Assembly (NCBI GenBank): GCA_023667315.1
Contig: JAMPAI010000007.1
Span: forward strand, 1-64,000
Origin: Ruminococcus flavefaciens
GTDB taxonomy: Bacteria > Bacteroidota > Bacteroidia > Bacteroidales > P3
DNA length: 64,000 nucleotides
Direction of reading: 5' to 3'
Positions 1 to 64,000 of the stretch are shown here, piece by piece. The position numbers and the translations under genes are program-made. The notes under the pieces are model-generated. The model was not told the DNA's origin, did not search any database, and saw only the letters and a program-made list of their open reading frames with translations. Every line of letters starts with the position of its first letter. The first letter of the stretch is position 1.

Positions 1-55
1 CGCCCGCGCCGATGGTACTGCATCTAAAGTGTGGGAGAGTAGGTCGTCGCCGCCC
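1..55 (+). rRNA. rrf: 5S ribosomal RNA, 3' part
   Basis: The window opens inside a 5S rRNA. The stretch GATGGTACTGC followed by GTGGGAGAGTAGGTCG matches the conserved 3' half of bacterial 5S RNA (helices IV and V and the 3' strand of helix I). The 5' half lies before the window. A strong terminator follows at once, so this is the end of an rRNA operon read on the plus strand. The exact 3' end is uncertain by a few bases. Confidence 0.9.
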
Positions 56-61
56 TTACTA

Positions 62-91
62 AGGCTCAGTCTGAAAGACTGGGCCTTTTTT
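62..91 (+). terminator. Intrinsic terminator of the rRNA operon
   Basis: An 11-bp stem (AGGCTCAGTCT at 62-72 with AGACTGGGCCT at 76-86, one G-U pair) with a GAA loop is followed by a run of T. It lies directly after the 5S rRNA. The rest of the gap to 350 shows no gene. Confidence 0.9.
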
Positions 92-294
92 ATTTCTGTT
101 CGTTTCTGTTTTCTTTCAAGATATCCGATTTTGCTATGATTTCCATCAGGTTCCCATAATTTATATTTCGGTGATTTTTATGGGTAGTGAAATCCGTATA
201 GCGTTTAAACAGAGACCTTGCCGGAATTAGTCGGAGGATGGGAGAAGGTTATTGAACTGTAAGGGGTTCAGAATGTATATATGGTGTTAGAATG

Positions 295-329
295 AGAGAG
301 GGCGGTTCGTGCAACGAACCGCCCTCTCT
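295..329. terminator. Long perfect hairpin downstream of the lipoprotein gene
   Basis: A 16-bp perfect stem (295-310 with 314-329) has a 3-base loop. It lies just past the stop of the minus-strand lipoprotein gene that ends at 350. There is no good U-run on the minus side, so termination by the hairpin alone is plausible but not certain. Confidence 0.55.
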
Positions 330-349
330 TTGTATGGAGGTTTTAGACC

Positions 350-928
350 TTACAGGCAATCGTCGTGCGGATATTCACGGAAGAAGGTGTTGATGTCGGT
401 ACGCGTGGAATCGTCGAGGCTCAGCGTAAAGAACTTGTCGTTGATATAGTAATCGGAATACACCTTGTAGCTGCCCACGCTATAGGGATACGTGGAGTCG
501 GTGGCCACCGTGGTAAAGTTTTCGTCTATATAATAAAGGCCGTCCATGCGGATCTTGCGGTGCTTGGTGTCCAGCAGATAGGAACCTTTTACATATTCGT
601 TGTAGATATAGCGTTCAGGATCCCGGTAGGAAGAATCGTGCCAGGAGGCGATGGTGAGGTAAAAATCTCCGCCTTTGGTAAAGTCTCCGGAATCGATGTT
701 TTGGGCGCATTGGATATCCAGACGGTGCTGCGAGTGGGAGAGGTGCTTGATGGTGTCCCACGTGGTCGAATCCAATTGGAAATGGTATTTTACGAAATCC
801 TTTTCCTGCCAGACGCCGTAAATATCCATGGGTTTACCTTCGTGCCGGCACGAACTCAGTATCACACCCAATACGGCACCGCTTAAGACCACGGTACCCA
901 ACATGCGGAAAAAAGAACGAATTTTCAT
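350..928 (-). CDS. Putative lipoprotein of unknown function (lipocalin-like)
   Basis: 192 aa. The N-terminus has a short basic stretch, a hydrophobic segment and a lipobox ending LSSC (Cys about residue 27), so it is an exported lipoprotein. The mature part starts with an IYGVWQ-type sequence and continues with alternating aromatic and polar residues typical of small beta-rich Bacteroidota lipoproteins; a lipocalin-like fold is a guess. No catalytic motif is visible. It is divergent from purD, which starts about 120 bp away, and is followed by a strong hairpin. I do not recognise a named family. Confidence 0.75.
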   Translation of the reverse strand: MKIRSFFRMLGTVVLSGAVLGVILSSCRHEGKPMDIYGVWQEKDFVKYHFQLDSTTWDTIKHLSHSQHRLDIQCAQNIDSGDFTKGGDFYLTIASWHDSSYRDPERYIYNEYVKGSYLLDTKHRKIRMDGLYYIDENFTTVATDSTYPYSVGSYKVYSDYYINDKFFTLSLDDSTRTDINTFFREYPHDDCL

Positions 929-1050
929 AATGCAATAGGTTGTTCCCTTTGTAAGAAAGGGTTTTAAAGCGCGAAGTTACGCCGAACAACAGAAAAAAGC
1001 AATATCTTTACGTGTTTTTTTGAATTTTGTAACAGCATAAGATTCTTATT

Positions 1051-2334
1051 ATGAATATCTTGGTTTTGGGTTCGGGCGGAAGGGAAAGCGCCTTGGCGTA
1101 TAAGTTGGCGCAAAGCGCCCAAACGGAGCGGCTCTATGTGGCTCCCGGCAATGCGGGAACGGGCGTATGGGCGGAGAATGTGGCCTTGGATCCCCTCAAT
1201 TTCGCACAGGTAAAGGATTTTATCATCGAACACCAGGTAGGCATGCTTGTGGTGGGACCCGAAGATCCCTTGGTGCAGGGCATACACGATTATTTTCTGG
1301 CGGACGCCAATTTCCGCGACCTGATTGTGGTGGGGCCATGCAAGGAAGGCGCCCGTCTGGAGGGCAGCAAGCGTTTCGCCAAGGAATTCATGCAGCGGGC
1401 CGGCATTCCCACGGCGGGATATGCCGTGTTCGAAAAGGGACAGCTGACAGAAGCCAAAGCCTTCCTTAAAACGCTCAAGCCGCCCTATGTGCTTAAGGCC
1501 GACGGCTTGGCGGCGGGCAAGGGCGTGTTGATAGAAAACAGTCTGGAAGCGGCAGAAAATGCCTTGGACGAAATGCTGGAGAAGGGCAAGTTCGGGGAGG
1601 CTTCCAGCCAGGTGGTGATCGAGGAGTTCCTGAGCGGTATCGAACTGTCGGTTTTCGTGTTGACCGACGGCACCGACTATAAGATCTTGCCCGAAGCCAA
1701 AGACTACAAGAAAGTGGGTGAGGGCGACACGGGCCTGAACACGGGCGGCATGGGTTCGGTATCTCCGGTGGCCTTTGCCGACGCCGCCTTTATGAAGAAG
1801 GTGGAAGAACGTATCGTAAAGCCCACCTTGCGGCAGCTCAAGGCCGACCGGATTCCGTATTCGGGCTTCCTGTTTATCGGCTTGATGAATGTGGACGGAG
1901 ATCCCTACGTAATCGAATACAATGTGCGTATGGGTGATCCGGAAACCGAGTCGGTGATGCCGCGCATCAAGAGCGACTTGGTGGAAGTGTTCAAGGCGAT
2001 GCACGAAAACCGCCTGAACGAAGTGGATTTCGAGATAGACCCGCGCCAGGCGCTGTGCGTGATGCTGGTTTCGGGCGGATATCCGGAAGCCTACAGGAAA
2101 GGCTTTGAGTTGACAGGTTTAGATAAGGTGGCGGCCGATACCCTGCTTTTTCACGCCGGAACCAAACCCGATGCAAACGGCAGGGCGCTTACCAGCGGCG
2201 GCCGCGTGCTGGCGGTGGTCACTCTGGCCGAAGACTTGCCCTCGGCCATTAAGAAAACCTATGCCGAAGTGGAGAAAATCGGCTTCGAAGCGATGTATTA
2301 CCGAAAAGATATAGGAAAAGACCTATGCAGATAG
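1051..2334 (+). CDS. purD: Phosphoribosylamine-glycine ligase
   Basis: 427 aa, the usual length. PurD (GARS) joins glycine to phosphoribosylamine with ATP in the second step of purine synthesis. The N-terminal Rossmann-like domain begins MNILVLGSGGRESAL, followed by an ATP-grasp domain (VLKADGLAAGKGV, VVIEEFLSGIELSVF, GDTGLNTGGMGS, YNVRMGDPETE) and a C-terminal domain. Most PurD proteins read GGREHAL near the N-terminus; here His is Ser. The stop overlaps the start of the following peptidase gene by 10 bases, suggesting co-transcription. A TATCTTTA box at 1003-1010 is a possible -7 element. Confidence 0.97.
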   Translation: MNILVLGSGGRESALAYKLAQSAQTERLYVAPGNAGTGVWAENVALDPLNFAQVKDFIIEHQVGMLVVGPEDPLVQGIHDYFLADANFRDLIVVGPCKEGARLEGSKRFAKEFMQRAGIPTAGYAVFEKGQLTEAKAFLKTLKPPYVLKADGLAAGKGVLIENSLEAAENALDEMLEKGKFGEASSQVVIEEFLSGIELSVFVLTDGTDYKILPEAKDYKKVGEGDTGLNTGGMGSVSPVAFADAAFMKKVEERIVKPTLRQLKADRIPYSGFLFIGLMNVDGDPYVIEYNVRMGDPETESVMPRIKSDLVEVFKAMHENRLNEVDFEIDPRQALCVMLVSGGYPEAYRKGFELTGLDKVAADTLLFHAGTKPDANGRALTSGGRVLAVVTLAEDLPSAIKKTYAEVEKIGFEAMYYRKDIGKDLCR

Positions 2335-3566
2335 ATTACGTACAGACCGTGCTCGACAACGGCCTTAAGGTGCAGGTGCATACCGACCGTAGCACGGCCA
2401 TGGTGGCGTTCAATCTCGTTTATAATGTGGGAGCCCGGGACGAGCATCCCGACAAGACGGGGTTCGCCCACCTTTTCGAGCACCTGATGTTTAGCGGATC
2501 CAGGCATGTAAAGGATTTCGATACGGAACTGGATAAGGTGGGGGCGGCCAACAACGCCTTCACCAACAACGACTTTACGGATTTCTACATCACCATACTG
2601 CCCGATGCCTTGGAAACGGCCTTCCGCGTGGAGAGTGACCGCATGCAGTACCTCACCATCAATCAGAAGAAACTGGACGTGCAGAAGGGCGTGGTGATCG
2701 AGGAGTTCAAGGAACGCTGCCTCAACCAGCCCTACGGCGATTCCGATTTGCTGATACGCCCGCTCTGCTATACCGTGCATCCTTACGCCTGGTCGACCAT
2801 CGGCAAGAAGCCGGAACATATCGAAAGCGTTACCTTAGACGACGTGCGCTCATTCTACGACACTTATTACAAGCCCGACAACGCCATACTTACCGTGGCC
2901 GGGCCGGTGGAGGCCGAAACGGTATTCGAGCTGGCGCAACGCTACTTCGGCGGCATTCCCAAAGGCAACCGCCCCTCCCGGAACCTGCCGCAGGAACCTA
3001 TGCAGACACAAGCCCGCACTCAGGTGGTGGAACGCAAGGTGCCGGCCAACGTTATCTACAAGGCTTTCCATATGGGGCCGCGCATGAGCGACGATTTCTA
3101 TGTGTTCGACCTCGTGTCCGACATCCTTTCCAACGGCGATTCCTCGCGTTTCCATACCACGCTGGTAAAGGGAAAGAAACTCTTCAACAGCGTGAACGCC
3201 TATGTTTCGGGCGACATCGAGCCGGGCATGTTCCTGGTGTCCGGATTCTTGGAAGAAGGGGTTTCGTTCGAGAAGGCGGAGGCGGCCATCAACGAAGAGA
3301 TCCTGCGCATGGCCGAGAACGAGGTGGGGGCGGATGAACTGCAGAAAGTAAAGAACAAGCTGGAAACGGCCCTGATGTTCTCGAACATGAAAGCCTTGGA
3401 CAAGGCGATGAACCTCGGTTATTTCGAACTGATGGGTTCGGCTTCCCTGCTCAACGAAGAAGACCGCAAATATAGGAACGTGGAAGCTTCGCGCATACGG
3501 GAGGCGGTGGAAAGATACCTTTGCCCGTCGAATTGCAGCACGATTTATTACAAGGCGGTCAAATAG
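2325..3566 (+). CDS. M16 family zinc peptidase, active subunit
   Basis: 413 aa. It has the inverted zinc motif HLFEH (His49, Glu52, His53) of M16 (pitrilysin/processing peptidase) enzymes, with the distal glutamates in VVIEEFKE about 75 residues further on. The two-lobed M16 architecture is complete. It overlaps purD by 10 bases and is followed by a second M16 gene lacking the zinc motif, so the pair probably forms a heterodimer like mitochondrial processing peptidase, this one being the catalytic half. No signal peptide is evident. Substrate is unknown. Confidence 0.93.
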   Translation: MQIDYVQTVLDNGLKVQVHTDRSTAMVAFNLVYNVGARDEHPDKTGFAHLFEHLMFSGSRHVKDFDTELDKVGAANNAFTNNDFTDFYITILPDALETAFRVESDRMQYLTINQKKLDVQKGVVIEEFKERCLNQPYGDSDLLIRPLCYTVHPYAWSTIGKKPEHIESVTLDDVRSFYDTYYKPDNAILTVAGPVEAETVFELAQRYFGGIPKGNRPSRNLPQEPMQTQARTQVVERKVPANVIYKAFHMGPRMSDDFYVFDLVSDILSNGDSSRFHTTLVKGKKLFNSVNAYVSGDIEPGMFLVSGFLEEGVSFEKAEAAINEEILRMAENEVGADELQKVKNKLETALMFSNMKALDKAMNLGYFELMGSASLLNEEDRKYRNVEASRIREAVERYLCPSNCSTIYYKAVK

Positions 3567-3574
3567 CTAAAGCG

Positions 3575-4825
3575 ATGAAATTCGATTATTCAAAATTAGA
3601 ACCCGAGATACGGCATCTGTCGAACGGCATTCCCGTCTATGCCTTCGCCGACAAAAATATGGAACTGGTGCGCCTTGAATTTATCTTCGAGGCGGGCAGT
3701 TTCTTTCAGCAAAAGAAGTTGCAGGCGGCGGCCTGCTGCGCGCTTACGGGTGCCGGCACGCAGAACTTTTCGTCGCGGGAATGGGCGGAAAAATTAGATT
3801 ATTACGGGGCGTACGTGGAACGCTATCCCGACAAGGACCAGGCCACCCTGGTGTTCTATTGCCTGAGCCGTTACTTCAAGGAGATAATCCCCTTGTGCGA
3901 GGAAGCGGTAAAGTGTTCCGTGTTTCCGCAGGAAGAGCTGGAGACCTACCTGCGCAAGCAGCACCGCAAGTTCCTGGTGAACCGTGAGAAAGTATCGGAA
4001 CTGTCGCGCATGGAGTTCTATTCGCTCGTGTTCGGCCGGCATCCTTACGGACAATCTACGGAAGAATCCGATTTCGCCGCCTTGAAGCGGGAAGACCTGC
4101 TTGCTTTCTATCAACGGCACTATGTGGCAGACAACTGCAAGATCGTGTTGGCCGGCGGCTATACGGAACAGGACCTGAACCTGCTGGAAACCTGTTTCGG
4201 CGGCCGGGAGTGGACGGGAACAGAAACGGTAACCGCCTCCGGTCTTGTGGCCTTGCCCGGCTTTTCGGGAAACCAGCGTGTCGATAAGCCCAAGGAAGGC
4301 TCGCTGCAGGCCTCGGTGCGTATCGGCATGCCGCTTTGCCCGCTCGACGACCCCGATTTCGCGTCTTTCAAGGTAACGGATTATGTGCTGGGCGGGTATT
4401 TCGGTTCGCGCCTGATGCGCAATATCCGTGAGGAGAAGGGTTATACCTACGGCATTTCCTCCTATATCATACCCTTGCGGCAGGTGCCGGTGTGGATGAT
4501 AAGCTCGGAGGTGAAGGCCGACTGCACGGGCAAGGTATTGGCCGAGATCGAGAAGGAAATAGCCAAACTGCAGAAAAAGCCGATTCCCGATTCCGAGCTG
4601 GATATCGTGCGTCAGTCGTTTATGGGCGATTTCGTGCGCGAGTTAGACGGGACCTTCGATCTGGCCGAGCGCATGAAATTCTTTATCCTGTGCGGGGTGG
4701 GAGCCGATTTTTACCGGCGCAACGAGGAGGTTTTCTTTTCGATCACGCCCGAAGAAATCCGGCAGATGGCCTGCCGTTACCTTACGCCCGACCGTTTTTA
4801 TACCGTTACGGTGGGTGCGAGATAG
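3575..4825 (+). CDS. M16 family peptidase-like protein, non-catalytic subunit
   Basis: 416 aa from the ATG at 3575; an in-frame ATG at 3521 would overlap the preceding gene by 46 bases and add 18 residues with no family-like content, so I prefer 3575. The fold matches M16, but the position of HxxEH reads AACCALTGAGT, so zinc is not bound. In the C-terminal lobe RNIREEKGYTYG carries the Arg/Tyr pair that positions substrate in the inactive partner of bacterial M16 heterodimers. It most likely works with the product of the gene just upstream (8-bp gap). Confidence 0.9.
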   Translation: MKFDYSKLEPEIRHLSNGIPVYAFADKNMELVRLEFIFEAGSFFQQKKLQAAACCALTGAGTQNFSSREWAEKLDYYGAYVERYPDKDQATLVFYCLSRYFKEIIPLCEEAVKCSVFPQEELETYLRKQHRKFLVNREKVSELSRMEFYSLVFGRHPYGQSTEESDFAALKREDLLAFYQRHYVADNCKIVLAGGYTEQDLNLLETCFGGREWTGTETVTASGLVALPGFSGNQRVDKPKEGSLQASVRIGMPLCPLDDPDFASFKVTDYVLGGYFGSRLMRNIREEKGYTYGISSYIIPLRQVPVWMISSEVKADCTGKVLAEIEKEIAKLQKKPIPDSELDIVRQSFMGDFVRELDGTFDLAERMKFFILCGVGADFYRRNEEVFFSITPEEIRQMACRYLTPDRFYTVTVGAR

Positions 4826-4856
4826 CCCGGAAACAGGAAGGAACGGGATTAATGAA

Positions 4857-4864
4857 TATCTTTG
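4857..4864 (+). promoter_or_regulatory. Bacteroidota -7 promoter box TATCTTTG
   Basis: TATCTTTG matches the TAnnTTTG -7 element used by the Bacteroidota primary sigma factor. It lies about 50 bp before the start of the SPOR-like gene at 4914. No convincing -33 TTTG is visible. Confidence 0.6.
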
Positions 4865-4913
4865 CACCTGGCTTTTACGCTCGGGCGCAGATGCCGTAAA
4901 ACATACAAGTGAG

Positions 4914-5333
4914 ATGAAGTCGAAAATCGTTTTGTTGTTGCTGTCGCTGTGCGCTTCGGCGGTGTCCGCGCAGACCTTGCCCTCCGTTTTAAACGAAATC
5001 GAATATCCGCATACGGTGGACACCTTGTTGATCCGCCGTATGGAACACCGTTTGGCCAAGCAGTCGGAGGGGTATCGGATCCTTATCTTCTCCCAGAGCG
5101 GAAACCGGTCCAAGAACGCGGCCATCGAGGCCAAATCCACTTTCGATTTGGTCTATCCCGAATGCAAGAGCTATATTTTGTTCGAAGAACCTTATTTCAA
5201 GGTAAAGGCCGGCAACTTTACCAATCGGGTGGAGGCGGGCTTCTTTCTGAGAAGCATAAAGGCCGACTATCCCTACGCCTTTATCGTGAAGGATGTGCTG
5301 GATGTAAAGAATTATCTGGGAATAGGAGACTGA
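4914..5333 (+). CDS. Exported SPOR-like domain protein
   Basis: 139 aa from the ATG at 4914, chosen because it puts a signal peptide (MKSKIVLLLLSLCASAVSAQ) at the N-terminus; the longer reading adds 33 residues with no signal. The mature part has GYRILIFSQSGNRSKNAA, then YFKVKAGNFTNRVEA and a FIVKD strand, the layout of a SPOR domain, which binds denuded septal peptidoglycan. A TATCTTTG promoter box lies just upstream. It is convergent with tRNA-Gln. Confidence 0.8.
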   Translation: MKSKIVLLLLSLCASAVSAQTLPSVLNEIEYPHTVDTLLIRRMEHRLAKQSEGYRILIFSQSGNRSKNAAIEAKSTFDLVYPECKSYILFEEPYFKVKAGNFTNRVEAGFFLRSIKADYPYAFIVKDVLDVKNYLGIGD

Positions 5334-5338
5334 AGTAA

Positions 5339-5411
5339 GTTGGCCAACCGGGATTCGAACCCAGAATAACAGAACCAAAATCTGTTGTGTTACCGTTACA
5401 CCATTGGCCAA
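5339..5411 (-). tRNA. tRNA-Gln (anticodon TTG)
   Basis: On the minus strand the sequence folds as a cloverleaf: acceptor TTGGCCA (5405-5411) pairs with TGGCCAA (5340-5346), the T-arm contains GGTTCGAATCC, and the anticodon loop is TTTTGGT with anticodon TTG. CCA is not encoded, as is usual in this phylum. Confidence 0.93.
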
Positions 5412-5513
5412 TCGGAAACAGGCGGCAAAAATACTGCTTTTTTTCGGAACCGCAATATTTTTAGGGCGGGTGTAATGGAATAAGGAATTGTAAAAGATTG
5501 TAATAAAGTGGAT

Positions 5514-7931
5514 ATGAAAAAAATAAACTGGAAGAGGATATTGCCGCACGTTTGGGCGATTCTGATTTTCATGGTGTTGAGCGTTGCCTATTTCGCGCCG
5601 GTGGTGCTTGGCGACAAAACGATGGGGCAGGGCGATTTATATAGTTTGGTCGGTGCTGGAAACGAGGCAAGAGAATGTTATGAACAGACAGGAGAATCTA
5701 CACATTGGAGCAATATGCTTTTTGGTGGAATGCCCAACATTGGCAGTCAAGGCTACAATGTGTACAAACAGTTTTTCCCACGTCTTGTAATGGGGGGATT
5801 GCCGCTGGTGAACGCTGGGATATTGTTTTTCTATATGCTCGGTTTTTATATCCTGATGTGTGTGTTGGGATGCCGTTCGTGGCTGTCGATTCTCGGTGCG
5901 GTTGCCTATGCCTTTTCCACCTACAATCTTTTGATTATCGATGCCGGTCATGCCCACAAATGCTGGGCGATGGCCTGTATGGCGCCCATTTTGGCCGGGG
6001 TTATGCAATGCTTTAAGGGGAAATACCTTTCTGGAGCATTGCTAACGCTCATATTTACGGGACTTCACATCATGTATTCTCACCAGCAGATAACGTTTTA
6101 CCTGATGTTTATGTTGGTGGCGGTGGCTATCGCCTATGGGGTTCAGGCTTTCCGTCAGAAGCAGATGAAAACCTATCTGAAAGGCGGTGTGGTCGCGTTG
6201 GCGATGGCGGTAATCGCCTTGCTTCCCTCCTTGGGTGGGTGGCTGGTAACCTACGATTACAGCAAGGATACGATGCGCGGCGGCGCGGTATTGCAGTCGA
6301 ATCCCGACGGACAGAAGGAAAGTTCCGGGCTGGATATAGACTACGCCTTCCAATGGAGCTACGGCAAGATGGAAAGCTTTACGCTCTTGGTGCCGGGAAT
6401 TTACGGCGGCAGCAGCCATTACTATCTTTCTCCGGAATCAAATTATGAAACGGCCAAGATTACCGGCGGGCGGCAGAATATGGCTCCGTTTTATTGGGGT
6501 GACCAGCCCTTTACCTCGGGACCCGTTTATGTGGGGGCGGTGATCTGTTTTCTCTTTATTTTGGGCCTGTTCGTGGTGAAAGGCCCCGAAAAATGGTGGC
6601 TGCTGGCGGTAACGGTGCTTTCGCTCATGCTTTCCTGGGGCAGGCATCTGTCGTGGTTCAACGATTTCCTGTTCTACCATCTGCCGCTCTACAACCGGTT
6701 CAGGACCCCGTCCATGGCCTTGGTGATTGCCGAAATCTCCATGGTGGCATTGGCGGTGCTTGCCATTAAAAACATACTCGAATCCAAGGAGAAGGATAAA
6801 TATATGCGCGATCTGGCCTATGCTTTCGGCATTACGGCCGGTATCTGCCTGTTTTTCGGCATGTTCGGAAAAAGCATGTTCGGTTTTGTTTCGCCCGCCG
6901 ATGCCTCTTATCCCGACTGGTTGCAGAAAACCCTGGTGGAAGACCGTGCGAGTATGCTGGTTCGTACAGCCATGCGTTCCTTCGCCTTTATCCTGCTGGC
7001 GGCGGCCTGTCTGTGGCTGTACGTCAAGAAGAACCTCAAGCCTGGATGGGTGATGGGGCTTCTCACCGTTTTTGTACTGATAGACCTGTGGACCTTGGAC
7101 CGTCATTATGTAGGCGAACAGAACTTTGTTCCGGCCCGTTCGGTAAAGGCGGTCATTCCCTCGGCCATCGACAATATGATCTTGGCCGATACCGATCCCG
7201 ATTACCGTGTGTTCAACGTTACGGTGAATACCTTTAATGACGCGACGACTTCCAATTTCCATAAATCGATCGGCGGCTACAGCCCGATGAAGCTGCGCCG
7301 CTATCAGGATATCATCGACTATCATCTGAGCCGCCGCCTGAACATCCAGGTGCTCAATATGCTCAACACCCGCTATTTTATCGCGCCCGACGCTTCCGGA
7401 CAGCCGATGGTTCAGCGCAATGTGGCGGCCTTGGGCAACGCCTGGTTCGTGGACAGCATCCGCTGGGTCAACAGTCCCGACGAGGAAATCGTGGCCTTGT
7501 ACGACTTCGACCCGGCGCGGGTGGCCGTAATCGACAAGGAGTGGAAAGACAAGGTGGGCATGGAATCGGCGCCCGTACCCGTTTCCGATGGCGATGGTAT
7601 CCGTCTGGTGCAGTATTATCCCAACAAACTTACCTACGAATACACGGTTTCGGCCAAGCGTCCGGCAGTGTTCTCGGAAGTGTATTACAAAACCTGGAAG
7701 GCCTATGTGGACGGCGAGGAAGTGCCGTTGTACAGGGTCAACTACATTCTGCGCGGGTTAACGCTGCCCGAGGGCAGGCACGTGGTGGAACTCAGGTGCA
7801 AGAACCCGCTTATCGTGCGCAGCAAGATACTCACCAATACGGGTTCGGCCGTCAATATACTGCTGATATTGGCCTTGTTGGGCATGATGGTGTGGAATCC
7901 CTGCAAAAAAGCGGAACAAAAGGAAGCATAA
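5514..7931 (+). CDS. YfhO family multispanning membrane protein
   Basis: 805 aa from the ATG at 5514 (a GTG two codons upstream is less likely). About a dozen hydrophobic segments: one at the N-terminus (HVWAILIFMVLSVAYFAPVV), a cluster to about residue 480, and one near the C-terminus (NILLILALLGMMVW). The extracytoplasmic start carries the family pattern KTMGQGDLYSL and FGGMPNIGSQG, and the C-terminal part is a large soluble domain. YfhO proteins resemble GT-C lipid-linked sugar transferases and have been tied to lipoteichoic acid glycosylation in Firmicutes; the substrate here is unknown. It is followed 20 bp later by a GT2 gene. Confidence 0.9.
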   Translation: MKKINWKRILPHVWAILIFMVLSVAYFAPVVLGDKTMGQGDLYSLVGAGNEARECYEQTGESTHWSNMLFGGMPNIGSQGYNVYKQFFPRLVMGGLPLVNAGILFFYMLGFYILMCVLGCRSWLSILGAVAYAFSTYNLLIIDAGHAHKCWAMACMAPILAGVMQCFKGKYLSGALLTLIFTGLHIMYSHQQITFYLMFMLVAVAIAYGVQAFRQKQMKTYLKGGVVALAMAVIALLPSLGGWLVTYDYSKDTMRGGAVLQSNPDGQKESSGLDIDYAFQWSYGKMESFTLLVPGIYGGSSHYYLSPESNYETAKITGGRQNMAPFYWGDQPFTSGPVYVGAVICFLFILGLFVVKGPEKWWLLAVTVLSLMLSWGRHLSWFNDFLFYHLPLYNRFRTPSMALVIAEISMVALAVLAIKNILESKEKDKYMRDLAYAFGITAGICLFFGMFGKSMFGFVSPADASYPDWLQKTLVEDRASMLVRTAMRSFAFILLAAACLWLYVKKNLKPGWVMGLLTVFVLIDLWTLDRHYVGEQNFVPARSVKAVIPSAIDNMILADTDPDYRVFNVTVNTFNDATTSNFHKSIGGYSPMKLRRYQDIIDYHLSRRLNIQVLNMLNTRYFIAPDASGQPMVQRNVAALGNAWFVDSIRWVNSPDEEIVALYDFDPARVAVIDKEWKDKVGMESAPVPVSDGDGIRLVQYYPNKLTYEYTVSAKRPAVFSEVYYKTWKAYVDGEEVPLYRVNYILRGLTLPEGRHVVELRCKNPLIVRSKILTNTGSAVNILLILALLGMMVWNPCKKAEQKEA

Positions 7932-7951
7932 CATTTTCAAGAAACGGAGAC

Positions 7952-8956
7952 ATGGACTTGAGATATTCCATAATCATTCCGGTGTTCAACCGCCCGGATG
8001 AGATGGCGGAAATGCTGGCGAGCCTGGCCGGACAGAGCGAAAAGAACTTTGAAGTTGTCGTGGTGGAAGACGGTTCCACCAAGCCCTGTAAGGAAGAAGT
8101 GGACCGCTATTCGGGCGTGCTTGATATCTGCTATTGCACCAAGCCCAATACGGGCCGGAGCGATACCCGCAATGTGGGCATGAAAAACGCCAAGGGGAAT
8201 TATTTCCTCTTTTTCGATTCCGACTGCATCCTTCCGCCCGAATATGTCCAGACACTGAACCGATGCCTGCAAGAAAGCTATTCCGATTGCTTCGGAGGTC
8301 CCGACCGGGCCCTGCCTACCTTTACGGATATGCAGAAGGCGGTGAATTTCGCGATGACCTCCTTCCTGACCACAGGAGGAATACGGGGCAGCGGCAAGGT
8401 GTGCATGGAAAAGTTCCATCCCCGTTCGTTCAACATGGGTTTCTCGCGCGAGGTTTATGAAAAGGTGGGCGGTTTCGCCGATATGTTCGGAGAGGATATC
8501 GACCTTAGCATCCGTATCCGCAAGGCAGGCTTCCAGACCGTGCTGTTCCCGGAGGTATCGGTGTATCACAAACGCCGGGTGAACCTCAAGAAATTCTTCC
8601 GTCAGGTATATAATTTCGGGCAGGCGCGCATCTTTCTCTATAAACTGCATCCCGAATCCCTGAAGGCGGTTCACGCGTTGCCGGCCATGTTCGTGTTGGG
8701 CGAGGCTGCGTTGATCCTGCTCTCCGTTTTCCATACCCCGTATTGGCTGCTGCTTTTGGCGCTTTATGCGGTGATGCTGTTCCTGGCTTCGGCCATAAAG
8801 AACAAGAGCCTTAAGATTGCGCTGCTGTCGATAGTAACGGGTTTCGTGCAGCTTAACGGCTACGGCTGCGGCTTTATCAAGGCTTTTTGGAATAAGGTGA
8901 TTCTTAGAAAGGATTTGGAAAAGGGCGAGAAACTGCGCCGTTCGTACAATAAATAG
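7952..8956 (+). CDS. Family 2 glycosyltransferase with C-terminal membrane segments
   Basis: 334 aa from the ATG at 7952. The GT-A domain starts YSIIIPVFNRPDEM, with VVVVEDGST, the metal-binding FFDSDCILP, and GEDIDLSIRIRKAGF as the acceptor-side ED motif. Residues from about 235 onward hold two or three hydrophobic segments (MFVLGEAALILLSVFH, WLLLLALYAVMLFL, and a weaker one), anchoring it in the inner membrane. The position just behind YfhO suggests a joint role in making a glycolipid or envelope glycan. Its stop is 3 bp from the convergent corA stop. Confidence 0.93.
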   Translation: MDLRYSIIIPVFNRPDEMAEMLASLAGQSEKNFEVVVVEDGSTKPCKEEVDRYSGVLDICYCTKPNTGRSDTRNVGMKNAKGNYFLFFDSDCILPPEYVQTLNRCLQESYSDCFGGPDRALPTFTDMQKAVNFAMTSFLTTGGIRGSGKVCMEKFHPRSFNMGFSREVYEKVGGFADMFGEDIDLSIRIRKAGFQTVLFPEVSVYHKRRVNLKKFFRQVYNFGQARIFLYKLHPESLKAVHALPAMFVLGEAALILLSVFHTPYWLLLLALYAVMLFLASAIKNKSLKIALLSIVTGFVQLNGYGCGFIKAFWNKVILRKDLEKGEKLRRSYNK

Positions 8957-8959
8957 CGC

Positions 8960-9877
8960 CTACATCCAGCGCCGTTTCTTGGCAAAGAAGATAAAGAAAG
9001 CGGCCACGAGCGCCATAAAGCCCACGATGCACCAGAAAACGTGCGCGCGGCTCATAAAGGGCAGGTTCACGTTCATTCCGTAAACCCCGGTGATAAACGT
9101 AAGGGGGAGGAAGATGGTGGAGATGAGCGTCATGATCTTCATCACCTCGTTGATGCGGTTGGTCTGCATGGAGTCGAAGGTTTTCGAAAGGCCTTCGATC
9201 AACTCGCCGTTGTCTTCCACCATGTCCCACATCTTCTGATAGTAGTCCACGATATTGCCCCAGTAGTCTTCCATAAAGTCGCTGTTCTCCGAGAAGCCCT
9301 TGATGGTACCGGACTCGAATTTCTGGAAGAGCCGCAGCTGGGGTTTGAAAATGGTGTTCAGCAAGATGATGTTGCGGCGCGTAATCGACAGTTTCTCGAT
9401 GGTGAGGTCGGCGCGCTTGTTGAACAGGTCGCGGTTAATGCTTTCGATATTCACGCCCACACGCAGCAACAGGGAGTAGGAATCGACCAGAAGCCGGTTC
9501 AGAATCGTGTAGAGCAGGGTGTCGGAGTTGAATTCCTCGAAATCTTCCTCTAATTTCTCGGGCTGTTTCTCGGCCAGTTCGAAGATGTTCTTTAGGATGC
9601 CTTGCGAGCGGGTCAGCGTGATGATGTAACTCTTGCCCCAGAAAATCTTGATTTCGCGGGTGGTGAGGGTATCGCCGCGGTCAAAACCGGGAAAATGCAG
9701 GATAAGGAAGTTGTAGTCGTCGTAAATATCGATTTTGGGACGCTGCGCCATACTGCGGCAGTCTTCGATATCCAAGGGGTGAAAGTGAAATTCTTCCTCC
9801 AAAAACGTCAAATCCTCCTCGTTGGGATTCTGTATGTAGTGCCAGTTCAAGGCACCGAGTTCCAGGCTTTCCATCAT
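8960..9877 (-). CDS. corA: CorA-type magnesium/divalent cation transporter
   Basis: 305 aa. The C-terminus has two transmembrane helices; the first is preceded by the selectivity motif GMN (TGVYGMNVN), diagnostic of CorA/Mrs2 channels, and the chain ends with a basic tail (FFAKKRRWM). The N-terminal cytosolic funnel domain contains HPLDIEDC. CorA homopentamers carry Mg2+ (also Co2+, Ni2+) across the inner membrane. Two adjacent ATGs (9877, 9874) are equally possible starts. Confidence 0.93.
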
Positions 9878-10003
9878 GGCGACCCCCTTGTTTTACGATT
9901 TGACAAACGACTACATGCCAGTATTGGATTTGTGTTGTTCGGCCTTGTGCGCACAGGGCGCGGCGGCCAAAGGGCAAAGGTAAGAAAAAATCAAAAATTC
10001 CGT

Positions 10004-10011
10004 TATCTTTG
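10004..10011 (+). promoter_or_regulatory. -7 promoter box TATCTTTG for ribBA
   Basis: A TAnnTTTG element lies 65 bp before the ribBA start at 10076. No FMN riboswitch is recognisable between it and the gene. Confidence 0.6.
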
Positions 10012-10075
10012 CCACCTGTTTTTTAGACTGTGTGCGGATTTTGCGCACATGGCACTAAAACCAAATACAGCAGCG

Positions 10076-11281
10076 ATGGAAGTAAAATTAGACAGCGTAA
10101 AAGACGCTATCCGTGATTTTAAGGAAGGCAAGTTCCTGATTGTGGTGGACGATTACGACCGCGAGAACGAAGGCGATCTGGTGATTGCCGCCGAGAAGGT
10201 GACGCCCGAGAAAATCAATTTCATGCTTAAGCATGCCCGTGGCGTGCTGTGCGCGCCCATCACGCTTTCGCGTTGCGAGGAGTTGAACCTGCCCCATCAG
10301 GTGGAACACAATACTTCCGTGCTGGGAACGCCCTTCACGGTAACCATCGACAAGCTGGAAGGCTGCACCACCGGGGTCTCGGCCTCCGACCGTGCCGCCA
10401 CCATCCTTGCGCTGGCGGATCCCAAGGCGAAGCCCGGAGATTTCGGCCGCCCCGGACATATCAACCCGCTCTATGCCCAGGATCTGGGCGTGTTGCGCCG
10501 TGCCGGGCATACCGAAGCCTGCGTGGATCTGGCTCGTCTGGCCGGGCTTTATCCGGCGGCCGCGCTGATGGAAATCATGAGCGACGACGGCACGATGGCC
10601 CGCCTGCCCGAATTGCGCCGGTTTGCCGATGAACACGGCATCAAGCTTATCTCCATTGCCGATCTGATTGCCTACCGCATTCAGACTGAAAGCCTGGTAA
10701 AGGAAGAAGTGGTGGTGAAGCTGCCTACGCATCACGGCAATTTCCAGCTGCACGCCTTTACCGAAAACAATAGCGGAACCCTGCATTTGGCCTTGGTGAA
10801 AGGCGAATGGAAGGAAGACGAGCCGATTCTGGTGCGCGTTCACTCCTGCTGCCTTACGGGCGATGTGCTTTCTTCCTGCCGCTGCGACTGCGGCGAACAG
10901 CTGCACGACGCGATGGAAATGGTGGAAAAGGAAGGCAAGGGAATCGTGCTGTACATGAATCAGGAAGGCCGTGGCATCGGTCTGCTCAACAAGCTTAAGG
11001 CCTATAAACTGCAAGACCAGGGCAAGGATACGGTGGAAGCCAACGTGCTGCTCGGTTTCAAGCCCGACGAGCGCGATTACGGTATCGGTGCACAGATCCT
11101 GCGGAATTTAAAGGCGCACAAGGTCCGCCTTATCACCAACAATCCCGCCAAGCGCGTGGGTTTGGAAAGTTACGGCATCGAGATCGTGGAAACGGTGCCC
11201 ATCATCGAAAAGCCCAACCAATACGACGAAGCCTACCTGCGCACCAAGCAGGATAAGATGGGGCATAAACTGCAATTTTAG
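10076..11281 (+). CDS. ribBA: Bifunctional DHBP synthase / GTP cyclohydrolase II
   Basis: 401 aa from the ATG at 10076; an in-frame ATG at 10049 adds nine residues and cannot be excluded. The RibB half (about 1-205) makes 3,4-dihydroxy-2-butanone 4-phosphate: [13 protein letters not shown] (acidic metal site), [10 protein letters not shown] and [12 protein letters not shown] are present. The RibA half opens the GTP ring: [16 protein letters not shown] supplies the three zinc cysteines, followed by [12 protein letters not shown]. Both halves feed riboflavin synthesis. It converges with the LolA-like gene, overlapping it by 4 bases. Confidence 0.97.
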
Positions 11282-11979
11282 CGCATGTCATTTATCTGTA
11301 CGTCGGGAAACCTGGCTTTGTCGAACACGAAGTCGGCGGCTTTGGCCAGGGCGTTTTCCCTGTACGAGAAGTTATTGTAGGTGAACCGCCGGTTCTGCGG
11401 CAGATACACTTCAATCTTGTGGAACTTGGCATCGCTCTTGTTCAGGTAGATCCGTATCTTGGTTACTTCCGAGCGTTGCAGGGGCGTGAGGTCGATGATG
11501 TGGCGCGAAGCCCCGTCGATGGCCTGTTCGCGGATGTATTTGGCGCGGTAGAACTTGTCGTGGTTCTTGATAAGGCTCACCGGGTTGAGGTCGGGCAGGG
11601 TCTGGTCGCAGGCATAGACGGCCACCTCGTGGTGGGCGATTGTATAGACCCACAGGTCGGTTCCGTTGCAGTAAAATTCATCCGCACCCATCACAAGGCG
11701 GTATTTGGCGCCCTGCACCAAGAGCGAGCTGCGCTGGCAGCCCGTCGGGGTAGGCTGGTTGTTTTCTTCCGGGCAGGCGTCGAAGCGTATCTCGATGCTC
11801 TTGCAGGTATTGAGCCATTTGCGCGTTTTCTCCATATAGGAATGCGCCATGGGGTCGTTGGCACCCTCGGCGGTCTTTACCGTGGTCTGGGGCGTAAGGG
11901 CCTGGGCTAAGATTTCGGATTTCACGTTCAGGAACGCTAAAACCAAACTTGCCGCAAGCAGAAAACGGATATTCTTCAT
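11278..11979 (-). CDS. LolA-like outer membrane lipoprotein carrier
   Basis: 233 aa with a signal peptide (hydrophobic residues 5-20, ending near ILAQA). The body has the LolA pattern: an N-terminal helix ([20 protein letters not shown]), a strand series with [15 protein letters not shown], then [20 protein letters not shown] and a C-terminal [15 protein letters not shown]. LolA shuttles lipoproteins through the periplasm. It follows ftsK by 14 bp on the same strand, a common arrangement in Bacteroidota. The mature part has five cysteines (residues 59, 69, 80, 103 and 124), unusual for a LolA protein. Confidence 0.85.
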
Positions 11980-11993
11980 GGTTTGGAAAAATC

Positions 11994-14708
11994 TTAGAGG
12001 TTAAGCGACTGGAGCAGTCTTTCCAGCATTTCGGGATCCTTTATCTTTACTTCCCGGGTCTTCCGTCCGTCGAACGCACCCACGATGCCCGCCGTTTCCA
12101 ACTGGTCCATGATGCGGCCGGCGCGGTTGTAGCCTAATTTGAACTTGCGCTGCAACATCGAGGTGGAACCCTGCTGGCTGCTCACCACCAGTTCGGCGGC
12201 CTCGCGGAACATGCCGTCCCATTCGTCGGCGCCGATGTCGGACTTTCCTTCGCCGCCTCCGTTCTCGTCGGGGCAGTCGGGCAACAGATAGGCGTCGGGA
12301 TAGGCGCGCTGTTCGCCGATAAACTCAGTGATCCGTTCGATTTCGGGCGTGTCGATGAACGGACACTGCAGGCGGGTAAGCCCCTCGCCCATCGAGATGA
12401 GCATGTCGCCGCGGCCAATCAGCTGGTCGGCTCCTCCGGCATCCAGAATGGTGCGCGAGTCTATCTTCTGGCTTACCTTGAAGGCGATGCGGGCAGGGAA
12501 ATTGGCCTTGATCAAGCCCGTGATGATGTTTACCGAAGGCCGTTGGGTGGCGATCACCAGATGGATGCCGATGGCGCGCGCCAACTGCGCCAGACGCGCG
12601 ATAGGCTGTTCCACTTCGCGGCCGGCGGTCATGATGAGGTCGGCGAACTCATCGATAATCAGCACGATATAGGGCAGGAAACGGTGCTGGTTCTCTCCTT
12701 GGGAATCCACCGGCTGGCCGATAACGAGCTTGCGGTCGATAATCTTCTTGTTGTATTCCTTAAGGTTCTTCGCCCCCGCGTCTTTAAGCAGGTCGTAGCG
12801 GTTGTCCATTTCCTTGCAGAGCGAGTTGAGGGTGCGCACCACCTTGCGGGTGTCGGTGATGATGGCGTCCTCGCTGTCGGGCAGCTTGGCCAGGTAATGA
12901 CGTTCTATCTTGTTGTACAGGCTCAGTTCCACCTTCTTGGGATCCACCATCACGAACTTGAGCTCGGCCGGGTGCTTGGAATAGAGCAGGGAGGCCACGA
13001 TTGCATTCAAGCCCACCGACTTGCCTTGACCGGTGGCTCCGGCCACCAGCAGGTGGGGCATCTTGGCCAGGTCGGCCACGAACTCTTCGTTCGAAATGGT
13101 CTTGCCCAGCGCCACCGGCAGCGCGAAATCCTTGCTGCGGAACTTCTCGCAGGTAAGCATGTCGCGCATGGGAACGATCTGCTTCTTGCTGTTGGGCACT
13201 TCGATGCCGATGGTGCCCTTGCCGGGAATGGGCGCGATGATGCGGATGCCGAGCGCGGAGAGGCTCAGCGCGATATCGTCTTCGAGGTTCTTGATCTTGC
13301 TGATGCGCACCCCCGGTGCCGGCACGATTTCGTAGAGCGTTACGGTAGGCCCGATGGTGGCCGAGATCTTGCTGATGCCGATGCCGTAGTTCTGCAGCGT
13401 TTCCACGATCCGCTTCTTGTTTTCCAGCAGCTCCTCGTTCATGTCCTGAATCTTCTGCGACTGGTCGCCGAAGTCTTCCAGCAGGTCGAGGGTGGGGAAG
13501 CGGAAACCCGAAAGTTCCAGGCGCGGGTCGAAGGGCGTGTCGAGGCCGAAATGATCGGGGCGGGGCTCCACCACGGGTTTCTGCTCGGAAACCACGCGGG
13601 TGTCCAAGACCACCATTTCTTCTTCGGGCTCGTCTTCCTGCACCGGTACGGGTTCCTGCACTTGTGGCTTTTCTTCCGTGTTTATCGTAAGCTCTACGGA
13701 GGATGCCGTTTCGGAAGGCGTTCCCACCTCGGGTTCAGGTTCGTCGTCTAAACTGAACACTGTCTTGGGAGGAGCGGCGGGAACGGTTTCGGCTGAGGCG
13801 GGAATGGCGGAGGAAACCGTGGACGGTTCGGGCTCGGGCATATGGATGCGCGTGCTCAGGGTCATGCCGAAATCGTCGTTGATATGGAGCGGCAGGTCTT
13901 CGGGTTCGTTGGCGGGAACCGTTTCCACATGGTCTTGTCCGGGCATGCCGGGTTCCTGTCCTGGCATGTCGAAATCCGTGCTTGCCTTTGCGCGTTTGGG
14001 CGCGCGGAGCGAGATGCGCACGTCGCGCAGGTTATAGTTCAGGATAAGGTAGCAGATCAGGGTGAACGCCAGGATAAAGCCCAATCCGATCTTGCCGGTG
14101 AGTCCCAGCAGGTAACGGCTCGCGGAGGCGCCGGCGTTGCCGCCGAACACATAGAACTTGCCGCTGCAGACCCAGCCCGCCAGCAACGAGATCCACAGCA
14201 GGCCGAACAGCGAGCGGAAAACGATCTTGATCCAGGCGTATTTCTTCAGGTTGAGCAACTGCAGCCCGCCCAGAAACAGCAAGAGGGGAAAGATAAAGGA
14301 GGCGATGCCGAAGCCTTGGTTGATGAAGGCCGAAGCGATGTAGGCGCCCAGCCGGCCGCCGAAATTGCGTACCGTCCAGTTGCCGGATGTCCATACGCTG
14401 CCCGAGCGCATCTGCTGCACGGCATCGTAGTCGATCCACCAGTAGAGGAAATGCGAGATGAACGCGAGGGCCAGGAACGCTCCTGCAAACAGGCAGAGAT
14501 AGCCCGTTATACGGCGTGTTTTCTGCGTGGGCAACGCGGCACGGAACTTCTTGAATTTGTCGGAAAGCCTGTTGGCAACGGAGGGTTCTTCGGTTTGGCT
14601 TTCGTGCTCCGAATCGTTTTCCGCAGGCGTTTCTTCGGGCGGAAGAGCGTCCTGAACAGGCTCTATCTCCGGTTCAGGCAAAGGAATACGTCTTCTGTTT
14701 TTCGACAT
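11994..14708 (-). CDS. ftsK: DNA translocase FtsK/SpoIIIE
   Basis: 904 aa. A basic N-terminus and four transmembrane helices (about residues 65-230) anchor it in the division septum. A Pro/Glu-rich linker follows (to about 390). The RecA-like motor has Walker A GATGQGKSVG near residue 555 and Walker B YIVLIIDEFADL, with ATQRPSVNIITG after it. The C-terminal gamma winged helix (TSMLQRKFKLGYNRAGRIMDQLE) reads polar DNA sequences. It pumps the terminus region of the chromosome during division and activates XerCD. Confidence 0.97.
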   Translation of the reverse strand: MSKNRRRIPLPEPEIEPVQDALPPEETPAENDSEHESQTEEPSVANRLSDKFKKFRAALPTQKTRRITGYLCLFAGAFLALAFISHFLYWWIDYDAVQQMRSGSVWTSGNWTVRNFGGRLGAYIASAFINQGFGIASFIFPLLLFLGGLQLLNLKKYAWIKIVFRSLFGLLWISLLAGWVCSGKFYVFGGNAGASASRYLLGLTGKIGLGFILAFTLICYLILNYNLRDVRISLRAPKRAKASTDFDMPGQEPGMPGQDHVETVPANEPEDLPLHINDDFGMTLSTRIHMPEPEPSTVSSAIPASAETVPAAPPKTVFSLDDEPEPEVGTPSETASSVELTINTEEKPQVQEPVPVQEDEPEEEMVVLDTRVVSEQKPVVEPRPDHFGLDTPFDPRLELSGFRFPTLDLLEDFGDQSQKIQDMNEELLENKKRIVETLQNYGIGISKISATIGPTVTLYEIVPAPGVRISKIKNLEDDIALSLSALGIRIIAPIPGKGTIGIEVPNSKKQIVPMRDMLTCEKFRSKDFALPVALGKTISNEEFVADLAKMPHLLVAGATGQGKSVGLNAIVASLLYSKHPAELKFVMVDPKKVELSLYNKIERHYLAKLPDSEDAIITDTRKVVRTLNSLCKEMDNRYDLLKDAGAKNLKEYNKKIIDRKLVIGQPVDSQGENQHRFLPYIVLIIDEFADLIMTAGREVEQPIARLAQLARAIGIHLVIATQRPSVNIITGLIKANFPARIAFKVSQKIDSRTILDAGGADQLIGRGDMLISMGEGLTRLQCPFIDTPEIERITEFIGEQRAYPDAYLLPDCPDENGGGEGKSDIGADEWDGMFREAAELVVSSQQGSTSMLQRKFKLGYNRAGRIMDQLETAGIVGAFDGRKTREVKIKDPEMLERLLQSLNL

Positions 14709-14751
14709 GGGTGTTGCTCGCGGGCGATGTACCGCCCTTTTTACAAAACTT

Positions 14752-14759
14752 CAAAGTTA
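14752..14759 (-). promoter_or_regulatory. -7 promoter box TAACTTTG for ftsK
   Basis: On the minus strand TAACTTTG matches TAnnTTTG, 44 bp before the ftsK ATG at 14708. Confidence 0.55.
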
Positions 14760-14791
14760 ATGAAAAATGCCCAAAGAAAACACAAGTGCCT

Positions 14792-15928
14792 TCAGGACAG
14801 GGTTTCCAATACGCACCGCATGCACCGGGCCAGATCCTCGCGGCAATGCGCCTTTATTTCCTGCATTTCGGAACGGCCTGGATTAACGGCATAGGCGGCG
14901 GATATACCCAATTGGTTCAGTTCATCGGTATTGGCCGACACTTCTCCGGCCAAGGCGATTACCGGAACGCCGGCGTTCTTTGCATGGCGGGCGATGCCTG
15001 AAAGTGCCTTCCCGTGCAGGCTTTGGCTGTCTAAGCGGCCTTCACCCGTAAATACGCAGTCGGCATTTTGCAAAAGACGGTCGAATCCGACAAAATCGAG
15101 CAGTGTTTCGATGCCGGGGCGCAGCCGCGCGCCTAAAAAGGCCTTCATTCCGTAGCCGCAACCGCCCGCCGCACCCGCGCCGGAATCCTCCGCACCTAAA
15201 AAATCAAGATCCCGTGCCATAATGTCGGCAAGGTGCCGCAGGCCGTCGTCCAACCGCTTCACCATGGCGGCATCCGCCCCCTTTTGAGGAGCGAATACAT
15301 AGGCGGCGCCTGCTGCTCCGAAAAGCGGGTTATCCACGTCGCAAAGGCATTCGAGGCGGGTGGCTTTTAGTCGGAAATCCAATCCGGAGGTATCGATGCG
15401 GCAGATGTTTTTGAGCGTGTTGCCGACAGGAACGAACACCCGGCCCTGGGTGTCGAGAAAGCGGACACCTAATGCCGAGGCCATGCCGCAGGCTCCGTCG
15501 TTGGTGCAGCTTCCGCCCAGTCCCACGATGATTTTTCTGCAATTCGCGTTCAAGGCTTCCAACATAAGCTGCCCAAGGCCGAACGTACTTGTCTTGCCGG
15601 GGTCGGGATGGTCGGCCACGAGCGGCAGTCCGGCGCAGGAGGCCGTCTCGATGATTGCGGTGTCGCCCATTTTGCCCCAAACGGCCTGAATGGGTTTTCC
15701 GTAAGGGTCTTGCACGGTGGCCGTTTTCCGTTCTCTCGGGATCGGAAGCCGGATATCGGTGGCGTACAGAAAGGAATCCACCGTGCCTTCGCCTCCGTCG
15801 GCTATGGGAATGCACACGGCCTTGCACTGCGGAAACCGCGCCGACACGCATTCCCGCATGATGCGGCAGACTTCCGTGGCGCGCATCGTTCCTTTAAACG
15901 AATCGGGTATGATGATTACGTGCTGCAT
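14792..15928 (-). CDS. glxK: Glycerate kinase (GckA/GarK type)
   Basis: 378 aa from the ATG at 15928; the open frame runs 26 residues further up but those are not family-like. Motifs: IIIPDSFKGTM at the N-terminus, IADGGEGTVDSF, GLGGSCTNDGACGMASALG, GCGYGMKAFLGARLRPGIE and FTGEGRLDSQSLHGK, all typical of the GarK/GlxK glycerate kinase family. It phosphorylates glycerate with ATP, feeding glycolysis. It stands alone between ftsK (same strand) and a divergent lysE-type gene. Confidence 0.94.
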   Translation of the reverse strand: MQHVIIIPDSFKGTMRATEVCRIMRECVSARFPQCKAVCIPIADGGEGTVDSFLYATDIRLPIPRERKTATVQDPYGKPIQAVWGKMGDTAIIETASCAGLPLVADHPDPGKTSTFGLGQLMLEALNANCRKIIVGLGGSCTNDGACGMASALGVRFLDTQGRVFVPVGNTLKNICRIDTSGLDFRLKATRLECLCDVDNPLFGAAGAAYVFAPQKGADAAMVKRLDDGLRHLADIMARDLDFLGAEDSGAGAAGGCGYGMKAFLGARLRPGIETLLDFVGFDRLLQNADCVFTGEGRLDSQSLHGKALSGIARHAKNAGVPVIALAGEVSANTDELNQLGISAAYAVNPGRSEMQEIKAHCREDLARCMRCVLETLS

Positions 15929-16082
15929 GGCTTGTGTGCCGGATTTCTCCGGAATGCGGTTTCGTCCGGCAAAGGTATCAAGATACCGTGTTCCGGCAAA
16001 AAACAAGTGAACTTGCTTTTTGCGCCCGACTTATGTAAATTCGCTTTCCCGATTTTGGGGTGACGGTTAAACGGAAGAATCC

Positions 16083-16775
16083 TTGCTGTATTCGATTTGG
16101 CATACCATTGCAGAGGCTTTTTTGGCGGGCATGACCTTGAGTTTTATGTTCGGCCCGGCTTTCTTTACTATACTGCAGACCAGTCTGGAGCGTGGGTTCA
16201 AGGCTGCCTTTTGGATCGCCTGCGGCATTTTCGTATGCGACAGCCTGCTGGTGCTTATTTCGTTCTTGGGTGCTTCCCGTTTGTTTACCGACCCTTCGGC
16301 CAGCAAGGTGATAGGCATCGTGGGCGGCGCGGTACTGGTTCTGATGGGGATTTACACCTTCCGCAAGAAAGTGGTCATCAAGTCGAACATAGACCCTTCC
16401 GAAAAACTGAAACAGTCCTCGCCGGGAATGTATTTCCTCAAGGGTTTCTTCATGAATATGGCCAACCCCGGAATATGGATTTTCTGGTTCGTTACCGTGG
16501 GGGCGATTACGGCGCAATACACCACCGACGACGGCCATGTGATCGGCTTCCGCGTCTTCATGTTCTTTTTGGTGACGCTCTGCACCATTTTCAGTATGGA
16601 TGTGCTCAAGTCGTTTGTCGCCAACAAGATAAAGAAAGTGGTGAACGAGCGTACCATCAAGGTGGTGAACAAGGTGGTGGGCGTGGTGCTGGTGCTGTTC
16701 GGCGCCTACCTGCTGTTGAGCAGCTTTGTCCCGCTCAATATCGATTCGGTAACGGGCGCGCTGCGGCTTAATTGA
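16083..16775 (+). CDS. LysE/RhtB family amino acid exporter, TTG start
   Basis: 230 aa. Six hydrophobic segments and the family start AEAFLAGMTLSFMFGPAFF, then GFKAAFWIACGIFVCDSLLVL and FFMNMANPGIWIFW. The frame is closed by TAA at 16068-16070 and there is no ATG before residue 17, inside the first helix; TTG at 16083 with GGAAG at 16073-16077 is the only sensible start. These proteins export amino acids or small metabolites through the inner membrane. trxB follows 30 bp downstream. Confidence 0.9.
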   Translation: MLYSIWHTIAEAFLAGMTLSFMFGPAFFTILQTSLERGFKAAFWIACGIFVCDSLLVLISFLGASRLFTDPSASKVIGIVGGAVLVLMGIYTFRKKVVIKSNIDPSEKLKQSSPGMYFLKGFFMNMANPGIWIFWFVTVGAITAQYTTDDGHVIGFRVFMFFLVTLCTIFSMDVLKSFVANKIKKVVNERTIKVVNKVVGVVLVLFGAYLLLSSFVPLNIDSVTGALRLN

Positions 16776-16805
16776 TTTGTGTAAAACATATAAACTTAAA
16801 ATACC

Positions 16806-17741
16806 ATGGAAAAAGTAAAATGCCTCATTATCGGATCCGGCCCTGCCGGTTTCACCGCCGCCATCTATGCGGCTCGTGCCGACCTTAAACCGGTTCTCTA
16901 CGAAGGGATGCAGCCCGGCGGTCAGCTTACGATCACTACCGAAGTGGAAAACTTTCCCGGTTATCCCGAAGGCAGGAAAGGTCCCGATTTGATGCAGGAT
17001 CTGCGTCAGCAGGCCTTGCGTTTCAATACCGACATCCGCCCCGGCATGATCGCCAAGGTGGATTTCTCGCAACGCCCCTTTAAGGTAACCGCCGACGACG
17101 GCAACGAAATCATCGCCAATACCGTTATCGTGGCTACCGGCGCCTCGGCCAACTGGCTGGGTCTGGAATCCGAAAAAAAATACAACGGCCAGGGGGTTTC
17201 GGCCTGCGCCACCTGCGACGGTTTCTTCTACAAAGGCCAGGACGTGGCCGTTGTGGGCGGCGGAGACACCGCCTGCGAGGAAGCCTGCTACTTGGCCGGA
17301 CTTTGCAACAAGGTTTACCTGATTGTGCGCCGCGATGTGCTGCGCGCCTCCAAGGCCATGCAGGACCGGGTGCTGAACAATCCCAAGATCGAAGTGCTCT
17401 GGCAGCATAAGCCCAAGGAAATCGTGGGCGACGAAGACGGCGTGAACGGCGCGATCCTGACCCATTCGCAAACGGGCGAGGAAAAGAAAATCGATGTTAC
17501 CGGCTTCTTCGTGGCCATCGGTCATACCCCCAACACTTCGTTGGTGAAAGGTCAGCTCGAACTGCACGAAACGGGCCATATCAAGACCAAGCCCGGCACG
17601 ACCCAGACTTCGGTGGAAGGCGTTTTCGCCGCCGGCGACGTGCAGGACTTGCATTTCCGTCAGGCCATCACCTCCGCCGGTACGGGCTGTATGGCGGCTA
17701 TCGAGGCCGAACGCTTCCTGGCTGACCACAACGAAAAATAG
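16806..17741 (+). CDS. trxB: Thioredoxin reductase
   Basis: 311 aa. FAD-binding GSGPAGFTAAIYAARA at the N-terminus, the redox CATC motif (ACATCDGFFY, about residue 135) in the NADPH domain next to GGGDTACEEA, and the C-terminal FAD motif VFAAGDVQDLHFRQAITSAGTGC. It reduces thioredoxin with NADPH. It is followed 12 bp later by elbB, likely in the same transcript. Confidence 0.97.
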   Translation: MEKVKCLIIGSGPAGFTAAIYAARADLKPVLYEGMQPGGQLTITTEVENFPGYPEGRKGPDLMQDLRQQALRFNTDIRPGMIAKVDFSQRPFKVTADDGNEIIANTVIVATGASANWLGLESEKKYNGQGVSACATCDGFFYKGQDVAVVGGGDTACEEACYLAGLCNKVYLIVRRDVLRASKAMQDRVLNNPKIEVLWQHKPKEIVGDEDGVNGAILTHSQTGEEKKIDVTGFFVAIGHTPNTSLVKGQLELHETGHIKTKPGTTQTSVEGVFAAGDVQDLHFRQAITSAGTGCMAAIEAERFLADHNEK

Positions 17742-17753
17742 GAGAGTGCGCGT

Positions 17754-18401
17754 ATGAAGAAATTTGCCGTAGTGCTTTCCGGTTGCGGCGTGTATGACGG
17801 AAGCGAGATCGGAGAAGCCATGATGACGCTCCTGGCCTTGGAGGAAGCCGGTTGCGCCTACGCCATGTTCGCGCCCGACAAGCCGCAGATGCACGCCCTA
17901 AACCACCTTACGGGTGAGCCTATGCCCGAAAACCGCAATGTGCTGGCCGAATCGGCACGCATTGCCCGCGGAAAGGTGCGCCCGCTTACCGAATACAAGG
18001 CGGCCGATTTCGACGGTCTGGTGTTTCCCGGCGGTTTCGGGGCGGCCAAGAACCTGAGTACCTTTGCCGTGGACGGGGCGGCCATGAAAGTGGATGCCGA
18101 AGTGGAACGCGCCGTGAACGAAACCCGTGCGGCGGGCAAGCTCTTGGCGGCCATGTGCATCGCGCCGGTTATTCTGGGCAGGCTCATCAAGGGCGTGCAG
18201 GTAACGGTGGGGCACGACGAGGCCATCAACGAGGCCTTGCGCCAGATGGGTGCCGAGCCCAGAAACGTGTTCGGCACCGAGGTGGTTTGCGATGCCGGGA
18301 ACAAGGTATATACCACGCCTTGTTATATGTTGCCCGACGCCACCTTGGCCACGGTGGCCGCCTGCTGCCGTAAGTTGGCGGCGGAACTGGCCAAGGCGTA
18401 G
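17754..18401 (+). CDS. elbB: ElbB family glyoxalase-like protein (DJ-1/PfpI)
   Basis: 215 aa. Starts KKFAVVLSGCGVYDGSEIGEA and has GLVFPGGFGAAKNLSTFA and the nucleophile-elbow cysteine in AAMCIAPV, all features of ElbB, a class I amidotransferase-like protein described as an isoprenoid biosynthesis-linked glyoxalase. The physiological role is not settled. Its position behind trxB fits a role in redox or carbonyl stress, but that is inference. Confidence 0.92.
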   Translation: MKKFAVVLSGCGVYDGSEIGEAMMTLLALEEAGCAYAMFAPDKPQMHALNHLTGEPMPENRNVLAESARIARGKVRPLTEYKAADFDGLVFPGGFGAAKNLSTFAVDGAAMKVDAEVERAVNETRAAGKLLAAMCIAPVILGRLIKGVQVTVGHDEAINEALRQMGAEPRNVFGTEVVCDAGNKVYTTPCYMLPDATLATVAACCRKLAAELAKA

Positions 18402-18427
18402 CCGCGCCGTTGCCGGCAGGTAACGGA

Positions 18428-19573
18428 CTAAAGGCTCGTATAGTTTGCCGTTTGTTCGTACCGGCTGCCGGGCAGCGACTTTACGATACCGCCCATTTCC
18501 AACTGCAGCAACAGGGGAAGCAGTTCGTGAACCGGCTTTCCGCTTTGGGTCTGCAGTATGTCGATGGAAACGGGATTGGTCTTCTTGAAAATATCCAGCA
18601 GGATCTTTTGATCGGGGGTGGGCGTAAAATTTACGCCCACCCCTTTTTCTTCGGCACCCTGCGCAAACAAATCGCCTTGGGATGCTTTTCCGTAGCCTAA
18701 TTCCTGTCGGATGTCTTCCGCATTTTGCAGCAATACGGCCTTTCCGGTGCGGATTAAGAAATTGCAGCCGTTCGACCATGCGTCGCCGTTGCGCCCTGGC
18801 ACGGCGAACACCGTGCGCTGGTAGGAATCGGCATCCCGCGCGGTGTGCATGGCGCCTCCTTTCATCGACGATTCCACCACTACCGTAACCTGCGACAGTC
18901 CGGCGATAATGCGGTTCCGTCGGGGAAAAAGCCCCGGTTTTGTAACGGTGAACAAGGGCATTTCCGAGATCACGGCGCCGCCCTGTTCGATAATGCGGTT
19001 CGCCAGGTCGCGGTTCTCGTCGGGATAGATGTGTTCCAGTCCGTGTGCCAGCACCGCCCAGGTGGGAAGCTTGTTCTCGAGGCTGGCTTCGTGGGCAAAG
19101 GTGTCTATCCCCAAGGCCAGTCCGCTTACGATATGCACGTGGGTGTTCCGCAGTCCGTTTACGATGCGCTTGGTCTGTTCCTGCCCGTAAAGGGTGGCCT
19201 GCCGTGTGCCCACGATGGCGATGCCGTGGGGCGTGCAGCGGGAAAGGCTGCCCTTGCAGTAGAGCACCATGGGCGCGTCTTCGCAGAATTTGAGCGCTTC
19301 GGGAAATTCGGCGTCTTCGCGGCCGATAATGCGGATTCCGTGTTTCCTTGTCAGGACTATTTCTTCTTCCGCCCGTCGATAGGCCGTTTCTTTAAGGACT
19401 TGCAGGCTCGCCGCGGTTTCCTTGTTGAGGCCGGCTTCACGGCAGGTATCGGCATCCGCATGCAGAAAAGCGGATGCCGAGCCGAAATGGTTCAGGATGG
19501 CATTGGCGGTGCGCGCCCCGATACCTTCCAGAAACGACAGGGCAAGATAGTCTGACATGGAATCTTTTGCCAT
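18428..19573 (-). CDS. dprA: DNA-processing protein DprA
   Basis: 381 aa. An N-terminal helical SAM-like region (FLEGIGARTANAILNHFG), then the Rossmann-like core with GIAIVGTRQATLYGQ, VSGLALGIDTFAHEASL, TWAVLAHGLEHIYPDENRDLA and SEMPLFTVTKPGLFPRRNRIIAGLS, and a C-terminal winged-helix-like domain. DprA loads RecA on incoming single-stranded DNA during natural transformation. It is monocistronic with a TACTTTTG box upstream. Confidence 0.96.
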   Translation of the reverse strand: MAKDSMSDYLALSFLEGIGARTANAILNHFGSASAFLHADADTCREAGLNKETAASLQVLKETAYRRAEEEIVLTRKHGIRIIGREDAEFPEALKFCEDAPMVLYCKGSLSRCTPHGIAIVGTRQATLYGQEQTKRIVNGLRNTHVHIVSGLALGIDTFAHEASLENKLPTWAVLAHGLEHIYPDENRDLANRIIEQGGAVISEMPLFTVTKPGLFPRRNRIIAGLSQVTVVVESSMKGGAMHTARDADSYQRTVFAVPGRNGDAWSNGCNFLIRTGKAVLLQNAEDIRQELGYGKASQGDLFAQGAEEKGVGVNFTPTPDQKILLDIFKKTNPVSIDILQTQSGKPVHELLPLLLQLEMGGIVKSLPGSRYEQTANYTSL

Positions 19574-19646
19574 AGCGTTTAAATTTAATGATTAGTAAAT
19601 GGGCATTTCGGGCGGCAGGCAAAAGCCGACTTCGGATCGCCTTGCG

Positions 19647-19654
19647 CAAAAGTA
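19647..19654 (-). promoter_or_regulatory. -7 promoter box TACTTTTG for dprA
   Basis: Minus-strand TACTTTTG fits TAnnTTTG and lies 74 bp before the dprA ATG. Confidence 0.55.
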
Positions 19655-19722
19655 AACGCCCGCAAAATCTAAACCTAAGAAATTAAGTTAAAAGATGTTA
19701 AAATTAAGGATTTTTAACATTT

Positions 19723-20901
19723 CTATTCTAGAAACGCCCGGTGGCTATGCGGCAGGCGGTCGGTCCAGGTGTGTTTTTCGTAAAAGGCCTTGTTGTTGAA
19801 AATCCAGAGGATTTCGGTCTTGATGTTCTTCTTCAGGCGCGGGGTGGCGGCGAAACCGTCGGTGCAGATCACCAGGCCGTCGTAGTTCCCGTCTTGGCAA
19901 ACGTAGTCCATCACCGCTTGGTAGTCGGTGCCCGAACGACCCAATACGTTTATCTCGCGCCGCGCCTTTTTAAGCGGAACCGGGTCGCCCTTGATGGTGG
20001 TATCGAACTGAATCACGTCTATTTTCTCGATGCCGTATTTAAAGAAACGGTTCACCAGACCGAAGAAACGGCGCAGGCTTTCGGTGGGAACCGAGCCGCT
20101 TACGTCCACCGCAACCAGCAAGCGCGTGGAGAAATAATGCCGGCTGCCCATATATTCGAAACCATAGCGGCGGTTGGGGCGCATGCGGGTCAATTTTCGT
20201 TTGGTGCTCAGCAGCGAGCTCCTGAAATTGTTCAGCAACTGGCTGCAATTTACCTGCACGAGGGTCGAGGCCAGTATCTTTTCCTTCATCTGACCGCTCA
20301 GGCTGCCCCAACAGTGGCTTTCCTCAGCAATCTCGATGAGTCGGTTCACCTCCTCCTGCATCAGCTGGTCTTCTTCCCAGAGTTCGGCGGCCTGTTGCGC
20401 CTGTTCCTGCATCTTGTCGGGTTTCTCGGCGGCCGTTTCCCCGCTTTGATAGGTTTCCTCATCCGAGTCGGAATGGCTCTTGCAGAGCGGCAGCAAACAG
20501 CGGTAATATTCCTCGAAGGCCGCCGCGTAGCCGGGAAAGGAGATGCCCGGAAAATCGTCGCGGCAAAACAGTTTGGCCTTGGGCTGCGCATTGTCCTGCA
20601 ACACCAGGTCGCTCGACCAGTAGCAGGCTTCCTTGCGTGCGGGCTGGGGCTGGCGCTGATAGGGATGCTTGAGCAGGATGCGGATCATTTCCAGACGCAG
20701 GTATTCCCGCAACTGCGCATTGTCTAAGGTGGCGATCAGTTCGGGATTGTACTCGATGCGCCCCTTGCCCGTGCGCAATACGGAGGGGATGATCTTGCGG
20801 CCTACCGGCATGGCCTTGAGCCGGTGGCTGCAATAGACCGAGAACAGCAGGGGTTCGGTAAGGAACCATTCCTCGGCGATGGCTTGGAAACGGCTTTCCA
20901 T
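19723..20901 (-). CDS. VWA-like protein with degenerate metallopeptidase domain
   Basis: 392 aa. The C-terminal half is a VWA-like domain with a MIDAS: DVSGS (DxSxS), a GTDYQ threonine and VICTDGF. The N-terminal half resembles the DUF2201-type putative metallopeptidase region, but the usual HExxH reads RLEMIRILLKHP, so zinc binding is probably lost. It starts right behind the MoxR-type ATPase (stop and start separated by 2 bp). MoxR-VWA pairs act as chaperone or remodelling machines for other complexes; the client here is unknown. Confidence 0.82.
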   Translation of the reverse strand: MESRFQAIAEEWFLTEPLLFSVYCSHRLKAMPVGRKIIPSVLRTGKGRIEYNPELIATLDNAQLREYLRLEMIRILLKHPYQRQPQPARKEACYWSSDLVLQDNAQPKAKLFCRDDFPGISFPGYAAAFEEYYRCLLPLCKSHSDSDEETYQSGETAAEKPDKMQEQAQQAAELWEEDQLMQEEVNRLIEIAEESHCWGSLSGQMKEKILASTLVQVNCSQLLNNFRSSLLSTKRKLTRMRPNRRYGFEYMGSRHYFSTRLLVAVDVSGSVPTESLRRFFGLVNRFFKYGIEKIDVIQFDTTIKGDPVPLKKARREINVLGRSGTDYQAVMDYVCQDGNYDGLVICTDGFAATPRLKKNIKTEILWIFNNKAFYEKHTWTDRLPHSHRAFLE

Positions 20902-20903
20902 CG

Positions 20904-21971
20904 CTACAGGGAGAGGATGAATTGGTTTACGGTCTGATACACTTGGGGCGCCTGCTGCATCATGAGCAGGTTGGCATGGGCATAGCGCACGCTTTCCATC
21001 AGGTTGCAGAACTGCGCCATGGCTTCCCGGTAGCCTTTGTCAACCAGCCAGTTCACGTAGGCGGAAAGGTTCTGCCGTATGGCGTCAGAAAACTCGCCGT
21101 CGGGCAGGCGGTCCAGGTAGCGGAAAATGCTTTCGTTGAGCACCGACAGTTCGGTAACTCGGTATTGCGAGGCCTGTTCCTGCACGGAGGCGAAATCCAG
21201 CAGCACCTCTTTGGCGCTCAGCACCCGGCGTTCCGAAAAGCTTTCGAAGAAACGCGCCGCGGCTTTGGCGCCCACTATGCCCGCCACCGCTTTCTTGGCC
21301 GTGTCGTCAACGGTGTCGATGTTTTCCAAGAGTGCCGAAACCCGCTCCCATGCACGGCGGTCGGGCGTTTTTTCCAAGCCGGAATCCAAGGTGCGGAGCA
21401 TATCGCCGTCTAAGTAATCGCGGTTGTTGTCGATAAAGCCGGTAACCCGCATGTCCAGGCCCTTGTCTTGCGCCCAGACGAGCCATTCCTCCACGGTGGG
21501 GCGGAAGTGGTAGATGTTGAAGCGCGACACCAAGGCCGGGTCAAGGTCGGTAAGCTGGTATTCGTCGCCCTCGTTCACTGCCGAGATAATGCGGCTGCCC
21601 TCGGGCAGGGAACGCCCCGCCAGCTTGCGGTTCAGCGCAAGATCCATGATGGTTTGCAGAATCTCGGGGCGGGCGCGGTTCAGTTCGTCGAGAAACAGCA
21701 CGATGGGTTCGTTGTCCAACGGAAACCAATAGGGCGGCATGAATTCGGTCTTGCCCGTTTTCTCGTTCTTGTTGGGAATGCCGATAAGGTCGCCGGGATC
21801 GCTCATCTGTCCTAAAAAAAGCGACACCACTTTCTGGTTCTTTGCTTGGAAATAAGATTCGAGTATCTGCGATTTGCCGATGCCGTGCTTGCCCACCAGC
21901 ATGATGTTCTGCCAGGATGGGGTTACGGCAAGCATTTGTTTGAGTTCTTCGGTATTGATGCTGACGGCCAT
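20904..21971 (-). CDS. MoxR-type AAA ATPase
   Basis: 355 aa. AAA+ core with Walker A GKHGIGKSQ (about residues 27-35), Walker B IVLFLDELNRA, sensor-like RIISAVNEGDEY and an arginine region DLDPALVSRFNIYHF, typical of MoxR ATPases. It sits between an unknown 244-aa gene and the VWA gene, the standard MoxR-VWA pairing, and is translated almost without gaps with both. Confidence 0.92.
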   Translation of the reverse strand: MAVSINTEELKQMLAVTPSWQNIMLVGKHGIGKSQILESYFQAKNQKVVSLFLGQMSDPGDLIGIPNKNEKTGKTEFMPPYWFPLDNEPIVLFLDELNRARPEILQTIMDLALNRKLAGRSLPEGSRIISAVNEGDEYQLTDLDPALVSRFNIYHFRPTVEEWLVWAQDKGLDMRVTGFIDNNRDYLDGDMLRTLDSGLEKTPDRRAWERVSALLENIDTVDDTAKKAVAGIVGAKAAARFFESFSERRVLSAKEVLLDFASVQEQASQYRVTELSVLNESIFRYLDRLPDGEFSDAIRQNLSAYVNWLVDKGYREAMAQFCNLMESVRYAHANLLMMQQAPQVYQTVNQFILSL

Positions 21972-21980
21972 GGTCTTTCT

Positions 21981-22715
21981 TTATTTATTGGGACTTGTCT
22001 CGGCCACGAAAGCGGCCTCGTTCCAGAAATCGGTGTCGGAAACGTTGGCCTGGAGCGGGCTTTGCGACAAGGCTTGTTCAAAATGGGCGATGGTGGTGTG
22101 GATTTTATCCAGACTTTCCTGAAAACACTCGTAGGGGAGCGGGATTTCCAAGGTCTTTCCCGCAAGCAGCCTTACGTAGAGGATGGCCTGGGTCTGTTCG
22201 GTGCGCAGGTAGGTGTGGTAGGCGCTGTCCTTGAAGATTTGCGGCAGCACCAGACGGATGTTCGCCAGCGCGATTTTCTTTATTTTCTGCCGTTTGGCCT
22301 CTTCTTTGGCCGTGTCTTGGAACACCTGCAAAAGTTTGTCCAAGGCTTCCTTGTAGCGCGGAAAATGCTGTTGGTAGGCGCGGAGCAGATCCACCACCGA
22401 AGCGGGTTCGGCACCGGTAAGCAGCACCGGCTCGCGGGCGGCCTGGATGCTCATTTCCATCGACTGTATGCCGTCGTTCTGCACGATGGTGATGTCGCCG
22501 CTCTGGCATAGGTTCAGCCGCAGGGTGGGACACTGGCTGCCGAAAAAACTCCGGGTGCTGGTCTTTTCCACTTTGTCTGTTTCCCAGCCCGACTGCAAGA
22601 GCGTGTCGTAGAGCAGGTCGATGGTGAAGGCGGGCGCGCCGTAGCGCAGTATGTTTTTGAGCAGGGCCACTTTCTGCGTCCAAAAATCGGCCTTGATTTC
22701 TTCTTCGTTCTTCAT
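21981..22715 (-). CDS. Unknown protein of the MoxR-VWA operon
   Basis: 244 aa, mostly helical, without signal peptide or membrane segments. I recognise no family. The middle (VVDLLRAYQQHFPRYKEALDKLL, then AKEEAKRQKIKKIALANIRLVLPQIF) looks like amphipathic helices. It ends 9 bp before the MoxR ATPase, so it is probably the third component of that machine, either an adaptor or the client. Confidence 0.75.
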   Translation of the reverse strand: MKNEEEIKADFWTQKVALLKNILRYGAPAFTIDLLYDTLLQSGWETDKVEKTSTRSFFGSQCPTLRLNLCQSGDITIVQNDGIQSMEMSIQAAREPVLLTGAEPASVVDLLRAYQQHFPRYKEALDKLLQVFQDTAKEEAKRQKIKKIALANIRLVLPQIFKDSAYHTYLRTEQTQAILYVRLLAGKTLEIPLPYECFQESLDKIHTTIAHFEQALSQSPLQANVSDTDFWNEAAFVAETSPNK

Positions 22716-22744
22716 GGAGAAAGGGGAGGGCGGTTCAGGATGCG

Positions 22745-23224
22745 TTAAAAATCCAGTTCGTCGCTGTTAAACTGGAAAGGCAGCAGGCTCTCGATGCCGT
22801 CGAACACCGCCACCTTGCCCGAACTGCCGCGCAAAATAAGGCGGATGGGCTGCTTGAACTTGTGTTCGTATTCCAGGATGGACTGGCGGCAGGCACCGCA
22901 GGGGGCGATCGGGTGGTTGATGGGCTTGGAGGTAAGGGCGGTAATGGCCAGGGATTCTATCTGCTGGTCGGGATAGTTGGCCGCTGCAGCGAACACCGCG
23001 ACCCGTTCGGCGCAAAGCCCGGAGGGATAGGCGGCGTTTTCCTGATTGCTGCCGCAGACCACCGTGCCGTTCTTGAGCCGCAGGGCCGCGCCCACCTTGA
23101 AGTGGGAGTAGGGCGCGTAGGCTTTCTGTGCCATTTGGGAGGCCTGCGCCAAGAGTTCCCGGTCGGCCCGGGGCAAATCCTGTTCGTCGTATTCGGCGTA
23201 ACGAATGGTGAGTTCTTTTTTCAT
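22745..23224 (-). CDS. cdd: Cytidine deaminase
   Basis: 159 aa. The zinc motif CAERVA and APCGACRQSILEYE identify a homotetrameric-type cytidine/deoxycytidine deaminase; YSHFKVGAALRLKNG is the substrate loop. It converts cytidine to uridine in pyrimidine salvage. It lies 11 bp behind tadA and 29 bp before the unknown 244-aa gene. Confidence 0.95.
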   Translation of the reverse strand: MKKELTIRYAEYDEQDLPRADRELLAQASQMAQKAYAPYSHFKVGAALRLKNGTVVCGSNQENAAYPSGLCAERVAVFAAAANYPDQQIESLAITALTSKPINHPIAPCGACRQSILEYEHKFKQPIRLILRGSSGKVAVFDGIESLLPFQFNSDELDF

Positions 23225-23235
23225 GCTATGATGGA

Positions 23236-23688
23236 TTATCGCCTGTCCTTAAAGAAATCGGAGAGCAGTCGGGCACATTCTTCCTGCAACACGCCGCCGC
23301 ACACTTCCGTTTTGGGATGGAAAAGGTTCACACCCGTTTTGCCGCAGCCCCGTTTGGGGTCGGACGCACCGTACACCACCCGGCTTATCTGCGTCCAATA
23401 AAGGGCGCCGGCGCACATCACGCAGGGTTCCAAGGTAACGTAGAGCGTGCAGCCGCTAAGGTATTTTCCGCCGATGGCGTTGCAGGCGGCAGTGATGGCC
23501 TGCATCTCGGCATGGGCGGTGGCGTCGGTAAGTTTCTCGGTATAGTTGCAGGCCTTGGCCAGGATACGTTCTTTCCACACCACAACAGCCCCCACGGGCA
23601 CCTCGCCCTCTTCGAAAGCCTTCTGCGCCTGCTTCAAGGCCTCGCGCATAAACAAAACGTCTTGCAGATTGTTGTCTTCGCCCGCCAT
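23236..23688 (-). CDS. tadA: tRNA-specific adenosine deaminase
   Basis: 150 aa. Zinc site HAEMQAI (His59, Glu61) with TLEPCVMCAGA, and a YGASDPKRGCG stretch, typical of TadA, which converts A34 to inosine in tRNA-Arg(ACG). It appears to be the first gene of a five-gene minus-strand operon (tadA, cdd, unknown, MoxR, VWA), with a TAACTTTA box upstream. Confidence 0.95.
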   Translation of the reverse strand: MAGEDNNLQDVLFMREALKQAQKAFEEGEVPVGAVVVWKERILAKACNYTEKLTDATAHAEMQAITAACNAIGGKYLSGCTLYVTLEPCVMCAGALYWTQISRVVYGASDPKRGCGKTGVNLFHPKTEVCGGVLQEECARLLSDFFKDRR

Positions 23689-23704
23689 AGGTTAAAAATT
23701 CCCG

Positions 23705-23712
23705 TAAAGTTA
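23705..23712 (-). promoter_or_regulatory. -7-like box TAACTTTA before tadA
   Basis: A one-mismatch TAnnTTTG element on the minus strand, 17 bp before the tadA ATG, in the divergent gap with groES. Confidence 0.4.
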
Positions 23713-23739
23713 ATGAAATTTCGGAAGCATTCAATTATC

Positions 23740-23972
23740 TTGCGTCCAAGCATATTGTAACTTTCTGCAGGTTCGCCCTGTGCCAAAAAAAAACACCCGT
23801 CCTCCTCTTTTGGCAGGAATTGGCGGAATGTCCTGCAAAAATGTCAGCAACCGAAACGGAATCTGCTTTCGGCACACTTTGTGCTGAATGAGGGAACGTT
23901 CGCGCACCGAGAACCCGAAAGCGGGTAGCCCTCGGTTCACGCGGGAAAATGCAAATTAAAAACTCTAATAAA
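23740..23972 (+). promoter_or_regulatory. groES upstream region with promoter and hairpins
   Basis: A TTG (23740-23742) followed 16 bases later by TAACTTTC (a -7-like box, about 23757-23764) would give a leader of about 200 nt. The leader holds an 8-bp imperfect hairpin (23868-23888) and a nested one: ACCGAG (23906-23911) with CTCGGT (23931-23936) enclosing CCCG-AAAG-CGGG (23914-23925). No CIRCE element (TTAGCACTC-N9-GAGTGCTAA) is present, so regulation by HrcA is not supported. Confidence 0.4.
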
Positions 23973-24254
23973 ATGGCAAAAAAACTCAGCATCAAACCTT
24001 TGGCCGATCGTGTATTGGTTGAACCCATGGAAGCCGAACAGAAAACCGCCGCCGGTATCATCATTCCCGATACCGCCAAGGAAAAACCCCAGCAGGGCGT
24101 GGTGGTTGCCGTAGGCCCCGGTAAGAAAGACGAGCCGATGAGCGTGAAGGCAGGCGACAAGATCCTGTACGGCAAGTATTCCGGTTCCGAAATCAATATC
24201 GACGGAACCAACTACCTGATTATGCGCGAAAGCGATATTTTCGCCATTCTCTAA
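23973..24254 (+). CDS. groES: Co-chaperonin GroES
   Basis: 93 aa from the ATG at 23973; an upstream in-frame ATG at 23949 adds eight non-family residues. Motifs: [14 protein letters not shown], the mobile loop [17 protein letters not shown] and [27 protein letters not shown]. GroES caps the GroEL cylinder. groEL follows 36 bp later. Confidence 0.98.
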
Positions 24255-24290
24255 TTCATTTATTGTTTAAAATCCAAAAGAACACATATC

Positions 24291-25922
24291 ATGGCAGCAA
24301 AAGAAATCCTCTTCGACCAAGAAGCCAAGAACCGTCTTAAGAAAGGCGTTGACGCTTTGTGCGATGCCGTAAAGGTAACCTTGGGACCCAAGGGCCGCAA
24401 CGTTATCATCGACCGTAAATTCGGTGCCCCCCATGTTACCAAAGACGGCGTGAGCGTGGCCAAGGAAATAGAACTGAAAGACACCGTGGAAAACATGGGT
24501 GCCCAGATGGTGAAGGAAGTGGCCTCCAAGACCAACGACCTGGCCGGCGACGGTACCACCACCGCCACCATCCTGGCGCAGGCCATCGTGCGCACGGGTC
24601 TGAAGAACGTTACCGCCGGCGCCAATCCCATGGACTTGAAGCGCGGTATCGACAAGGCCGTTGCCGAAGTGGTGGCCCAGATCAAGAAGATGAGCCGCAA
24701 GGTGGGCGACAGCGTGGAAAAAATCGAACAGGTGGCCACCATCTCCGCCAACAACGACAACAATATCGGCAAACTGATCGCCGAGGCCATGAAGCAGGTT
24801 AAGAAAGAAGGCGTGATCACGATCGAGGAAGCCAAAGGCACCGAAACCAACGTGAAGGTGGTGGAAGGCATGCAGTTCGACCGCGGTTACATCTCTCCCT
24901 ACTTCGTGACCGACACCGAAAAGATGGAAGCCGTAATGGAAAATCCTTTCGTGCTTCTCTACGACAAGAAGATTTCGGTGATGAAAGACTTTTTGCCGGT
25001 GCTCGAAAAAACGGTTCAGACCGGCCGTCCCCTGGTGGTGATTGCCGAAGACATCGACGGCGAAGCCTTGGCCACCTTGGTTGTGAACCGTCTGCGTGGC
25101 TCGCTCAAGATTGCCGCTGTTAAGGCTCCCGGATTCGGCGACCGCCGCAAGGAAATGATGGAAGACATCGCCACCCTGACCGGCGGTACCGTGGTTTCCG
25201 AAGAAAAGGGCTTGAAGTTGGAAGACATCGACATTACCTTCCTCGGTCAGGCCGAAAAGATCACCATCGACAAGGAAAACACCACGATCGTGAACGGCAA
25301 GGGTAAGAAGGCCGACATTCAGGACCGTGTGAACATGATCAAGGCCCAGATCGAAAAGACCACTTCCGACTACGACCGCGAAAAGCTGCAGGAACGTCTG
25401 GCCAAGCTGGCCGGCGGTGTGGCGGTGATCTACGTGGGCGCCGCTTCCGAAGTGGAGATGAAGGAAAAGAAAGACCGTTTCGACGATGCCCTGCACGCCA
25501 CCCGTGCTGCCGTTGAAGAAGGTATCGTGCCCGGTGGCGGCGTGGCCTACCTGCGTTGCATCGCCGCGCTGGACAAGCTCAAGGTGGACAACGACGACGA
25601 AAAGGTGGGTGTGGAAATTATCCGCCGCGCTTTGGAAGAACCCTTGCGCCAGATCGTTACCAACGCCGGTCTGGACGGTTCGGTGATCGTTGACAAGGTG
25701 AAGGCGGGCAAGGACGACTACGGTTTCAACGCCCGCACCGAAACCTACGAACACCTGTTGGCCACGGGTGTCATCGACCCGGCCAAGGTTACCCGCGTGG
25801 CTTTGGAAAACGCCGCTTCGATTGCCGGCATGTTGCTGACCACCGAATGCGTGCTGGCCGAAATCAAGGAAGACAAGCCCGCCGCTCCGGCTATGCCCGG
25901 CGGTATGGAAGGCATGTACTAA
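24291..25922 (+). CDS. groEL: Chaperonin GroEL
   Basis: 543 aa. All class I chaperonin landmarks are present: [12 protein letters not shown], the ATPase [41 protein letters not shown] and a C-terminal Gly-Met tail (MPGGMEGMY). It folds proteins with GroES. A strong terminator follows, so groES-groEL is a closed two-gene operon. Confidence 0.99.
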
Positions 25923-25947
25923 CAGACAGTTGTTTTCATTGATCAGT

Positions 25948-25980
25948 GCGGGAGGCGATTTCGGTTGCCTCCCGCTTTTT
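25948..25980 (+). terminator. Intrinsic terminator of groES-groEL
   Basis: A 9-bp perfect stem (GCGGGAGGC with GCCTCCCGC) is followed by five T. Confidence 0.92.
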
Positions 25981-26093
25981 GTATGGAAGGTAGGCTGAGT
26001 GCCGCAGGGTGGTGTGGTTCTTAACCTGCCGGTGTTGGTTTCTTGTTGCGGTTCATCTTGCTTTGATTGGCTGATTGTCGTACTTTTACGTCT

Positions 26094-26660
26094 ATGTTTG
26101 GAAAATTTAAAGTTTGGTTCTGGCAGCGCAAGGTGCGGGCTGTGTTGCGGCACAACAAGACCTCGCGCAAGACCTCGGGGCTCTCGGACGCCTACCGGGT
26201 GGGCATCTATTACGCCTACAGGAACGAGGCCGAGATGGAAAGCCTGCGGGCGTTCGCCTGCCGTCTGGCGCAGATGGGCAAGAAGGTAAGGGTGTTGGTG
26301 TGCATGCCCGGCAAGGAAATGCCCGACATCAAGTGGCCGGACGTGGCGCTGTCGTTTTTCGGCAAGCGGGATCTGGACTGGCGGTTCTTTCCCCAGCGGG
26401 AAGTGAGCGCGGGTATGGAGGAGTTCCTGGATTCCGACTACGACCTGCTGATGGATTTCAGTCCGGAGTTCCACTATACGGACGTGGCGGTTATGGCCAT
26501 GTGTGTGTCGCATCTGAAAGTGGGCAAGTTCACGCCCTGGAATCTGAAGGTGAACGACCTTTGCCTGGCGCCCGAAGAGGGGCAGGACTACGTGGCGGTC
26601 TTTATCCGTGCGTTGGAGACGTATCTGCCGCTGTTCGACGGCGGCCGCGCGGACGTTTAA
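26094..26660 (+). CDS. Unknown Bacteroidota protein (DUF6913-like)
   Basis: 188 aa from the ATG at 26094 (the frame is open nine codons further up with no ATG). A basic N-terminus (MFGKFKVWFWQRKVRAVLRHNK) is followed by a compact alpha/beta domain with LSFFGKRDLDWRFFP, DSDYDLLMDFSPEF and FTPWNLKVNDLCLA. I recall proteins of this look next to dapA in Bacteroidota (DUF6913), but the name is from memory. TTTG followed by TACTTTTA at 26081-26088 would start the transcript almost at the ATG. dapA follows 32 bp downstream. Confidence 0.75.
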   Translation: MFGKFKVWFWQRKVRAVLRHNKTSRKTSGLSDAYRVGIYYAYRNEAEMESLRAFACRLAQMGKKVRVLVCMPGKEMPDIKWPDVALSFFGKRDLDWRFFPQREVSAGMEEFLDSDYDLLMDFSPEFHYTDVAVMAMCVSHLKVGKFTPWNLKVNDLCLAPEEGQDYVAVFIRALETYLPLFDGGRADV

Positions 26661-26692
26661 CGAAGTTCAAAGGCGAGTAAAAGCAGAATCTT

Positions 26693-27583
26693 ATGTCAGT
26701 ACAGAAAAGATTGGGCGGTGTGGGAACGGCTTTGGTCACGCCCTTCAGGAAAGACGGTCATCATATCGATTTCGAAGCCCTGCGGCGCATTGTGGATTAC
26801 ACCTTGGCGGGCGGGGCGGATTTCCTGGTCGTGTTAGGCACCACGGGCGAAAGCCCCACCTTGGACGAGGCCGAAAAACGCGAGCTTTGCCGCGCGGTGG
26901 CCGACTATGCCGGTGGCCGGGTTCCGCTGGTGATGGGCATCGGCGGCAACAATACCGCCCATGTGGTAAAGACCTTGCAGCAGACCGACCTTTCGGGCTA
27001 TTCCTACATCCTTTCGGTGTCGCCTTTCTACAACAAGCCCGGGCAGCGCGGCCTGTACGCCCATTTCAAGACGGTGGCCGAAAATTCCCCGCTGCCGGTA
27101 ATCGTCTATAACATCCCCTCGCGTTGCGGCGCCAACGTGGAACCCGAAACGGTGGTGAAACTGGCGCAGACCGTGCCCAATATCGCGGCGGTGAAGGAAG
27201 CCTCCGGTATGGTGGGCAAGATCGGTGAGATTCTGCGCGACCGTCCGGAACATTTCTCGGTGTTCAGCGGCGATGATTCGCTCACCCTGCCCTTGGTGGC
27301 CATGGGGGCGGACGGGGTCATCAGCACGGCGGCCAATCTGATTCCCAAAGAGATGAAAACGATCGTGGAAAGTGTCAAGAAAGGGAATTTGGCCGAGGCG
27401 CAGGCGGTAAACTTCCGCATCATGAATCTCTTGCGGCTGCTCTTCGAGCAGGGCAATCCTCCCGGCATCAAGGCCGCCCTGCATATCCAGGGCTTCTGCG
27501 AAAATTCCCTGCGGCTGCCGTTGACCGCGGTTACGCGGAATCTCTACGGTAGATTGGAAGAAGAACTGAAAAAGGTTAATTAA
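26693..27583 (+). CDS. dapA: 4-hydroxy-tetrahydrodipicolinate synthase
   Basis: 296 aa TIM barrel. GTTGESPTLDEAEK, YNIPSRCG (the Tyr of the catalytic triad) and AAVKEASG (Schiff-base Lys near residue 167) are diagnostic. It condenses pyruvate with aspartate semialdehyde, the first committed step to diaminopimelate and lysine. It closes with a bidirectional terminator shared with argS. Confidence 0.97.
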   Translation: MSVQKRLGGVGTALVTPFRKDGHHIDFEALRRIVDYTLAGGADFLVVLGTTGESPTLDEAEKRELCRAVADYAGGRVPLVMGIGGNNTAHVVKTLQQTDLSGYSYILSVSPFYNKPGQRGLYAHFKTVAENSPLPVIVYNIPSRCGANVEPETVVKLAQTVPNIAAVKEASGMVGKIGEILRDRPEHFSVFSGDDSLTLPLVAMGADGVISTAANLIPKEMKTIVESVKKGNLAEAQAVNFRIMNLLRLLFEQGNPPGIKAALHIQGFCENSLRLPLTAVTRNLYGRLEEELKKVN

Positions 27584-27609
27584 AAAGGCGCGGCGAATGC
27601 CGCGCCTTT
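27584..27609. terminator. Bidirectional terminator between dapA and argS
   Basis: An 11-bp perfect stem (AAAGGCGCGGC with GCCGCGCCTTT, loop GAAT) with A-rich and T-rich flanks lies between the two convergent genes. Confidence 0.9.
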
Positions 27610-27630
27610 CCTTTATCATCCGATATTTTC

Positions 27631-29436
27631 CTACATCTTTTCCGGCGCCGTAATCCCCAACAGGTGAAGCCCTTTCTTGAGCGTTACCCCCGTCTGTTGC
27701 ACGAGGGCGAGGCGGAAGGCCTTCAACTGTTCGTTTTCTTCGCGCAACACGTTGGTGTCCTGATAGAAGCCGTTGAAGTCTTTGGCCAAGTCGTAGAGGT
27801 AATTGGCGATCAGCGCGGGGCTGAACTGTTCGCCCGCCTGACGTAATACGGCGGGGTAGGCCGTCAGGTTCTGGATCAGGCTCTTTTCCTTGCCTGAAAT
27901 GCTCAATCCCTTGGTGTCGTAGGCAATGGCTTCGTCGGGATTGAAGCCGCTCTTGCGCAGCAGCGAGCGGATTCGCGCGTGAGTGTATTGCAGGAACGGG
28001 CCGGTGTTGCCGTTAAAGTCGATCGATTCCTTTGGATTGAACAGCATGTTCTTTACCGGATCCACCTTCAGGATAAAGTATTTGAGCGCGCCCATGCCCA
28101 GTTCGAAATAGAGTTGCTCCATTTCGTCCTTGTTTCCGTCTTGGGGCGAGATGCCTTTGGCGGCGCGGATTTCCTCGCTGGTCTCGCGGGCGGTCTCGGT
28201 CATCTTCACCATCAAATCATCGGCATCCACCACCGTGCCTTCGCGCGACTTCATCTTGCCTTCGGGCAGTTCCACCATGCCGTACGAAAGGTGCGTTATC
28301 TTCTCGCCCCAGGCATAGCCCAACTTGCGCAGCACGCGTTTGAGCACGTCGAAATGGTAGTTCTGCTCGTTACCCACCACATAAATCAAGCGGTCGGCAT
28401 CGAAATCCTGCTGACGCAGACGCGCCGTGCCCAGATCCTGGGTCATATATACCGAGGTGCCGTCCTTACGCAGCAAAAGTTTCTCATCTAATCCCTCATC
28501 GCGCAGGTCCGCCCACACCGAACCGTCTTCGCGCTTCACCAACACACCCTTTTCCAATCCCTCCATCACCATGCTCTTGCCCAACAGATAGGTGTCCGAT
28601 TCATAATAAATCTTGTCGAAGTCCACGCCCAATTTCGCATAGGTGGCATCGAAACCCGCATATACCCAGGTGTTCATCTTCCGCCACAAGGCGCGGATTT
28701 CTTCGTCTCCGTCCTCCCATTTCTTGAGCATGGCCTGAGCCTCCTGCATCAACGGGGTCTGTCGTTCGGCCTCGTCTTTCTCCATGCCGGGGTGGGCGGC
28801 CAGTATCTTGTCGGTCTCTTCCTTGAGGTGATTGCTGAAAATCACATAGTATTTGCCCACCAGATGGTCGCCTTTCATGCCGGAACTCTCGGGCGTCTCG
28901 CCGTTGCCCCAACGTAGCCACGCCAACATCGACTTGCAGATATGCACGCCGCGGTCGTTCACTAAGTTCACTTTCTTTACCGCATAGCCGTTGGCCTTGA
29001 GGATTTCAGCCACCGACCAGCCGAGCAGGTTGTTGCGGATATGCCCCAGGTGCAGGGGTTTGTTGGTGTTGGGCGAAGAATATTCGATAACGATGGGTTC
29101 GGAACCCTTGGCTTCGGGCGCTTTTTCGCGGCGCAGGGCGTCCAGGTGGTTCACCCAGTAGGCATCGCTTATCGAGAGGTTCAGGAAGCCTTTCACGGTA
29201 TTGAATTCCGTGATGTCGGGGCAGTTTTCCTTAAGGTATTCGCCGATCAGCCTGCCCGTTTCCTCGGGGCTTTTCCTGGCTGCCTTTACAAAGGGAAACA
29301 CCACCAGGGTAAGGTCTCCCTCGAATTTCCTGTCGGTTTTCTGAAACTGAACACATCCTTCTTTCGCTTCAAGATCAAACAATTGCTTAACGGCCTGAAC
29401 CGTAAGTTTTTCCAAAACACTTTCAATGCTTGCCAT
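27631..29436 (-). CDS. argS: Arginyl-tRNA synthetase
   Basis: 601 aa from the ATG at 29436; the open frame extends 19 residues further up over the promoter, so I reject the longer start. Class I signature SSPNTNKPLHLGHIRNNLL (HIGH) near residue 128, the KMSKS loop as GKMKSREGTVVDADDL near residue 392, and a C-terminal DALR anticodon-binding domain. It charges tRNA-Arg. Confidence 0.97.
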   Translation of the reverse strand: MASIESVLEKLTVQAVKQLFDLEAKEGCVQFQKTDRKFEGDLTLVVFPFVKAARKSPEETGRLIGEYLKENCPDITEFNTVKGFLNLSISDAYWVNHLDALRREKAPEAKGSEPIVIEYSSPNTNKPLHLGHIRNNLLGWSVAEILKANGYAVKKVNLVNDRGVHICKSMLAWLRWGNGETPESSGMKGDHLVGKYYVIFSNHLKEETDKILAAHPGMEKDEAERQTPLMQEAQAMLKKWEDGDEEIRALWRKMNTWVYAGFDATYAKLGVDFDKIYYESDTYLLGKSMVMEGLEKGVLVKREDGSVWADLRDEGLDEKLLLRKDGTSVYMTQDLGTARLRQQDFDADRLIYVVGNEQNYHFDVLKRVLRKLGYAWGEKITHLSYGMVELPEGKMKSREGTVVDADDLMVKMTETARETSEEIRAAKGISPQDGNKDEMEQLYFELGMGALKYFILKVDPVKNMLFNPKESIDFNGNTGPFLQYTHARIRSLLRKSGFNPDEAIAYDTKGLSISGKEKSLIQNLTAYPAVLRQAGEQFSPALIANYLYDLAKDFNGFYQDTNVLREENEQLKAFRLALVQQTGVTLKKGLHLLGITAPEKM

Positions 29437-29467
29437 AGTCGTTGTTCTTTTGCCGGGGTGAAACTCA

Positions 29468-29475
29468 CAAAGGTA
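29468..29475 (-). promoter_or_regulatory. -7 promoter box TACCTTTG for argS
   Basis: A perfect TAnnTTTG on the minus strand, 32 bp before the argS ATG. Confidence 0.65.
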
Positions 29476-29556
29476 CGAATAAACCCAAAGCAAAATAAAC
29501 CGCCACTTTTTTGGACACCTCAGACTGTGGTCTTTTTGTGATAAATTTGGAAAAAA

Positions 29557-30711
29557 TTAGATGAAATCAGTAAACTGAAACAAGGAGGGTTGTTCAGGCG
29601 TCTGGATGGAGTTGCGTTTATTGTCAACAAATTCCAATATCTCTCTAACCGATATGGCTATTTTTTTCGCAAACAAAACAGGAACTGCATTTCCTATCTG
29701 CAATTGAACATCTCGCTTGTTTTCTCCAATAAAAACCCAATCATCAGGGAATGTCTGCAATCGGGCATATTCTCGTGCGGTAAAAGCCCGTAATCTACTT
29801 GCAGATATTCTCCATAACTTTGCACATGATTCTGGGTTTCTTACATACAGTTCATCTGTTCTATCTTTTTGAATCCTTTTTGCTGTTACATGACCTTGAG
29901 CCCACCCCCATACAGTAGCAGTATCAACAGCAGGAAATGGCGAATTGAAATCGCGGATGGGATTCCCCTCAGAGGCGGTTCTGCTAAATCTGACAGGAAC
30001 AGCTATTTCATTACTGTCAAAATTTTCTCCAGTCTCGGTATGAGCATAACTTTTGAAACCCCATTCAGGATTATGATTTGGCAAAGATATGTTAAAATCC
30101 TGTCCTATGTCGAATAAAAAATCCTTTATAGGTGTATCCTTCTCTCCTTTTGGAAAACAAAATGCTGAAAACTTTGGATTCTTATAAGCAAAAAAGATAA
30201 ACCTCCTTCTTGTCTGTGGAACCCCGTAATTAGAAACCCTAAATGATTGAAAAACAGTTGTGTATCCTATCTTTGAGAGTTCTTCTGCTATCTGAATTGC
30301 AAATGGTTTCCCTGTTTCAGGGTGGTTCATTGTCCTTAAATTAAGAACATTCTCCATTACAATTAGCCTTGGTTGAACAAATTCTGCAATCCTTATTACA
30401 TGTCGATATAAGGAATTTCTTTCATCATATGCATCTCTTTTACCTCCAAGTGAAAATCCTTGACAAGGGAAGCCTGCAAGAAGGACATCTACATCATTTT
30501 TATACTGGGGCTTATATTCTCTAACATCTTGCAATAAAACATTCCAATTGGGTCTATTGTATTGCATCGTGCGAACGGCAACATCGAGAATATCACTCGA
30601 TTCAATGTGTAAAAATCCCGCCTTTTCGAATCCTAAGTCAAGCCCGCCAGCACCTGAAAAGAGACTCAAAAAGGTATATGAAGATTTCTCTTTTTGCTCT
30701 ATTAAAAACAT
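29557..30711 (-). CDS. DNA cytosine-5 methyltransferase (type II R-M)
   Basis: 384 aa from the ATG at 30711, which overlaps the end of the upstream gene as TGATATG; a start 11 codons earlier is possible but would lie inside that gene. Motif I LFSGAGGLDLGF (residues 18-29), motif IV catalytic Cys83 in GFPCQGFS, motif VI MENVLN (Glu120), motif VIII QTRRRFIF, and the C-terminal motif X IGNAVPVLFAKKIA. It methylates cytosine at C5 to protect host DNA from the adjacent nuclease. The recognition site cannot be read by eye. Base use is clearly AT-richer than the flanking core genes, pointing to transfer. Confidence 0.93.
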   Translation of the reverse strand: MFLIEQKEKSSYTFLSLFSGAGGLDLGFEKAGFLHIESSDILDVAVRTMQYNRPNWNVLLQDVREYKPQYKNDVDVLLAGFPCQGFSLGGKRDAYDERNSLYRHVIRIAEFVQPRLIVMENVLNLRTMNHPETGKPFAIQIAEELSKIGYTTVFQSFRVSNYGVPQTRRRFIFFAYKNPKFSAFCFPKGEKDTPIKDFLFDIGQDFNISLPNHNPEWGFKSYAHTETGENFDSNEIAVPVRFSRTASEGNPIRDFNSPFPAVDTATVWGWAQGHVTAKRIQKDRTDELYVRNPESCAKLWRISASRLRAFTAREYARLQTFPDDWVFIGENKRDVQLQIGNAVPVLFAKKIAISVREILEFVDNKRNSIQTPEQPSLFQFTDFI

Positions 30712-30712
30712 A

Positions 30713-31558
30713 TCACAATACTGGAATTTCTGGAATATAGGCAACCCGCTCTTTGGATTGCCTCTTTTTACAACTACTAAAAATGTCCTTCAATATAGTC
30801 AACTCCTCATTTGGCGATTTGGGGCTGTTTGTTTTATCTACCAAAGAATAGTAAAATGAGTTACCATATTTGTCGGTTCTCTCAACTTCCTCTTTAACAA
30901 AGAGGTTAAGATGTGAACCATCAATTAAAGCTCTTTTTGCAACAAACAGTTGCCTAAAAGAAAAGAATGAAAGATCTGAGTTCAATGGATTGGGATAGGT
31001 ATACATTTTTCTGTGGCGGACAGAACCCTCACCATAAGATCCATGATTGTATTCTGTGAAATTTGAATATTTAGCTTCCTTATGAAGTTCAAAATCATAA
31101 TTAAGGAAATCCCCATCCATTATGATCAATGTTATTATCTCTGTACTATTGGGATTGAGCAGTGCGAATAAATAATAACAAGGCACAATGGTTGTGTCTT
31201 TACCGACTTTTACCATTGCACGCCCACAAGGTAGGCAGCTATTATAATCAATTGTCAAGCCTCTTGGGTCTTTTCCATTAGCCTTTTGAATTAATTTTTT
31301 TATTTCTAAACCGACTATGGTATTGGTTTGCTTTTCTCTTATGATTATATCAGGGGTTGTGAGTTTCCCTGCATGAACAACTTCATAGTTATCTGGAAGA
31401 ACTTGTTTTAATTGTTCTTCTATCCAACAATCAAAAGGGTCATCCTGCACGGTTCCCACAACATCTGCTGGTCTTAGACAAACAGGTATGCCATCATTGG
31501 TCTTTGTGGCAATCAATCCTTCGTATAGAGAAAGAACAACTTCAAGTTCCTTGTTCAT
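30713..31558 (-). CDS. Probable type II restriction endonuclease
   Basis: 281 aa, AT-rich like its partner. A PD-(D/E)xK nuclease centre is visible: TPD70 followed 14 residues later by LE85IK87. An LPCGRAMVKVG stretch and FYYSLVDKT follow. I cannot assign a named family with confidence (NgoPII-like enzymes are one possibility). The gene precedes and overlaps the C5 methyltransferase start, the usual layout of a type II pair, and has its own TATCTTTG box about 150 bp upstream. Confidence 0.8.
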   Translation of the reverse strand: MNKELEVVLSLYEGLIATKTNDGIPVCLRPADVVGTVQDDPFDCWIEEQLKQVLPDNYEVVHAGKLTTPDIIIREKQTNTIVGLEIKKLIQKANGKDPRGLTIDYNSCLPCGRAMVKVGKDTTIVPCYYLFALLNPNSTEIITLIIMDGDFLNYDFELHKEAKYSNFTEYNHGSYGEGSVRHRKMYTYPNPLNSDLSFFSFRQLFVAKRALIDGSHLNLFVKEEVERTDKYGNSFYYSLVDKTNSPKSPNEELTILKDIFSSCKKRQSKERVAYIPEIPVL

Positions 31559-31706
31559 TGCGATTCTTTATGTACAAGAAAAACTTCCCAATAATTCTGA
31601 CAGGCGACCAAACTTTTCGCGGCTATGGGGGAGTTTCCCTTTATGTTGTTTGTATTTCTACATTATGTCTTGGCCAGTTTGACAGCGACAAACCGCATTC
31701 AAACCA

Positions 31707-31714
31707 CAAAGATA
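31707..31714 (-). promoter_or_regulatory. -7 promoter box TATCTTTG for the R-M pair
   Basis: A perfect TAnnTTTG on the minus strand. It would give a leader of about 140 nt before the endonuclease ATG at 31558. Confidence 0.5.
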
Positions 31715-31799
31715 ATCAAATTTTTTGAGATGGTTTAATTGAAAATCAAGATTAAAATTATCAGTATCAGAATATTACATTATGTCAACCCAGTGTGGT

Positions 31800-32080
31800 T
31801 CAGCACAAACTTCGGGATGCAATGCGTTTGTTGATTGCATAACCTTGGAACAGGTATTGCTTCAACACCTTGTTGGCTCAAATGCGAAACCGGGTGCCGC
31901 GTTTTGATTTGACGCGATAACCGACGGAGATGATGATATCAAGATTGTAAAACTTTGTTTCTGTTTGCTGTGTAAAGCTCTTTCTACGACACCTTATTTT
32001 TTGGTGTGTGCAAATTTTGCACATGCCAAGGATTCATCGAGTTCACTTTCTTAAATATGTTGTTTATGTGGCATCCGATA
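31800..32080 (-). pseudogene. RhuM-family gene remnant, frameshifted
   Basis: Read on the minus strand in three shifting frames, the segment gives HINNIFK, then ESELDESLACAKFAHTKK, then RKSFTQQTETKF and YNLDIIISVGYRVKSKRG, then TRFRI-stop-ANKVLKQYLFQGYAINKR. This is the conserved core of RhuM-family (virulence RhuM / DNA-binding) proteins, in which the stop corresponds to the Trp of FRIWA. At least two frameshifts and two stops are present and both ends are missing. It borders the R-M pair and the DMT gene and looks like debris of an older mobile insertion. Confidence 0.85.
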
Positions 32081-33013
32081 TCAGTCCTGTCTTTTGGAAT
32101 AACTCTGCCATCTGTGCTTGCGGAAGCCACTCATCTTCCCGGCCAGATAGACCCCGCCGATGGTGAGTGCCGCGCCCAGCAGCATGACGGGCGTTACCGG
32201 CTCATGCAGCACGAAAAAGGAAGCCGTGGCCGTTACCACGGGCGAGAGGTAGATGTAGTTGGTGGCCCGGATGGGGTCGAGGTTCTTGAGCACCTTGTTC
32301 CAGAAGAAAAAGCAGAGCAGCGAGGCCACGATGCCCAAAAAGAGCAGGTTTCCGAACACCACGGGGCGTTGCAGCAGCGACAGGTCTTCCGCCCGGAACG
32401 AGCTGATATAGAGCGGCAGGATCGTGAGCAGTCCGTAGAAGAACACCTTGCGGGTGATGAACAGGTTGTTGTAGCCGCGTTCCAGTTTCTTGACCAGTAC
32501 CGTGTAGAAGCCCCAGCAGAGTGCGGCGGCCAGGCAGAGCAGGTCGCCCTTGGGCGAGAGGTGCAGCACGAAATGCCCGTTCAATATCACGCAGGCAACT
32601 CCTGAAAGGGCGATGAGCGAGCCGGCCCAGAACCGTTTGCGCAGGGGCGAGGTGTCCGAAGGAGAGAAAAGGCGCAACAGGAGCGCAGTAACAAGGGGCG
32701 CGATGCAGAGGATCAGCGCGATATTGTTGGTGGCGGTGTAGGTGAGCGCCGAATTTTCGGTGTAGAAATACAGCGAGCCGCCCGTAATTCCAGCCAGGGC
32801 GCACAATAGCTCGTCTTTTCCGCTCTTGGCACGCCATTGCTTCGGATAGCAGACGGCCATGAGCAGGTAGGCGAGTAGGAAGCGGTAAAAGAAGATTTCC
32901 TGCGGGTTGAGCCCGTGGTTCAGCAGCAGCTTGGTGGAAACGAAGGTGGAGCCCCATACCGTCACGATGCCGAGCGCCAGAAGATGATAGCCCCAATGCG
33001 GTTTCGTGTTCAT
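32081..33013 (-). CDS. DMT superfamily (EamA) transporter
   Basis: 310 aa from the ATG at 33013; the open frame runs far into the preceding gene but the family start is MNTKPHWGYHLLALGIVTVWGSTF. Ten hydrophobic helices in two EamA repeats, with FYRFLLAYLLM and TATNNIALILCIAPLVTALL in the first and NYIYLSPVVTATASFFVLHEP in the second. It probably exports a small metabolite. It starts 2 bp after the stop of the LptD-like gene, so it is likely co-transcribed. The last codons touch the RhuM remnant, so the C-terminus may have been altered. Confidence 0.92.
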   Translation of the reverse strand: MNTKPHWGYHLLALGIVTVWGSTFVSTKLLLNHGLNPQEIFFYRFLLAYLLMAVCYPKQWRAKSGKDELLCALAGITGGSLYFYTENSALTYTATNNIALILCIAPLVTALLLRLFSPSDTSPLRKRFWAGSLIALSGVACVILNGHFVLHLSPKGDLLCLAAALCWGFYTVLVKKLERGYNNLFITRKVFFYGLLTILPLYISSFRAEDLSLLQRPVVFGNLLFLGIVASLLCFFFWNKVLKNLDPIRATNYIYLSPVVTATASFFVLHEPVTPVMLLGAALTIGGVYLAGKMSGFRKHRWQSYSKRQD

Positions 33014-33015
33014 GC

Positions 33016-35757
33016 CTAATAGTAATTGTCGATATACGACTTGCTCTTCTGCGCCTTGAGGCTCTGGAAGATGCCGCTCTTTACGCGGATGTGGAAATTC
33101 CACTCGGTGCGGTAGCCGAAAGGCACCCAGTAGAAGCCCATTTCCCAGCAGTGCAGGTCGCGGCTGAAGCTGATGGTGGTGATCGTGAATTTCTTGGCCT
33201 GCACGTCGAAGCCGGTGCCGAAATTGATGTCGAACTTGTCGGTTATCTTTACGTTGCCCGAAAGCGTGATGGTCTGCACCAGGTCGTGGCTCAACTTGCC
33301 GTTGCGTGCATCGGGCGTGACGATGTAGTTCAGGTTGTAGCCGATGTTGAGGTTCCACGGAGCCTTGAAGTCGATCGGCTGCAGGAAGATGTCGGTGGGG
33401 TCGTACAGGTCGGAGGCGTAATAGGGGTGCTGCGGTTTTTCCTGCGTCTGTCCGTTCTGCTTGGGATTGGCCTTGGGGTTCAGGTTCCAGGCCAGCGACA
33501 CCGAAAGGTCGGTGCGGGTGAACCGCAGCCCCTTGTATTTGTTGTCGACCCAGAAGAATTCGTTGTAGCGCCGCCCGTCCTTGTCGGCCTTGTAGAAGTC
33601 GAACGACGCGCCCACATTCACGTTGAGCCGTTGGAACAGCACGGTGCGCGCGCTGATGGTGATGGGCGCCCAGCGCAGGGAGTCGGCCGCCATGTTGTAG
33701 GAGGTGCTCACGGTAAGGTTGTCGATCAGCTTTATCTTCTTCTCTCCGCTCACGGTGTCTTTCTTGCTGCGCACCTTCATGTCGAAGGTGTTCTTGAGCG
33801 AGAGGTTGATGCTGCCCACCATGCCGGAGGCCGGGCCGCCGTAGATGTTGTTGGCGTATTTGGAGTAGAGGTGTTCCACGCCGTTGGGATCGGTGTAGGT
33901 GGCGTACGCGCCCCAGAAAGGCTTGCTGAAATCGGGACGGTAGGTGATGCCGACGGTGGGGGTCATTACGTGGCGGAACGCCTTGATCCAGCCTTTGCGG
34001 AACTTGAAGATTCCGTAAACGTTGAACGAAAGGTTGGTGTTGTAGCTGAACTGGCGCGTGGTCTTGAATCCCTTGTTCTTGATGTCGATGAGGTTCTGTT
34101 CGGGATCATAGCCCTTGGTGGTGTTGTTGAGGTACCACATTTCGTTGTAGTCGAACGAATTGGTCCAGTTCAGGTACTTGAATATCTTTACCGTGCTGGC
34201 CAGTCGGGCGGTCTGCTTGATGCCGTTGTTCATGTTGTCCAGCGTCTGCTGGCTGAAGAAGTTGGTGTCGAACGCGCGGATGTTGTTTTGCGCCAGCAGG
34301 CTGTAGTTGAAGCTGATGGTCTCGTACCAGCGGCGCTTGCCCACGGCTTTCTTGCGGCGGAAGGGGTAGAGCTGATCCACCGAGAGGCTCACCGTAGGCA
34401 GCGTGAGGTTGAAGGCCCGCGTGTAGGTGTTGTAGTCGGCCGAGGCGTTGAGCGCCAGATGCAGTTTCTGCGCGAAGTCGAGCGAGTAGGAGATGTTGGA
34501 GGTGGTGGAACTGGTAAGGTAGTCGCTCAGGTTGCCCGAGTACTTGCTGTAGGAACTGTTGGTGAAGTTCACGTTGGCCGAAAAGCGGCTGTTGGGGCGG
34601 GCCTTTGAATCCTGCGAGTGCGACCACTGGATCTTGAAACCGTTCTGATGGGCGCGGTGCGGAAGCCCGCGTTCGTCCTGATAGATCCATGAGTAGCCGA
34701 AGTTGAGGGCACCGCTGAACTTGTAGCGCACCGCGTAACGGAAATCGGCGCGTATCTCCCAGTTGCCGCCCGTGTAGGCGTCGGCTTCCGCCTTCAGGTC
34801 GAAGAAGTCGTTGAAGTTGAGGTAGGCACCGAAACCCTTGAAGAAGAAGCCGGCGCGGCGGGTCTGCCCGAAACTGGGGAAAAGGATGCCCGAACGGTGC
34901 TTCTTCTGGTTGGGGATGGCGGCGAAGGGCAGCACCAGGGGCGTGGGAACATCTTCGATAAACATCATGGCCGAACCCAGGATGATTGCCTTTTGCGGCA
35001 CCACCTTGGCCTTGAACGCGCGCAGGTCGTAGTGCGGGTTCTCCAGGTCGCAGGACGTAAAGCGCGCCCCCTTGATGAACGAAACGTCGTTCTCGTATTT
35101 CTTGACCACGTTGCCGTGCACATAGACTTCTTCCTGAATCGTCATCACGTCTTTGATGATGCCTTTCTTGGTGTTGAAGTTGTAGCGTATCTCCTTGGCG
35201 TCGAACTGGTTCTTGCTGTCTTCGAAATGGGGAACGCCCACTTCGAGCCCCAGGCTGTCGAAGGTGGGTTGCGCCAGCACTTCCGAACCGGGTAGGTTCA
35301 CCTCCATATAGTCCGATTCCAAGTGAAAGCCGCTGTAGTTGACCACAGCTTCCGAGAACAGGTGTGCGATGCGGGTGTTCAAATCTACATACACCGAATC
35401 GACGGCGGTGTAGTCCAGCACGTCTTCGATGGTGGAGCTTTGGTGGAGGAATCCGGCGCTGTCGGTGGAAAATTCGGCGGAACCGTCGGGAAAATCGAGG
35501 GAATCGGCGGCGAATCCCGTAGTGTCGGAAGCCGGGACGGAAAGGCTGTCCGTAAGGGGCAATGCGGAGGAATCCTGTGGCAGGGAAAGGCTGTTGCGGG
35601 ACGATACGGCCGCAGTGTCGCCCAAGGGAAGGGCTTCGGCGGGCGATACGGTGGGGGCGTTGCCCGACACCGCGTTGCGGCTGCCGGAACAGGCACACAG
35701 AAAGCAGAGCGCCAGTCCCGTTAACCACAATAGGGAATAAGGGGAGTGGAGATTCAT
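33016..35757 (-). CDS. lptD: LPS-assembly protein LptD-like outer membrane protein
   Basis: 913 aa from the ATG at 35757; five further codons are open upstream. The N-terminal hydrophobic segment ends FLCAC, which could be a signal peptide or a lipobox. After a Ser/Pro-rich linker comes an OstA-like strand region (YVHGNVVKKYENDVSFIKGARFTSCD), then a long beta-barrel with many alternating aromatic strands (GYSWIYQDERG, SFNYSLLAQN, FTRTDLSVSLAWNLNP) to the C-terminal YIDNYY. This is the Bacteroidota form of LptD, which inserts LPS into the outer leaflet. It is divergent from the amidase gene. Confidence 0.88.
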   Translation of the reverse strand: MNLHSPYSLLWLTGLALCFLCACSGSRNAVSGNAPTVSPAEALPLGDTAAVSSRNSLSLPQDSSALPLTDSLSVPASDTTGFAADSLDFPDGSAEFSTDSAGFLHQSSTIEDVLDYTAVDSVYVDLNTRIAHLFSEAVVNYSGFHLESDYMEVNLPGSEVLAQPTFDSLGLEVGVPHFEDSKNQFDAKEIRYNFNTKKGIIKDVMTIQEEVYVHGNVVKKYENDVSFIKGARFTSCDLENPHYDLRAFKAKVVPQKAIILGSAMMFIEDVPTPLVLPFAAIPNQKKHRSGILFPSFGQTRRAGFFFKGFGAYLNFNDFFDLKAEADAYTGGNWEIRADFRYAVRYKFSGALNFGYSWIYQDERGLPHRAHQNGFKIQWSHSQDSKARPNSRFSANVNFTNSSYSKYSGNLSDYLTSSTTSNISYSLDFAQKLHLALNASADYNTYTRAFNLTLPTVSLSVDQLYPFRRKKAVGKRRWYETISFNYSLLAQNNIRAFDTNFFSQQTLDNMNNGIKQTARLASTVKIFKYLNWTNSFDYNEMWYLNNTTKGYDPEQNLIDIKNKGFKTTRQFSYNTNLSFNVYGIFKFRKGWIKAFRHVMTPTVGITYRPDFSKPFWGAYATYTDPNGVEHLYSKYANNIYGGPASGMVGSINLSLKNTFDMKVRSKKDTVSGEKKIKLIDNLTVSTSYNMAADSLRWAPITISARTVLFQRLNVNVGASFDFYKADKDGRRYNEFFWVDNKYKGLRFTRTDLSVSLAWNLNPKANPKQNGQTQEKPQHPYYASDLYDPTDIFLQPIDFKAPWNLNIGYNLNYIVTPDARNGKLSHDLVQTITLSGNVKITDKFDINFGTGFDVQAKKFTITTISFSRDLHCWEMGFYWVPFGYRTEWNFHIRVKSGIFQSLKAQKSKSYIDNYY

Positions 35758-35867
35758 CTTACAGAGCCGCATGCCCGAAATTTTGCGTATTTTTGCCTTC
35801 TATACGAAAAGTGCATAAAGGGCAAATTTACGTAAATCCCCAAACTTAATAAAACGACAGCCCGTTG

Positions 35868-37217
35868 ATGAACTGTTTAAGAATATTGTGCTGCACGCTT
35901 CCACTTGTACTCGGCCTGCTGATGCCGGGACAGGCGCAGGTGGTGTCGGACAAGGTGGACGTTTTGGTAATCGATCCCGGTCATGGAGGCAAAGACCCCG
36001 GCTGTGTGGGCAAGAAGGCGCGCGAGAAAGACGTGGTGCTGGCCGTGGCCCTCAAGTTCGGCAAGATGGTAACGGAAAGGTTTCCTGACGTAAAGGTGGT
36101 CTATATCCGCAGCGACGACCGCTTTATCGAACTTTGGAAACGTGGCCAGATCGCCAACGACCACCATGCCGACCTTTTCGTGTCCATCCACTGCAACGCC
36201 GCCAAATCGACTTCGGCGCGGGGCATGGAAACCTGGCTGCGGGGGGCGCAGAAAAACGACGCGAACCTGGCCGAGGTGCAGCGCGAGAACGCCGTAGTGT
36301 ATCAGGAACAGAACCACGAGAAGAACTACAGCCAGAGCTGGATGGACGTGGTTACGGCCACCGTGCACCAGGACGCGGGTTTCGAGAACAGTGTCTATTT
36401 CGCCCAGGAACTGCAGGGGCTTTACAAGAAGAATATATCCTCGCCCAACCGGGGTATCAAGCAGGGGCCTTTCTATGTGCTGTGGAAGTCGGCGCGCCCC
36501 TCCATCCTTACCGAACTGGGTTTTTTGAGCAATCCTGAAGACGAGAAGTTCCTGCTTTCCGAAGAAGGTCAGAAAACGGTGGCCAAGTGCCTGCTGGAAG
36601 CCTTTGCCAAGTACAAGCAGCGTATCGACAAACGTTCGGCGGCGCAATCCGCGCCCGCTTCGGAACCTGCAGCGAAACCCGTTCCCGAAAATCCGAAACC
36701 CGCTCCTGAACCTAAGCCCGTGGAACAACCGCAGGCACCCGTAAAGGAAACGCCCGCCGAAGAGATACGGGCCGAGAGTGCGGCACCTGAATTCGCCAAG
36801 GAGGAATCCGTACAGGAAGCGAAACAGGAAACCAAACAGGAAGGGCAACAGGAAGCGAAGTCGGAATCCAAAACGGAAAATCAACCGGAAGCAAAACCCG
36901 AAATTCAGCCTAAACCGGCCGATACCCTTAAAAAATGCACGATAGAATTCCGGGTGCAGCTGGCCGCCTCGAGCAAGGATCTGGAACTTAAACCCTACAA
37001 TTTCAAGGGGCTTTCAAATCTAAGCAAGTATTACGACAAGACACAGTCACTCTACAAATACTATTATTCGCGTTCAACCACTTTCGAAGGCATACAGCAG
37101 GCCGTCCAGGAAGCAAAGAACGCGGGCTATGCCTCGGCATTCGTGGCGGCTTTCGAAAACGGGGAGCCGGTGGCCTTGCAGCAGGCTCTCGATAAACTCA
37201 AAACAGACAGGAAATGA
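35868..37217 (+). CDS. N-acetylmuramoyl-L-alanine amidase with C-terminal SPOR-like domain
   Basis: 449 aa from the ATG at 35868 (the codon before it is TTG). Signal peptide residues 1-24. The Amidase_3 domain has VLVIDPGHGGKDPG (zinc His39), DLFVSIHCNAAKS (second His) and PSILTELGFLSNPEDE (catalytic Glu). A low-complexity Glu/Lys/Pro/Gln linker (about 260-345) leads to a C-terminal region (IEFRVQLAASSKDLEL, YASAFVAAFENG) of SPOR-like pattern. It splits septal peptidoglycan for cell separation. The MCE gene overlaps its stop by ATGA. Confidence 0.94.
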   Translation: MNCLRILCCTLPLVLGLLMPGQAQVVSDKVDVLVIDPGHGGKDPGCVGKKAREKDVVLAVALKFGKMVTERFPDVKVVYIRSDDRFIELWKRGQIANDHHADLFVSIHCNAAKSTSARGMETWLRGAQKNDANLAEVQRENAVVYQEQNHEKNYSQSWMDVVTATVHQDAGFENSVYFAQELQGLYKKNISSPNRGIKQGPFYVLWKSARPSILTELGFLSNPEDEKFLLSEEGQKTVAKCLLEAFAKYKQRIDKRSAAQSAPASEPAAKPVPENPKPAPEPKPVEQPQAPVKETPAEEIRAESAAPEFAKEESVQEAKQETKQEGQQEAKSESKTENQPEAKPEIQPKPADTLKKCTIEFRVQLAASSKDLELKPYNFKGLSNLSKYYDKTQSLYKYYYSRSTTFEGIQQAVQEAKNAGYASAFVAAFENGEPVALQQALDKLKTDRK

Positions 37218-38203
37218 GTACAGAAAAGAAGATAAGGTTTTCCAAAGAATGGAAGATAGGCTTGGTTTCGGCCGCCGTGATCGCCATGTTCGTGTGGGTC
37301 TGCTTTTTTCTGGCGGGCAGGAACATCTTTTCGAGCGAGAACACCTATTACGCCGTGTTCGAGAATTCGGGCGGCATCAATGTGTCATCGCCCGTGGTGG
37401 TGAACGGCAAGAAAGTGGGGCGGGTAAGTTCCATCGAGTTCGTTTCGGAAACCGACCATAACATCAAGATCGCGCTCGGCATCAAGAAAAAATATCCCAT
37501 TCCCCAGGGTACGGTGGCATCCTTGGAATCCTTGGGGCTGATGAGCGGTTCGGGTATCGTGCTGCATCTGGGCAACAGTGCGGAAATGATGAAGACGGGG
37601 CAGACCCTGCAAGGCAGGCAGGTTCCCGACCTGATGGCGCAACTGGCTCCGATGGAGAGCACGATAAGCAGTATTCTCGGTTCGTTGGACAGCATTCTGG
37701 GCAAGATGAACTCGGTGCTGGACACCAAGAAAGTGGGGGATTTGGGCGAGAGCCTGGACGCGCTCCATGCCAGTCTCACCAATGTGGAAGGCATCACCTC
37801 CCAGGCCAACGCACTTTTGGCCGAAAACCGCCCGCGCCTCAACAGAATGATCGCCAATATCGAGAATCTGAGCGAGATGCTCAAAGACAAGAAGGGCGAT
37901 CTGGCCAACGCCATCTCCAACTTCTCGGCCATCAGCGATACCTTGGCCAAGGCCGAATTGGGCGAGGCGGTGCGTTCGTTGAAGGAATCCCTTTCGCAGG
38001 CCGAAGCGCTCCTTGCAGGCGTGAACACGGGCAAGGGAAGCGTGGGGCAGCTGCTTACCAACGACACTCTCTACGAAAACCTCGAAAAATCGAGCAAGCA
38101 GCTGAGCCTGCTCTTGCAGGACCTGCGCATCAACCCCGAACGCTACGTGCATATCTCGGTGTTCGGACGCAAGGAAAAGAAGAAAGACAAACCCACGGAA
38201 TAA
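37214..38203 (+). CDS. MCE/MlaD domain protein
   Basis: 329 aa. One N-terminal transmembrane helix (WKIGLVSAAVIAMFVWVCFFLAG), an MCE domain (TYYAVFENSGGINVSSPVVVNGKKVG), then a long helical region with a tail ending FGRKEKKKDKPTE. MCE proteins bind lipids and form hexameric channels for transport between inner and outer membrane (Mla-type). No MlaE/F partners lie in the window. The ATGA overlap with the amidase gene implies coupled translation, a frequent pairing in Bacteroidota. Confidence 0.92.
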   Translation: MSTEKKIRFSKEWKIGLVSAAVIAMFVWVCFFLAGRNIFSSENTYYAVFENSGGINVSSPVVVNGKKVGRVSSIEFVSETDHNIKIALGIKKKYPIPQGTVASLESLGLMSGSGIVLHLGNSAEMMKTGQTLQGRQVPDLMAQLAPMESTISSILGSLDSILGKMNSVLDTKKVGDLGESLDALHASLTNVEGITSQANALLAENRPRLNRMIANIENLSEMLKDKKGDLANAISNFSAISDTLAKAELGEAVRSLKESLSQAEALLAGVNTGKGSVGQLLTNDTLYENLEKSSKQLSLLLQDLRINPERYVHISVFGRKEKKKDKPTE

Positions 38204-38215
38204 AACCATAAAGAG

Positions 38216-40213
38216 ATGAATATTGCAGAATTTCAAGCGGCAATCCGGGAAGGCATTCCCGATGTGTTGCCCGAACCGCGTGCCTACGACAAAACGGTGA
38301 GCCACGCGCCCAAGCGCAAGGATGTACTGAGCAAGGCCGAAAAGGAACTGGCTCTGCGCAACGCCCTGCGTTATTTCCCCGCCAAGCACCATGCAGTGCT
38401 CGCGCCCGAATTCGCGCACGAACTGGAACAGTACGGCCGCATCTATATGTACCGTTTCCGTCCCACCTACGATATGTTCGCCCGCCCCATCGAGGAATAT
38501 CCGGCCAAGAGCCGTCAGGCGGCGGCCATCATGCTGATGATTCAGAACAACCTCGACCCGGCGGTGGCCCAGCATCCCCACGAACTGATCACCTACGGCG
38601 GCAACGGCGCGGTGTTCCAGAACTGGGCGCAATACCGCCTGGTAATGAAGTACCTCTCGGAAATGACCGACGAGCAGACCCTCGTGATGTATTCCGGGCA
38701 TCCGATGGGGCTGTATCCCTCGCATAAGGACGCGCCCCGCGTGGTGGTGACCAACGGCATGATGATTCCCAACCACAGCAAGCCCGACGACTGGGAACGT
38801 TACAACGCCCTCGGCGTGACCCAATACGGACAGATGACGGCCGGTTCGTATATGTACATCGGACCGCAGGGCATTGTGCACGGCACCACGATCACGGTGC
38901 TCAACGCCACCCGCCGTATCGGGAAGAAAGCCGCCGGAACACTGTTCGTTACCTGCGGACTGGGCGGTATGAGCGGCGCACAGCCCAAGGCCGGCAATAT
39001 TGCCGGCGTGGTTTCGGTGACTGCCGAAATCAATCCGCTGGCGGCGCACAAACGCCACGACCAGGGTTGGGTAGATGAAATCCACGAAGACCTTGACGAA
39101 CTGTTTGCCTGCGTCAAGAAAGCGCGCGAGGAAAAGGTGGCGCGCTCCTTCGCCTACCTCGGCAACGCGGTGGATATGTGGGAATATATCGTGAAACACG
39201 ACATTCAGGTGGATTTGGGCTCCGACCAAAGCTCGCTCCACAACCCCTTTGCCGGCGGCTATTACCCCGTGGGATTGAGTTTGGAGGAAAGCAACCGCAT
39301 GATGAGCGAGGAACCCGAAAAGTTCAAGGAACAGGTATATGCTTCCTTGCGCCGTCAGGTGGCCGCCATCAACGCCTTGGCCGCCAAGGGCATGTATTTC
39401 TTCGACTACGGTAACGCATTTTTGCTCGAAAGCAGCCATGCGGGTGCCGACGTGATGAAGGCCGACGGCACGTTCAAGTATCCTTCCTATGTGCAGGACA
39501 TCATGGGGCCGATGTGTTTCGACTACGGTTTCGGGCCTTTCCGCTGGGTCTGTACCTCGGGCAAGCCGGAAGACCTGGATGTTACCGACCACTTGGCGAT
39601 GGACGTGTTGGAAAGCCTCGCCAAGGAATCGCCCGCTGAGATACAGCAGCAGATGCACGACAACATCACGTGGATTAAGGGTGCCAAGGCCAACAAACTG
39701 GTGGTGGGGTCGCAGGCGCGTATCCTCTATGCCGATGCCGAAGGCCGTACCCGTATCGCGGCGGCTTTCAACAAGGCCATTGCCAACGGGCGTTTGAGCG
39801 CGCCGGTGGTGTTGGGCCGCGACCACCACGATGTGTCGGGTACGGACTCGCCTTACCGCGAAACCTCCAATATCTACGACGGTTCCATGTTCTGTGCCGA
39901 TATGGCGGTGCAGAACGTAATCGGCGACTCTTTCCGCGGCGCCACCTGGGTAAGTATCCATAACGGTGGCGGCGTAGGCTGGGGCGAAGTGATGAACGGT
40001 GGTTTCGGCATGGTGCTCGACGGCAGCGCGGACGCCGACCGCAGGTTGCGCAGCATGCTCTTCTGGGACGTGAACAACGGCATTTCCCGCCGCTCGTGGG
40101 CGAGGAACGAAGGCGCGATGTTCGCCATCAAACGCGCTATGGAAGCCTGCCCGGAATTGAAAGTTACCCTGCCGAATCTGGTGGATGACAGCGTGCTGAA
40201 GGGGCTGTTCTAA
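38216..40213 (+). CDS. hutU: Urocanate hydratase
   Basis: 665 aa, the longer urocanase form. NAD-binding and active-site motifs include ITYGGNGAVFQNWAQY, VMYSGHPMGLYPS, FVTCGLGGMSGAQPKAG, DQSSLHNPFAGGYYP and SIHNGGGVGWGEVMNGGFG. It hydrates urocanate in histidine breakdown. No hutH, hutI or ftcD lies nearby, so the rest of the pathway must be elsewhere. It sits 12 bp behind the MCE gene and ends in its own terminator. Confidence 0.97.
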   Translation: MNIAEFQAAIREGIPDVLPEPRAYDKTVSHAPKRKDVLSKAEKELALRNALRYFPAKHHAVLAPEFAHELEQYGRIYMYRFRPTYDMFARPIEEYPAKSRQAAAIMLMIQNNLDPAVAQHPHELITYGGNGAVFQNWAQYRLVMKYLSEMTDEQTLVMYSGHPMGLYPSHKDAPRVVVTNGMMIPNHSKPDDWERYNALGVTQYGQMTAGSYMYIGPQGIVHGTTITVLNATRRIGKKAAGTLFVTCGLGGMSGAQPKAGNIAGVVSVTAEINPLAAHKRHDQGWVDEIHEDLDELFACVKKAREEKVARSFAYLGNAVDMWEYIVKHDIQVDLGSDQSSLHNPFAGGYYPVGLSLEESNRMMSEEPEKFKEQVYASLRRQVAAINALAAKGMYFFDYGNAFLLESSHAGADVMKADGTFKYPSYVQDIMGPMCFDYGFGPFRWVCTSGKPEDLDVTDHLAMDVLESLAKESPAEIQQQMHDNITWIKGAKANKLVVGSQARILYADAEGRTRIAAAFNKAIANGRLSAPVVLGRDHHDVSGTDSPYRETSNIYDGSMFCADMAVQNVIGDSFRGATWVSIHNGGGVGWGEVMNGGFGMVLDGSADADRRLRSMLFWDVNNGISRRSWARNEGAMFAIKRAMEACPELKVTLPNLVDDSVLKGLF

Positions 40214-40238
40214 GCGAATCTACAAGTGATTCTGGTGG

Positions 40239-40269
40239 AAGCCGGGAGCCTTGGTTCCCGGCTTTTTTT
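40239..40269 (+). terminator. Intrinsic terminator after hutU
   Basis: A 9-bp outer stem (AAGCCGGGA with TCCCGGCTT), extended inside by CC/GG, is followed by a run of seven T. Confidence 0.93.
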
Positions 40270-40278
40270 GTTTTTGCC

Positions 40279-40286
40279 TACCTTTG
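40279..40286 (+). promoter_or_regulatory. -7 promoter box TACCTTTG of the AbiE-like pair
   Basis: A perfect TAnnTTTG, 18 bp before the ATG at 40304, giving a very short leader. It lies directly after the hutU terminator. Confidence 0.65.
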
Positions 40287-40303
40287 CATACTATTTCTAT
40301 GCG

Positions 40304-40630
40304 ATGACAATCTTTGACGATTATAGGAATTATGCCGGGAAATGTTCTGTATCGCCCACTTTGCTGTGGGAGTACGACCTTTCGGGTTTCGACTGGTGGA
40401 AATCCCGTAGGATTGTCGTGCAACGGGTCATCGAAAGAGGGCGGTTGACCGATTATTATGCAGCCTTGAACCTGTATGGAGGAATGGAGGCGTTTCGTTC
40501 CATTATCAAGGAAATTCCTTTCTTGTCGGCGCATGATATGGAGTATGTCTGCCTGGTGTTTCATTTAAAGAAAGAGGAGTTGCAATGTTACACACGGAAG
40601 TTGTTGAGGGAACGACACTTGAACTCCTGA
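40304..40630 (+). CDS. DUF6922-like protein, probable antitoxin partner
   Basis: 108 aa from the ATG at 40304. The core LLWEYDLSGFDWWKSRRIVVQRVIERGRLTDYYAALNLYGG has the look of DUF6922 proteins, which in Bacteroidota precede AbiEii-type nucleotidyltransferases. It overlaps the toxin gene by 46 bases, so both are translated from one message. By position it takes the role of AbiEi, but no winged-helix AbiEi domain is evident. Antitoxin function is inferred. Confidence 0.8.
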   Translation: MTIFDDYRNYAGKCSVSPTLLWEYDLSGFDWWKSRRIVVQRVIERGRLTDYYAALNLYGGMEAFRSIIKEIPFLSAHDMEYVCLVFHLKKEELQCYTRKLLRERHLNS

Positions 40631-41232
40631 AAAGGCTTCAGGCTGAAAAAGAATTGCAAGAATTTTGCTTGGCTGGAGGTACGGCCTTATCGTTGTATAT
40701 GGGGCATCGTTACAGTGTGGATTTGGATTTGTTTACGCCCCGTCCATTCGATAATGAGGCTTTGGCCGATTTTTTGAAAACCAAATACGGTTTTGAACCC
40801 GGTTGGATGTCGAGGAATACTTTGAAGGGAACCATCGCGGGAGTGAAGATTGATTGCATCAGGCACGGATATCCGCATTTGGCACCGTATTGCGAGGATG
40901 AGGGCATACGGCTCTATTCGGAGGAAGATATCATCGCCATGAAACTGTCCGCCATAACGGACAATGGTACTCGCATGAAGGATTTTATCGATATCGCCTA
41001 TCTTTCCACGCGTTTTTCTTTGGTGGAGATGCTTGGTTTTTATAGAAAGAAGTTTTCTGAAGATTCAGTGCGTGCCTTAAAATCCCTTACCTATTTTAAC
41101 GATGTGGACACAACGGAAAACATCGCGTTAATCCATGGAGATTTTAATTGGGAGGCCATCGAACAACGCTTGCGGGCTATGACAGAAGATCAGGGAAAGG
41201 TATTTGAAGGGACTCCGTTGGTGGAAAGTTAA
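40585..41232 (+). CDS. AbiEii/AbiGii family nucleotidyltransferase toxin
   Basis: 215 aa. The DNA polymerase-beta-like motif is clear: FCLAGGTALSLYMGHRYSVDLDLF with GGT at 31-33 and the metal-binding DLD at 46-48; a second region (EEDIIAMKLSAITDNGTRMKDFIDIAYL) carries the Lys and Asp typical of the family. AbiEii enzymes block growth during phage infection by modifying tRNA. An AAAGAGGAG sequence 6 bases before the ATG is an unusually good ribosome site for this phylum. It is the downstream half of a two-gene system. Confidence 0.9.
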   Translation: MLHTEVVEGTTLELLKRLQAEKELQEFCLAGGTALSLYMGHRYSVDLDLFTPRPFDNEALADFLKTKYGFEPGWMSRNTLKGTIAGVKIDCIRHGYPHLAPYCEDEGIRLYSEEDIIAMKLSAITDNGTRMKDFIDIAYLSTRFSLVEMLGFYRKKFSEDSVRALKSLTYFNDVDTTENIALIHGDFNWEAIEQRLRAMTEDQGKVFEGTPLVES

Positions 41233-41331
41233 ATTAGACATTGGGAACTATATCCGTTCCACTCAATTCGCGCCTCGGCATATTTTTGCGCAAAGCGGCT
41301 TCCCCTGTGGGGTACGTATCGCGTTTTTGCG

Positions 41332-41339
41332 TACCTTTG
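41332..41339 (+). promoter_or_regulatory. -7 promoter box TACCTTTG
   Basis: A perfect TAnnTTTG about 41 bp before the small gene at 41380. Confidence 0.6.
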
Positions 41340-41379
41340 TTTAGTTACGCGATTAGACAATCAGGTATAGATACGTGAT

Positions 41380-41664
41380 ATGGAGGATTTGATACATACG
41401 GCGATGCAAGCCATGCTTATGACTCATGCTTGTTTGCGTAAAGTTTATAATGTGTTTCCCCAAAAAGAGCCAGTGTACACAAGGATCAGGTTGTATCGAA
41501 GCTGGAATCGATGTCGGGAAGCGGCGGCGCGTTTTGAATACGGAAGACTTCAGAAAGGATCTTTGACCAAGGAAGAATTAAAGGCGTACAAGGCATTGCA
41601 GAAGTGGAATGCCGCCTGTAAGCGCGTGGAGTGTTGGTTGGTTTGTGAAAACCGAGAGGAATAA
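41380..41664 (+). CDS. Small unknown protein
   Basis: 94 aa, basic and helical (YTRIRLYRSWNRCREAAARFEYGRL, then LTKEELKAYKALQKWNAACKRVECWL). I do not recognise it. A good promoter box and a GGAG just before the ATG support expression. Its last six codons (CENREE, stop) lie inside the first unit of a 33-bp-period repeat, so the 3' end may have been captured from the repeat. Confidence 0.6.
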   Translation: MEDLIHTAMQAMLMTHACLRKVYNVFPQKEPVYTRIRLYRSWNRCREAAARFEYGRLQKGSLTKEELKAYKALQKWNAACKRVECWLVCENREE

Positions 41665-41707
41665 TCCCCCAAAATTTGACAAAACCGAGAGGAAAGAGGC
41701 GGGCTGA
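41642..41707. repeat. 33-bp-period repeat, left cluster (2 units)
   Basis: Two units start at 41642 and 41675, exactly 33 bp apart, sharing AAAACCGAGAGGAA. The second ends GGAAAGAGGCGGG, like the last unit of the right cluster at 43160. Both strands can be read as 11-residue repeats (plus: F-V/D-KTER; minus: PLGF). The cluster lies between the 94-aa gene and the 3' end of the MFS gene. Confidence 0.85.
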
Positions 41708-41713
41708 AACAGG

Positions 41714-42862
41714 CTACGCCTCCCGGTCGTATTTTCCGTAGAGCCAGAACAGCGCAACTGCGCCCACAATGCAGAACGGAACGCCCACGAGGGCGGGGGA
41801 GGCGAGGCCGAAACCGTGGTCGATGGCCAGGCCGCCTATGGAAACGGAAACGGCGTTCGACACGTTGAAGGCAATCTGGATGCCGGCGCCGCCCAACATC
41901 TCACCCCCTTTGGAATAGCGCACGATAAGGTACTGCAAGGGGCCGCCGATGCCGAAGAGGGCGCCGGTTGCGAGAAAGGTAAGCGCCAGCGAGGGAATCT
42001 TGAAAGGCGAAAGCACGTAAATCAACGGCATCACCACCACCAACGAAGCGGCGATGCAGGCGCTTACGAGCGAAGGACGGTAGCGGTCGGCCAGTTTCCC
42101 CGCCGAGAGGTTCCCCGTCACCATGCCCAATCCGGCCAGCATCATGATCCACGTCATCGAAGCCGTGGAAAATCCGCTTATCTGCGTCATCATCGGTTCC
42201 ACATAGCTGAACCAGCAATAGACGCTTGCCTGACCGAAGAAAATACCCGTGTAGATGAGCCATGGCGCGGGTTTGCGCAGGAAGTTGAACTGCCCTTTGA
42301 GACCTTGGTCGGGAAGTGCCGGCAGATAGGGCAGCCAGCTCCGCAGGCAGAGGAAGGTGATCAGTCCGATGAGGGCCACGCCGCCGAAGGCCACCCGCCA
42401 GTTGAAGAGGTGGGTCAGGAAGGTGGAACTGGGCACGCCGATAACGTTGGCCACCGTCATGCCGGCCACCATAAAGGCCACCGCCTGCGCACCGCGGCCT
42501 TGTTCGGCAATGCGCGAGCATACGATGGCGCCCGCCCCGAAGTAGGCTCCGTGCGGCAGTCCGGCGATGAATCGGGCGCAAAGCAGCGTGGTGTAGTTGG
42601 GAGAGAGTGCGGCCAGCAGGTTGCCGCCGAAAATCACGAGGCTCAGCACAATCATCACCGTTTTAAGCGGCATCTTGCGCAGGAAAAGCAGCAGGGGCGA
42701 GCCGACGGCCACCCCGAGCGAGTAGGTGGAGATGAGGTGTCCCGCCTGCACGATGCTCACATGCAGGCTGTCGGCTACATCGCTCAAAATCCCCATCATG
42801 CCGAACTCCGTGATTCCCAGGGCAAACGTGCCCAAAGCCAAAGCAATCAAACTGCGTTTCAT
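41714..42862 (-). CDS. MFS transporter (AraJ-like)
   Basis: 382 aa, twelve hydrophobic helices. Starts MKRSLIALALGTFALGITEF, with the MFS loop FLRKMPLKTVMI, PHGAYFGAGAIVCSRIA and WRVAFGGVALIGLITF; similar to AraJ/YdhP-type sugar or drug exporters. The substrate is unknown. It is flanked on both sides by clusters of the same 33-bp repeat, and its first 41 codons plus leader occur again, almost identical, at 45958-46155. This gene therefore sits in a segment that has been duplicated or moved. Confidence 0.9.
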   Translation of the reverse strand: MKRSLIALALGTFALGITEFGMMGILSDVADSLHVSIVQAGHLISTYSLGVAVGSPLLLFLRKMPLKTVMIVLSLVIFGGNLLAALSPNYTTLLCARFIAGLPHGAYFGAGAIVCSRIAEQGRGAQAVAFMVAGMTVANVIGVPSSTFLTHLFNWRVAFGGVALIGLITFLCLRSWLPYLPALPDQGLKGQFNFLRKPAPWLIYTGIFFGQASVYCWFSYVEPMMTQISGFSTASMTWIMMLAGLGMVTGNLSAGKLADRYRPSLVSACIAASLVVVMPLIYVLSPFKIPSLALTFLATGALFGIGGPLQYLIVRYSKGGEMLGGAGIQIAFNVSNAVSVSIGGLAIDHGFGLASPALVGVPFCIVGAVALFWLYGKYDREA

Positions 42863-43092
42863 GGTCTCGAAAACCGAGGTTTTGAAAATCGGGCGCGAAG
42901 GTAGGAAAAAATGAGATGTTGCCGTAGGGAAATTGGTTTCCCTACACGGCGATATGTTCGGAAACCTTTTCGAGGGTGGACATGCAGTAAAGAGGGTGAA
43001 TGTAGATGTGTTTCACGGCGGTGGAATGGCGGTTGTCTGCGGAATTTGTAAATCATTCATTATTAACGGTGTCAGAATGATGGATGCGATTG
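42863..43092. other. Intergenic region with a perfect hairpin upstream of the MFS gene
   Basis: No gene seen. GTAGGGAAA (42924-42932) pairs with TTTCCCTAC (42937-42945) around TTGG, with GCC/GGC outside it. A TACCTTCG box on the minus strand (42895-42902) may serve the MFS gene. The second copy near 46140 keeps only the left arm of the hairpin. Confidence 0.6.
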
Positions 43093-43093
43093 T

Positions 43094-43187
43094 TTTGTGA
43101 AAACCGAGAGGAATAATAGGCCTGTTTTTGATAAAACCGAGAGGAATAATATCTTTAAATTTGTGAAAACCGAGAGGAAAGAGGTGG
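43094..43187. repeat. 33-bp-period repeat, right cluster (3 units)
   Basis: Units start at 43094, 43127 and 43160, each exactly 33 bp apart, with AAAACCGAGAGGAA conserved and the last unit ending GGAAAGAGGTGG. Same repeat and same order of variants as the left cluster at 41642. The plus strand reads as FVKTERNNRPV, FDKTERNNIFK, FVKTERKEVDF without an ATG. The remainder to 43320 shows no gene. Confidence 0.85.
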
Positions 43188-43320
43188 ATTTCGGGAGGGG
43201 GCAGGAGCTTGGCGATTTTTTGATACATGTTGTAGAATTTTAGGCATCAAATTTTGTGACTGTGAATTCAAAGGGGTGAAGTTTCGGGGTGAGTGGATTA
43301 GGGAATGGTAAGCCTTCAAT

Positions 43321-43896
43321 CTATCCCACAATCCGTTCAATGGCCAACGGCACGTTGGTATAGGACTGTCCATCCTTGCATTTTGAAGCGTTTTTGAGGG
43401 CGGTTTTCATTTTGTTGCCGTTGCATAACTCCTTGACCCATTCGGGGCGGCTTAGATATTGTTCGGTTTTGTTGTATCCCGGCAGATGTTTGGCTACTTC
43501 GCGGGTTACGGCTTTGGAGGTTGGAAACAATCGGTGGATATCGGCAAAGTGCAAGAGAAACCAATATTCTATGGACGGTAGGCTGTCGCAAATTACAACG
43601 CAGGGATTGCTGGCGTACTTATTGCGTAATTCAGTCAGTTTCTTTCGTTCACGTTCATCCCAAGAGGCCACATCGGCATCGAAAACGGCGATGGCGATAC
43701 CCCCGTCAGACAAAACCGCTTCAATCTTTTTTGAAAGTTGAAAGATGTCTTCCTGGCCGAAGAAACGGGGTCGAATTTTTATGCGGTAACCCATTATCCG
43801 TTGAAGGTGAGTGAAATACCATTGTTCGGTAATTCCTGCACCGATAATGGTTGGAATAGGGGTTCTTTGTTGTAAGGTGTTTTGTTTGCGTGCCAT
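43321..43896 (-). CDS. rloB: RloB family protein (AbiLii-like)
   Basis: 191 aa. A Toprim-like layout: GAGITEQWYF (Glu24) in place of the family EGxTExxYF, then IAVFDADVASWD (Asp73, Asp75), and CDSLPSIEYWFLLHF. RloB proteins accompany RloA ATPases and the pair matches lactococcal AbiL, which aborts phage infection; the presumed role is nucleic-acid cleavage. It starts 3 bp after the rloA stop. Confidence 0.9.
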   Translation of the reverse strand: MARKQNTLQQRTPIPTIIGAGITEQWYFTHLQRIMGYRIKIRPRFFGQEDIFQLSKKIEAVLSDGGIAIAVFDADVASWDERERKKLTELRNKYASNPCVVICDSLPSIEYWFLLHFADIHRLFPTSKAVTREVAKHLPGYNKTEQYLSRPEWVKELCNGNKMKTALKNASKCKDGQSYTNVPLAIERIVG

Positions 43897-43899
43897 AGC

Positions 43900-45192
43900 C
43901 TATTTGATATTGGGTAGTGCGCCAAACACACCGTTACGGTAGGATCGCTGAAAGGAGGAAATCTTGTTGAGCCCGTTGAAATCGCTGAGCGAATACAGCG
44001 AGGTGTTGCCGGATTCATCCTTTTCGGTAAACCAAACGCTGTCTTTCCGCAGCAGGTCGTTAATCGTGTTGAGCAATGGGTCGTAATGGGTCGTTACCAA
44101 GAGCTGGCCTTGGTTTTTTGATTTCAAAAAACCTTCGATAATGCATTCCACCAGGTCTGGATGCAGCGAGGCTTCCAATTCATCGATGGGGAGAAATGCG
44201 TTCCGTTCCGTCATATCGAAAATGGCCGCTTCGATGCCGAGGGTGCGCTGCGTTCCCTCCGATTGCAAATTGTTGGGAAGGTCGTAGGATTCCTTGCCGC
44301 GCGCATTGGTTACAACATGCCGGAATAAGGTTTTCAGTTGCGGGATGGCGCCGCTTGTCTTTATATGTTCTTTTTCTTCTGGTGAAATAATCAAGGAGTC
44401 TTCCTCAAGTATCATGTTCAGAACGTGGGGAGGCAGGGGCATTTCGATTTTGTCCGACCTGATATCCGATATGTTGAAGTCTGCCCGATGCACAAAATTC
44501 AACAGGTGAGCTTTCAGGGGTTTGCTGTCCATCATCCTCTGTCTGGCATATTCAAATAAGTCCATTTGCGGCCCGATATTGTGGAGCACCATATATTTCA
44601 TCCAATCCCGAGCCGTATCAATCGGGTTGAGCGAGACATTTACTTTGTTTCGGGCGGCAAAGAAAGAGATATTGGGCAGGCATTTCAGCGTTAATTCTTC
44701 CTGTGCAGCGGGGCTCGTCTTAACGGCGGCGGTGTTGAATTTGATTACGGATTGTCCGTTTTCGAAAAAACGGTGAAAGAGTAGGGTGGGCTGAACGGAT
44801 TTGTAATAATAGAGCTTTTCTTCTATTACGTGTGTCTTGGTCAACTTTAGCAGGTACCAGTACCTTACGCCATCCACGAAGAATTTCAATTCAAATTCGG
44901 AGGGCTGTCCAGGCGTTTCTTTGTCAAGCAAAAAAGGAATGCTGCCCGTGGGGGCATCGAGCGATTGGGCATCTGCAAACCAAAACGACTTCAAGAAATC
45001 AAAGGCTTTAAGCGTGTTGGACTTTCCCGAAGCGTTGGCTCCGAAGATGATGCCAAAACGAAGCAACCGCACCTTGGGGGCAACTTCTACAACCTGATAG
45101 TCTTCAAAATCGGTGTCTTTCGTTGCCTCAAAACTCAACTTGGCTTCATCGCGAAACGAGAGGAAGTTTTTGATTTTCAACTCTTGTATCAT
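43900..45192 (-). CDS. rloA: RloA family AAA/SMC-like ATPase (AbiLi-like)
   Basis: 430 aa. Starts MIQELKIKNFLSFRDEAKLSF, Walker A FGANASGKSN (residues 51-59), signature region SEGTQRTLG, Walker B FLPIDELEASLHPDLV and the H-loop LLVTTHYDPLL, as in OLD/RecF-like ATPases. It is the sensor/motor half of an AbiL-type phage defence pair with the RloB gene 3 bp downstream. AT content is higher than in core genes. A TATCTTTA box precedes it. Confidence 0.92.
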   Translation of the reverse strand: MIQELKIKNFLSFRDEAKLSFEATKDTDFEDYQVVEVAPKVRLLRFGIIFGANASGKSNTLKAFDFLKSFWFADAQSLDAPTGSIPFLLDKETPGQPSEFELKFFVDGVRYWYLLKLTKTHVIEEKLYYYKSVQPTLLFHRFFENGQSVIKFNTAAVKTSPAAQEELTLKCLPNISFFAARNKVNVSLNPIDTARDWMKYMVLHNIGPQMDLFEYARQRMMDSKPLKAHLLNFVHRADFNISDIRSDKIEMPLPPHVLNMILEEDSLIISPEEKEHIKTSGAIPQLKTLFRHVVTNARGKESYDLPNNLQSEGTQRTLGIEAAIFDMTERNAFLPIDELEASLHPDLVECIIEGFLKSKNQGQLLVTTHYDPLLNTINDLLRKDSVWFTEKDESGNTSLYSLSDFNGLNKISSFQRSYRNGVFGALPNIK

Positions 45193-45216
45193 TGCTTGTT
45201 AATGGTTTGAACGCTG

Positions 45217-45224
45217 TAAAGATA
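45217..45224 (-). promoter_or_regulatory. -7-like box TATCTTTA for rloAB
   Basis: One mismatch to TAnnTTTG on the minus strand, 25 bp before the rloA ATG. Confidence 0.5.
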
Positions 45225-45376
45225 GTTTATTTCATCCTATCGGAAAAATAAACTATGCCATAGCGGCAATTTTATTGTCATAAATTACGTCATTTTGTCT
45301 GAATTTCGGAATAAATTGTCATTGGAATGGATTTTGTTTGGAAACAAGAGTATCCTAATAGAAAGGAGGTATGAAA

Positions 45377-45514
45377 ATGGGAAAGAAAGTTACATCGGCG
45401 AAAGTGGCGACTCAGGCCTCAAAGGCATTGCAAGATAATCGTTCGAGCGAAAGGACGAAAAGTATTGCAGGGAGCGCTTTGTCTCAACGTGAAACTGGTA
45501 AAAAGAAGAAATAG
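45377..45514 (+). CDS. Small basic protein of unknown function
   Basis: 45 aa. AAAGGAGG at 45362-45369 is a strong ribosome site, rare in this phylum, spaced correctly for the ATG at 45377 rather than the one at 45371. The sequence MGKKVTSAKVATQASKALQD, then SERTKSIAGSALSQ, resembles a widespread family of 40-60-aa proteins with the pattern VxSxKVAxxASxxLxx...SxAGSALSQ. Function is unknown. A terminator follows directly, so this is a separate transcription unit. Confidence 0.75.
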   Translation: MGKKVTSAKVATQASKALQDNRSSERTKSIAGSALSQRETGKKKK

Positions 45515-45531
45515 GTAAACTGTTTCTTGGG

Positions 45532-45570
45532 GATGCACTTGGATGTAAATTTGTCTGGGTGCATCTTTTT
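45532..45570 (+). terminator. Terminator after the 45-aa gene
   Basis: GATGCAC (45532-45538) pairs with GTGCATC (45559-45565) around a 20-base loop, followed by five T. Confidence 0.65.
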
Positions 45571-45659
45571 CTGTTGAAGATTGCATTTGACTATTAGCGA
45601 AAAAGTAATGATCTTGGACATCCTTTGTTGTTATTGTTTTTTTGTATAAAAATATAAAA

Positions 45660-45863
45660 ATGGCCAAGATAACACAGAGGCAAGCCGCAGATACACTTGC
45701 CGCGATAGCAAAAAAAATGATTGAAGATGACGCTTCGATAGATGCCAAGATGAAAGAAGCGCAGAAAGAATGGGTGGATGCGGGCAAGGAATTGTGCATA
45801 AACAATAACAAGGAAAAAGCCCGGGTTCATATGCTGAAGGCGTTATCATATTTGGGAGGTTGA
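45660..45863 (+). CDS. Small charged protein of unknown function
   Basis: 67 aa from the ATG at 45660. Helical and Lys/Glu/Ala-rich (TQRQAADTLAAIAKKMIEDDASI, KMKEAQKEWVDAGKELC). An AT-rich stretch (TATAAAAATATAAAA) precedes it. I do not recognise it; it follows the 45-aa gene by 145 bp and runs against the MFS remnant, and may be part of the same acquired block. Confidence 0.55.
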   Translation: MAKITQRQAADTLAAIAKKMIEDDASIDAKMKEAQKEWVDAGKELCINNNKEKARVHMLKALSYLGG

Positions 45864-45865
45864 GG

Positions 45866-46080
45866 CATTCCGTTTTGCAGACAACACCTAAGACTTGGTC
45901 GGTGGTCAGACCGCCCATGGAAACTGATACGGCGTTGGAAAACGTTAAGAGCGGTTTGGCCGCCTGTACGATGCTCACATGCAGGCTGTCGGCCACATCG
46001 CTCAAAATCCCCATCATGCCGAATTCCGTGATTCCCAAGGCAAACGTGCCCAAAGCCAAAGCAATCAAACTGCGTTTCAT
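45866..46080 (-). pseudogene. Truncated second copy of the MFS gene start
   Basis: From the ATG at 46080 the first 41 codons match the MFS gene at 42862 (MKRSLIALALGTFALGITEF to SLHVSIVQA); the sequence then jumps to TFSNAVSVSMGGLTTD, equivalent to the NVSNAVSVSIGGLAID stretch near residue 330 of the intact protein, and decays. About 290 codons are missing. The upstream DNA to about 46155 also matches the intact gene's leader, ending in the left arm of its hairpin. The frame stays open by chance into the antisense of the 67-aa gene. Confidence 0.88.
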
Positions 46081-46213
46081 GGTCTCGAAAATCAGGGTTT
46101 TGAAAATCGGGCGCGAAGGTAGGAAAAATTGAGATGTTGCCGTTGGGAAATTACAGAGGTAATTTTGATAAGTCGTTAGATCAGACATTATCCTATAATT
46201 CGCACAAAAAAGG

Positions 46214-46240
46214 AAAGAGCCGTTATTTAGACGGCTCTTT
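46214..46240. terminator. Bidirectional hairpin terminator
   Basis: AAAGAGCCGT (46214-46223) pairs with ACGGCTCTTT (46231-46240), with T-rich sequence after it on the plus strand and CCTTTTTT on the minus strand, downstream of the lipoprotein gene. Confidence 0.85.
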
Positions 46241-46264
46241 CTTTTTCTTTATAGGAGACAACCC

Positions 46265-46984
46265 CTAAAGTTTGACATTTCCCTCTGTTAAGGCTTGTTC
46301 TAATAAACTATCAATATCAGATTTCGCGTTAGTTCCTTTGGCGTATGCCACTAAGATGCCACCAAGTGATGAGTAATATCGCATACCCACCGCATAATCA
46401 ATTTGAGGGTTATTCTTTTCCCCTGAACAATGTGCAAAAGTTGCGGTATATGTATTCATATCCACACTGAGTGCGACATATCTTTCCATCAAGAAATTAG
46501 CAAGAGTTGAGGCTGCCGATACACGCACTACAACTCCACTGGTATATAGCCCGGTATTGTTGAACGTATAAACATAGTATGGAACATCCGGATTGCTGCT
46601 TTCGTATATCAACGCAGTGCTTGAAGATGAATATGGTGTACCATAACGGCTTTTTATTGTTGCGAGGGATGCTCCCCATTCAATATCGGGTTCATCGTAT
46701 AGATTATATTGAGGAACAACATTTACTGAAAAAGAGAGGCCGTTATTCTTGGATTTAACAGATGTGTTACCGACATACTGCCCCTCTATCATTCCATTTG
46801 AAATGGTTGCAACAAAATCATTAGCAGACCGCCATTCAACATCCTCTACATTCTTTCCCTGTATTCTTTCTGTCTTTGAATGATACAAGGTGTAGTGCGT
46901 TTTTGACAATGTTGCTTTGTCTTCATCCGTGCATGATGTTACAAACATTACGGCTACGAAAGCCAACAGCATTACTTTTTTCAT
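46265..46984 (-). CDS. Putative lipoprotein with Ig-like (Big_2-like) domain
   Basis: 239 aa from the ATG at 46984, which gives a clean lipoprotein signal (MKKVMLLAFVAVMFVTSC); the open frame extends 41 codons upstream into a structured leader, which I reject as coding. Residues 25-110 have the pattern of bacterial Ig-like repeats (TLYHSKTERIQ, FVATISNGMIEGQYVGNTSVK). The C-terminal half (IEWGASLATIKSRYGTPY, YTFNNTGLYTSGVVVRV) is unrecognised. It is probably cell-surface or periplasmic. Terminator downstream, long leader upstream. Confidence 0.78.
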   Translation of the reverse strand: MKKVMLLAFVAVMFVTSCTDEDKATLSKTHYTLYHSKTERIQGKNVEDVEWRSANDFVATISNGMIEGQYVGNTSVKSKNNGLSFSVNVVPQYNLYDEPDIEWGASLATIKSRYGTPYSSSSTALIYESSNPDVPYYVYTFNNTGLYTSGVVVRVSAASTLANFLMERYVALSVDMNTYTATFAHCSGEKNNPQIDYAVGMRYYSSLGGILVAYAKGTNAKSDIDSLLEQALTEGNVKL

Positions 46985-47231
46985 TTTTCTGTGCTTATTT
47001 GAGTTTTTGTGCAATATTGCCTTTAGTCGGTCAACACACGCACAAAAAAAGCGTGTGTTGGTTATACGACTTAGAGGTACTGCCATACCCATACGACATA
47101 TAAGCACAACCCACGCTAAGCGCAGGCGTTTGTGCCTATTGACCTTGTCGTATTTGAAAATTGGCAGTTTTCTAAGTCAAGTTCAATAGCAAACGCTATC
47201 CTATGTAAAAAGCGCACTACCTTTCGGTAGC
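46985..47231 (-). ncRNA. Long structured 5' leader of the lipoprotein gene
   Basis: Read on the minus strand from the TACATTTG promoter: hairpin CGCTACC-GAAA-GGTAGTG at the very 5' end followed by TTTTT; ATACGAC (47148-47154) able to pair with GTCGTAT (47091-47097); between them GCACAAACGC with GCGTGGGTTGTGC; and finally a 10-bp stem CAACACACGC/GCGTGTGTTG (47032-47060) with a T-rich loop about 50 nt before the ATG. Such nested helices in about 245 nt suggest a regulatory or structural RNA. I cannot name a family; no ligand is implied. Confidence 0.5.
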
Positions 47232-47237
47232 GTGTTG

Positions 47238-47245
47238 CAAATGTA
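47238..47245 (-). promoter_or_regulatory. -7 promoter box TACATTTG of the leader/lipoprotein
   Basis: A perfect TAnnTTTG on the minus strand, placed so that transcription would start just before the first leader hairpin. Confidence 0.6.
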
Positions 47246-47362
47246 AGGATTTTTAGGATACGAATAAGATGCCTATTGTTAATGGCAGTCAATAAACAGC
47301 GGTTGCAGGCGTCATTTTTGATTTGTTTTTTGTCCCGAATCTTGCCAAAGTGCAAAATTCCG

Positions 47363-47370
47363 TAAATTTG
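47363..47370 (+). promoter_or_regulatory. -7 promoter box TAAATTTG for the AlbA-type gene
   Basis: A perfect TAnnTTTG, 25 bp before the ATG at 47396. Confidence 0.6.
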
Positions 47371-47395
47371 TGCAGAAACAGCAAGCAAGGTGCCT

Positions 47396-49051
47396 ATGAC
47401 CATCAACGATATCAAGAAACTTATCGCTTCGGGCGAGTCGAGCACGCTGGAATTGAAGAAGACTACCGGCGAGTTGAAAGACGGCATGCATTCGGCTTGC
47501 GCGTTTCTCAATACGGGCGGCGGTTGGCTGATATTCGGCGTGACGCCCACGTCTTTGAAGATTGTGGGGCAGGAAGTGTCCGACAGAACACAGCGCGAGA
47601 TTGCGCAGGCATTGGCTGGGCTGGAACCGGCGGCAGACGTGCGGGTCGAGTATGTGGATGTGCCGGAACATCCTGGCAATAAGGTGATAGCCATGCACTT
47701 CGACGGTTGGGTGTGGGGCGAGCGTCCGCATACCTTTCACGGTTGCCCGTATTACAAAGTGGAAAGCACCACCAAGGTGATGCCGCACGAGGTGTATGAC
47801 GCCCGGATTCGTGCCTATAAGCCGCAGCAGTATGCATGGGAGCGGGAAATTGCCAACGGCGTTTCGATGGAAGACCTGAATGTAGACCGCATACGGGGGT
47901 GCGTCCGTGCCGGTGTGGAAGGCGGGCGTGTGCCGGAGAGTGCCATGAACGAACCCGTGGAGCAGATTTTGGCCAAGTGGCAGTTGCTTACCGACGGCAA
48001 GCCCAATAACGGTGCGGTGGTGCTGTTCTCCAACAACATATACGAATACCCGCAGTTCAGGCTTCGGTTGGCGCGTTTTATCGGTACCGACAAGAACGAG
48101 TTTCTGGATAATCAGCGGGTGGAGGGTAACTTTTTCGACTTGCTGGATGCCGGTATGGCGTTTTTCTTTAAGCATCTTCCGCTCAGCGGCAAGATTACGA
48201 ACCGTAGCCTGATGCGCGAGGAACGTCTTGAAGTGCCTTACCATGCGTTGCGGGAGGCGTTGATCAACAGCCTTTGTCATCGTCAGTGGGAAAACTATAA
48301 GCTTACCAATAGTATTGCCATCTACGACAACCGTATCGAGATTGCCAATCCCGGGGTGTTTCCGCCGCAGATTACTGCCGACACCATCAAGAAGCCGCAC
48401 GAATCGTATCCGTATAACCTTAAGATTGCCGAGGCCTTGTATAAGTCCAACTTGTTGGAAAGCTGGGGTTCAGGGGCAAGGCGCATTATGGATGCCTGTC
48501 GTGCTGATGGGGTGGAAGAACCGGTTTGGAGTTGGGACGGAGCTTTCGTAACGGTTACCTTCCGCCGTCCGCTAAAGTTTCAAGGAAAGGCCCTAAGTTC
48601 GCCCCAAGTTCGCCCTAAGTCCAGTCAAAAAAGCCCTAAGTTCGCCCTAAGTACCACCCAAGTACCACCCAAGTATGACCCAAGTACGACCCAAGTAAAT
48701 GAAGCGGTATTCGGTGGCGGTAATAGCGTCGGTAATAATGGCGGTAATGTTGTTGGTGGTCGGATGAAGAAGGCCCTAAGTACGACCCAAGTACGACCCA
48801 AGTACGACCCAAGTACGACCCAAGTACGAAAATTAATAATGGCTATGTCTCTGGAATATATGGATATTGCGGAAATAATGTCTGTTTGTCAATTGGTTAG
48901 TCGGAAGAGATTTCGCGAAAACTACATTGTTCCGGCTTTGGCGGAGGGGGCTATCGAGCGTAAATATCCGGAACAGCCGAAACATCCCAGGCAGCAGTAT
49001 AGGCTCACGGCCAAGGCCAAGGCGTGGAAAGCGGAACAGGAAGACCTATGA
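47396..49051 (+). CDS. AlbA_2 (Schlafen-type) domain ATP-binding protein
   Basis: 551 aa from the ATG at 47396 (a GTG two codons earlier is less likely). Residues 1-120 are an AlbA_2/Schlafen-like domain (SSTLELKKTTGELKDGMHSA, FLNTGGGWLIFGV). Residues about 285-390 resemble HATPase_c_4 (ALREALINSLCHRQWENYKL, IAIYDNRIEIANPGVFPPQ, NLLESWGSGARRIMDACR). A Ser/Thr/Gln linker made by 11-bp DNA repeats follows, then a C-terminal winged-helix-like region. Such proteins are predicted regulators. Its stop overlaps the response-regulator start (ATGA), so the two are translationally coupled. Confidence 0.88.
   Translation: MTINDIKKLIASGESSTLELKKTTGELKDGMHSACAFLNTGGGWLIFGVTPTSLKIVGQEVSDRTQREIAQALAGLEPAADVRVEYVDVPEHPGNKVIAMHFDGWVWGERPHTFHGCPYYKVESTTKVMPHEVYDARIRAYKPQQYAWEREIANGVSMEDLNVDRIRGCVRAGVEGGRVPESAMNEPVEQILAKWQLLTDGKPNNGAVVLFSNNIYEYPQFRLRLARFIGTDKNEFLDNQRVEGNFFDLLDAGMAFFFKHLPLSGKITNRSLMREERLEVPYHALREALINSLCHRQWENYKLTNSIAIYDNRIEIANPGVFPPQITADTIKKPHESYPYNLKIAEALYKSNLLESWGSGARRIMDACRADGVEEPVWSWDGAFVTVTFRRPLKFQGKALSSPQVRPKSSQKSPKFALSTTQVPPKYDPSTTQVNEAVFGGGNSVGNNGGNVVGGRMKKALSTTQVRPKYDPSTTQVRKLIMAMSLEYMDIAEIMSVCQLVSRKRFRENYIVPALAEGAIERKYPEQPKHPRQQYRLTAKAKAWKAEQEDL
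48595..48832 (+). repeat. 11-bp tandem repeats inside the AlbA-type gene
   Basis: Two clusters of AAGTACGACCC-type units: about nine, some degenerate, at 48595-48692 and four perfect plus a partial one at 48778-48832. Eleven is not a multiple of three, so three units encode an 11-residue peptide (KYDPSTTQVRP). Loss or gain of one unit would shift the frame before the C-terminal domain and the overlapping regulator gene. Confidence 0.9.
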
Positions 49052-50406
49052 AACCCAAACAAACCATCTTAGTAGTTGACGACAATGCGGGGGTGCTTAC
49101 GGCGGTGGAGATGCTGTTGCGGCCTTGCTTCGGCAAGGTCGTCACGCTTTCCGACCCCAACCGGATTCCCGCTGTGTTGCAGAGCGACAAGCCCGATGCG
49201 GTCTTGCTCGACATGAACTTTCACGCCAGCATCAATAACGGCAACGAAGGGCTTTTCTGGCTTCGGGAAATCAAGAAACGAAGCCCCTCCACCGAGGTGG
49301 TGCTCTTTACCGCCTATGCCGACATCGACCTGGCCGTGCGCGGCATTCAGGAAGGCGCGGCCGACTTCGTGGTGAAGCCCTTTACCAACGAGAAACTGTT
49401 GGCCAGCCTGCAAAACGCCTGCCAGCACAAGAAAGGCCATGAACCCAAGTCCGCCCCGGCATCCGTCTCCGACAGCAAACCCCCGTTCTTCTGGGGCAAG
49501 AGTGCGGCCATGGAACGGATTCGCCTGATGGTGGAGAAACTGGCCTCCACCGACACCACCCTGCTCATTACCGGCGAGAGCGGCACGGGCAAGGGCATGC
49601 TGGCGGCCGAGATTCACCGGCAGTCCGACCGCCACGGCAAACCCTTCGTGACAGTGGATATGGGCGCCATCACCGAATCGCTCTACGAAAGCGAACTCTT
49701 CGGCCATGTAAAGGGCGCGTTCACCGATGCCCGGCAGGACCGCGCCGGCAAGTTCGAGACAGCCCATCAAGGCACGCTTTTCCTGGACGAAATCGGGAAT
49801 CTTTCCTATCCACTTCAGGCCAAACTGCTTACCGCCCTGCAATACAAGAACATCGTGCGGGTGGGCAGCAACGAGCCCATTACTGTGGACGTGCGCTTTA
49901 TCTGCGCCACCAACCGCAATCTGTCCGATATGGTGAAGAAAGGCGAGTTCCGCGACGACCTGCTGTACCGCATCGACACCATCACCCTTCAGATACCCGC
50001 CCTGCGCGAGCGCAAGGAAGACATAGAACCCCTGGCCAAGATGTTTGCCGAACGCTACGGCGCCCGCTACGGAAAACCCGGCGTTTCGTTGAGCGCCGAA
50101 GCCTTGAACGCCCTTAAATCCTATGCCTGGCCGGGAAATATCCGCGAGTTGGAACACGTAATGGAACGCGCCGTGATTATGGCCGAGGGCGAGGTGCTGG
50201 GGGCGTCCGATTTCGAGCTGAACCGCAAGCCCGCGGCAGTGCAGGCCGATGCGGCGGAATCGGACGACATGCGTATCGAAGACATGGAACGCCTCATGAT
50301 TCAACGCGCCATCGCCAAGCACGGCGGCAACCTCTCGGCGGTGGCCAACGCGCTGGGCATCGCCCGTCAGACCCTCTACAGTAAAATCAAGAAATACGGG
50401 CTGTGA
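49048..50406 (+). CDS. NtrC-family sigma-54-dependent response regulator
   Basis: 452 aa from the ATG at 49048, overlapping the upstream stop. Receiver domain 1-120 with Asp11/12, phospho-acceptor Asp55 (LLDMNF) and Lys110 (VVKPF). AAA+ sigma-54 activator domain with Walker A GESGTGKG (176-183) and the sigma-54 loop as GAFTDA (223-228; classical GAFTGA). C-terminal Fis-type helix-turn-helix (NLSAVANALGIARQTLYSKIK). It should bind upstream palindromes and open sigma-54 promoters, the best candidate being 55326 before the TolC operon. The kinase gene overlaps its stop (TGATG). Confidence 0.95.
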   Translation: MKPKQTILVVDDNAGVLTAVEMLLRPCFGKVVTLSDPNRIPAVLQSDKPDAVLLDMNFHASINNGNEGLFWLREIKKRSPSTEVVLFTAYADIDLAVRGIQEGAADFVVKPFTNEKLLASLQNACQHKKGHEPKSAPASVSDSKPPFFWGKSAAMERIRLMVEKLASTDTTLLITGESGTGKGMLAAEIHRQSDRHGKPFVTVDMGAITESLYESELFGHVKGAFTDARQDRAGKFETAHQGTLFLDEIGNLSYPLQAKLLTALQYKNIVRVGSNEPITVDVRFICATNRNLSDMVKKGEFRDDLLYRIDTITLQIPALRERKEDIEPLAKMFAERYGARYGKPGVSLSAEALNALKSYAWPGNIRELEHVMERAVIMAEGEVLGASDFELNRKPAAVQADAAESDDMRIEDMERLMIQRAIAKHGGNLSAVANALGIARQTLYSKIKKYGL

Positions 50407-51560
50407 TGAAGTTGCGGGAAAAAATAAACCTGATGCTCGAAGCCGTGGAGAACGGCGACTACACCTTTCGTTTTCCCGAAAACAAGGGCGGCCGTCATCA
50501 TCGGGAATTCAACGCGGCCTTGAACCGCATCGCCCGTATCATTTCCGACACCAAGCAGGAGATAAGGCAGAACGAGATTTTCTACGAACAGGTGTTGCAG
50601 ACCGTGGAGACGGGCATTGTCGTGTTGGACGAAAGCGACGCGGTGGTGCAGTACAACAAGGCGGCCTCCAAACTGTTGGGCGTGAACATGCTTCGGGACT
50701 TGCGGCAGTTGGAGCGTTTGAGCGGCGATTTGGCCTCGGCCGTCTCCACGCTGGGGAACGGCGGTTCACAGACGGTTCAGATTCACAGCGAGCGCGGCAA
50801 GATACAGGTGGCGGTGCGGGTTTCGGAAGCGCAGATAGGGCAGAAGTGCTTGCGCATTGTGGCTTTGAACGATATCGAGAACGAGCTGGATGAAAAGGAA
50901 GTGGATGCCTGGATAAGGCTCACGCGGGTGTTGACGCACGAAATCATGAACTCGGTAACGCCCGTCACGTCTTTGAGCGATACGCTGTTGCACAACTACG
51001 CCGGCGGGGATGCCGCCCTGCGCACGGGCTTGCAGACGATACGCGACACGGGCAAGGGTTTACTCTCTTTTGTGGAATCCTACCGCAGGTTCACTCGTCT
51101 GCCCGAACCGGAACCGGCGCTTTTCTACGTGAACGCTTTTCTGAAACGGATGCTGGAACTGACGCGGCATCAGGCGGAGGATATGCCGGAAGTGGAGGTG
51201 AGGATGAGCGTGGAACCGGCCGATTTGATGGTGTATGCCGATGAACGCCTTATCGGGCAGGTGGTGCTCAACATCTTGAAGAACGCCCGTCAGGCCATCG
51301 GAAAGGAGCGTACGGATGGCAGGATTACGGTGCGCGCCTACGGCAATGAGTCGGGGGCGGTGCATATCGAAATCGGCAACAACGGCCCCAAGATAGATCC
51401 AGAACTGGCCGATGAAATCTTTCTGCCTTTCTTTACCACCAAATCCGACGGCAGCGGTATCGGTCTGGCGGTCTCCCGTCAGTTGATGCGCCTCTCGGGC
51501 GGTTCCATCAGCTTGAAATCGGATGATGAAAGCACCGTCTTTACCTTGCTGTTCCCGTAA
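50406..51560 (+). CDS. Soluble sensor histidine kinase
   Basis: 384 aa from the ATG at 50406. No transmembrane helix, so it senses a cytoplasmic signal or a membrane partner. A helical N-terminus (1-55), a PAS-like domain (FYEQVLQTVETGIVVLDESDAVVQYNKAA), phospho-acceptor His178 in RVLTHEIMNSVTPV, and an HATPase domain with N box VVLNILKNARQA and G box SDGSGIGLAVSRQL. It is the cognate kinase of the overlapping NtrC-type regulator. Its stop touches the stop of the convergent M20 gene with no gap. Confidence 0.95.
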   Translation: MKLREKINLMLEAVENGDYTFRFPENKGGRHHREFNAALNRIARIISDTKQEIRQNEIFYEQVLQTVETGIVVLDESDAVVQYNKAASKLLGVNMLRDLRQLERLSGDLASAVSTLGNGGSQTVQIHSERGKIQVAVRVSEAQIGQKCLRIVALNDIENELDEKEVDAWIRLTRVLTHEIMNSVTPVTSLSDTLLHNYAGGDAALRTGLQTIRDTGKGLLSFVESYRRFTRLPEPEPALFYVNAFLKRMLELTRHQAEDMPEVEVRMSVEPADLMVYADERLIGQVVLNILKNARQAIGKERTDGRITVRAYGNESGAVHIEIGNNGPKIDPELADEIFLPFFTTKSDGSGIGLAVSRQLMRLSGGSISLKSDDESTVFTLLFP

Positions 51561-53501
51561 TCAAGATTCTGAATTCGGTATATTCAATTTTCTACGAGTT
51601 ATTGGAATTACGAAACTGCGAGGGGGTAAGGCCGAAATGTTTGCTGAAATATCTGAAAAGTGGGACAACGATTTGAAATTCATTTGTTCTGATAATAGTG
51701 TCAGGGACAGGTTTGTGTCAGAAATAGGCTGCTGCAACTCTGTTATCCATATAGGCTGTGGATTATGACCGCCGAGAATGTATATCTCCCTGTATTGGCT
51801 ACCTGGTTTGACATTCTTCTCCTTCAGCCATTTTTCAAGTTCGCTCCATGTCTTTCCGCAGGTTTTCAGATCCCCTCTGTGGACGGTCACGGCTGCTTGT
51901 CCCACTTCGGGCAATTCCATTATTCCATAATCAGTTCCGGCGTTTATCTCCGGTGTTACGGGATATGCGGTGATGACCTCCACATCCGCACCTTTCTTCT
52001 CGTAGATAGCCATACCGACTGCTCCGATTGCCACGCCATCGCGGGTGAGCGTTGCATAGAGTTCTTCAAGACCTCTCTCTATCACAGGTGTCAGGTTCTT
52101 TTCGCTGAAATTTTTAGCACGGAGCCGTGTATATGCCAACCGCTGTGACGGAAGACGTTTTATCTCGGCATTGAATCCATTGTCTGCCGGAGGGTAGCAC
52201 ATTATTTCGGTTCTCTCTTGACTGTTGTTCCCACGCATCAGAAACTTGACTGCTGTCAACGCATGGGTGGCTGCGATATGGAACAACTCATCAAGAGATA
52301 TGTGTTCGTCTGCCGCGCTGCATAAGAAACTGTCAGGACCATACCAATACGCAGGTATGCCACGGTAACGCCAGTATCGGCAATCGCTTATGGCAATGTC
52401 TGGGGTCATGACCGGACGCCTGCCGCTCAGTTCTTCTGCCGTATCCTGAATCAGTCCGGCTATCTCTGTAAAAGGAGAGCAGATGTCGGCTGAGTCTATG
52501 CCGTCCCAATACAATGATGCCTCGGGATAGCGGCTGACGATTTCCTCTACTTTCTTATAGACGGAATAAGGATCCGCACCCACCGGAATTACCGTGGCGG
52601 CGGAAAACTCGCAGTCAGGGGCTATGACACACAATAGACTTCCTCCGTTGACGGTACAGATGTCTGTCGTTATTTTGGCAAGTTGCTCGGCGTGACCGTT
52701 GCCACGGATCACTGTGTGGTAACTCACCCATTCGGGGTCGTCAAGCATTGCGCGGAGCACCTCAGGCAGTCTTACCTCGATGTTCCCCACTGCATCAAGG
52801 TCACGGATTATGTCGGCGGCTATGCGTATGGCACTCTTTGAATCATTTGAATATCCGGCGATGGCTCCGGGTGTGGAAATTCTTACCGAGAACTGGACGT
52901 AGCCCTTTGACGCGAAACTGACAGCATCGACACCTGACGGTTCAGCTGTCAGGACGGCGTCAGCCACCATTTCGTCCGGTATGCTCTCAAAAAGGAACCC
53001 TGTTCCACGACCATACCCCGTTTCTTCGTCCGACACAAGCGACAATGACACCTTCCCCGAAAGGTAGCCTTTCAGTTTGGTGACATACTTGTAAGCGAAC
53101 ATAAGAGCGGTAACACCGCCTTTCATGTCGCCGGCACCACGTCCCCATACCTTTCCATCTGCAATTTTACCACTCCACGGGTCATCACTCCATCCCGGTT
53201 CTTCTCCGGCAGGCATTGTGTCAAGATGTCCGTTGAACATCAGATGCCGTCCGTCATCCGTAAACTTCACTGATGAAAGCATATTCGGCATAGTTTCATT
53301 GACACCGAGTATCTTGTATGGTAAATCCGCATCCTGCATGAAACGCTCAACAATCGCCATCGCATCACGGGTATCACCCGGCGGATCCTGCGTATTGCAG
53401 CGGACAAGGTCGGAACATAACCGCGCCATCTTCGTCTTGTCGTCCTCGACCCACTGCATGATCCGGGATTTAATCTCCTTATATGTCTTATCTGTTTTCA
53501 T
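51561..53501 (-). CDS. M20 family metallopeptidase fused to GyrI-like domain
   Basis: 646 aa. The M20 domain has HLD (His92, Asp94), GAGDMKGG (Asp125) and DEETGYG (Glu159/160), the two-zinc site of ArgE/DapE/RocB-type enzymes. From about residue 450 a GyrI-like effector-binding domain follows (RLPSQRLAYTRLRAKNF to IWITELQQPI). The last 50 residues come from an AraC gene fragment read partly out of frame (see next entry), so the natural C-terminus is lost. It has its own TACCTTTG promoter and opposes the kinase gene, splitting the regulator from the exporter operon; probably a recent insertion. Substrate unknown. Confidence 0.85.
   Translation of the reverse strand: MKTDKTYKEIKSRIMQWVEDDKTKMARLCSDLVRCNTQDPPGDTRDAMAIVERFMQDADLPYKILGVNETMPNMLSSVKFTDDGRHLMFNGHLDTMPAGEEPGWSDDPWSGKIADGKVWGRGAGDMKGGVTALMFAYKYVTKLKGYLSGKVSLSLVSDEETGYGRGTGFLFESIPDEMVADAVLTAEPSGVDAVSFASKGYVQFSVRISTPGAIAGYSNDSKSAIRIAADIIRDLDAVGNIEVRLPEVLRAMLDDPEWVSYHTVIRGNGHAEQLAKITTDICTVNGGSLLCVIAPDCEFSAATVIPVGADPYSVYKKVEEIVSRYPEASLYWDGIDSADICSPFTEIAGLIQDTAEELSGRRPVMTPDIAISDCRYWRYRGIPAYWYGPDSFLCSAADEHISLDELFHIAATHALTAVKFLMRGNNSQERTEIMCYPPADNGFNAEIKRLPSQRLAYTRLRAKNFSEKNLTPVIERGLEELYATLTRDGVAIGAVGMAIYEKKGADVEVITAYPVTPEINAGTDYGIMELPEVGQAAVTVHRGDLKTCGKTWSELEKWLKEKNVKPGSQYREIYILGGHNPQPIWITELQQPISDTNLSLTLLSEQMNFKSLSHFSDISANISALPPRSFVIPITRRKLNIPNSES
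51592..51722 (-). pseudogene. AraC-family helix-turn-helix remnant
   Basis: On the minus strand, DTNLSLTLLSEQMNFKSLSHF (in the M20 frame) continues after a one-base loss as RYFSKHFGLTPSQFR followed by NSNNS and TAG at 51592. This is the end of an AraC/XylS DNA-binding domain. Restoring one base in TTTTCAGATATTTC gives the expected SHFSRYF. The N-terminal part of the regulator is gone and the piece is fused in frame to the M20/GyrI gene. Confidence 0.88.
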
Positions 53502-53835
53502 TATATAATCATTGAATTATCAGGGAATTATCTCATTCGAAATACAAAGGTAAGCAATCTTGTCGGAAGAAAAATTTTATAAAAAATCTTTCTTCCGTAT
53601 ATTGACAACCTTTAATCTCTGTGATACTTGCCGATAGTTATCAGATAAATAACGCAGAAAAGTATGAAAACGGTCAATGCTGATACACGATTATATCATT
53701 GTCAGTAATTCCTGAACTCAAAGCGGTTGGGAAATGAAAGTATTTTGTTTTTATCCAGTTGTATTGCCATGATTTTAAATACGTTTGGGAAAGAACTGCC
53801 TTTGCTTTGCAAAATTAAAAAACGTGATAATCCAC
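53502..53835. other. AT-rich intergenic gap with the M20 promoter
   Basis: A perfect minus-strand TACCTTTG lies at 53545-53552, 44 bp before the M20 ATG. The rest of the gap is AT-rich and shows no gene, repeat or hairpin that I can support. Confidence 0.6.
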
Positions 53836-55029
53836 TCAATACAGGGAGAATAAGCGCAGGCTTTTGGCCTTTAGGTTTTCTTCCGCTTTTACTTCAATGG
53901 GAATGATGCGGTTGCCGCGTTGCAGCAAGAAGTCGATTTCTCCGTCCGATTTATCGGAAGACCAATAGTAGATGCTTAAATCTTTATAGGGGCGTAACTG
54001 TTGCATCACATATTGTTCGGCAAGTCCGCCCTTGAAACTGCCAATCAAGTTATTTTGTTCCACGATAGCCTGCGCGTCTAATTGGCACATGGCGGACAAT
54101 AAACCGATGTCAAGCAGGAAGATTTTGAAAGTGGCCGGGTCTTCGTAGGCCTTCAGCGGCAATTCGCCTTTTTTTGTGCGGCTTACTTTGTAGAGCAAAC
54201 CGGCATCGAAAAGCCATTCCAAGGCCAATTCGAATTCCCTTGCCCTTGCGCCCTCGCGCACCAAGCCGTAAACAAACTTCTTGTTTTCCTTGGTGAGTTG
54301 TGAAACCACCGAATTCCATACCAACTGGATGCGAGGCACGAGGTTGAGCGGCGCATGTTTCGAGAAATCATTGTCGTAGGAATCCAATAATGCTCGCTGT
54401 ACATTTCTTACGGCAGCATAATCATTGGTCAAGGTAAAGGTTTCCACGCACTTGGCATGCCGCCCACGTAATAGTAGGTGCGGAGCAGACGGATGATTTT
54501 CTCTTTTACGGTCTTTATTAAATCCCACTTCTTTTCGGAAATGATTTTGGCCAACCGGTGATTGCCCGTGGCAAGGAGAAATTCTTCGAAATCCATAGGG
54601 AAAACATCCATGAAATCCACTTTCCCGGCAGGAAACGAATCTCCGCGATGCATGGCGATACCCAAGAGGGAGCCGGCGGCGATAACCGGTTGCGCGGGAA
54701 GTTTTTCGGCAAAAATACTTCAATGCCGTAATTCCATGTACGGCTTCTTGCAGTTCATCAAAAATGATAAGCGTGTCGGGTTTGATGTCAATGTCTTTTT
54801 GCACGCTGATTCTTTCGAGAATGCGCTGCATGTCGAAATCGGCCTCAAAAAGATCTTGCAAAGGCTTGTCATCTTCAAAATTGATATAGACAAAAGGAGA
54901 GCCGAGTGTTTCGGCAAAATGGTTTATGAGCCAGGTTTTGCCTACCTGCCGCGCCCCGCGTACAATTAACGGCTTCCGCGTTTTGGCTTTATACCAATTG
55001 ATTAAATCGTGGATGGCTTTCCTTTCCAT
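53836..55029 (-). pseudogene. DUF4143-type AAA ATPase with two compensating frameshifts
   Basis: The 397-codon frame starts well (LIVRGARQVGKTWLINHFAE Walker A, DTLIIFDELQEA Walker B) and ends well (DUF4143: YYWSSDKSDGEIDFLLQRG), but residues about 106-193 are out of frame. The true middle (LPAQPVIAAGSLLGIAMHRG, VDFMDVFPMDFEEFLLA, IIRLLRTYYYVGGMP) lies in another frame. The shifts are one extra base in an A-run at 54711-54715 and one lost base near 54453. Either a decayed gene or two assembly errors. Function of intact relatives is unclear. Confidence 0.85.
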
Positions 55030-55057
55030 AGCCCGATGAATATCTGATTTCTAACGG

Positions 55058-55065
55058 CAAAAGTA
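55058..55065 (-). promoter_or_regulatory. -7 promoter box TACTTTTG for the DUF4143 gene
   Basis: A perfect TAnnTTTG on the minus strand, 29 bp before the ATG at 55029. Confidence 0.55.
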
Positions 55066-55089
55066 TAAACATGGAATGGATTGCCAAAT

Positions 55090-55155
55090 ATTCGTCCGAA
55101 AGATGTGTGAGCCATACACAAAATTCGTCCGAAAAATGTGTAATCGATACACAAA
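55090..55155. repeat. Two 33-bp tandem repeats, each with a TGTGT-N7-ACACA palindrome
   Basis: Units 55090-55122 and 55123-55155 are adjacent and share ATTCGTCCGAAA and the arms TGTGT and ACACA (55104-55120 and 55137-55153). The palindrome centres are 33 bp apart, three helical turns, so they suit cooperative binding of a dimeric regulator. They lie just upstream of the DUF4143 promoter. Confidence 0.8.
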
Positions 55156-55232
55156 AAGGGCAGGAAATGGGCTTTGAGGGAAGCCATTTCCGGTGGTGTT
55201 CTTTTGAAGTGCGGGTGCATGGCGGCTTATGC

Positions 55233-55271
55233 TGTCTAATTTTTAGACAGCCGTTGTCTAAAAATTAGACA
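55233..55271. promoter_or_regulatory. Paired 17-bp palindromes, probable enhancer sites of the NtrC-type regulator
   Basis: TGTCTAATTTTTAGACA (55233-55249) and TGTCTAAAAATTAGACA (55255-55271) are perfect inverted repeats with 7-bp arms and 3-bp spacers, and each is the reverse complement of the other. Centres are 22 bp apart, two helical turns. They lie about 89 and 111 bp upstream of the start expected from the sigma-54 promoter, the normal place for activator sites of Fis-type NtrC proteins. Confidence 0.85.
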
Positions 55272-55325
55272 ATCTTTTGTAGTGGCTATTTTTTCTCTGT
55301 ATTGATTTTCTTTTAATTACATCTT

Positions 55326-55340
55326 TGGCACGCACTTTGC
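55326..55340 (+). promoter_or_regulatory. Sigma-54 promoter of the TolC-ABC export operon
   Basis: TGGCACG-CACT-TTGC matches the -24/-12 consensus TGGCACG-N4-TTGC fully, with GG (55327-55328) and GC (55339-55340) at correct spacing. Transcription should start near 55352, about 95 nt before the TolC ATG. An NtrC-type activator gene lies at 49048. Confidence 0.9.
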
Positions 55341-55446
55341 CATTAAATAGGAGCAGAGCTGATTAGGATAAGAGACGGAAGTTCTGGATTCGGAGCAGTT
55401 CGGATCCGGCTTCCGCTTCGAAATCCTTTTGAATTGACGCGAGAAA

Positions 55447-56805
55447 ATGAAAAGAGATAAGAGCTATGTTTTGGCGGCGCTCTGCCTTGCGCTCTGTTTC
55501 GCGACGGCAGGAACAAGGGCGTGGGCAAAGACGGAAGCGAATCCCGAAGCGCCCTCCCTCTGGACAATGGAAGACTGCATGCGTTTTGCCGCCGAGAATT
55601 CCTATGCGGTGAAGCGGCAACGCTACGAAACGGCTTCCTATCAGGCCGACCGCGACCAGGCCATCGCCTCCTTCTTCCCTTCGGTAAGCGGCAGTATCGG
55701 GGCGCAATACAGTTTCGGGCGCTCCATCGACCCGAGCACCAACACCTACAGCGAAGTCGGTCGAACCTTCTACAATACTTACGGGCTTTCGGCCGCGCTC
55801 CCCATCTTTAACGGCGGGCGTTACGTAAAGCAGTGGATGCTGGCATCCTCCAACCTGAAAATGGGAAGGAACGAGATTCAACGCTTAGAAGCTGAGGCCG
55901 CCATGAACGCGATGCAGGCCTTTGCCGATGCGGTGTATTACCGCGAAACGGCGCGGCTTTCGGAACTCAAGCTGCACGAGAGCGAACGCAATCTGCAAAA
56001 GGTGAGGCGAGAGGAGGAATTGGGACTGCGCGGCAAGGCGGACGTGGCCCAGTTCGAAAGCCAGGTGGCCGCCGACGACTACGACCTGACCCATCAGCAG
56101 AACCTTTACCGCACCGCCCTCCTGACCCTGAAGCAGGTGATGAACTATCCCGCGGGCAAGGAACTGGCCTTGGACAGCGTCCTGCCCGAAATTCCCCTGA
56201 CGGCCTTCGAGGAAGACGCGGACATGATCTTTGAACGCGCCCAGACCGCCAATCCCTCCGCCCTGCAGGCCAAATACCGCACAAGGGCGGCGCAACTGGA
56301 ATACAAGATGCGCATCGGGGCGATGATGCCCAACATCTACGTGCAGGCAGGCTGGAACACCGACTATATAGACGGCTACACCCAAAGTTTCAAGAAGCAG
56401 TTCCGCAACAACATGGGCGAATACGTGGCCGTGGGCGTGAACATTCCCATTTTCGACGGATTGAGCCGCAACACGGCCCTGCGCAAGTCGCGTAACGATA
56501 TGTTCATTGCCCGCGAGAACGAGAACGAATCGCTGCGCCAGCTGCGCGACCTCATAGATCAGGCCTTGATGGACTGCGAGGGCTATGCCAAGGAGGCCGT
56601 GCAGATGCAGCGCAAGGTGGAGAGCGACTCCCTTTCGTATAGGATTGCGCTCCGCCAGTACGAGGAAGGCTTGGTGACGCCCCTGGACGTGCAGACCCGC
56701 GCCAACGCGCTCCTGCAGTCGCAGGCCGAGTTTTTGCAGAGGGTTTTGATGCTGGAGATGCGGCGCAGGACGGTGAATTATTACAAATCAGGTTCACTTT
56801 ATTAA
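55447..56805 (+). CDS. TolC family outer membrane efflux protein
   Basis: 452 aa with a signal peptide (residues 1-28). Two structural repeats of long helices and short strands: LWTMEDCMRFAAENSYAVKR, FPSVSGSIGAQYSFGRSID, LSAALPIFNGGRYV in the first, PNIYVQAGWNTDY and GVNIPIFDGLSRNTALRKSRND in the second. It forms the outer-membrane duct of a tripartite exporter. First gene of a five-gene operon behind a sigma-54 promoter. Confidence 0.95.
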   Translation: MKRDKSYVLAALCLALCFATAGTRAWAKTEANPEAPSLWTMEDCMRFAAENSYAVKRQRYETASYQADRDQAIASFFPSVSGSIGAQYSFGRSIDPSTNTYSEVGRTFYNTYGLSAALPIFNGGRYVKQWMLASSNLKMGRNEIQRLEAEAAMNAMQAFADAVYYRETARLSELKLHESERNLQKVRREEELGLRGKADVAQFESQVAADDYDLTHQQNLYRTALLTLKQVMNYPAGKELALDSVLPEIPLTAFEEDADMIFERAQTANPSALQAKYRTRAAQLEYKMRIGAMMPNIYVQAGWNTDYIDGYTQSFKKQFRNNMGEYVAVGVNIPIFDGLSRNTALRKSRNDMFIARENENESLRQLRDLIDQALMDCEGYAKEAVQMQRKVESDSLSYRIALRQYEEGLVTPLDVQTRANALLQSQAEFLQRVLMLEMRRRTVNYYKSGSLY

Positions 56806-56816
56806 AATCAACGACA

Positions 56817-58067
56817 ATGGACATCATACTGGAAAAGAAAAAAGGTATCCGCAAGAAACACATCCCCTATATCGTGGGGGGCGGCGTGGTGCTGTTGCTC
56901 CTGCTGTGGGTGATTTTCGGCAACCATTCCTCCACCTTGCGGGTGGAAAGGCGCGGCATTTCGGTGATGGAGGTGACGCGGGGCGAGTTCAACGACTTTA
57001 TCCGTGTGGACGGGCAGGTTCAACCCATCGCCATCGTGCAGATAAGCCCTGAGGAAGGCGGCATCGTGCGCGAGAAAGTGGTGGAGGAAGGCGCGCAGGT
57101 AAAGAAAGGCGACGTGATCGTGCGGCTTTCCAACTCGAACCTGGAACTGCAGATTCTGGACGCCGAGGCGCAGCTGGCCGAGAAGCAGAACTTCCTGCGC
57201 AACACACAGGTGGCCATGGAGCAGGACAGGCTCAACAACCTTACCGAACGCCTGCAGCTGGATATGGAGATTTCGCGCAGCCGCCGCGCCTACGAACAGC
57301 AGAAACGCCTCTACGAAGAAGACTTGGTGGCCAGGGAAGTGTACCTCAAGGCCAAGGAAGACTACGAACTGGCCAGCCGCAAATACGGTTTGGTGGACCG
57401 CCGGCTCAAGCAGGATTCCCTTTCGCGCAGCATTCAGATGGAAGAGATGGAGAACAGTCTGGCCAACATGCGGCGCAACCTGCGTCTGGTGCGGGAGCGC
57501 AAGGCGCAGCTCGATATCCGTTCGCAGATAGACGGCGAACTGGGCTTGCTCGACGTGGAATTGGGGCAGAACGTGATGGCGGGGCAGAAGATAGGGCAGA
57601 TAAACGACCTTTCGGATTTCAAGATTCAGGCGCAGATAGACGAACACTACATAGACCGCGTACACACGGGGCTTACCGCCACCTTCGAGCGGCAGGGCGC
57701 GAGTTTCTCGCTGGCGGTGCGCAAGATCTATCCCGAAGTGCGCTCGGGCAAGTTCCGCACCGATTTCGTGTTCACCGATGCCCGCCCCGAAAACATACGC
57801 AGCGGTCAGACCTACTACATCAACCTCGAACTGGGGCAGAGCGCCGAAAGCGTGCTGATACCCAAAGGCACCTTCTTTCAGAGCACGGGCGGCAGCTGGA
57901 TCTACGTGCTGGACGCCGACGGAAAGAAGGCCTACAAGCGCAACATCCGCATAGGCCGTCAGAACCCGCAGTACTATGAGGTGCTGGACGGCCTGGAAGC
58001 GGGCGAGAAAGTGATTGTGTCGGGCTACGAAAGTTTCCGCGGGCACGACGTGTTGATACTGAACTAA
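56817..58067 (+). CDS. HlyD/MFP family periplasmic adaptor
   Basis: 416 aa. One N-terminal membrane helix (IPYIVGGGVVLLLLLWVIFG), a lipoyl-like half motif (ISPEEGGIVREKVVEEGAQVKKGD), a long coiled coil (about 105-230), the second lipoyl half (QIDGELGLLDVELGQNVMAGQKIG) and a C-terminal beta-barrel/MP domain (VLIPKGTFFQSTGGSWIYVL). It joins the inner-membrane ABC permeases to TolC. 11 bp behind tolC. Confidence 0.95.
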   Translation: MDIILEKKKGIRKKHIPYIVGGGVVLLLLLWVIFGNHSSTLRVERRGISVMEVTRGEFNDFIRVDGQVQPIAIVQISPEEGGIVREKVVEEGAQVKKGDVIVRLSNSNLELQILDAEAQLAEKQNFLRNTQVAMEQDRLNNLTERLQLDMEISRSRRAYEQQKRLYEEDLVAREVYLKAKEDYELASRKYGLVDRRLKQDSLSRSIQMEEMENSLANMRRNLRLVRERKAQLDIRSQIDGELGLLDVELGQNVMAGQKIGQINDLSDFKIQAQIDEHYIDRVHTGLTATFERQGASFSLAVRKIYPEVRSGKFRTDFVFTDARPENIRSGQTYYINLELGQSAESVLIPKGTFFQSTGGSWIYVLDADGKKAYKRNIRIGRQNPQYYEVLDGLEAGEKVIVSGYESFRGHDVLILN

Positions 58068-58086
58068 TCCCCCAAAAAACCATACC

Positions 58087-60483
58087 ATGAAAGATATACG
58101 GATGGCGTTCCGTACCCTGTTCAGGAAAGGCAGGTACAATGTGTTGAAAATCGTGTCGCTGGCCATCGGACTGGCGGTGAGCCTGATCCTGTTGGCGCAG
58201 GTGTTCTTTGAACGCTCCTTCGAGGCTTTCTGGCCCGATGCCGACCGGCTGTATATGATAGTGGACCGCTATTCGCTCAATCAGGAAGCCGAAAAGACCA
58301 CGTTCAAGGTGAGCGGCGGGGTGCCGGCGGGCGTGAAGGCCGAGATTCCGGGCGTGGAAGACGCCATCCGCTACACGCCCATCCTGGGGGTCAACACCGT
58401 CTTGGTGGACGAGGAGGGGCACCGCATCACCACCGACTTGCCCATCAATCTTGCCGACTCCAACTTTTTCGACCTGTTTCCGGTAAAACTGCTGGGCGGC
58501 GGGAATCCCAAGCAAGTGCTTGCCCGATTGACGGACGTGATGATTTCCCGCTCGCTGGCCGAGAAGTTGGGCGGTGTGGAGGCGGCCTTGGACAAACGGC
58601 TGTCGGTGGAGTCGATGGAGGGTTTGACCTTTACCGTGGGCGGCGTGTATGAGGATATGCCCGAAAATTCATCGTTCCGGCGCGACGTTATCGGTTCCTG
58701 CGGCCTGATGGGCGAGTGGAGCCTCGGTAACTGGGTGGGCAACGACCGCTATACGGGCGTGGTGAAATTGCAGGAAGGCGTTACGCCCGAATCCCTGCGC
58801 GGTGCCTTGGACGAGATGATGGCCCGCCATGTGGATCCGGAGGAACTGCACGCGGCGGGCTATTCGATGAAGTACGAACTGTGGCCTCTGCGCGACCGTT
58901 ACCTGATAAACGAGGATCTTCGCGCCCGCCATGCCATGATGCTTTTGCTGGCGGTGGCGCTGCTGGCCACGGCCATGCTCAACTACGCGCTCATCAGCCT
59001 CTCCTCCATCGTGAACCGGGGCAGGGAAGTGGCCGTGCACAAGACCTACGGGGCGGGGAAGGGCGCGATATGCCGCAAGGTGTTTGCCGAAACGGCGGTG
59101 CATACCCTGCTGGCCCTGTGCCTGTCGGCCTTGTTGGTGCTGGCCGCCCGCGGGTGGATATACGAACTGCTGGGGGTGAAGGTCTCCACCCTGCTGGGCG
59201 CGCAAAGCTCGTGGGGCGTGGTGGCGATATGCCTGGTGCTGATGTTCGTTACCGGCATCCTGCCGGGCGTGTTCATGGCGCGGATTCCGGTGTCGGATGT
59301 GTTCAGGCGTTTTTCGCAGAACAAGAAGACGTGGAAATCGGCCTTGCTGGCCGTTCAGTTCGCCGTGTTCGCCTTTTTGCTGTGCCTGTTGGTGAATGTG
59401 GGGCGGCAGTACCGCATGATGGTTTCCTACGACCCCGGCTACGAATTCGACAACCTGGCCTATTACGACATGAGCGGTCTGACGGATGGGGATTTGCGGA
59501 TGAAATTAGTGGACGGACTGCAGCGTTTGCCGCAGGTGGACAGGGTCAGTTGCGGGTCCGAGCATTTTGCGGGAGGCCTGATGAGCGGCAACAACATCTC
59601 GTTTCGCGAGAACAGGATTCGGGACTTGTTCAACGTGGCCGACCTTTATTATGTGGGCAACGGTTTCATACAGACCATGGGCATGCGTTTGGCCGAGGGT
59701 GGGCCTTTTACCGAAAACGTGACGAATTCCGAACAGATCATGGTGTCGGAATCGTTTGTGGAGAAGATGGGGAATTTCGCCGACTGGAGCGACGGGGCGG
59801 TGGGCAGGGAAATCTGCATTACCGAGCATAACCGCTGGGGCGATCCCTGCTACACGATATGCGGGGTGTATGAGAATGTGCTTTTGGGCGGTATCGGCGG
59901 GGAAGACCCGCGCCCGAGCGTGCTTTTCTACAGCAGCGACCCCTCTTGGTACACCTATCTCTGGGTGAGGTTCCACGAACTTACGGGGAGCAACCTTGCC
60001 AAGGCCGATTCCGCGCTGGCGGCCCTCTTGCCCGACCGCGAGGCGAGCCTGCGGCCCTACCGCTTGGATGTGGTGGAGCAATACCGGGAATCGGCGCGTT
60101 TCCGCGACAAGGTGCTGGCCGGCGGCGTGGTGTGCCTGCTCATTACGCTGATGGGTCTGCTGGGTTATATCAACGACGAGGTGACCCGCCGGCGCAAGGA
60201 AATCTCGATCCGCCGCGTGAACGGGGCGGACGAAAGCCGCATCCTGAAGATCTTTTCGCTCGACGTGCTTAAGGTGGCGCTTCCCGCCGCGGTGGCAGGT
60301 GCGGCGGCCTCCTATTGGGTGTCGTTCCGCTACCTGCAGCAGTTCTCGGTAAAGGTGTCGCTTTCGGCCTGGGTTTATCCCCCTGCCATCGCGGTGGTGC
60401 TGGCCATCGGCTACCTCTGCGTGCGCCTGCGTGTGCGCCTCTTCCTGCGCGAGAATCCCATCGAGGGCCTGCGCACCGAATAA
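58087..60483 (+). CDS. MacB/FtsX-type ABC transporter permease
   Basis: 798 aa. A double-length FtsX protein: first helix LKIVSLAIGLAVSLILLAQVF, a large MacB-type periplasmic domain (about 45-260), three helices (MMLLLAVALLATAMLNYAL, LLALCLSALLVLAARGW, GVVAICLVLMFVTGILPGVF), then a second unit with a helix, a second periplasmic domain and three more helices. REVAVHKTYGA and RKEISIRRVNGA are the cytoplasmic coupling motifs. It works with the ATPase gene 49 bp downstream to push substrate from periplasm to TolC. Confidence 0.93.
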   Translation: MKDIRMAFRTLFRKGRYNVLKIVSLAIGLAVSLILLAQVFFERSFEAFWPDADRLYMIVDRYSLNQEAEKTTFKVSGGVPAGVKAEIPGVEDAIRYTPILGVNTVLVDEEGHRITTDLPINLADSNFFDLFPVKLLGGGNPKQVLARLTDVMISRSLAEKLGGVEAALDKRLSVESMEGLTFTVGGVYEDMPENSSFRRDVIGSCGLMGEWSLGNWVGNDRYTGVVKLQEGVTPESLRGALDEMMARHVDPEELHAAGYSMKYELWPLRDRYLINEDLRARHAMMLLLAVALLATAMLNYALISLSSIVNRGREVAVHKTYGAGKGAICRKVFAETAVHTLLALCLSALLVLAARGWIYELLGVKVSTLLGAQSSWGVVAICLVLMFVTGILPGVFMARIPVSDVFRRFSQNKKTWKSALLAVQFAVFAFLLCLLVNVGRQYRMMVSYDPGYEFDNLAYYDMSGLTDGDLRMKLVDGLQRLPQVDRVSCGSEHFAGGLMSGNNISFRENRIRDLFNVADLYYVGNGFIQTMGMRLAEGGPFTENVTNSEQIMVSESFVEKMGNFADWSDGAVGREICITEHNRWGDPCYTICGVYENVLLGGIGGEDPRPSVLFYSSDPSWYTYLWVRFHELTGSNLAKADSALAALLPDREASLRPYRLDVVEQYRESARFRDKVLAGGVVCLLITLMGLLGYINDEVTRRRKEISIRRVNGADESRILKIFSLDVLKVALPAAVAGAAASYWVSFRYLQQFSVKVSLSAWVYPPAIAVVLAIGYLCVRLRVRLFLRENPIEGLRTE

Positions 60484-60532
60484 TCACGCAAAATCACAGA
60501 AACAGCAAATAAAAAACATAAAACATACGGAT

Positions 60533-61222
60533 ATGGAAGCAATGATCAAACTGGAAAATCTGAGCAAGGTGTTCCGCACCGAAGAAGTGGAAACCGTGGC
60601 CCTGAACAAGGTGGACATGGAGGTGAAGGAAGGCGAGTTCGTGGCTATCATGGGGCCTTCGGGCTGCGGGAAATCGACCCTGCTCAACATCATCGGGCTT
60701 TTGGATAACCCCACTTCGGGCAGCTACCGCCTGCTCGACCACGAGGTGGCCGCGCTCAAGGAAAGCGAACGGACGCGGTTCCGCAAGGGCAATATCGGCT
60801 TCGTGTTCCAAAGCTTCAACCTGATTGATGAACTGAATGTGTTCGAGAACGTGGAACTGCCTTTGCTCTACCTGAACATCAAGGCAAGCGAGCGCAAGGA
60901 AAAGGTGAATGCCATCCTGAAAAGGGTAGGGCTGAGCCATCGCGCCAAGCATTTCCCGCAGCAGCTTTCGGGCGGACAACAGCAGCGGGTGGCCATTGCC
61001 CGTGCGGTGGTGAGCAATCCCAAGCTGATTCTGGCGGACGAACCCACGGGTAACCTCGATTCCAAGAACGGCGCGGAGGTGATGAAGTTGTTGGGTGAAC
61101 TCAACGCGGAGGGCACCACGATCGTGATGGTGACGCACTCCAAGCACGACGCGGGTCTGGCACACCGGGTGGTGAACCTTTTCGACGGCAGTGTGGTGGC
61201 CTCGGTGGGCACTTTCGTGTAG
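60533..61222 (+). CDS. ABC transporter ATP-binding protein (LolD/MacB type)
   Basis: 229 aa from the ATG at 60533 (the open frame reaches 34 codons further into the preceding gene). Walker A GPSGCGKST (41-49), Q-loop FVFQSFNLI, signature LSGGQQQRV, Walker B LILADEPTGNLDS and H-loop VTHSK. It powers the FtsX-type permeases on either side of it. Confidence 0.97.
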   Translation: MEAMIKLENLSKVFRTEEVETVALNKVDMEVKEGEFVAIMGPSGCGKSTLLNIIGLLDNPTSGSYRLLDHEVAALKESERTRFRKGNIGFVFQSFNLIDELNVFENVELPLLYLNIKASERKEKVNAILKRVGLSHRAKHFPQQLSGGQQQRVAIARAVVSNPKLILADEPTGNLDSKNGAEVMKLLGELNAEGTTIVMVTHSKHDAGLAHRVVNLFDGSVVASVGTFV

Positions 61223-61274
61223 TCGGAAGGCGGCAGTTTCCGTAAGGTTTCACTTCACCTTTAAATTTACAGCC

Positions 61275-63626
61275 ATGATTAATTTTCATTCCTTTCTAAA
61301 ATTCTTGAACCGGAACAAGGTTTATACCGTCATCAATGTATTCGGGCTGGCCGTCTCGCTGATGTTCGTGATTCTGATTTTTGTCTATGCGTGGCAGGAA
61401 TTCACTGTGGATAAATTTCAGGCGGACAGGGAACGGATTTATGTAGAATACGATTTCGGGGCGGATGGCGAAGATGGGCCGGGCGACGGGCTTCCCGTGG
61501 CCTATTGGCTCAAAGAGCGTTTTCCCGACATTGAGGAAATCTGTCCGGTCATCACCACGCAATTCCACGGGGGCAAGAGCGTGATATGGCACGACACCAA
61601 GATAACCGCCAAGATGAGTTGTGCCGAAAGCAATTTCTTTACTTTCTTCTCGTTTCCCTTGAAAAGCGGCGCACCCGGGCAGGTGTTGCAGGATGAATAC
61701 AGCGCGGTGGTTTCCGAGACCTTTGCCCGAAAACTGTTCGGCAGCGAGGAGCCGATAGGGCAGAGTATCAAGATTAGCGAAGAAACTTCGGTAACGGTTA
61801 CCGGCGTGATGTACGACATTTCCCGTTCAGTGATTCCCTATGCCGATTTGATTGTGCGGGTGGAAAGGGCGGAGGAATTCAATCATTTCATCAGCAAGCA
61901 GAATGCCAGCAATGCCGGTGCCAGCGTGGTCTTTCTCAAGATGTATCCGGGCAAGGACATGAACGCGCATCGGGACGAAGTGTTGGAAATGTACAAGGAA
62001 AGGTATTGGATCTTTTACCGCGAATTTTGCACGGATGTGTGCTGGAAACCCTTGCGGGAGGCTTACTTCTCTGCAGGAGGCTCGTTGATAGAAACGGGCG
62101 ACAAACGTTTCGTGTCGGTGCTTTTTGCGGTGGGCTTGCTGATACTTTTCTTCGCCATCTTCAACTACATCAACCTTACCGTGGCCCAGTCGGGCAGCCG
62201 AGCCAAGGAAATGGCCACCCGCCGTCTGTTGGGTTCCTCGCGGGGCGGCATCGTGTTCCGCTTGGTGGTGGAAGCGCTCCTGCTTACGGCGGTTTCCTAT
62301 CTGCTGGCCTTGTTGTTGGCCACGGCGGTGAAGCCGGTGTCGGAACGCCTCTTGCAGACCACGCTCGACTTTTCGCTTCTGCTTTCGCCCGCCTGCATCG
62401 CCCTTGCCGTAGGCTTTGTGGTGCTGATAGGTGCGCTCACGGGCATCCTGCCTGCTGTCTTGATCTCGGCCGCCAAGCCGGTGGAAGTGGTGCGCGGCTC
62501 GTTCCGCCGCCGTTCCAAGATGGTGTTCAGCAAGTATTTTATCGGCTTTCAGAACGCCATTACCATTGTGATGCTGGCCGTTTCGTTGGTCATGGTGTTG
62601 CAGATGCGCCACCTGATACACGCTCCCTTGGGCTACAATACACTCAACGTAATTGATATTACGTATGTCTTAGGGGTTGACGACAAGGTATTGATGGACA
62701 AATTGTCTTCGGTACCCAGCGTAAAGCGGGTGGGAACCTCCCAAGGGACGCCTTTCGACGGGGGCAATAATAGTTCGGGAGACTATTGCGGCAGGCAGTT
62801 GTCGGTGCAGTGGATCTTTATGGATACGGCGGCTTTCCATATGTTGGGATTCCAGAAGGTGTATGAGAACTCCCGAAAGCAGACAATGCGTCAGGACGAC
62901 AGATATGATTTCGAAATTTATCCCACCGCATTTGCCATGCAGGAAATGGGCTTGCCCCAGGATGCTGACGAATTTGATTTGGGCGGACAGGAAAAGATTC
63001 CTGTTTGCGGGGTAATCGGCAATTTCAGAAGGGCTAATATCCTGAGAAAGGAACAGCCTTTTGTGGTGGGGGTGACAAACGACGTGTTAGAAGATGCGTG
63101 GAATCTCTTGGTGGAGGTGCAGGGCGATCCGGTAAGGGCGTACGATGAGGTGATGGGCGCGATAAGGGAACTTACCGACGGGGAAGTGGAGGCCAAGTTT
63201 ATCGACCAAGAGGTGCGGGAGTCGTTCGATTCGCAACGCCGCATGACGCAGATTGTGTCCATCTTCACCTGTATGGCCATCCTTATTTCGGTGCTGGGAC
63301 TGGTGGCGATGTCCATCTACTTTATCCGCCAGCGGGCGCAGGAAGTGGCGGTGCGCAAGGTGTTCGGCGCCGACAACCGCACGGTGCTCTTCCGCGTGGT
63401 GCGCTCGTTCCTGCTCTACGTGCTCTATGGCTTCGTGGTGGCCTTCCCCGTGTCGTGGTACATCGCGGTGAAATGGCGCTCGGGCTATTCCTACCGCATA
63501 GCCTTCAACCCGCTCTACATCGTGGCCGCCGGCCTCTTCTGCATGGCGGTCTCCTTCGTGGCCGTCTATTTCCAAAGCCGCCGTGCCGCCCACGCAAATC
63601 CTGTGGAGAGTTTGCGGGAGGTGTAA
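61275..63626 (+). CDS. Second MacB/FtsX-type ABC transporter permease
   Basis: 783 aa from the ATG at 61275; the frame is open 28 codons upstream inside the ATPase gene, so the later ATG is preferred. Same double-FtsX plan: VYTVINVFGLAVSLMFVILIFVY, a periplasmic domain, LFAVGLLILFFAIFNYINL with SRAKEMATRRLLGSSRGG, then a second unit ending with SIFTCMAILISVLGLVAMSIYF, AQEVAVRKVFGAD and two terminal helices. It is likely the partner or alternative of the first permease, the pair giving a hetero-dimeric transporter. Confidence 0.93.
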   Translation: MINFHSFLKFLNRNKVYTVINVFGLAVSLMFVILIFVYAWQEFTVDKFQADRERIYVEYDFGADGEDGPGDGLPVAYWLKERFPDIEEICPVITTQFHGGKSVIWHDTKITAKMSCAESNFFTFFSFPLKSGAPGQVLQDEYSAVVSETFARKLFGSEEPIGQSIKISEETSVTVTGVMYDISRSVIPYADLIVRVERAEEFNHFISKQNASNAGASVVFLKMYPGKDMNAHRDEVLEMYKERYWIFYREFCTDVCWKPLREAYFSAGGSLIETGDKRFVSVLFAVGLLILFFAIFNYINLTVAQSGSRAKEMATRRLLGSSRGGIVFRLVVEALLLTAVSYLLALLLATAVKPVSERLLQTTLDFSLLLSPACIALAVGFVVLIGALTGILPAVLISAAKPVEVVRGSFRRRSKMVFSKYFIGFQNAITIVMLAVSLVMVLQMRHLIHAPLGYNTLNVIDITYVLGVDDKVLMDKLSSVPSVKRVGTSQGTPFDGGNNSSGDYCGRQLSVQWIFMDTAAFHMLGFQKVYENSRKQTMRQDDRYDFEIYPTAFAMQEMGLPQDADEFDLGGQEKIPVCGVIGNFRRANILRKEQPFVVGVTNDVLEDAWNLLVEVQGDPVRAYDEVMGAIRELTDGEVEAKFIDQEVRESFDSQRRMTQIVSIFTCMAILISVLGLVAMSIYFIRQRAQEVAVRKVFGADNRTVLFRVVRSFLLYVLYGFVVAFPVSWYIAVKWRSGYSYRIAFNPLYIVAAGLFCMAVSFVAVYFQSRRAAHANPVESLREV

Positions 63627-63650
63627 GGATTGTAGTTTATTCCCTAATTT

Positions 63651-63685
63651 GTGTCCGTTGCGGTAACCTATGCTGCAACGGACAC
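63651..63685. terminator. Perfect hairpin after the export operon
   Basis: GTGTCCGTTGC (63651-63661) pairs perfectly with GCAACGGACAC (63675-63685). No U-run follows on either strand, so termination is likely but not classical. Confidence 0.5.
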
Positions 63686-63717
63686 AAAATAAATTAATGT
63701 ACGTACCGGTGTAGTGA

Positions 63718-63951
63718 CTATAATTGAGGTGCAGATACGGGTGGTGCGGCTTTTTCCATGCGGTAGTCGTAGTCGGCAAGGTCTTCCGCCATCGAGAAGT
63801 GTTCGGTTTCATACGCCATCACCACTTCCGACATAATGGAAAGTTCCATGGATTCGGGACTGGCGTCTATAGGCTCATCGGGTACGATATGGATGAGTTC
63901 ATCAATCCTTTTACGGGCGTAGTCGTATTGTTCTTTCGTGTAGTTACACAT
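63718..63951 (-). CDS. Small protein resembling the N-terminal part of HigA-like antitoxins
   Basis: 77 aa. MCNYTKEQYDYARKRIDELIHIV, then PESMELSIMSEVVMAYETEHFSM is the helical stretch that precedes the helix-turn-helix in HigA/XRE-type antitoxins of Bacteroidota, but here the HTH is missing and the chain ends ADYDYRMEKAAPPVSAPQL. It may be a stand-alone derivative or a truncated gene. The window ends 49 bp upstream of its start; no toxin gene is visible. Confidence 0.6.
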   Translation of the reverse strand: MCNYTKEQYDYARKRIDELIHIVPDEPIDASPESMELSIMSEVVMAYETEHFSMAEDLADYDYRMEKAAPPVSAPQL

Positions 63952-64000
63952 ATTGCCAAACTTTTAAAGGGTTGAACAATCTGTTATTTTATCGTATTCC

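Follow-up and report, generated by a model that had tools for sequence, protein, structure and literature searches.

A predicted sigma-54 control region with paired palindromes before a TolC–FtsX-type exporter operon, and differences in regulator and promoter type among its relatives

The segment 55233-55340 of the window (the whole 64-kb stretch of DNA analysed) is very probably, at roughly 0.9, the control region of the exporter operon located downstream of it, operated by a circuit composed of a histidine kinase, an NtrC-type regulator and sigma-54. Comparison with related genomes makes it likely that the paired enhancer of this segment represents a portable input module with two outputs: an AAA+ regulator combined with a sigma-54 promoter (the window and most relatives), or an AAA+-less receiver-Fis regulator combined with a primary-sigma promoter; regulator and promoter type would have changed together while rpoN was kept. 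The novelty of the system is in this joint change across relatives rather than in the window copy.

The candidate control region and the genes it connects

The features of the window are located as follows:

49048-50406, + strand: NtrC-type response regulator with receiver, sigma-54 AAA+ and Fis-type HTH (HTH_8) domains (Pfam)
50403-51560, + strand: cognate histidine kinase with PAS and HATPase domains (Pfam) and the H-box HEIMN, having no transmembrane segment
51561-53501, - strand: intervening gene, M20 peptidase fused to a GyrI-like small-molecule-binding C-terminus (Pfam)
53836-55029, - strand: intervening gene, AAA_14/DUF4143 ATPase (Pfam)
55233-55249, no strand: candidate enhancer site 1, TGTCTAA-TTT-TTAGACA, perfect palindrome with 0 mismatches
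55255-55271, no strand: candidate enhancer site 2, TGTCTAA-AAA-TTAGACA, perfect palindrome with 0 mismatches
55326-55340, + strand: predicted sigma-54 -24/-12 element TGGCACGCACTTTGC (TGGCACG-CACT-TTGC), 11/11 fixed positions
55447-56805, + strand: TolC-family outer-membrane protein, first gene of the exporter (Pfam OEP)
56817-58067, + strand: HlyD/RND-type periplasmic adaptor (Pfam; NCBIfam RND_mfp above the cut-off, DarC below it)
58087-60483, + strand: FtsX/MacB-type permease 1, ADOP-like but below the ADOP cut-off (Pfam, NCBIfam)
60533-61222, + strand: ABC ATPase (Pfam, NCBIfam)
61275-63626, + strand: FtsX/MacB-type permease 2, ADOP-like but below the ADOP cut-off (Pfam, NCBIfam)

The initial annotation had described two perfect 17-bp palindromes two helical turns apart, and this description is confirmed: neither site has a mismatch, and the centres (55241 and 55263) are separated by 22 bp, or about 2.1 turns. 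Site 1 can be extended to a perfect 21-mer (55231-55251) and site 2 to a perfect 19-mer (55254-55272). Their proposed location near -89 and -111 agrees with a transcript start predicted near 55352, some 12 bp downstream of the -12 box, and two tandem sites near these positions are what is expected for an enhancer-binding protein. One 7-3-7 palindrome alone has little meaning because the window contains six of them against a shuffle mean of 4.8. A pair of 7-3-7 palindromes with the same arms 16-44 bp apart is unique to 55233/55255 within the window, and no such pair occurs in any of 20 dinucleotide shuffles of the window. In the 2.93-Mb genome (88 contigs), the exact TGTCTAA-N3-TTAGACA is present at these two places only, so that the suggested search for further copies before other sigma-54 promoters gave no exact match beyond the window pair. 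Three further places appear if two mismatches are allowed, which is at the noise level since the reversed control pattern gave 13. Judging from these scans, the 49048 regulator most likely has a single target promoter in the genome, and the circuit would therefore be a dedicated one.

The -24/-12 element matches the consensus completely, as had been claimed, and its TGG is located 63 bp past the centre of site 2. Taken by itself, the box appears weak: an exact -24/-12 is present in 4 of 20 shuffles of the window, and the genome-wide scan for TGGCACG-N4-TTG returned seven matches versus five for the reversed control, hence no regulon can be drawn from it. The weight comes from position and conservation, i.e. 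from the combination. The composite rule learned from the relatives (two sites plus a -24/-12 element at +61 to +65) finds one match in the window, which is this promoter, whereas 262 kb of shuffled sequence from related loci contain no match. By its letters and fixed spacing, the segment has the -24/-12 elements and the geometry of a predicted sigma-54-dependent promoter.

The genome contains one rpoN (Sigma54_DBD, E 1.6e-52), which removes the absence of this gene as a ground for rejecting the circuit. The regulator has the domain set of an NtrC-type enhancer-binding protein (receiver, Sigma54_activat AAA+ and Fis HTH). These domains support its designation as the sigma-54 activator of the window, but the genome has two other strong activators elsewhere: the activator domain gives eight genomic matches, three of them strong (>220 bits; the window regulator and two on contig 10) and five at 20-35 bits. 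The AAA+ loop of the regulator reads GAFTDA rather than GAFTGA, which counts against this role. The same loop is found in all 25 regulators compared, including that of the window, and a wider set adds four with GSFTDA and one with GAFTGA; GAFTDA is, however, common to nearly all relatives, whose promoters retain the -24/-12 element. On contig 10, at L006 699-1859 (G000 contig 10), the open reading frame of a second sigma-54 activator seemingly ends without an HTH domain and adjoins an apparent ABC permease (both by eye), with a frameshift or truncation being possible.

The kinase was initially presented as soluble, and in the window it is indeed devoid of an N-terminal hydrophobic segment, a trait shared with the kinase of G147 (G numbers are our genome handles). 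However, this trait looks lineage-specific: hydrophobic segments above the threshold occur in 23 of 26 other kinases scanned, and the kinases of G151, G152 and G148 have segments just under it. Since the segment is absent here and present in most other kinases, the window kinase probably senses its signal in the cytoplasm, and the kinases of the relatives do so in or at the membrane. An AlbA_2 (Schlafen-like) gene at 47390-49051 of the window (+ strand) shares 4 nt with the regulator gene at its start codon; therefore, the regulator may be translated or transcribed together with it.

The exporter following the promoter was correctly described as a five-gene row, TolC/HlyD/FtsX/ABC/FtsX, at 55447-63626. 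With TolC, adaptor, ATPase and FtsX/MacB_PCD permease in one row, it belongs among the MacA/B-TolC-like tripartite FtsX-type ABC exporters. In contrast to MacB, permease and ATPase are separate proteins here. For both the adaptor and the ATPase, the NCBIfam model with the highest score comes from the darobactin exporter DarBCD (209 and 289 bits, respectively), while all scores are below the equivalog cut-offs (DarC 209/450, DarD 289/375, DarB 47 and 87/700 bits), and by that test this is therefore no darobactin exporter. The darobactin models as top matches hint at a peptide-like substrate; as a guess from the exporter class, an envelope-active peptide or a similar compound might be exported.

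We propose the following sequence of events. Upon a signal, the kinase 50403 would phosphorylate the regulator 49048, the Fis-type HTH of which would bind the two palindromes as neighbouring dimers, so that a regulator oligomer may form on the pair. The AAA+ ring would then remodel the sigma-54 polymerase waiting at 55326-55340, and transcription would proceed from near 55352 through TolC-HlyD-FtsX-ABC-FtsX.

Promoter geometry and gene linkage in relatives

A view of the window pair as a singleton was considered and rejected. The exact paired pattern matched only the window genome among 190 genomes of the family, because the half-sites have diverged in relatives, and the promoter alignment reveals the pair elsewhere: when 20 exporter promoters are aligned without gaps on their -24 boxes, the sites are in register, with only the right half of site 1 being clear in the TGTAAA-type group.

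In genomes with an AAA+ regulator, 29 of 31 promoters have a -24/-12 element (at least 8/11) at +60 to +65 from the centre of site 2, a count over related loci that are not independent, given with no phylogenetic correction and with many genomes being incomplete drafts. The box is at +64 in 17 promoters, at +63 in six, at +62 in four, and at +61 and +65 in one each, and the site spacing in promoters of this kind is 21-23 bp. The fit is 20/22 with the regulator on the same contig and 9/9 with the regulator on another contig. The two failures are G299 (11/11 box, pair not clear) and G310 (7/11); G553 is counted as a pass (8/11), although box and pair are both unconvincing there. Promoters with no regulator in the fetched locus fit in seven of eight cases, and G556 agrees with the looser pair rule only. 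The pair rule required TGT...ACA/ACG ends on site 2 and was adopted after wrong picks at G149, G144 and G026; in this stricter form it drops the G556 pair, and the first automatic picker passes 25 of the 31.

The promoter table was drawn from the following loci. Within the family, 21 of 24 TolC genomes were used, the omitted ones being G006 (TAG inside TolC) and G066 and G128 (contig ends). Within the order, HlyD was found at 75 places in 73 of 393 genomes, of which 30 were fetched besides that of the window. Of 33 regions fetched outside this family sample, 23 were used, the other ten having TolC not parsed beside HlyD or too short an upstream stretch (G380, G332, G388, G534, G501, G416, G293 contig 101, G276, G248 and G479 contig 54). 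Neither pair nor box was seen on parsing the short contig of G380 or in G332, which is outside the 31 and has only about 260 bp before TolC. A scan of whole loci detected the composite at G388, G293 contig 101, G276, G248, G066 and G128; it was negative at G380, G332, G534, G501, G416, G479 contig 54 and G006, and also at G126, G129, G122, G072, G299 and G553. Three loci at a greater distance (L039-L041) did not yield the composite; therefore, its conservation is established within the order alone.

The fixed distance also bears on another idea, namely that the two palindromes do not bind a protein but act at the RNA level, as a terminator or other structure belonging to the gene upstream. Judged by eye, a short hairpin rich in A/T could arise from either palindrome, but the gene just preceding the palindromes is on the opposite strand, and in relatives the sites keep their distance to the promoter, upstream of it, despite different flanking genes. 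We regard the probability of such a structure as negligible.

The regulator and the exporter are also linked by their occurrence. At thresholds of E <= 1e-80 for the regulator and E <= 1e-40 for TolC, both are present in 8 of 13 genomes of the genus and both are missing from the other five; among the 190 genomes of the family, the regulator is found in 22 and TolC in 24. The regulator is close to the exporter in further families of the order too, and in several relatives the two are neighbours. Together with rpoN and the 29/31 spacing, the pattern of eight genomes with both and five with neither supports the closed circuit that had been predicted, from kinase to regulator, palindrome, sigma-54 and exporter.

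In the window, two unrelated minus-strand genes separate the kinase from the exporter. They probably represent later insertions, since this gap is absent from G152, where regulator, kinase, promoter and TolC are contiguous and both intervening genes are missing, and has different contents in G151 (a DUF4143-type ATPase homologue only) and G147 (a gap of about 6 kb with neither of the window genes). The middle third of the DUF4143/AAA_14 reading frame (53836-55029) seems arginine-rich, unlike the rest, and is perhaps out of frame. A repeat of about 33 bp in two copies (TTCGTCCGAAAnATGTGT...ATACACAAAA, by eye) occurs at 55080-55155 of the window before this ATPase gene, and a similar repeat pair precedes the homologue in G151.

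The letters of the half-sites follow the recognition helix of the regulator, as far as can be read from the sequences: at least one TGTC half-site is found in 16 of 20 RQTLY-type promoters with a pair versus 1 of 10 RPTLY-type promoters, by our own reading and with the difference inflated by shared ancestry. This is relevant for the possibility that some other regulator (e.g. of the MarR, TetR or ArsR type) binds the palindromes and represses or tunes the exporter while the NtrC-type protein acts elsewhere. Perfect palindromes are typical of many dimeric regulators, and the genes between kinase and exporter vary among relatives, both of which would suit such a protein. However, the regulator recurring beside the pair has a receiver and a Fis HTH, it is with the recognition helix of this Fis-HTH regulator that the half-site letters change, and AAA+-less receiver-Fis proteins adjoin the same kind of pair. 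We therefore give very little credence to an unrelated dimeric regulator and retain the NtrC-type protein as the probable ligand of the pair.

Receiver-Fis relatives and primary-sigma elements

In two genomes of the same family, G009 and G116, a TGTCTAA-type pair precedes the same exporter (64% identity in HlyD), no -24/-12 element comes after the pair, and the divergent regulator is a 174-aa receiver-Fis protein. Receiver-Fis regulators occur also in eight of 15 genomes of the family f111 (G542, G398 and G479, then G586, G578, G581, G582 and G588). In each of these ten regulators, Pfam detected the receiver together with HTH_8 but gave no match to the sigma-54 activator domain.

All ten loci retain the pair, with the sites exactly 23 bp apart, and in all of them TAnnTTTG (the -7 box) begins exactly at +58 from the centre of site 2. 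A -24/-12 element of 8/11 was sought at +40 to +90 and found in none of the ten (best 7/11). The rule (spacing 23, TAnnTTTG at +58, no -24/-12) was set on G009, G116, G542 and G398, and all six other loci on which it was tried obey it. In addition, TTG begins at +35 in 10/10, a regularity seen post hoc and hence no prediction, with only the TTG of TTTG being scored. The G542 promoter was read before TolC, since more DNA separates the regulator and TolC there, and the stretch directly before its regulator shows nothing; in G588 and G479, where the exporter is outside the fetched stretch, the promoter was read from the region before the regulator.

According to the available part of a published description, the consensus of the Bacteroides primary sigma (sigma-ABfr) is TAnnTTTG at -7 with TTTG near -33 (PMC7366714), and by sequence the promoters of the receiver-Fis relatives have these sigma-ABfr elements. 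rpoN is retained in all ten genomes. One enhancer pair thus seems to serve two sigma factors, according to the presence of the AAA+ motor in the regulator: if recognition of the pair is the task of the HTH and the AAA+ domain works on sigma-54, the pair should be retained and -24/-12 should be missing wherever that domain is missing, which is the pattern of the ten loci. In the AAA+-less relatives, phosphorylated receiver-Fis dimers at the sites (placed by us at about -69 and -92) would recruit the primary-sigma polymerase by contact.

In most sigma-54 versions, the TTTGG that runs into the -24 box (CACG) is within 0-2 bp of the position of the primary-sigma TTTG, and both promoter types therefore overlay. 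G047 has both promoter elements complete, and G556 has both with a weaker pair; these overlaid promoters are possible intermediates.

Such an overlay raises the question of whether a primary (sigma-ABfr type) polymerase drives the window operon too, so that the palindromes would simply bind an activator or a repressor and the match to -24/-12 would be a coincidence. An exact box does arise in 4/20 shuffles, CATCTTTG at 55320 overlaps the -24 box and is one letter off TAnnTTTG, and the receiver-Fis loci have TAnnTTTG at the corresponding place. Nevertheless, only 1 of the 31 AAA+-regulator promoters has the exact TAnnTTTG at +58 (G047; G152 and G130 have it at +56), 29 of the 31 keep -24/-12, and the composite is unique in the window with zero matches in the 262 kb of shuffled loci. 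A primary-sigma promoter is thus quite unlikely for the window, and sigma-54 dependence remains the preferred reading of its promoter.

The receiver-Fis proteins group as one clade (100/99) placed inside the AAA+ regulators, and since the clade is single, the ten loci are not independent events. A tree uniting all full-length regulators has an AU p of 0.305 and hence is not rejected, so that the regulator type may have changed in either direction.

Relation to known systems

In the enteric NtrB-NtrC/glnA system, a kinase and a receiver-AAA+-Fis regulator act through paired palindromic enhancers located about 100 bp upstream of a -24/-12 promoter. The window resembles it in all these parts, and differs by the exporter as a target, the TGTCTAA-N3-TTAGACA site, the GAFTDA loop and, probably, the single target promoter. 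The receiver-Fis regulators of G009, G116 and f111 have the same domain layout as the RegA/PrrA/ActR-type regulators; unlike those, they stand in for an NtrC-type protein, the exporter and the type of DNA site being unchanged.

In Rhodobacter capsulatus and Caulobacter, NtrC has no GAFTGA loop and acts on sigma-70 promoters, as stated in the portion of PMC10274813 at hand. Like the receiver-Fis relatives, these proteins are members of the enhancer-binding family working with the primary sigma. However, from what this portion describes, they keep the AAA+ domain and lose the loop, while some relatives of the window (and not the window itself) lack the whole AAA+ domain. In the present loci, the difference is visible at a single exporter promoter, the enhancer pair of which is retained.

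For F. psychrophilum, the accessible sections of PMC9723704 describe a sigma-54 regulon of protein quality control, envelope stress and gliding motility genes with three predicted activators. A 2025 computational survey reported sigma-54 promoters before FtsX-like ABC permeases (COG0577) in Bacteroidia, which its authors claim as first evidence (PMC12316311, available in part). The statement of the initial annotation that sigma-54 control of FtsX-type exporters is little studied in gut Bacteroidota needs a qualifier, since this survey already ties sigma-54 to such permeases in Bacteroidia. In the available part of the survey there is no mention of a cognate regulator, an enhancer pair, a fixed geometry or a primary-sigma version. 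Among the literature matches listed, no paper deals with an enhancer-pair exporter circuit or with an AAA+-less switch in Bacteroidota.

In the window copy, the predicted sigma-54 exporter circuit is a clean one, and its near-ideal operator has no second copy in the genome; sigma-54 activation in Bacteroidota should therefore be easy to establish here. More weight attaches to the family of loci, a natural experiment where the DNA-binding module, the two sites and the regulated operon are constant while AAA+ motor and sigma factor vary jointly. With these loci, one can test how promoters pass from one to the other of two mechanistically unrelated sigma families; in the available part of PMC10274813, the examples concern the loss of the loop, not of the whole motor.

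Among the seven genome-wide matches to TGGCACG-N4-TTG, an identical TGGCACGCACTTTG box is located just upstream of dnaK (L088, G000:C11:306982-306995), the gene being named by eye from its N-terminus, which fits the reports of sigma-54-dependent chaperone genes in Bacteroidota cited in the accessible part of PMC12316311.
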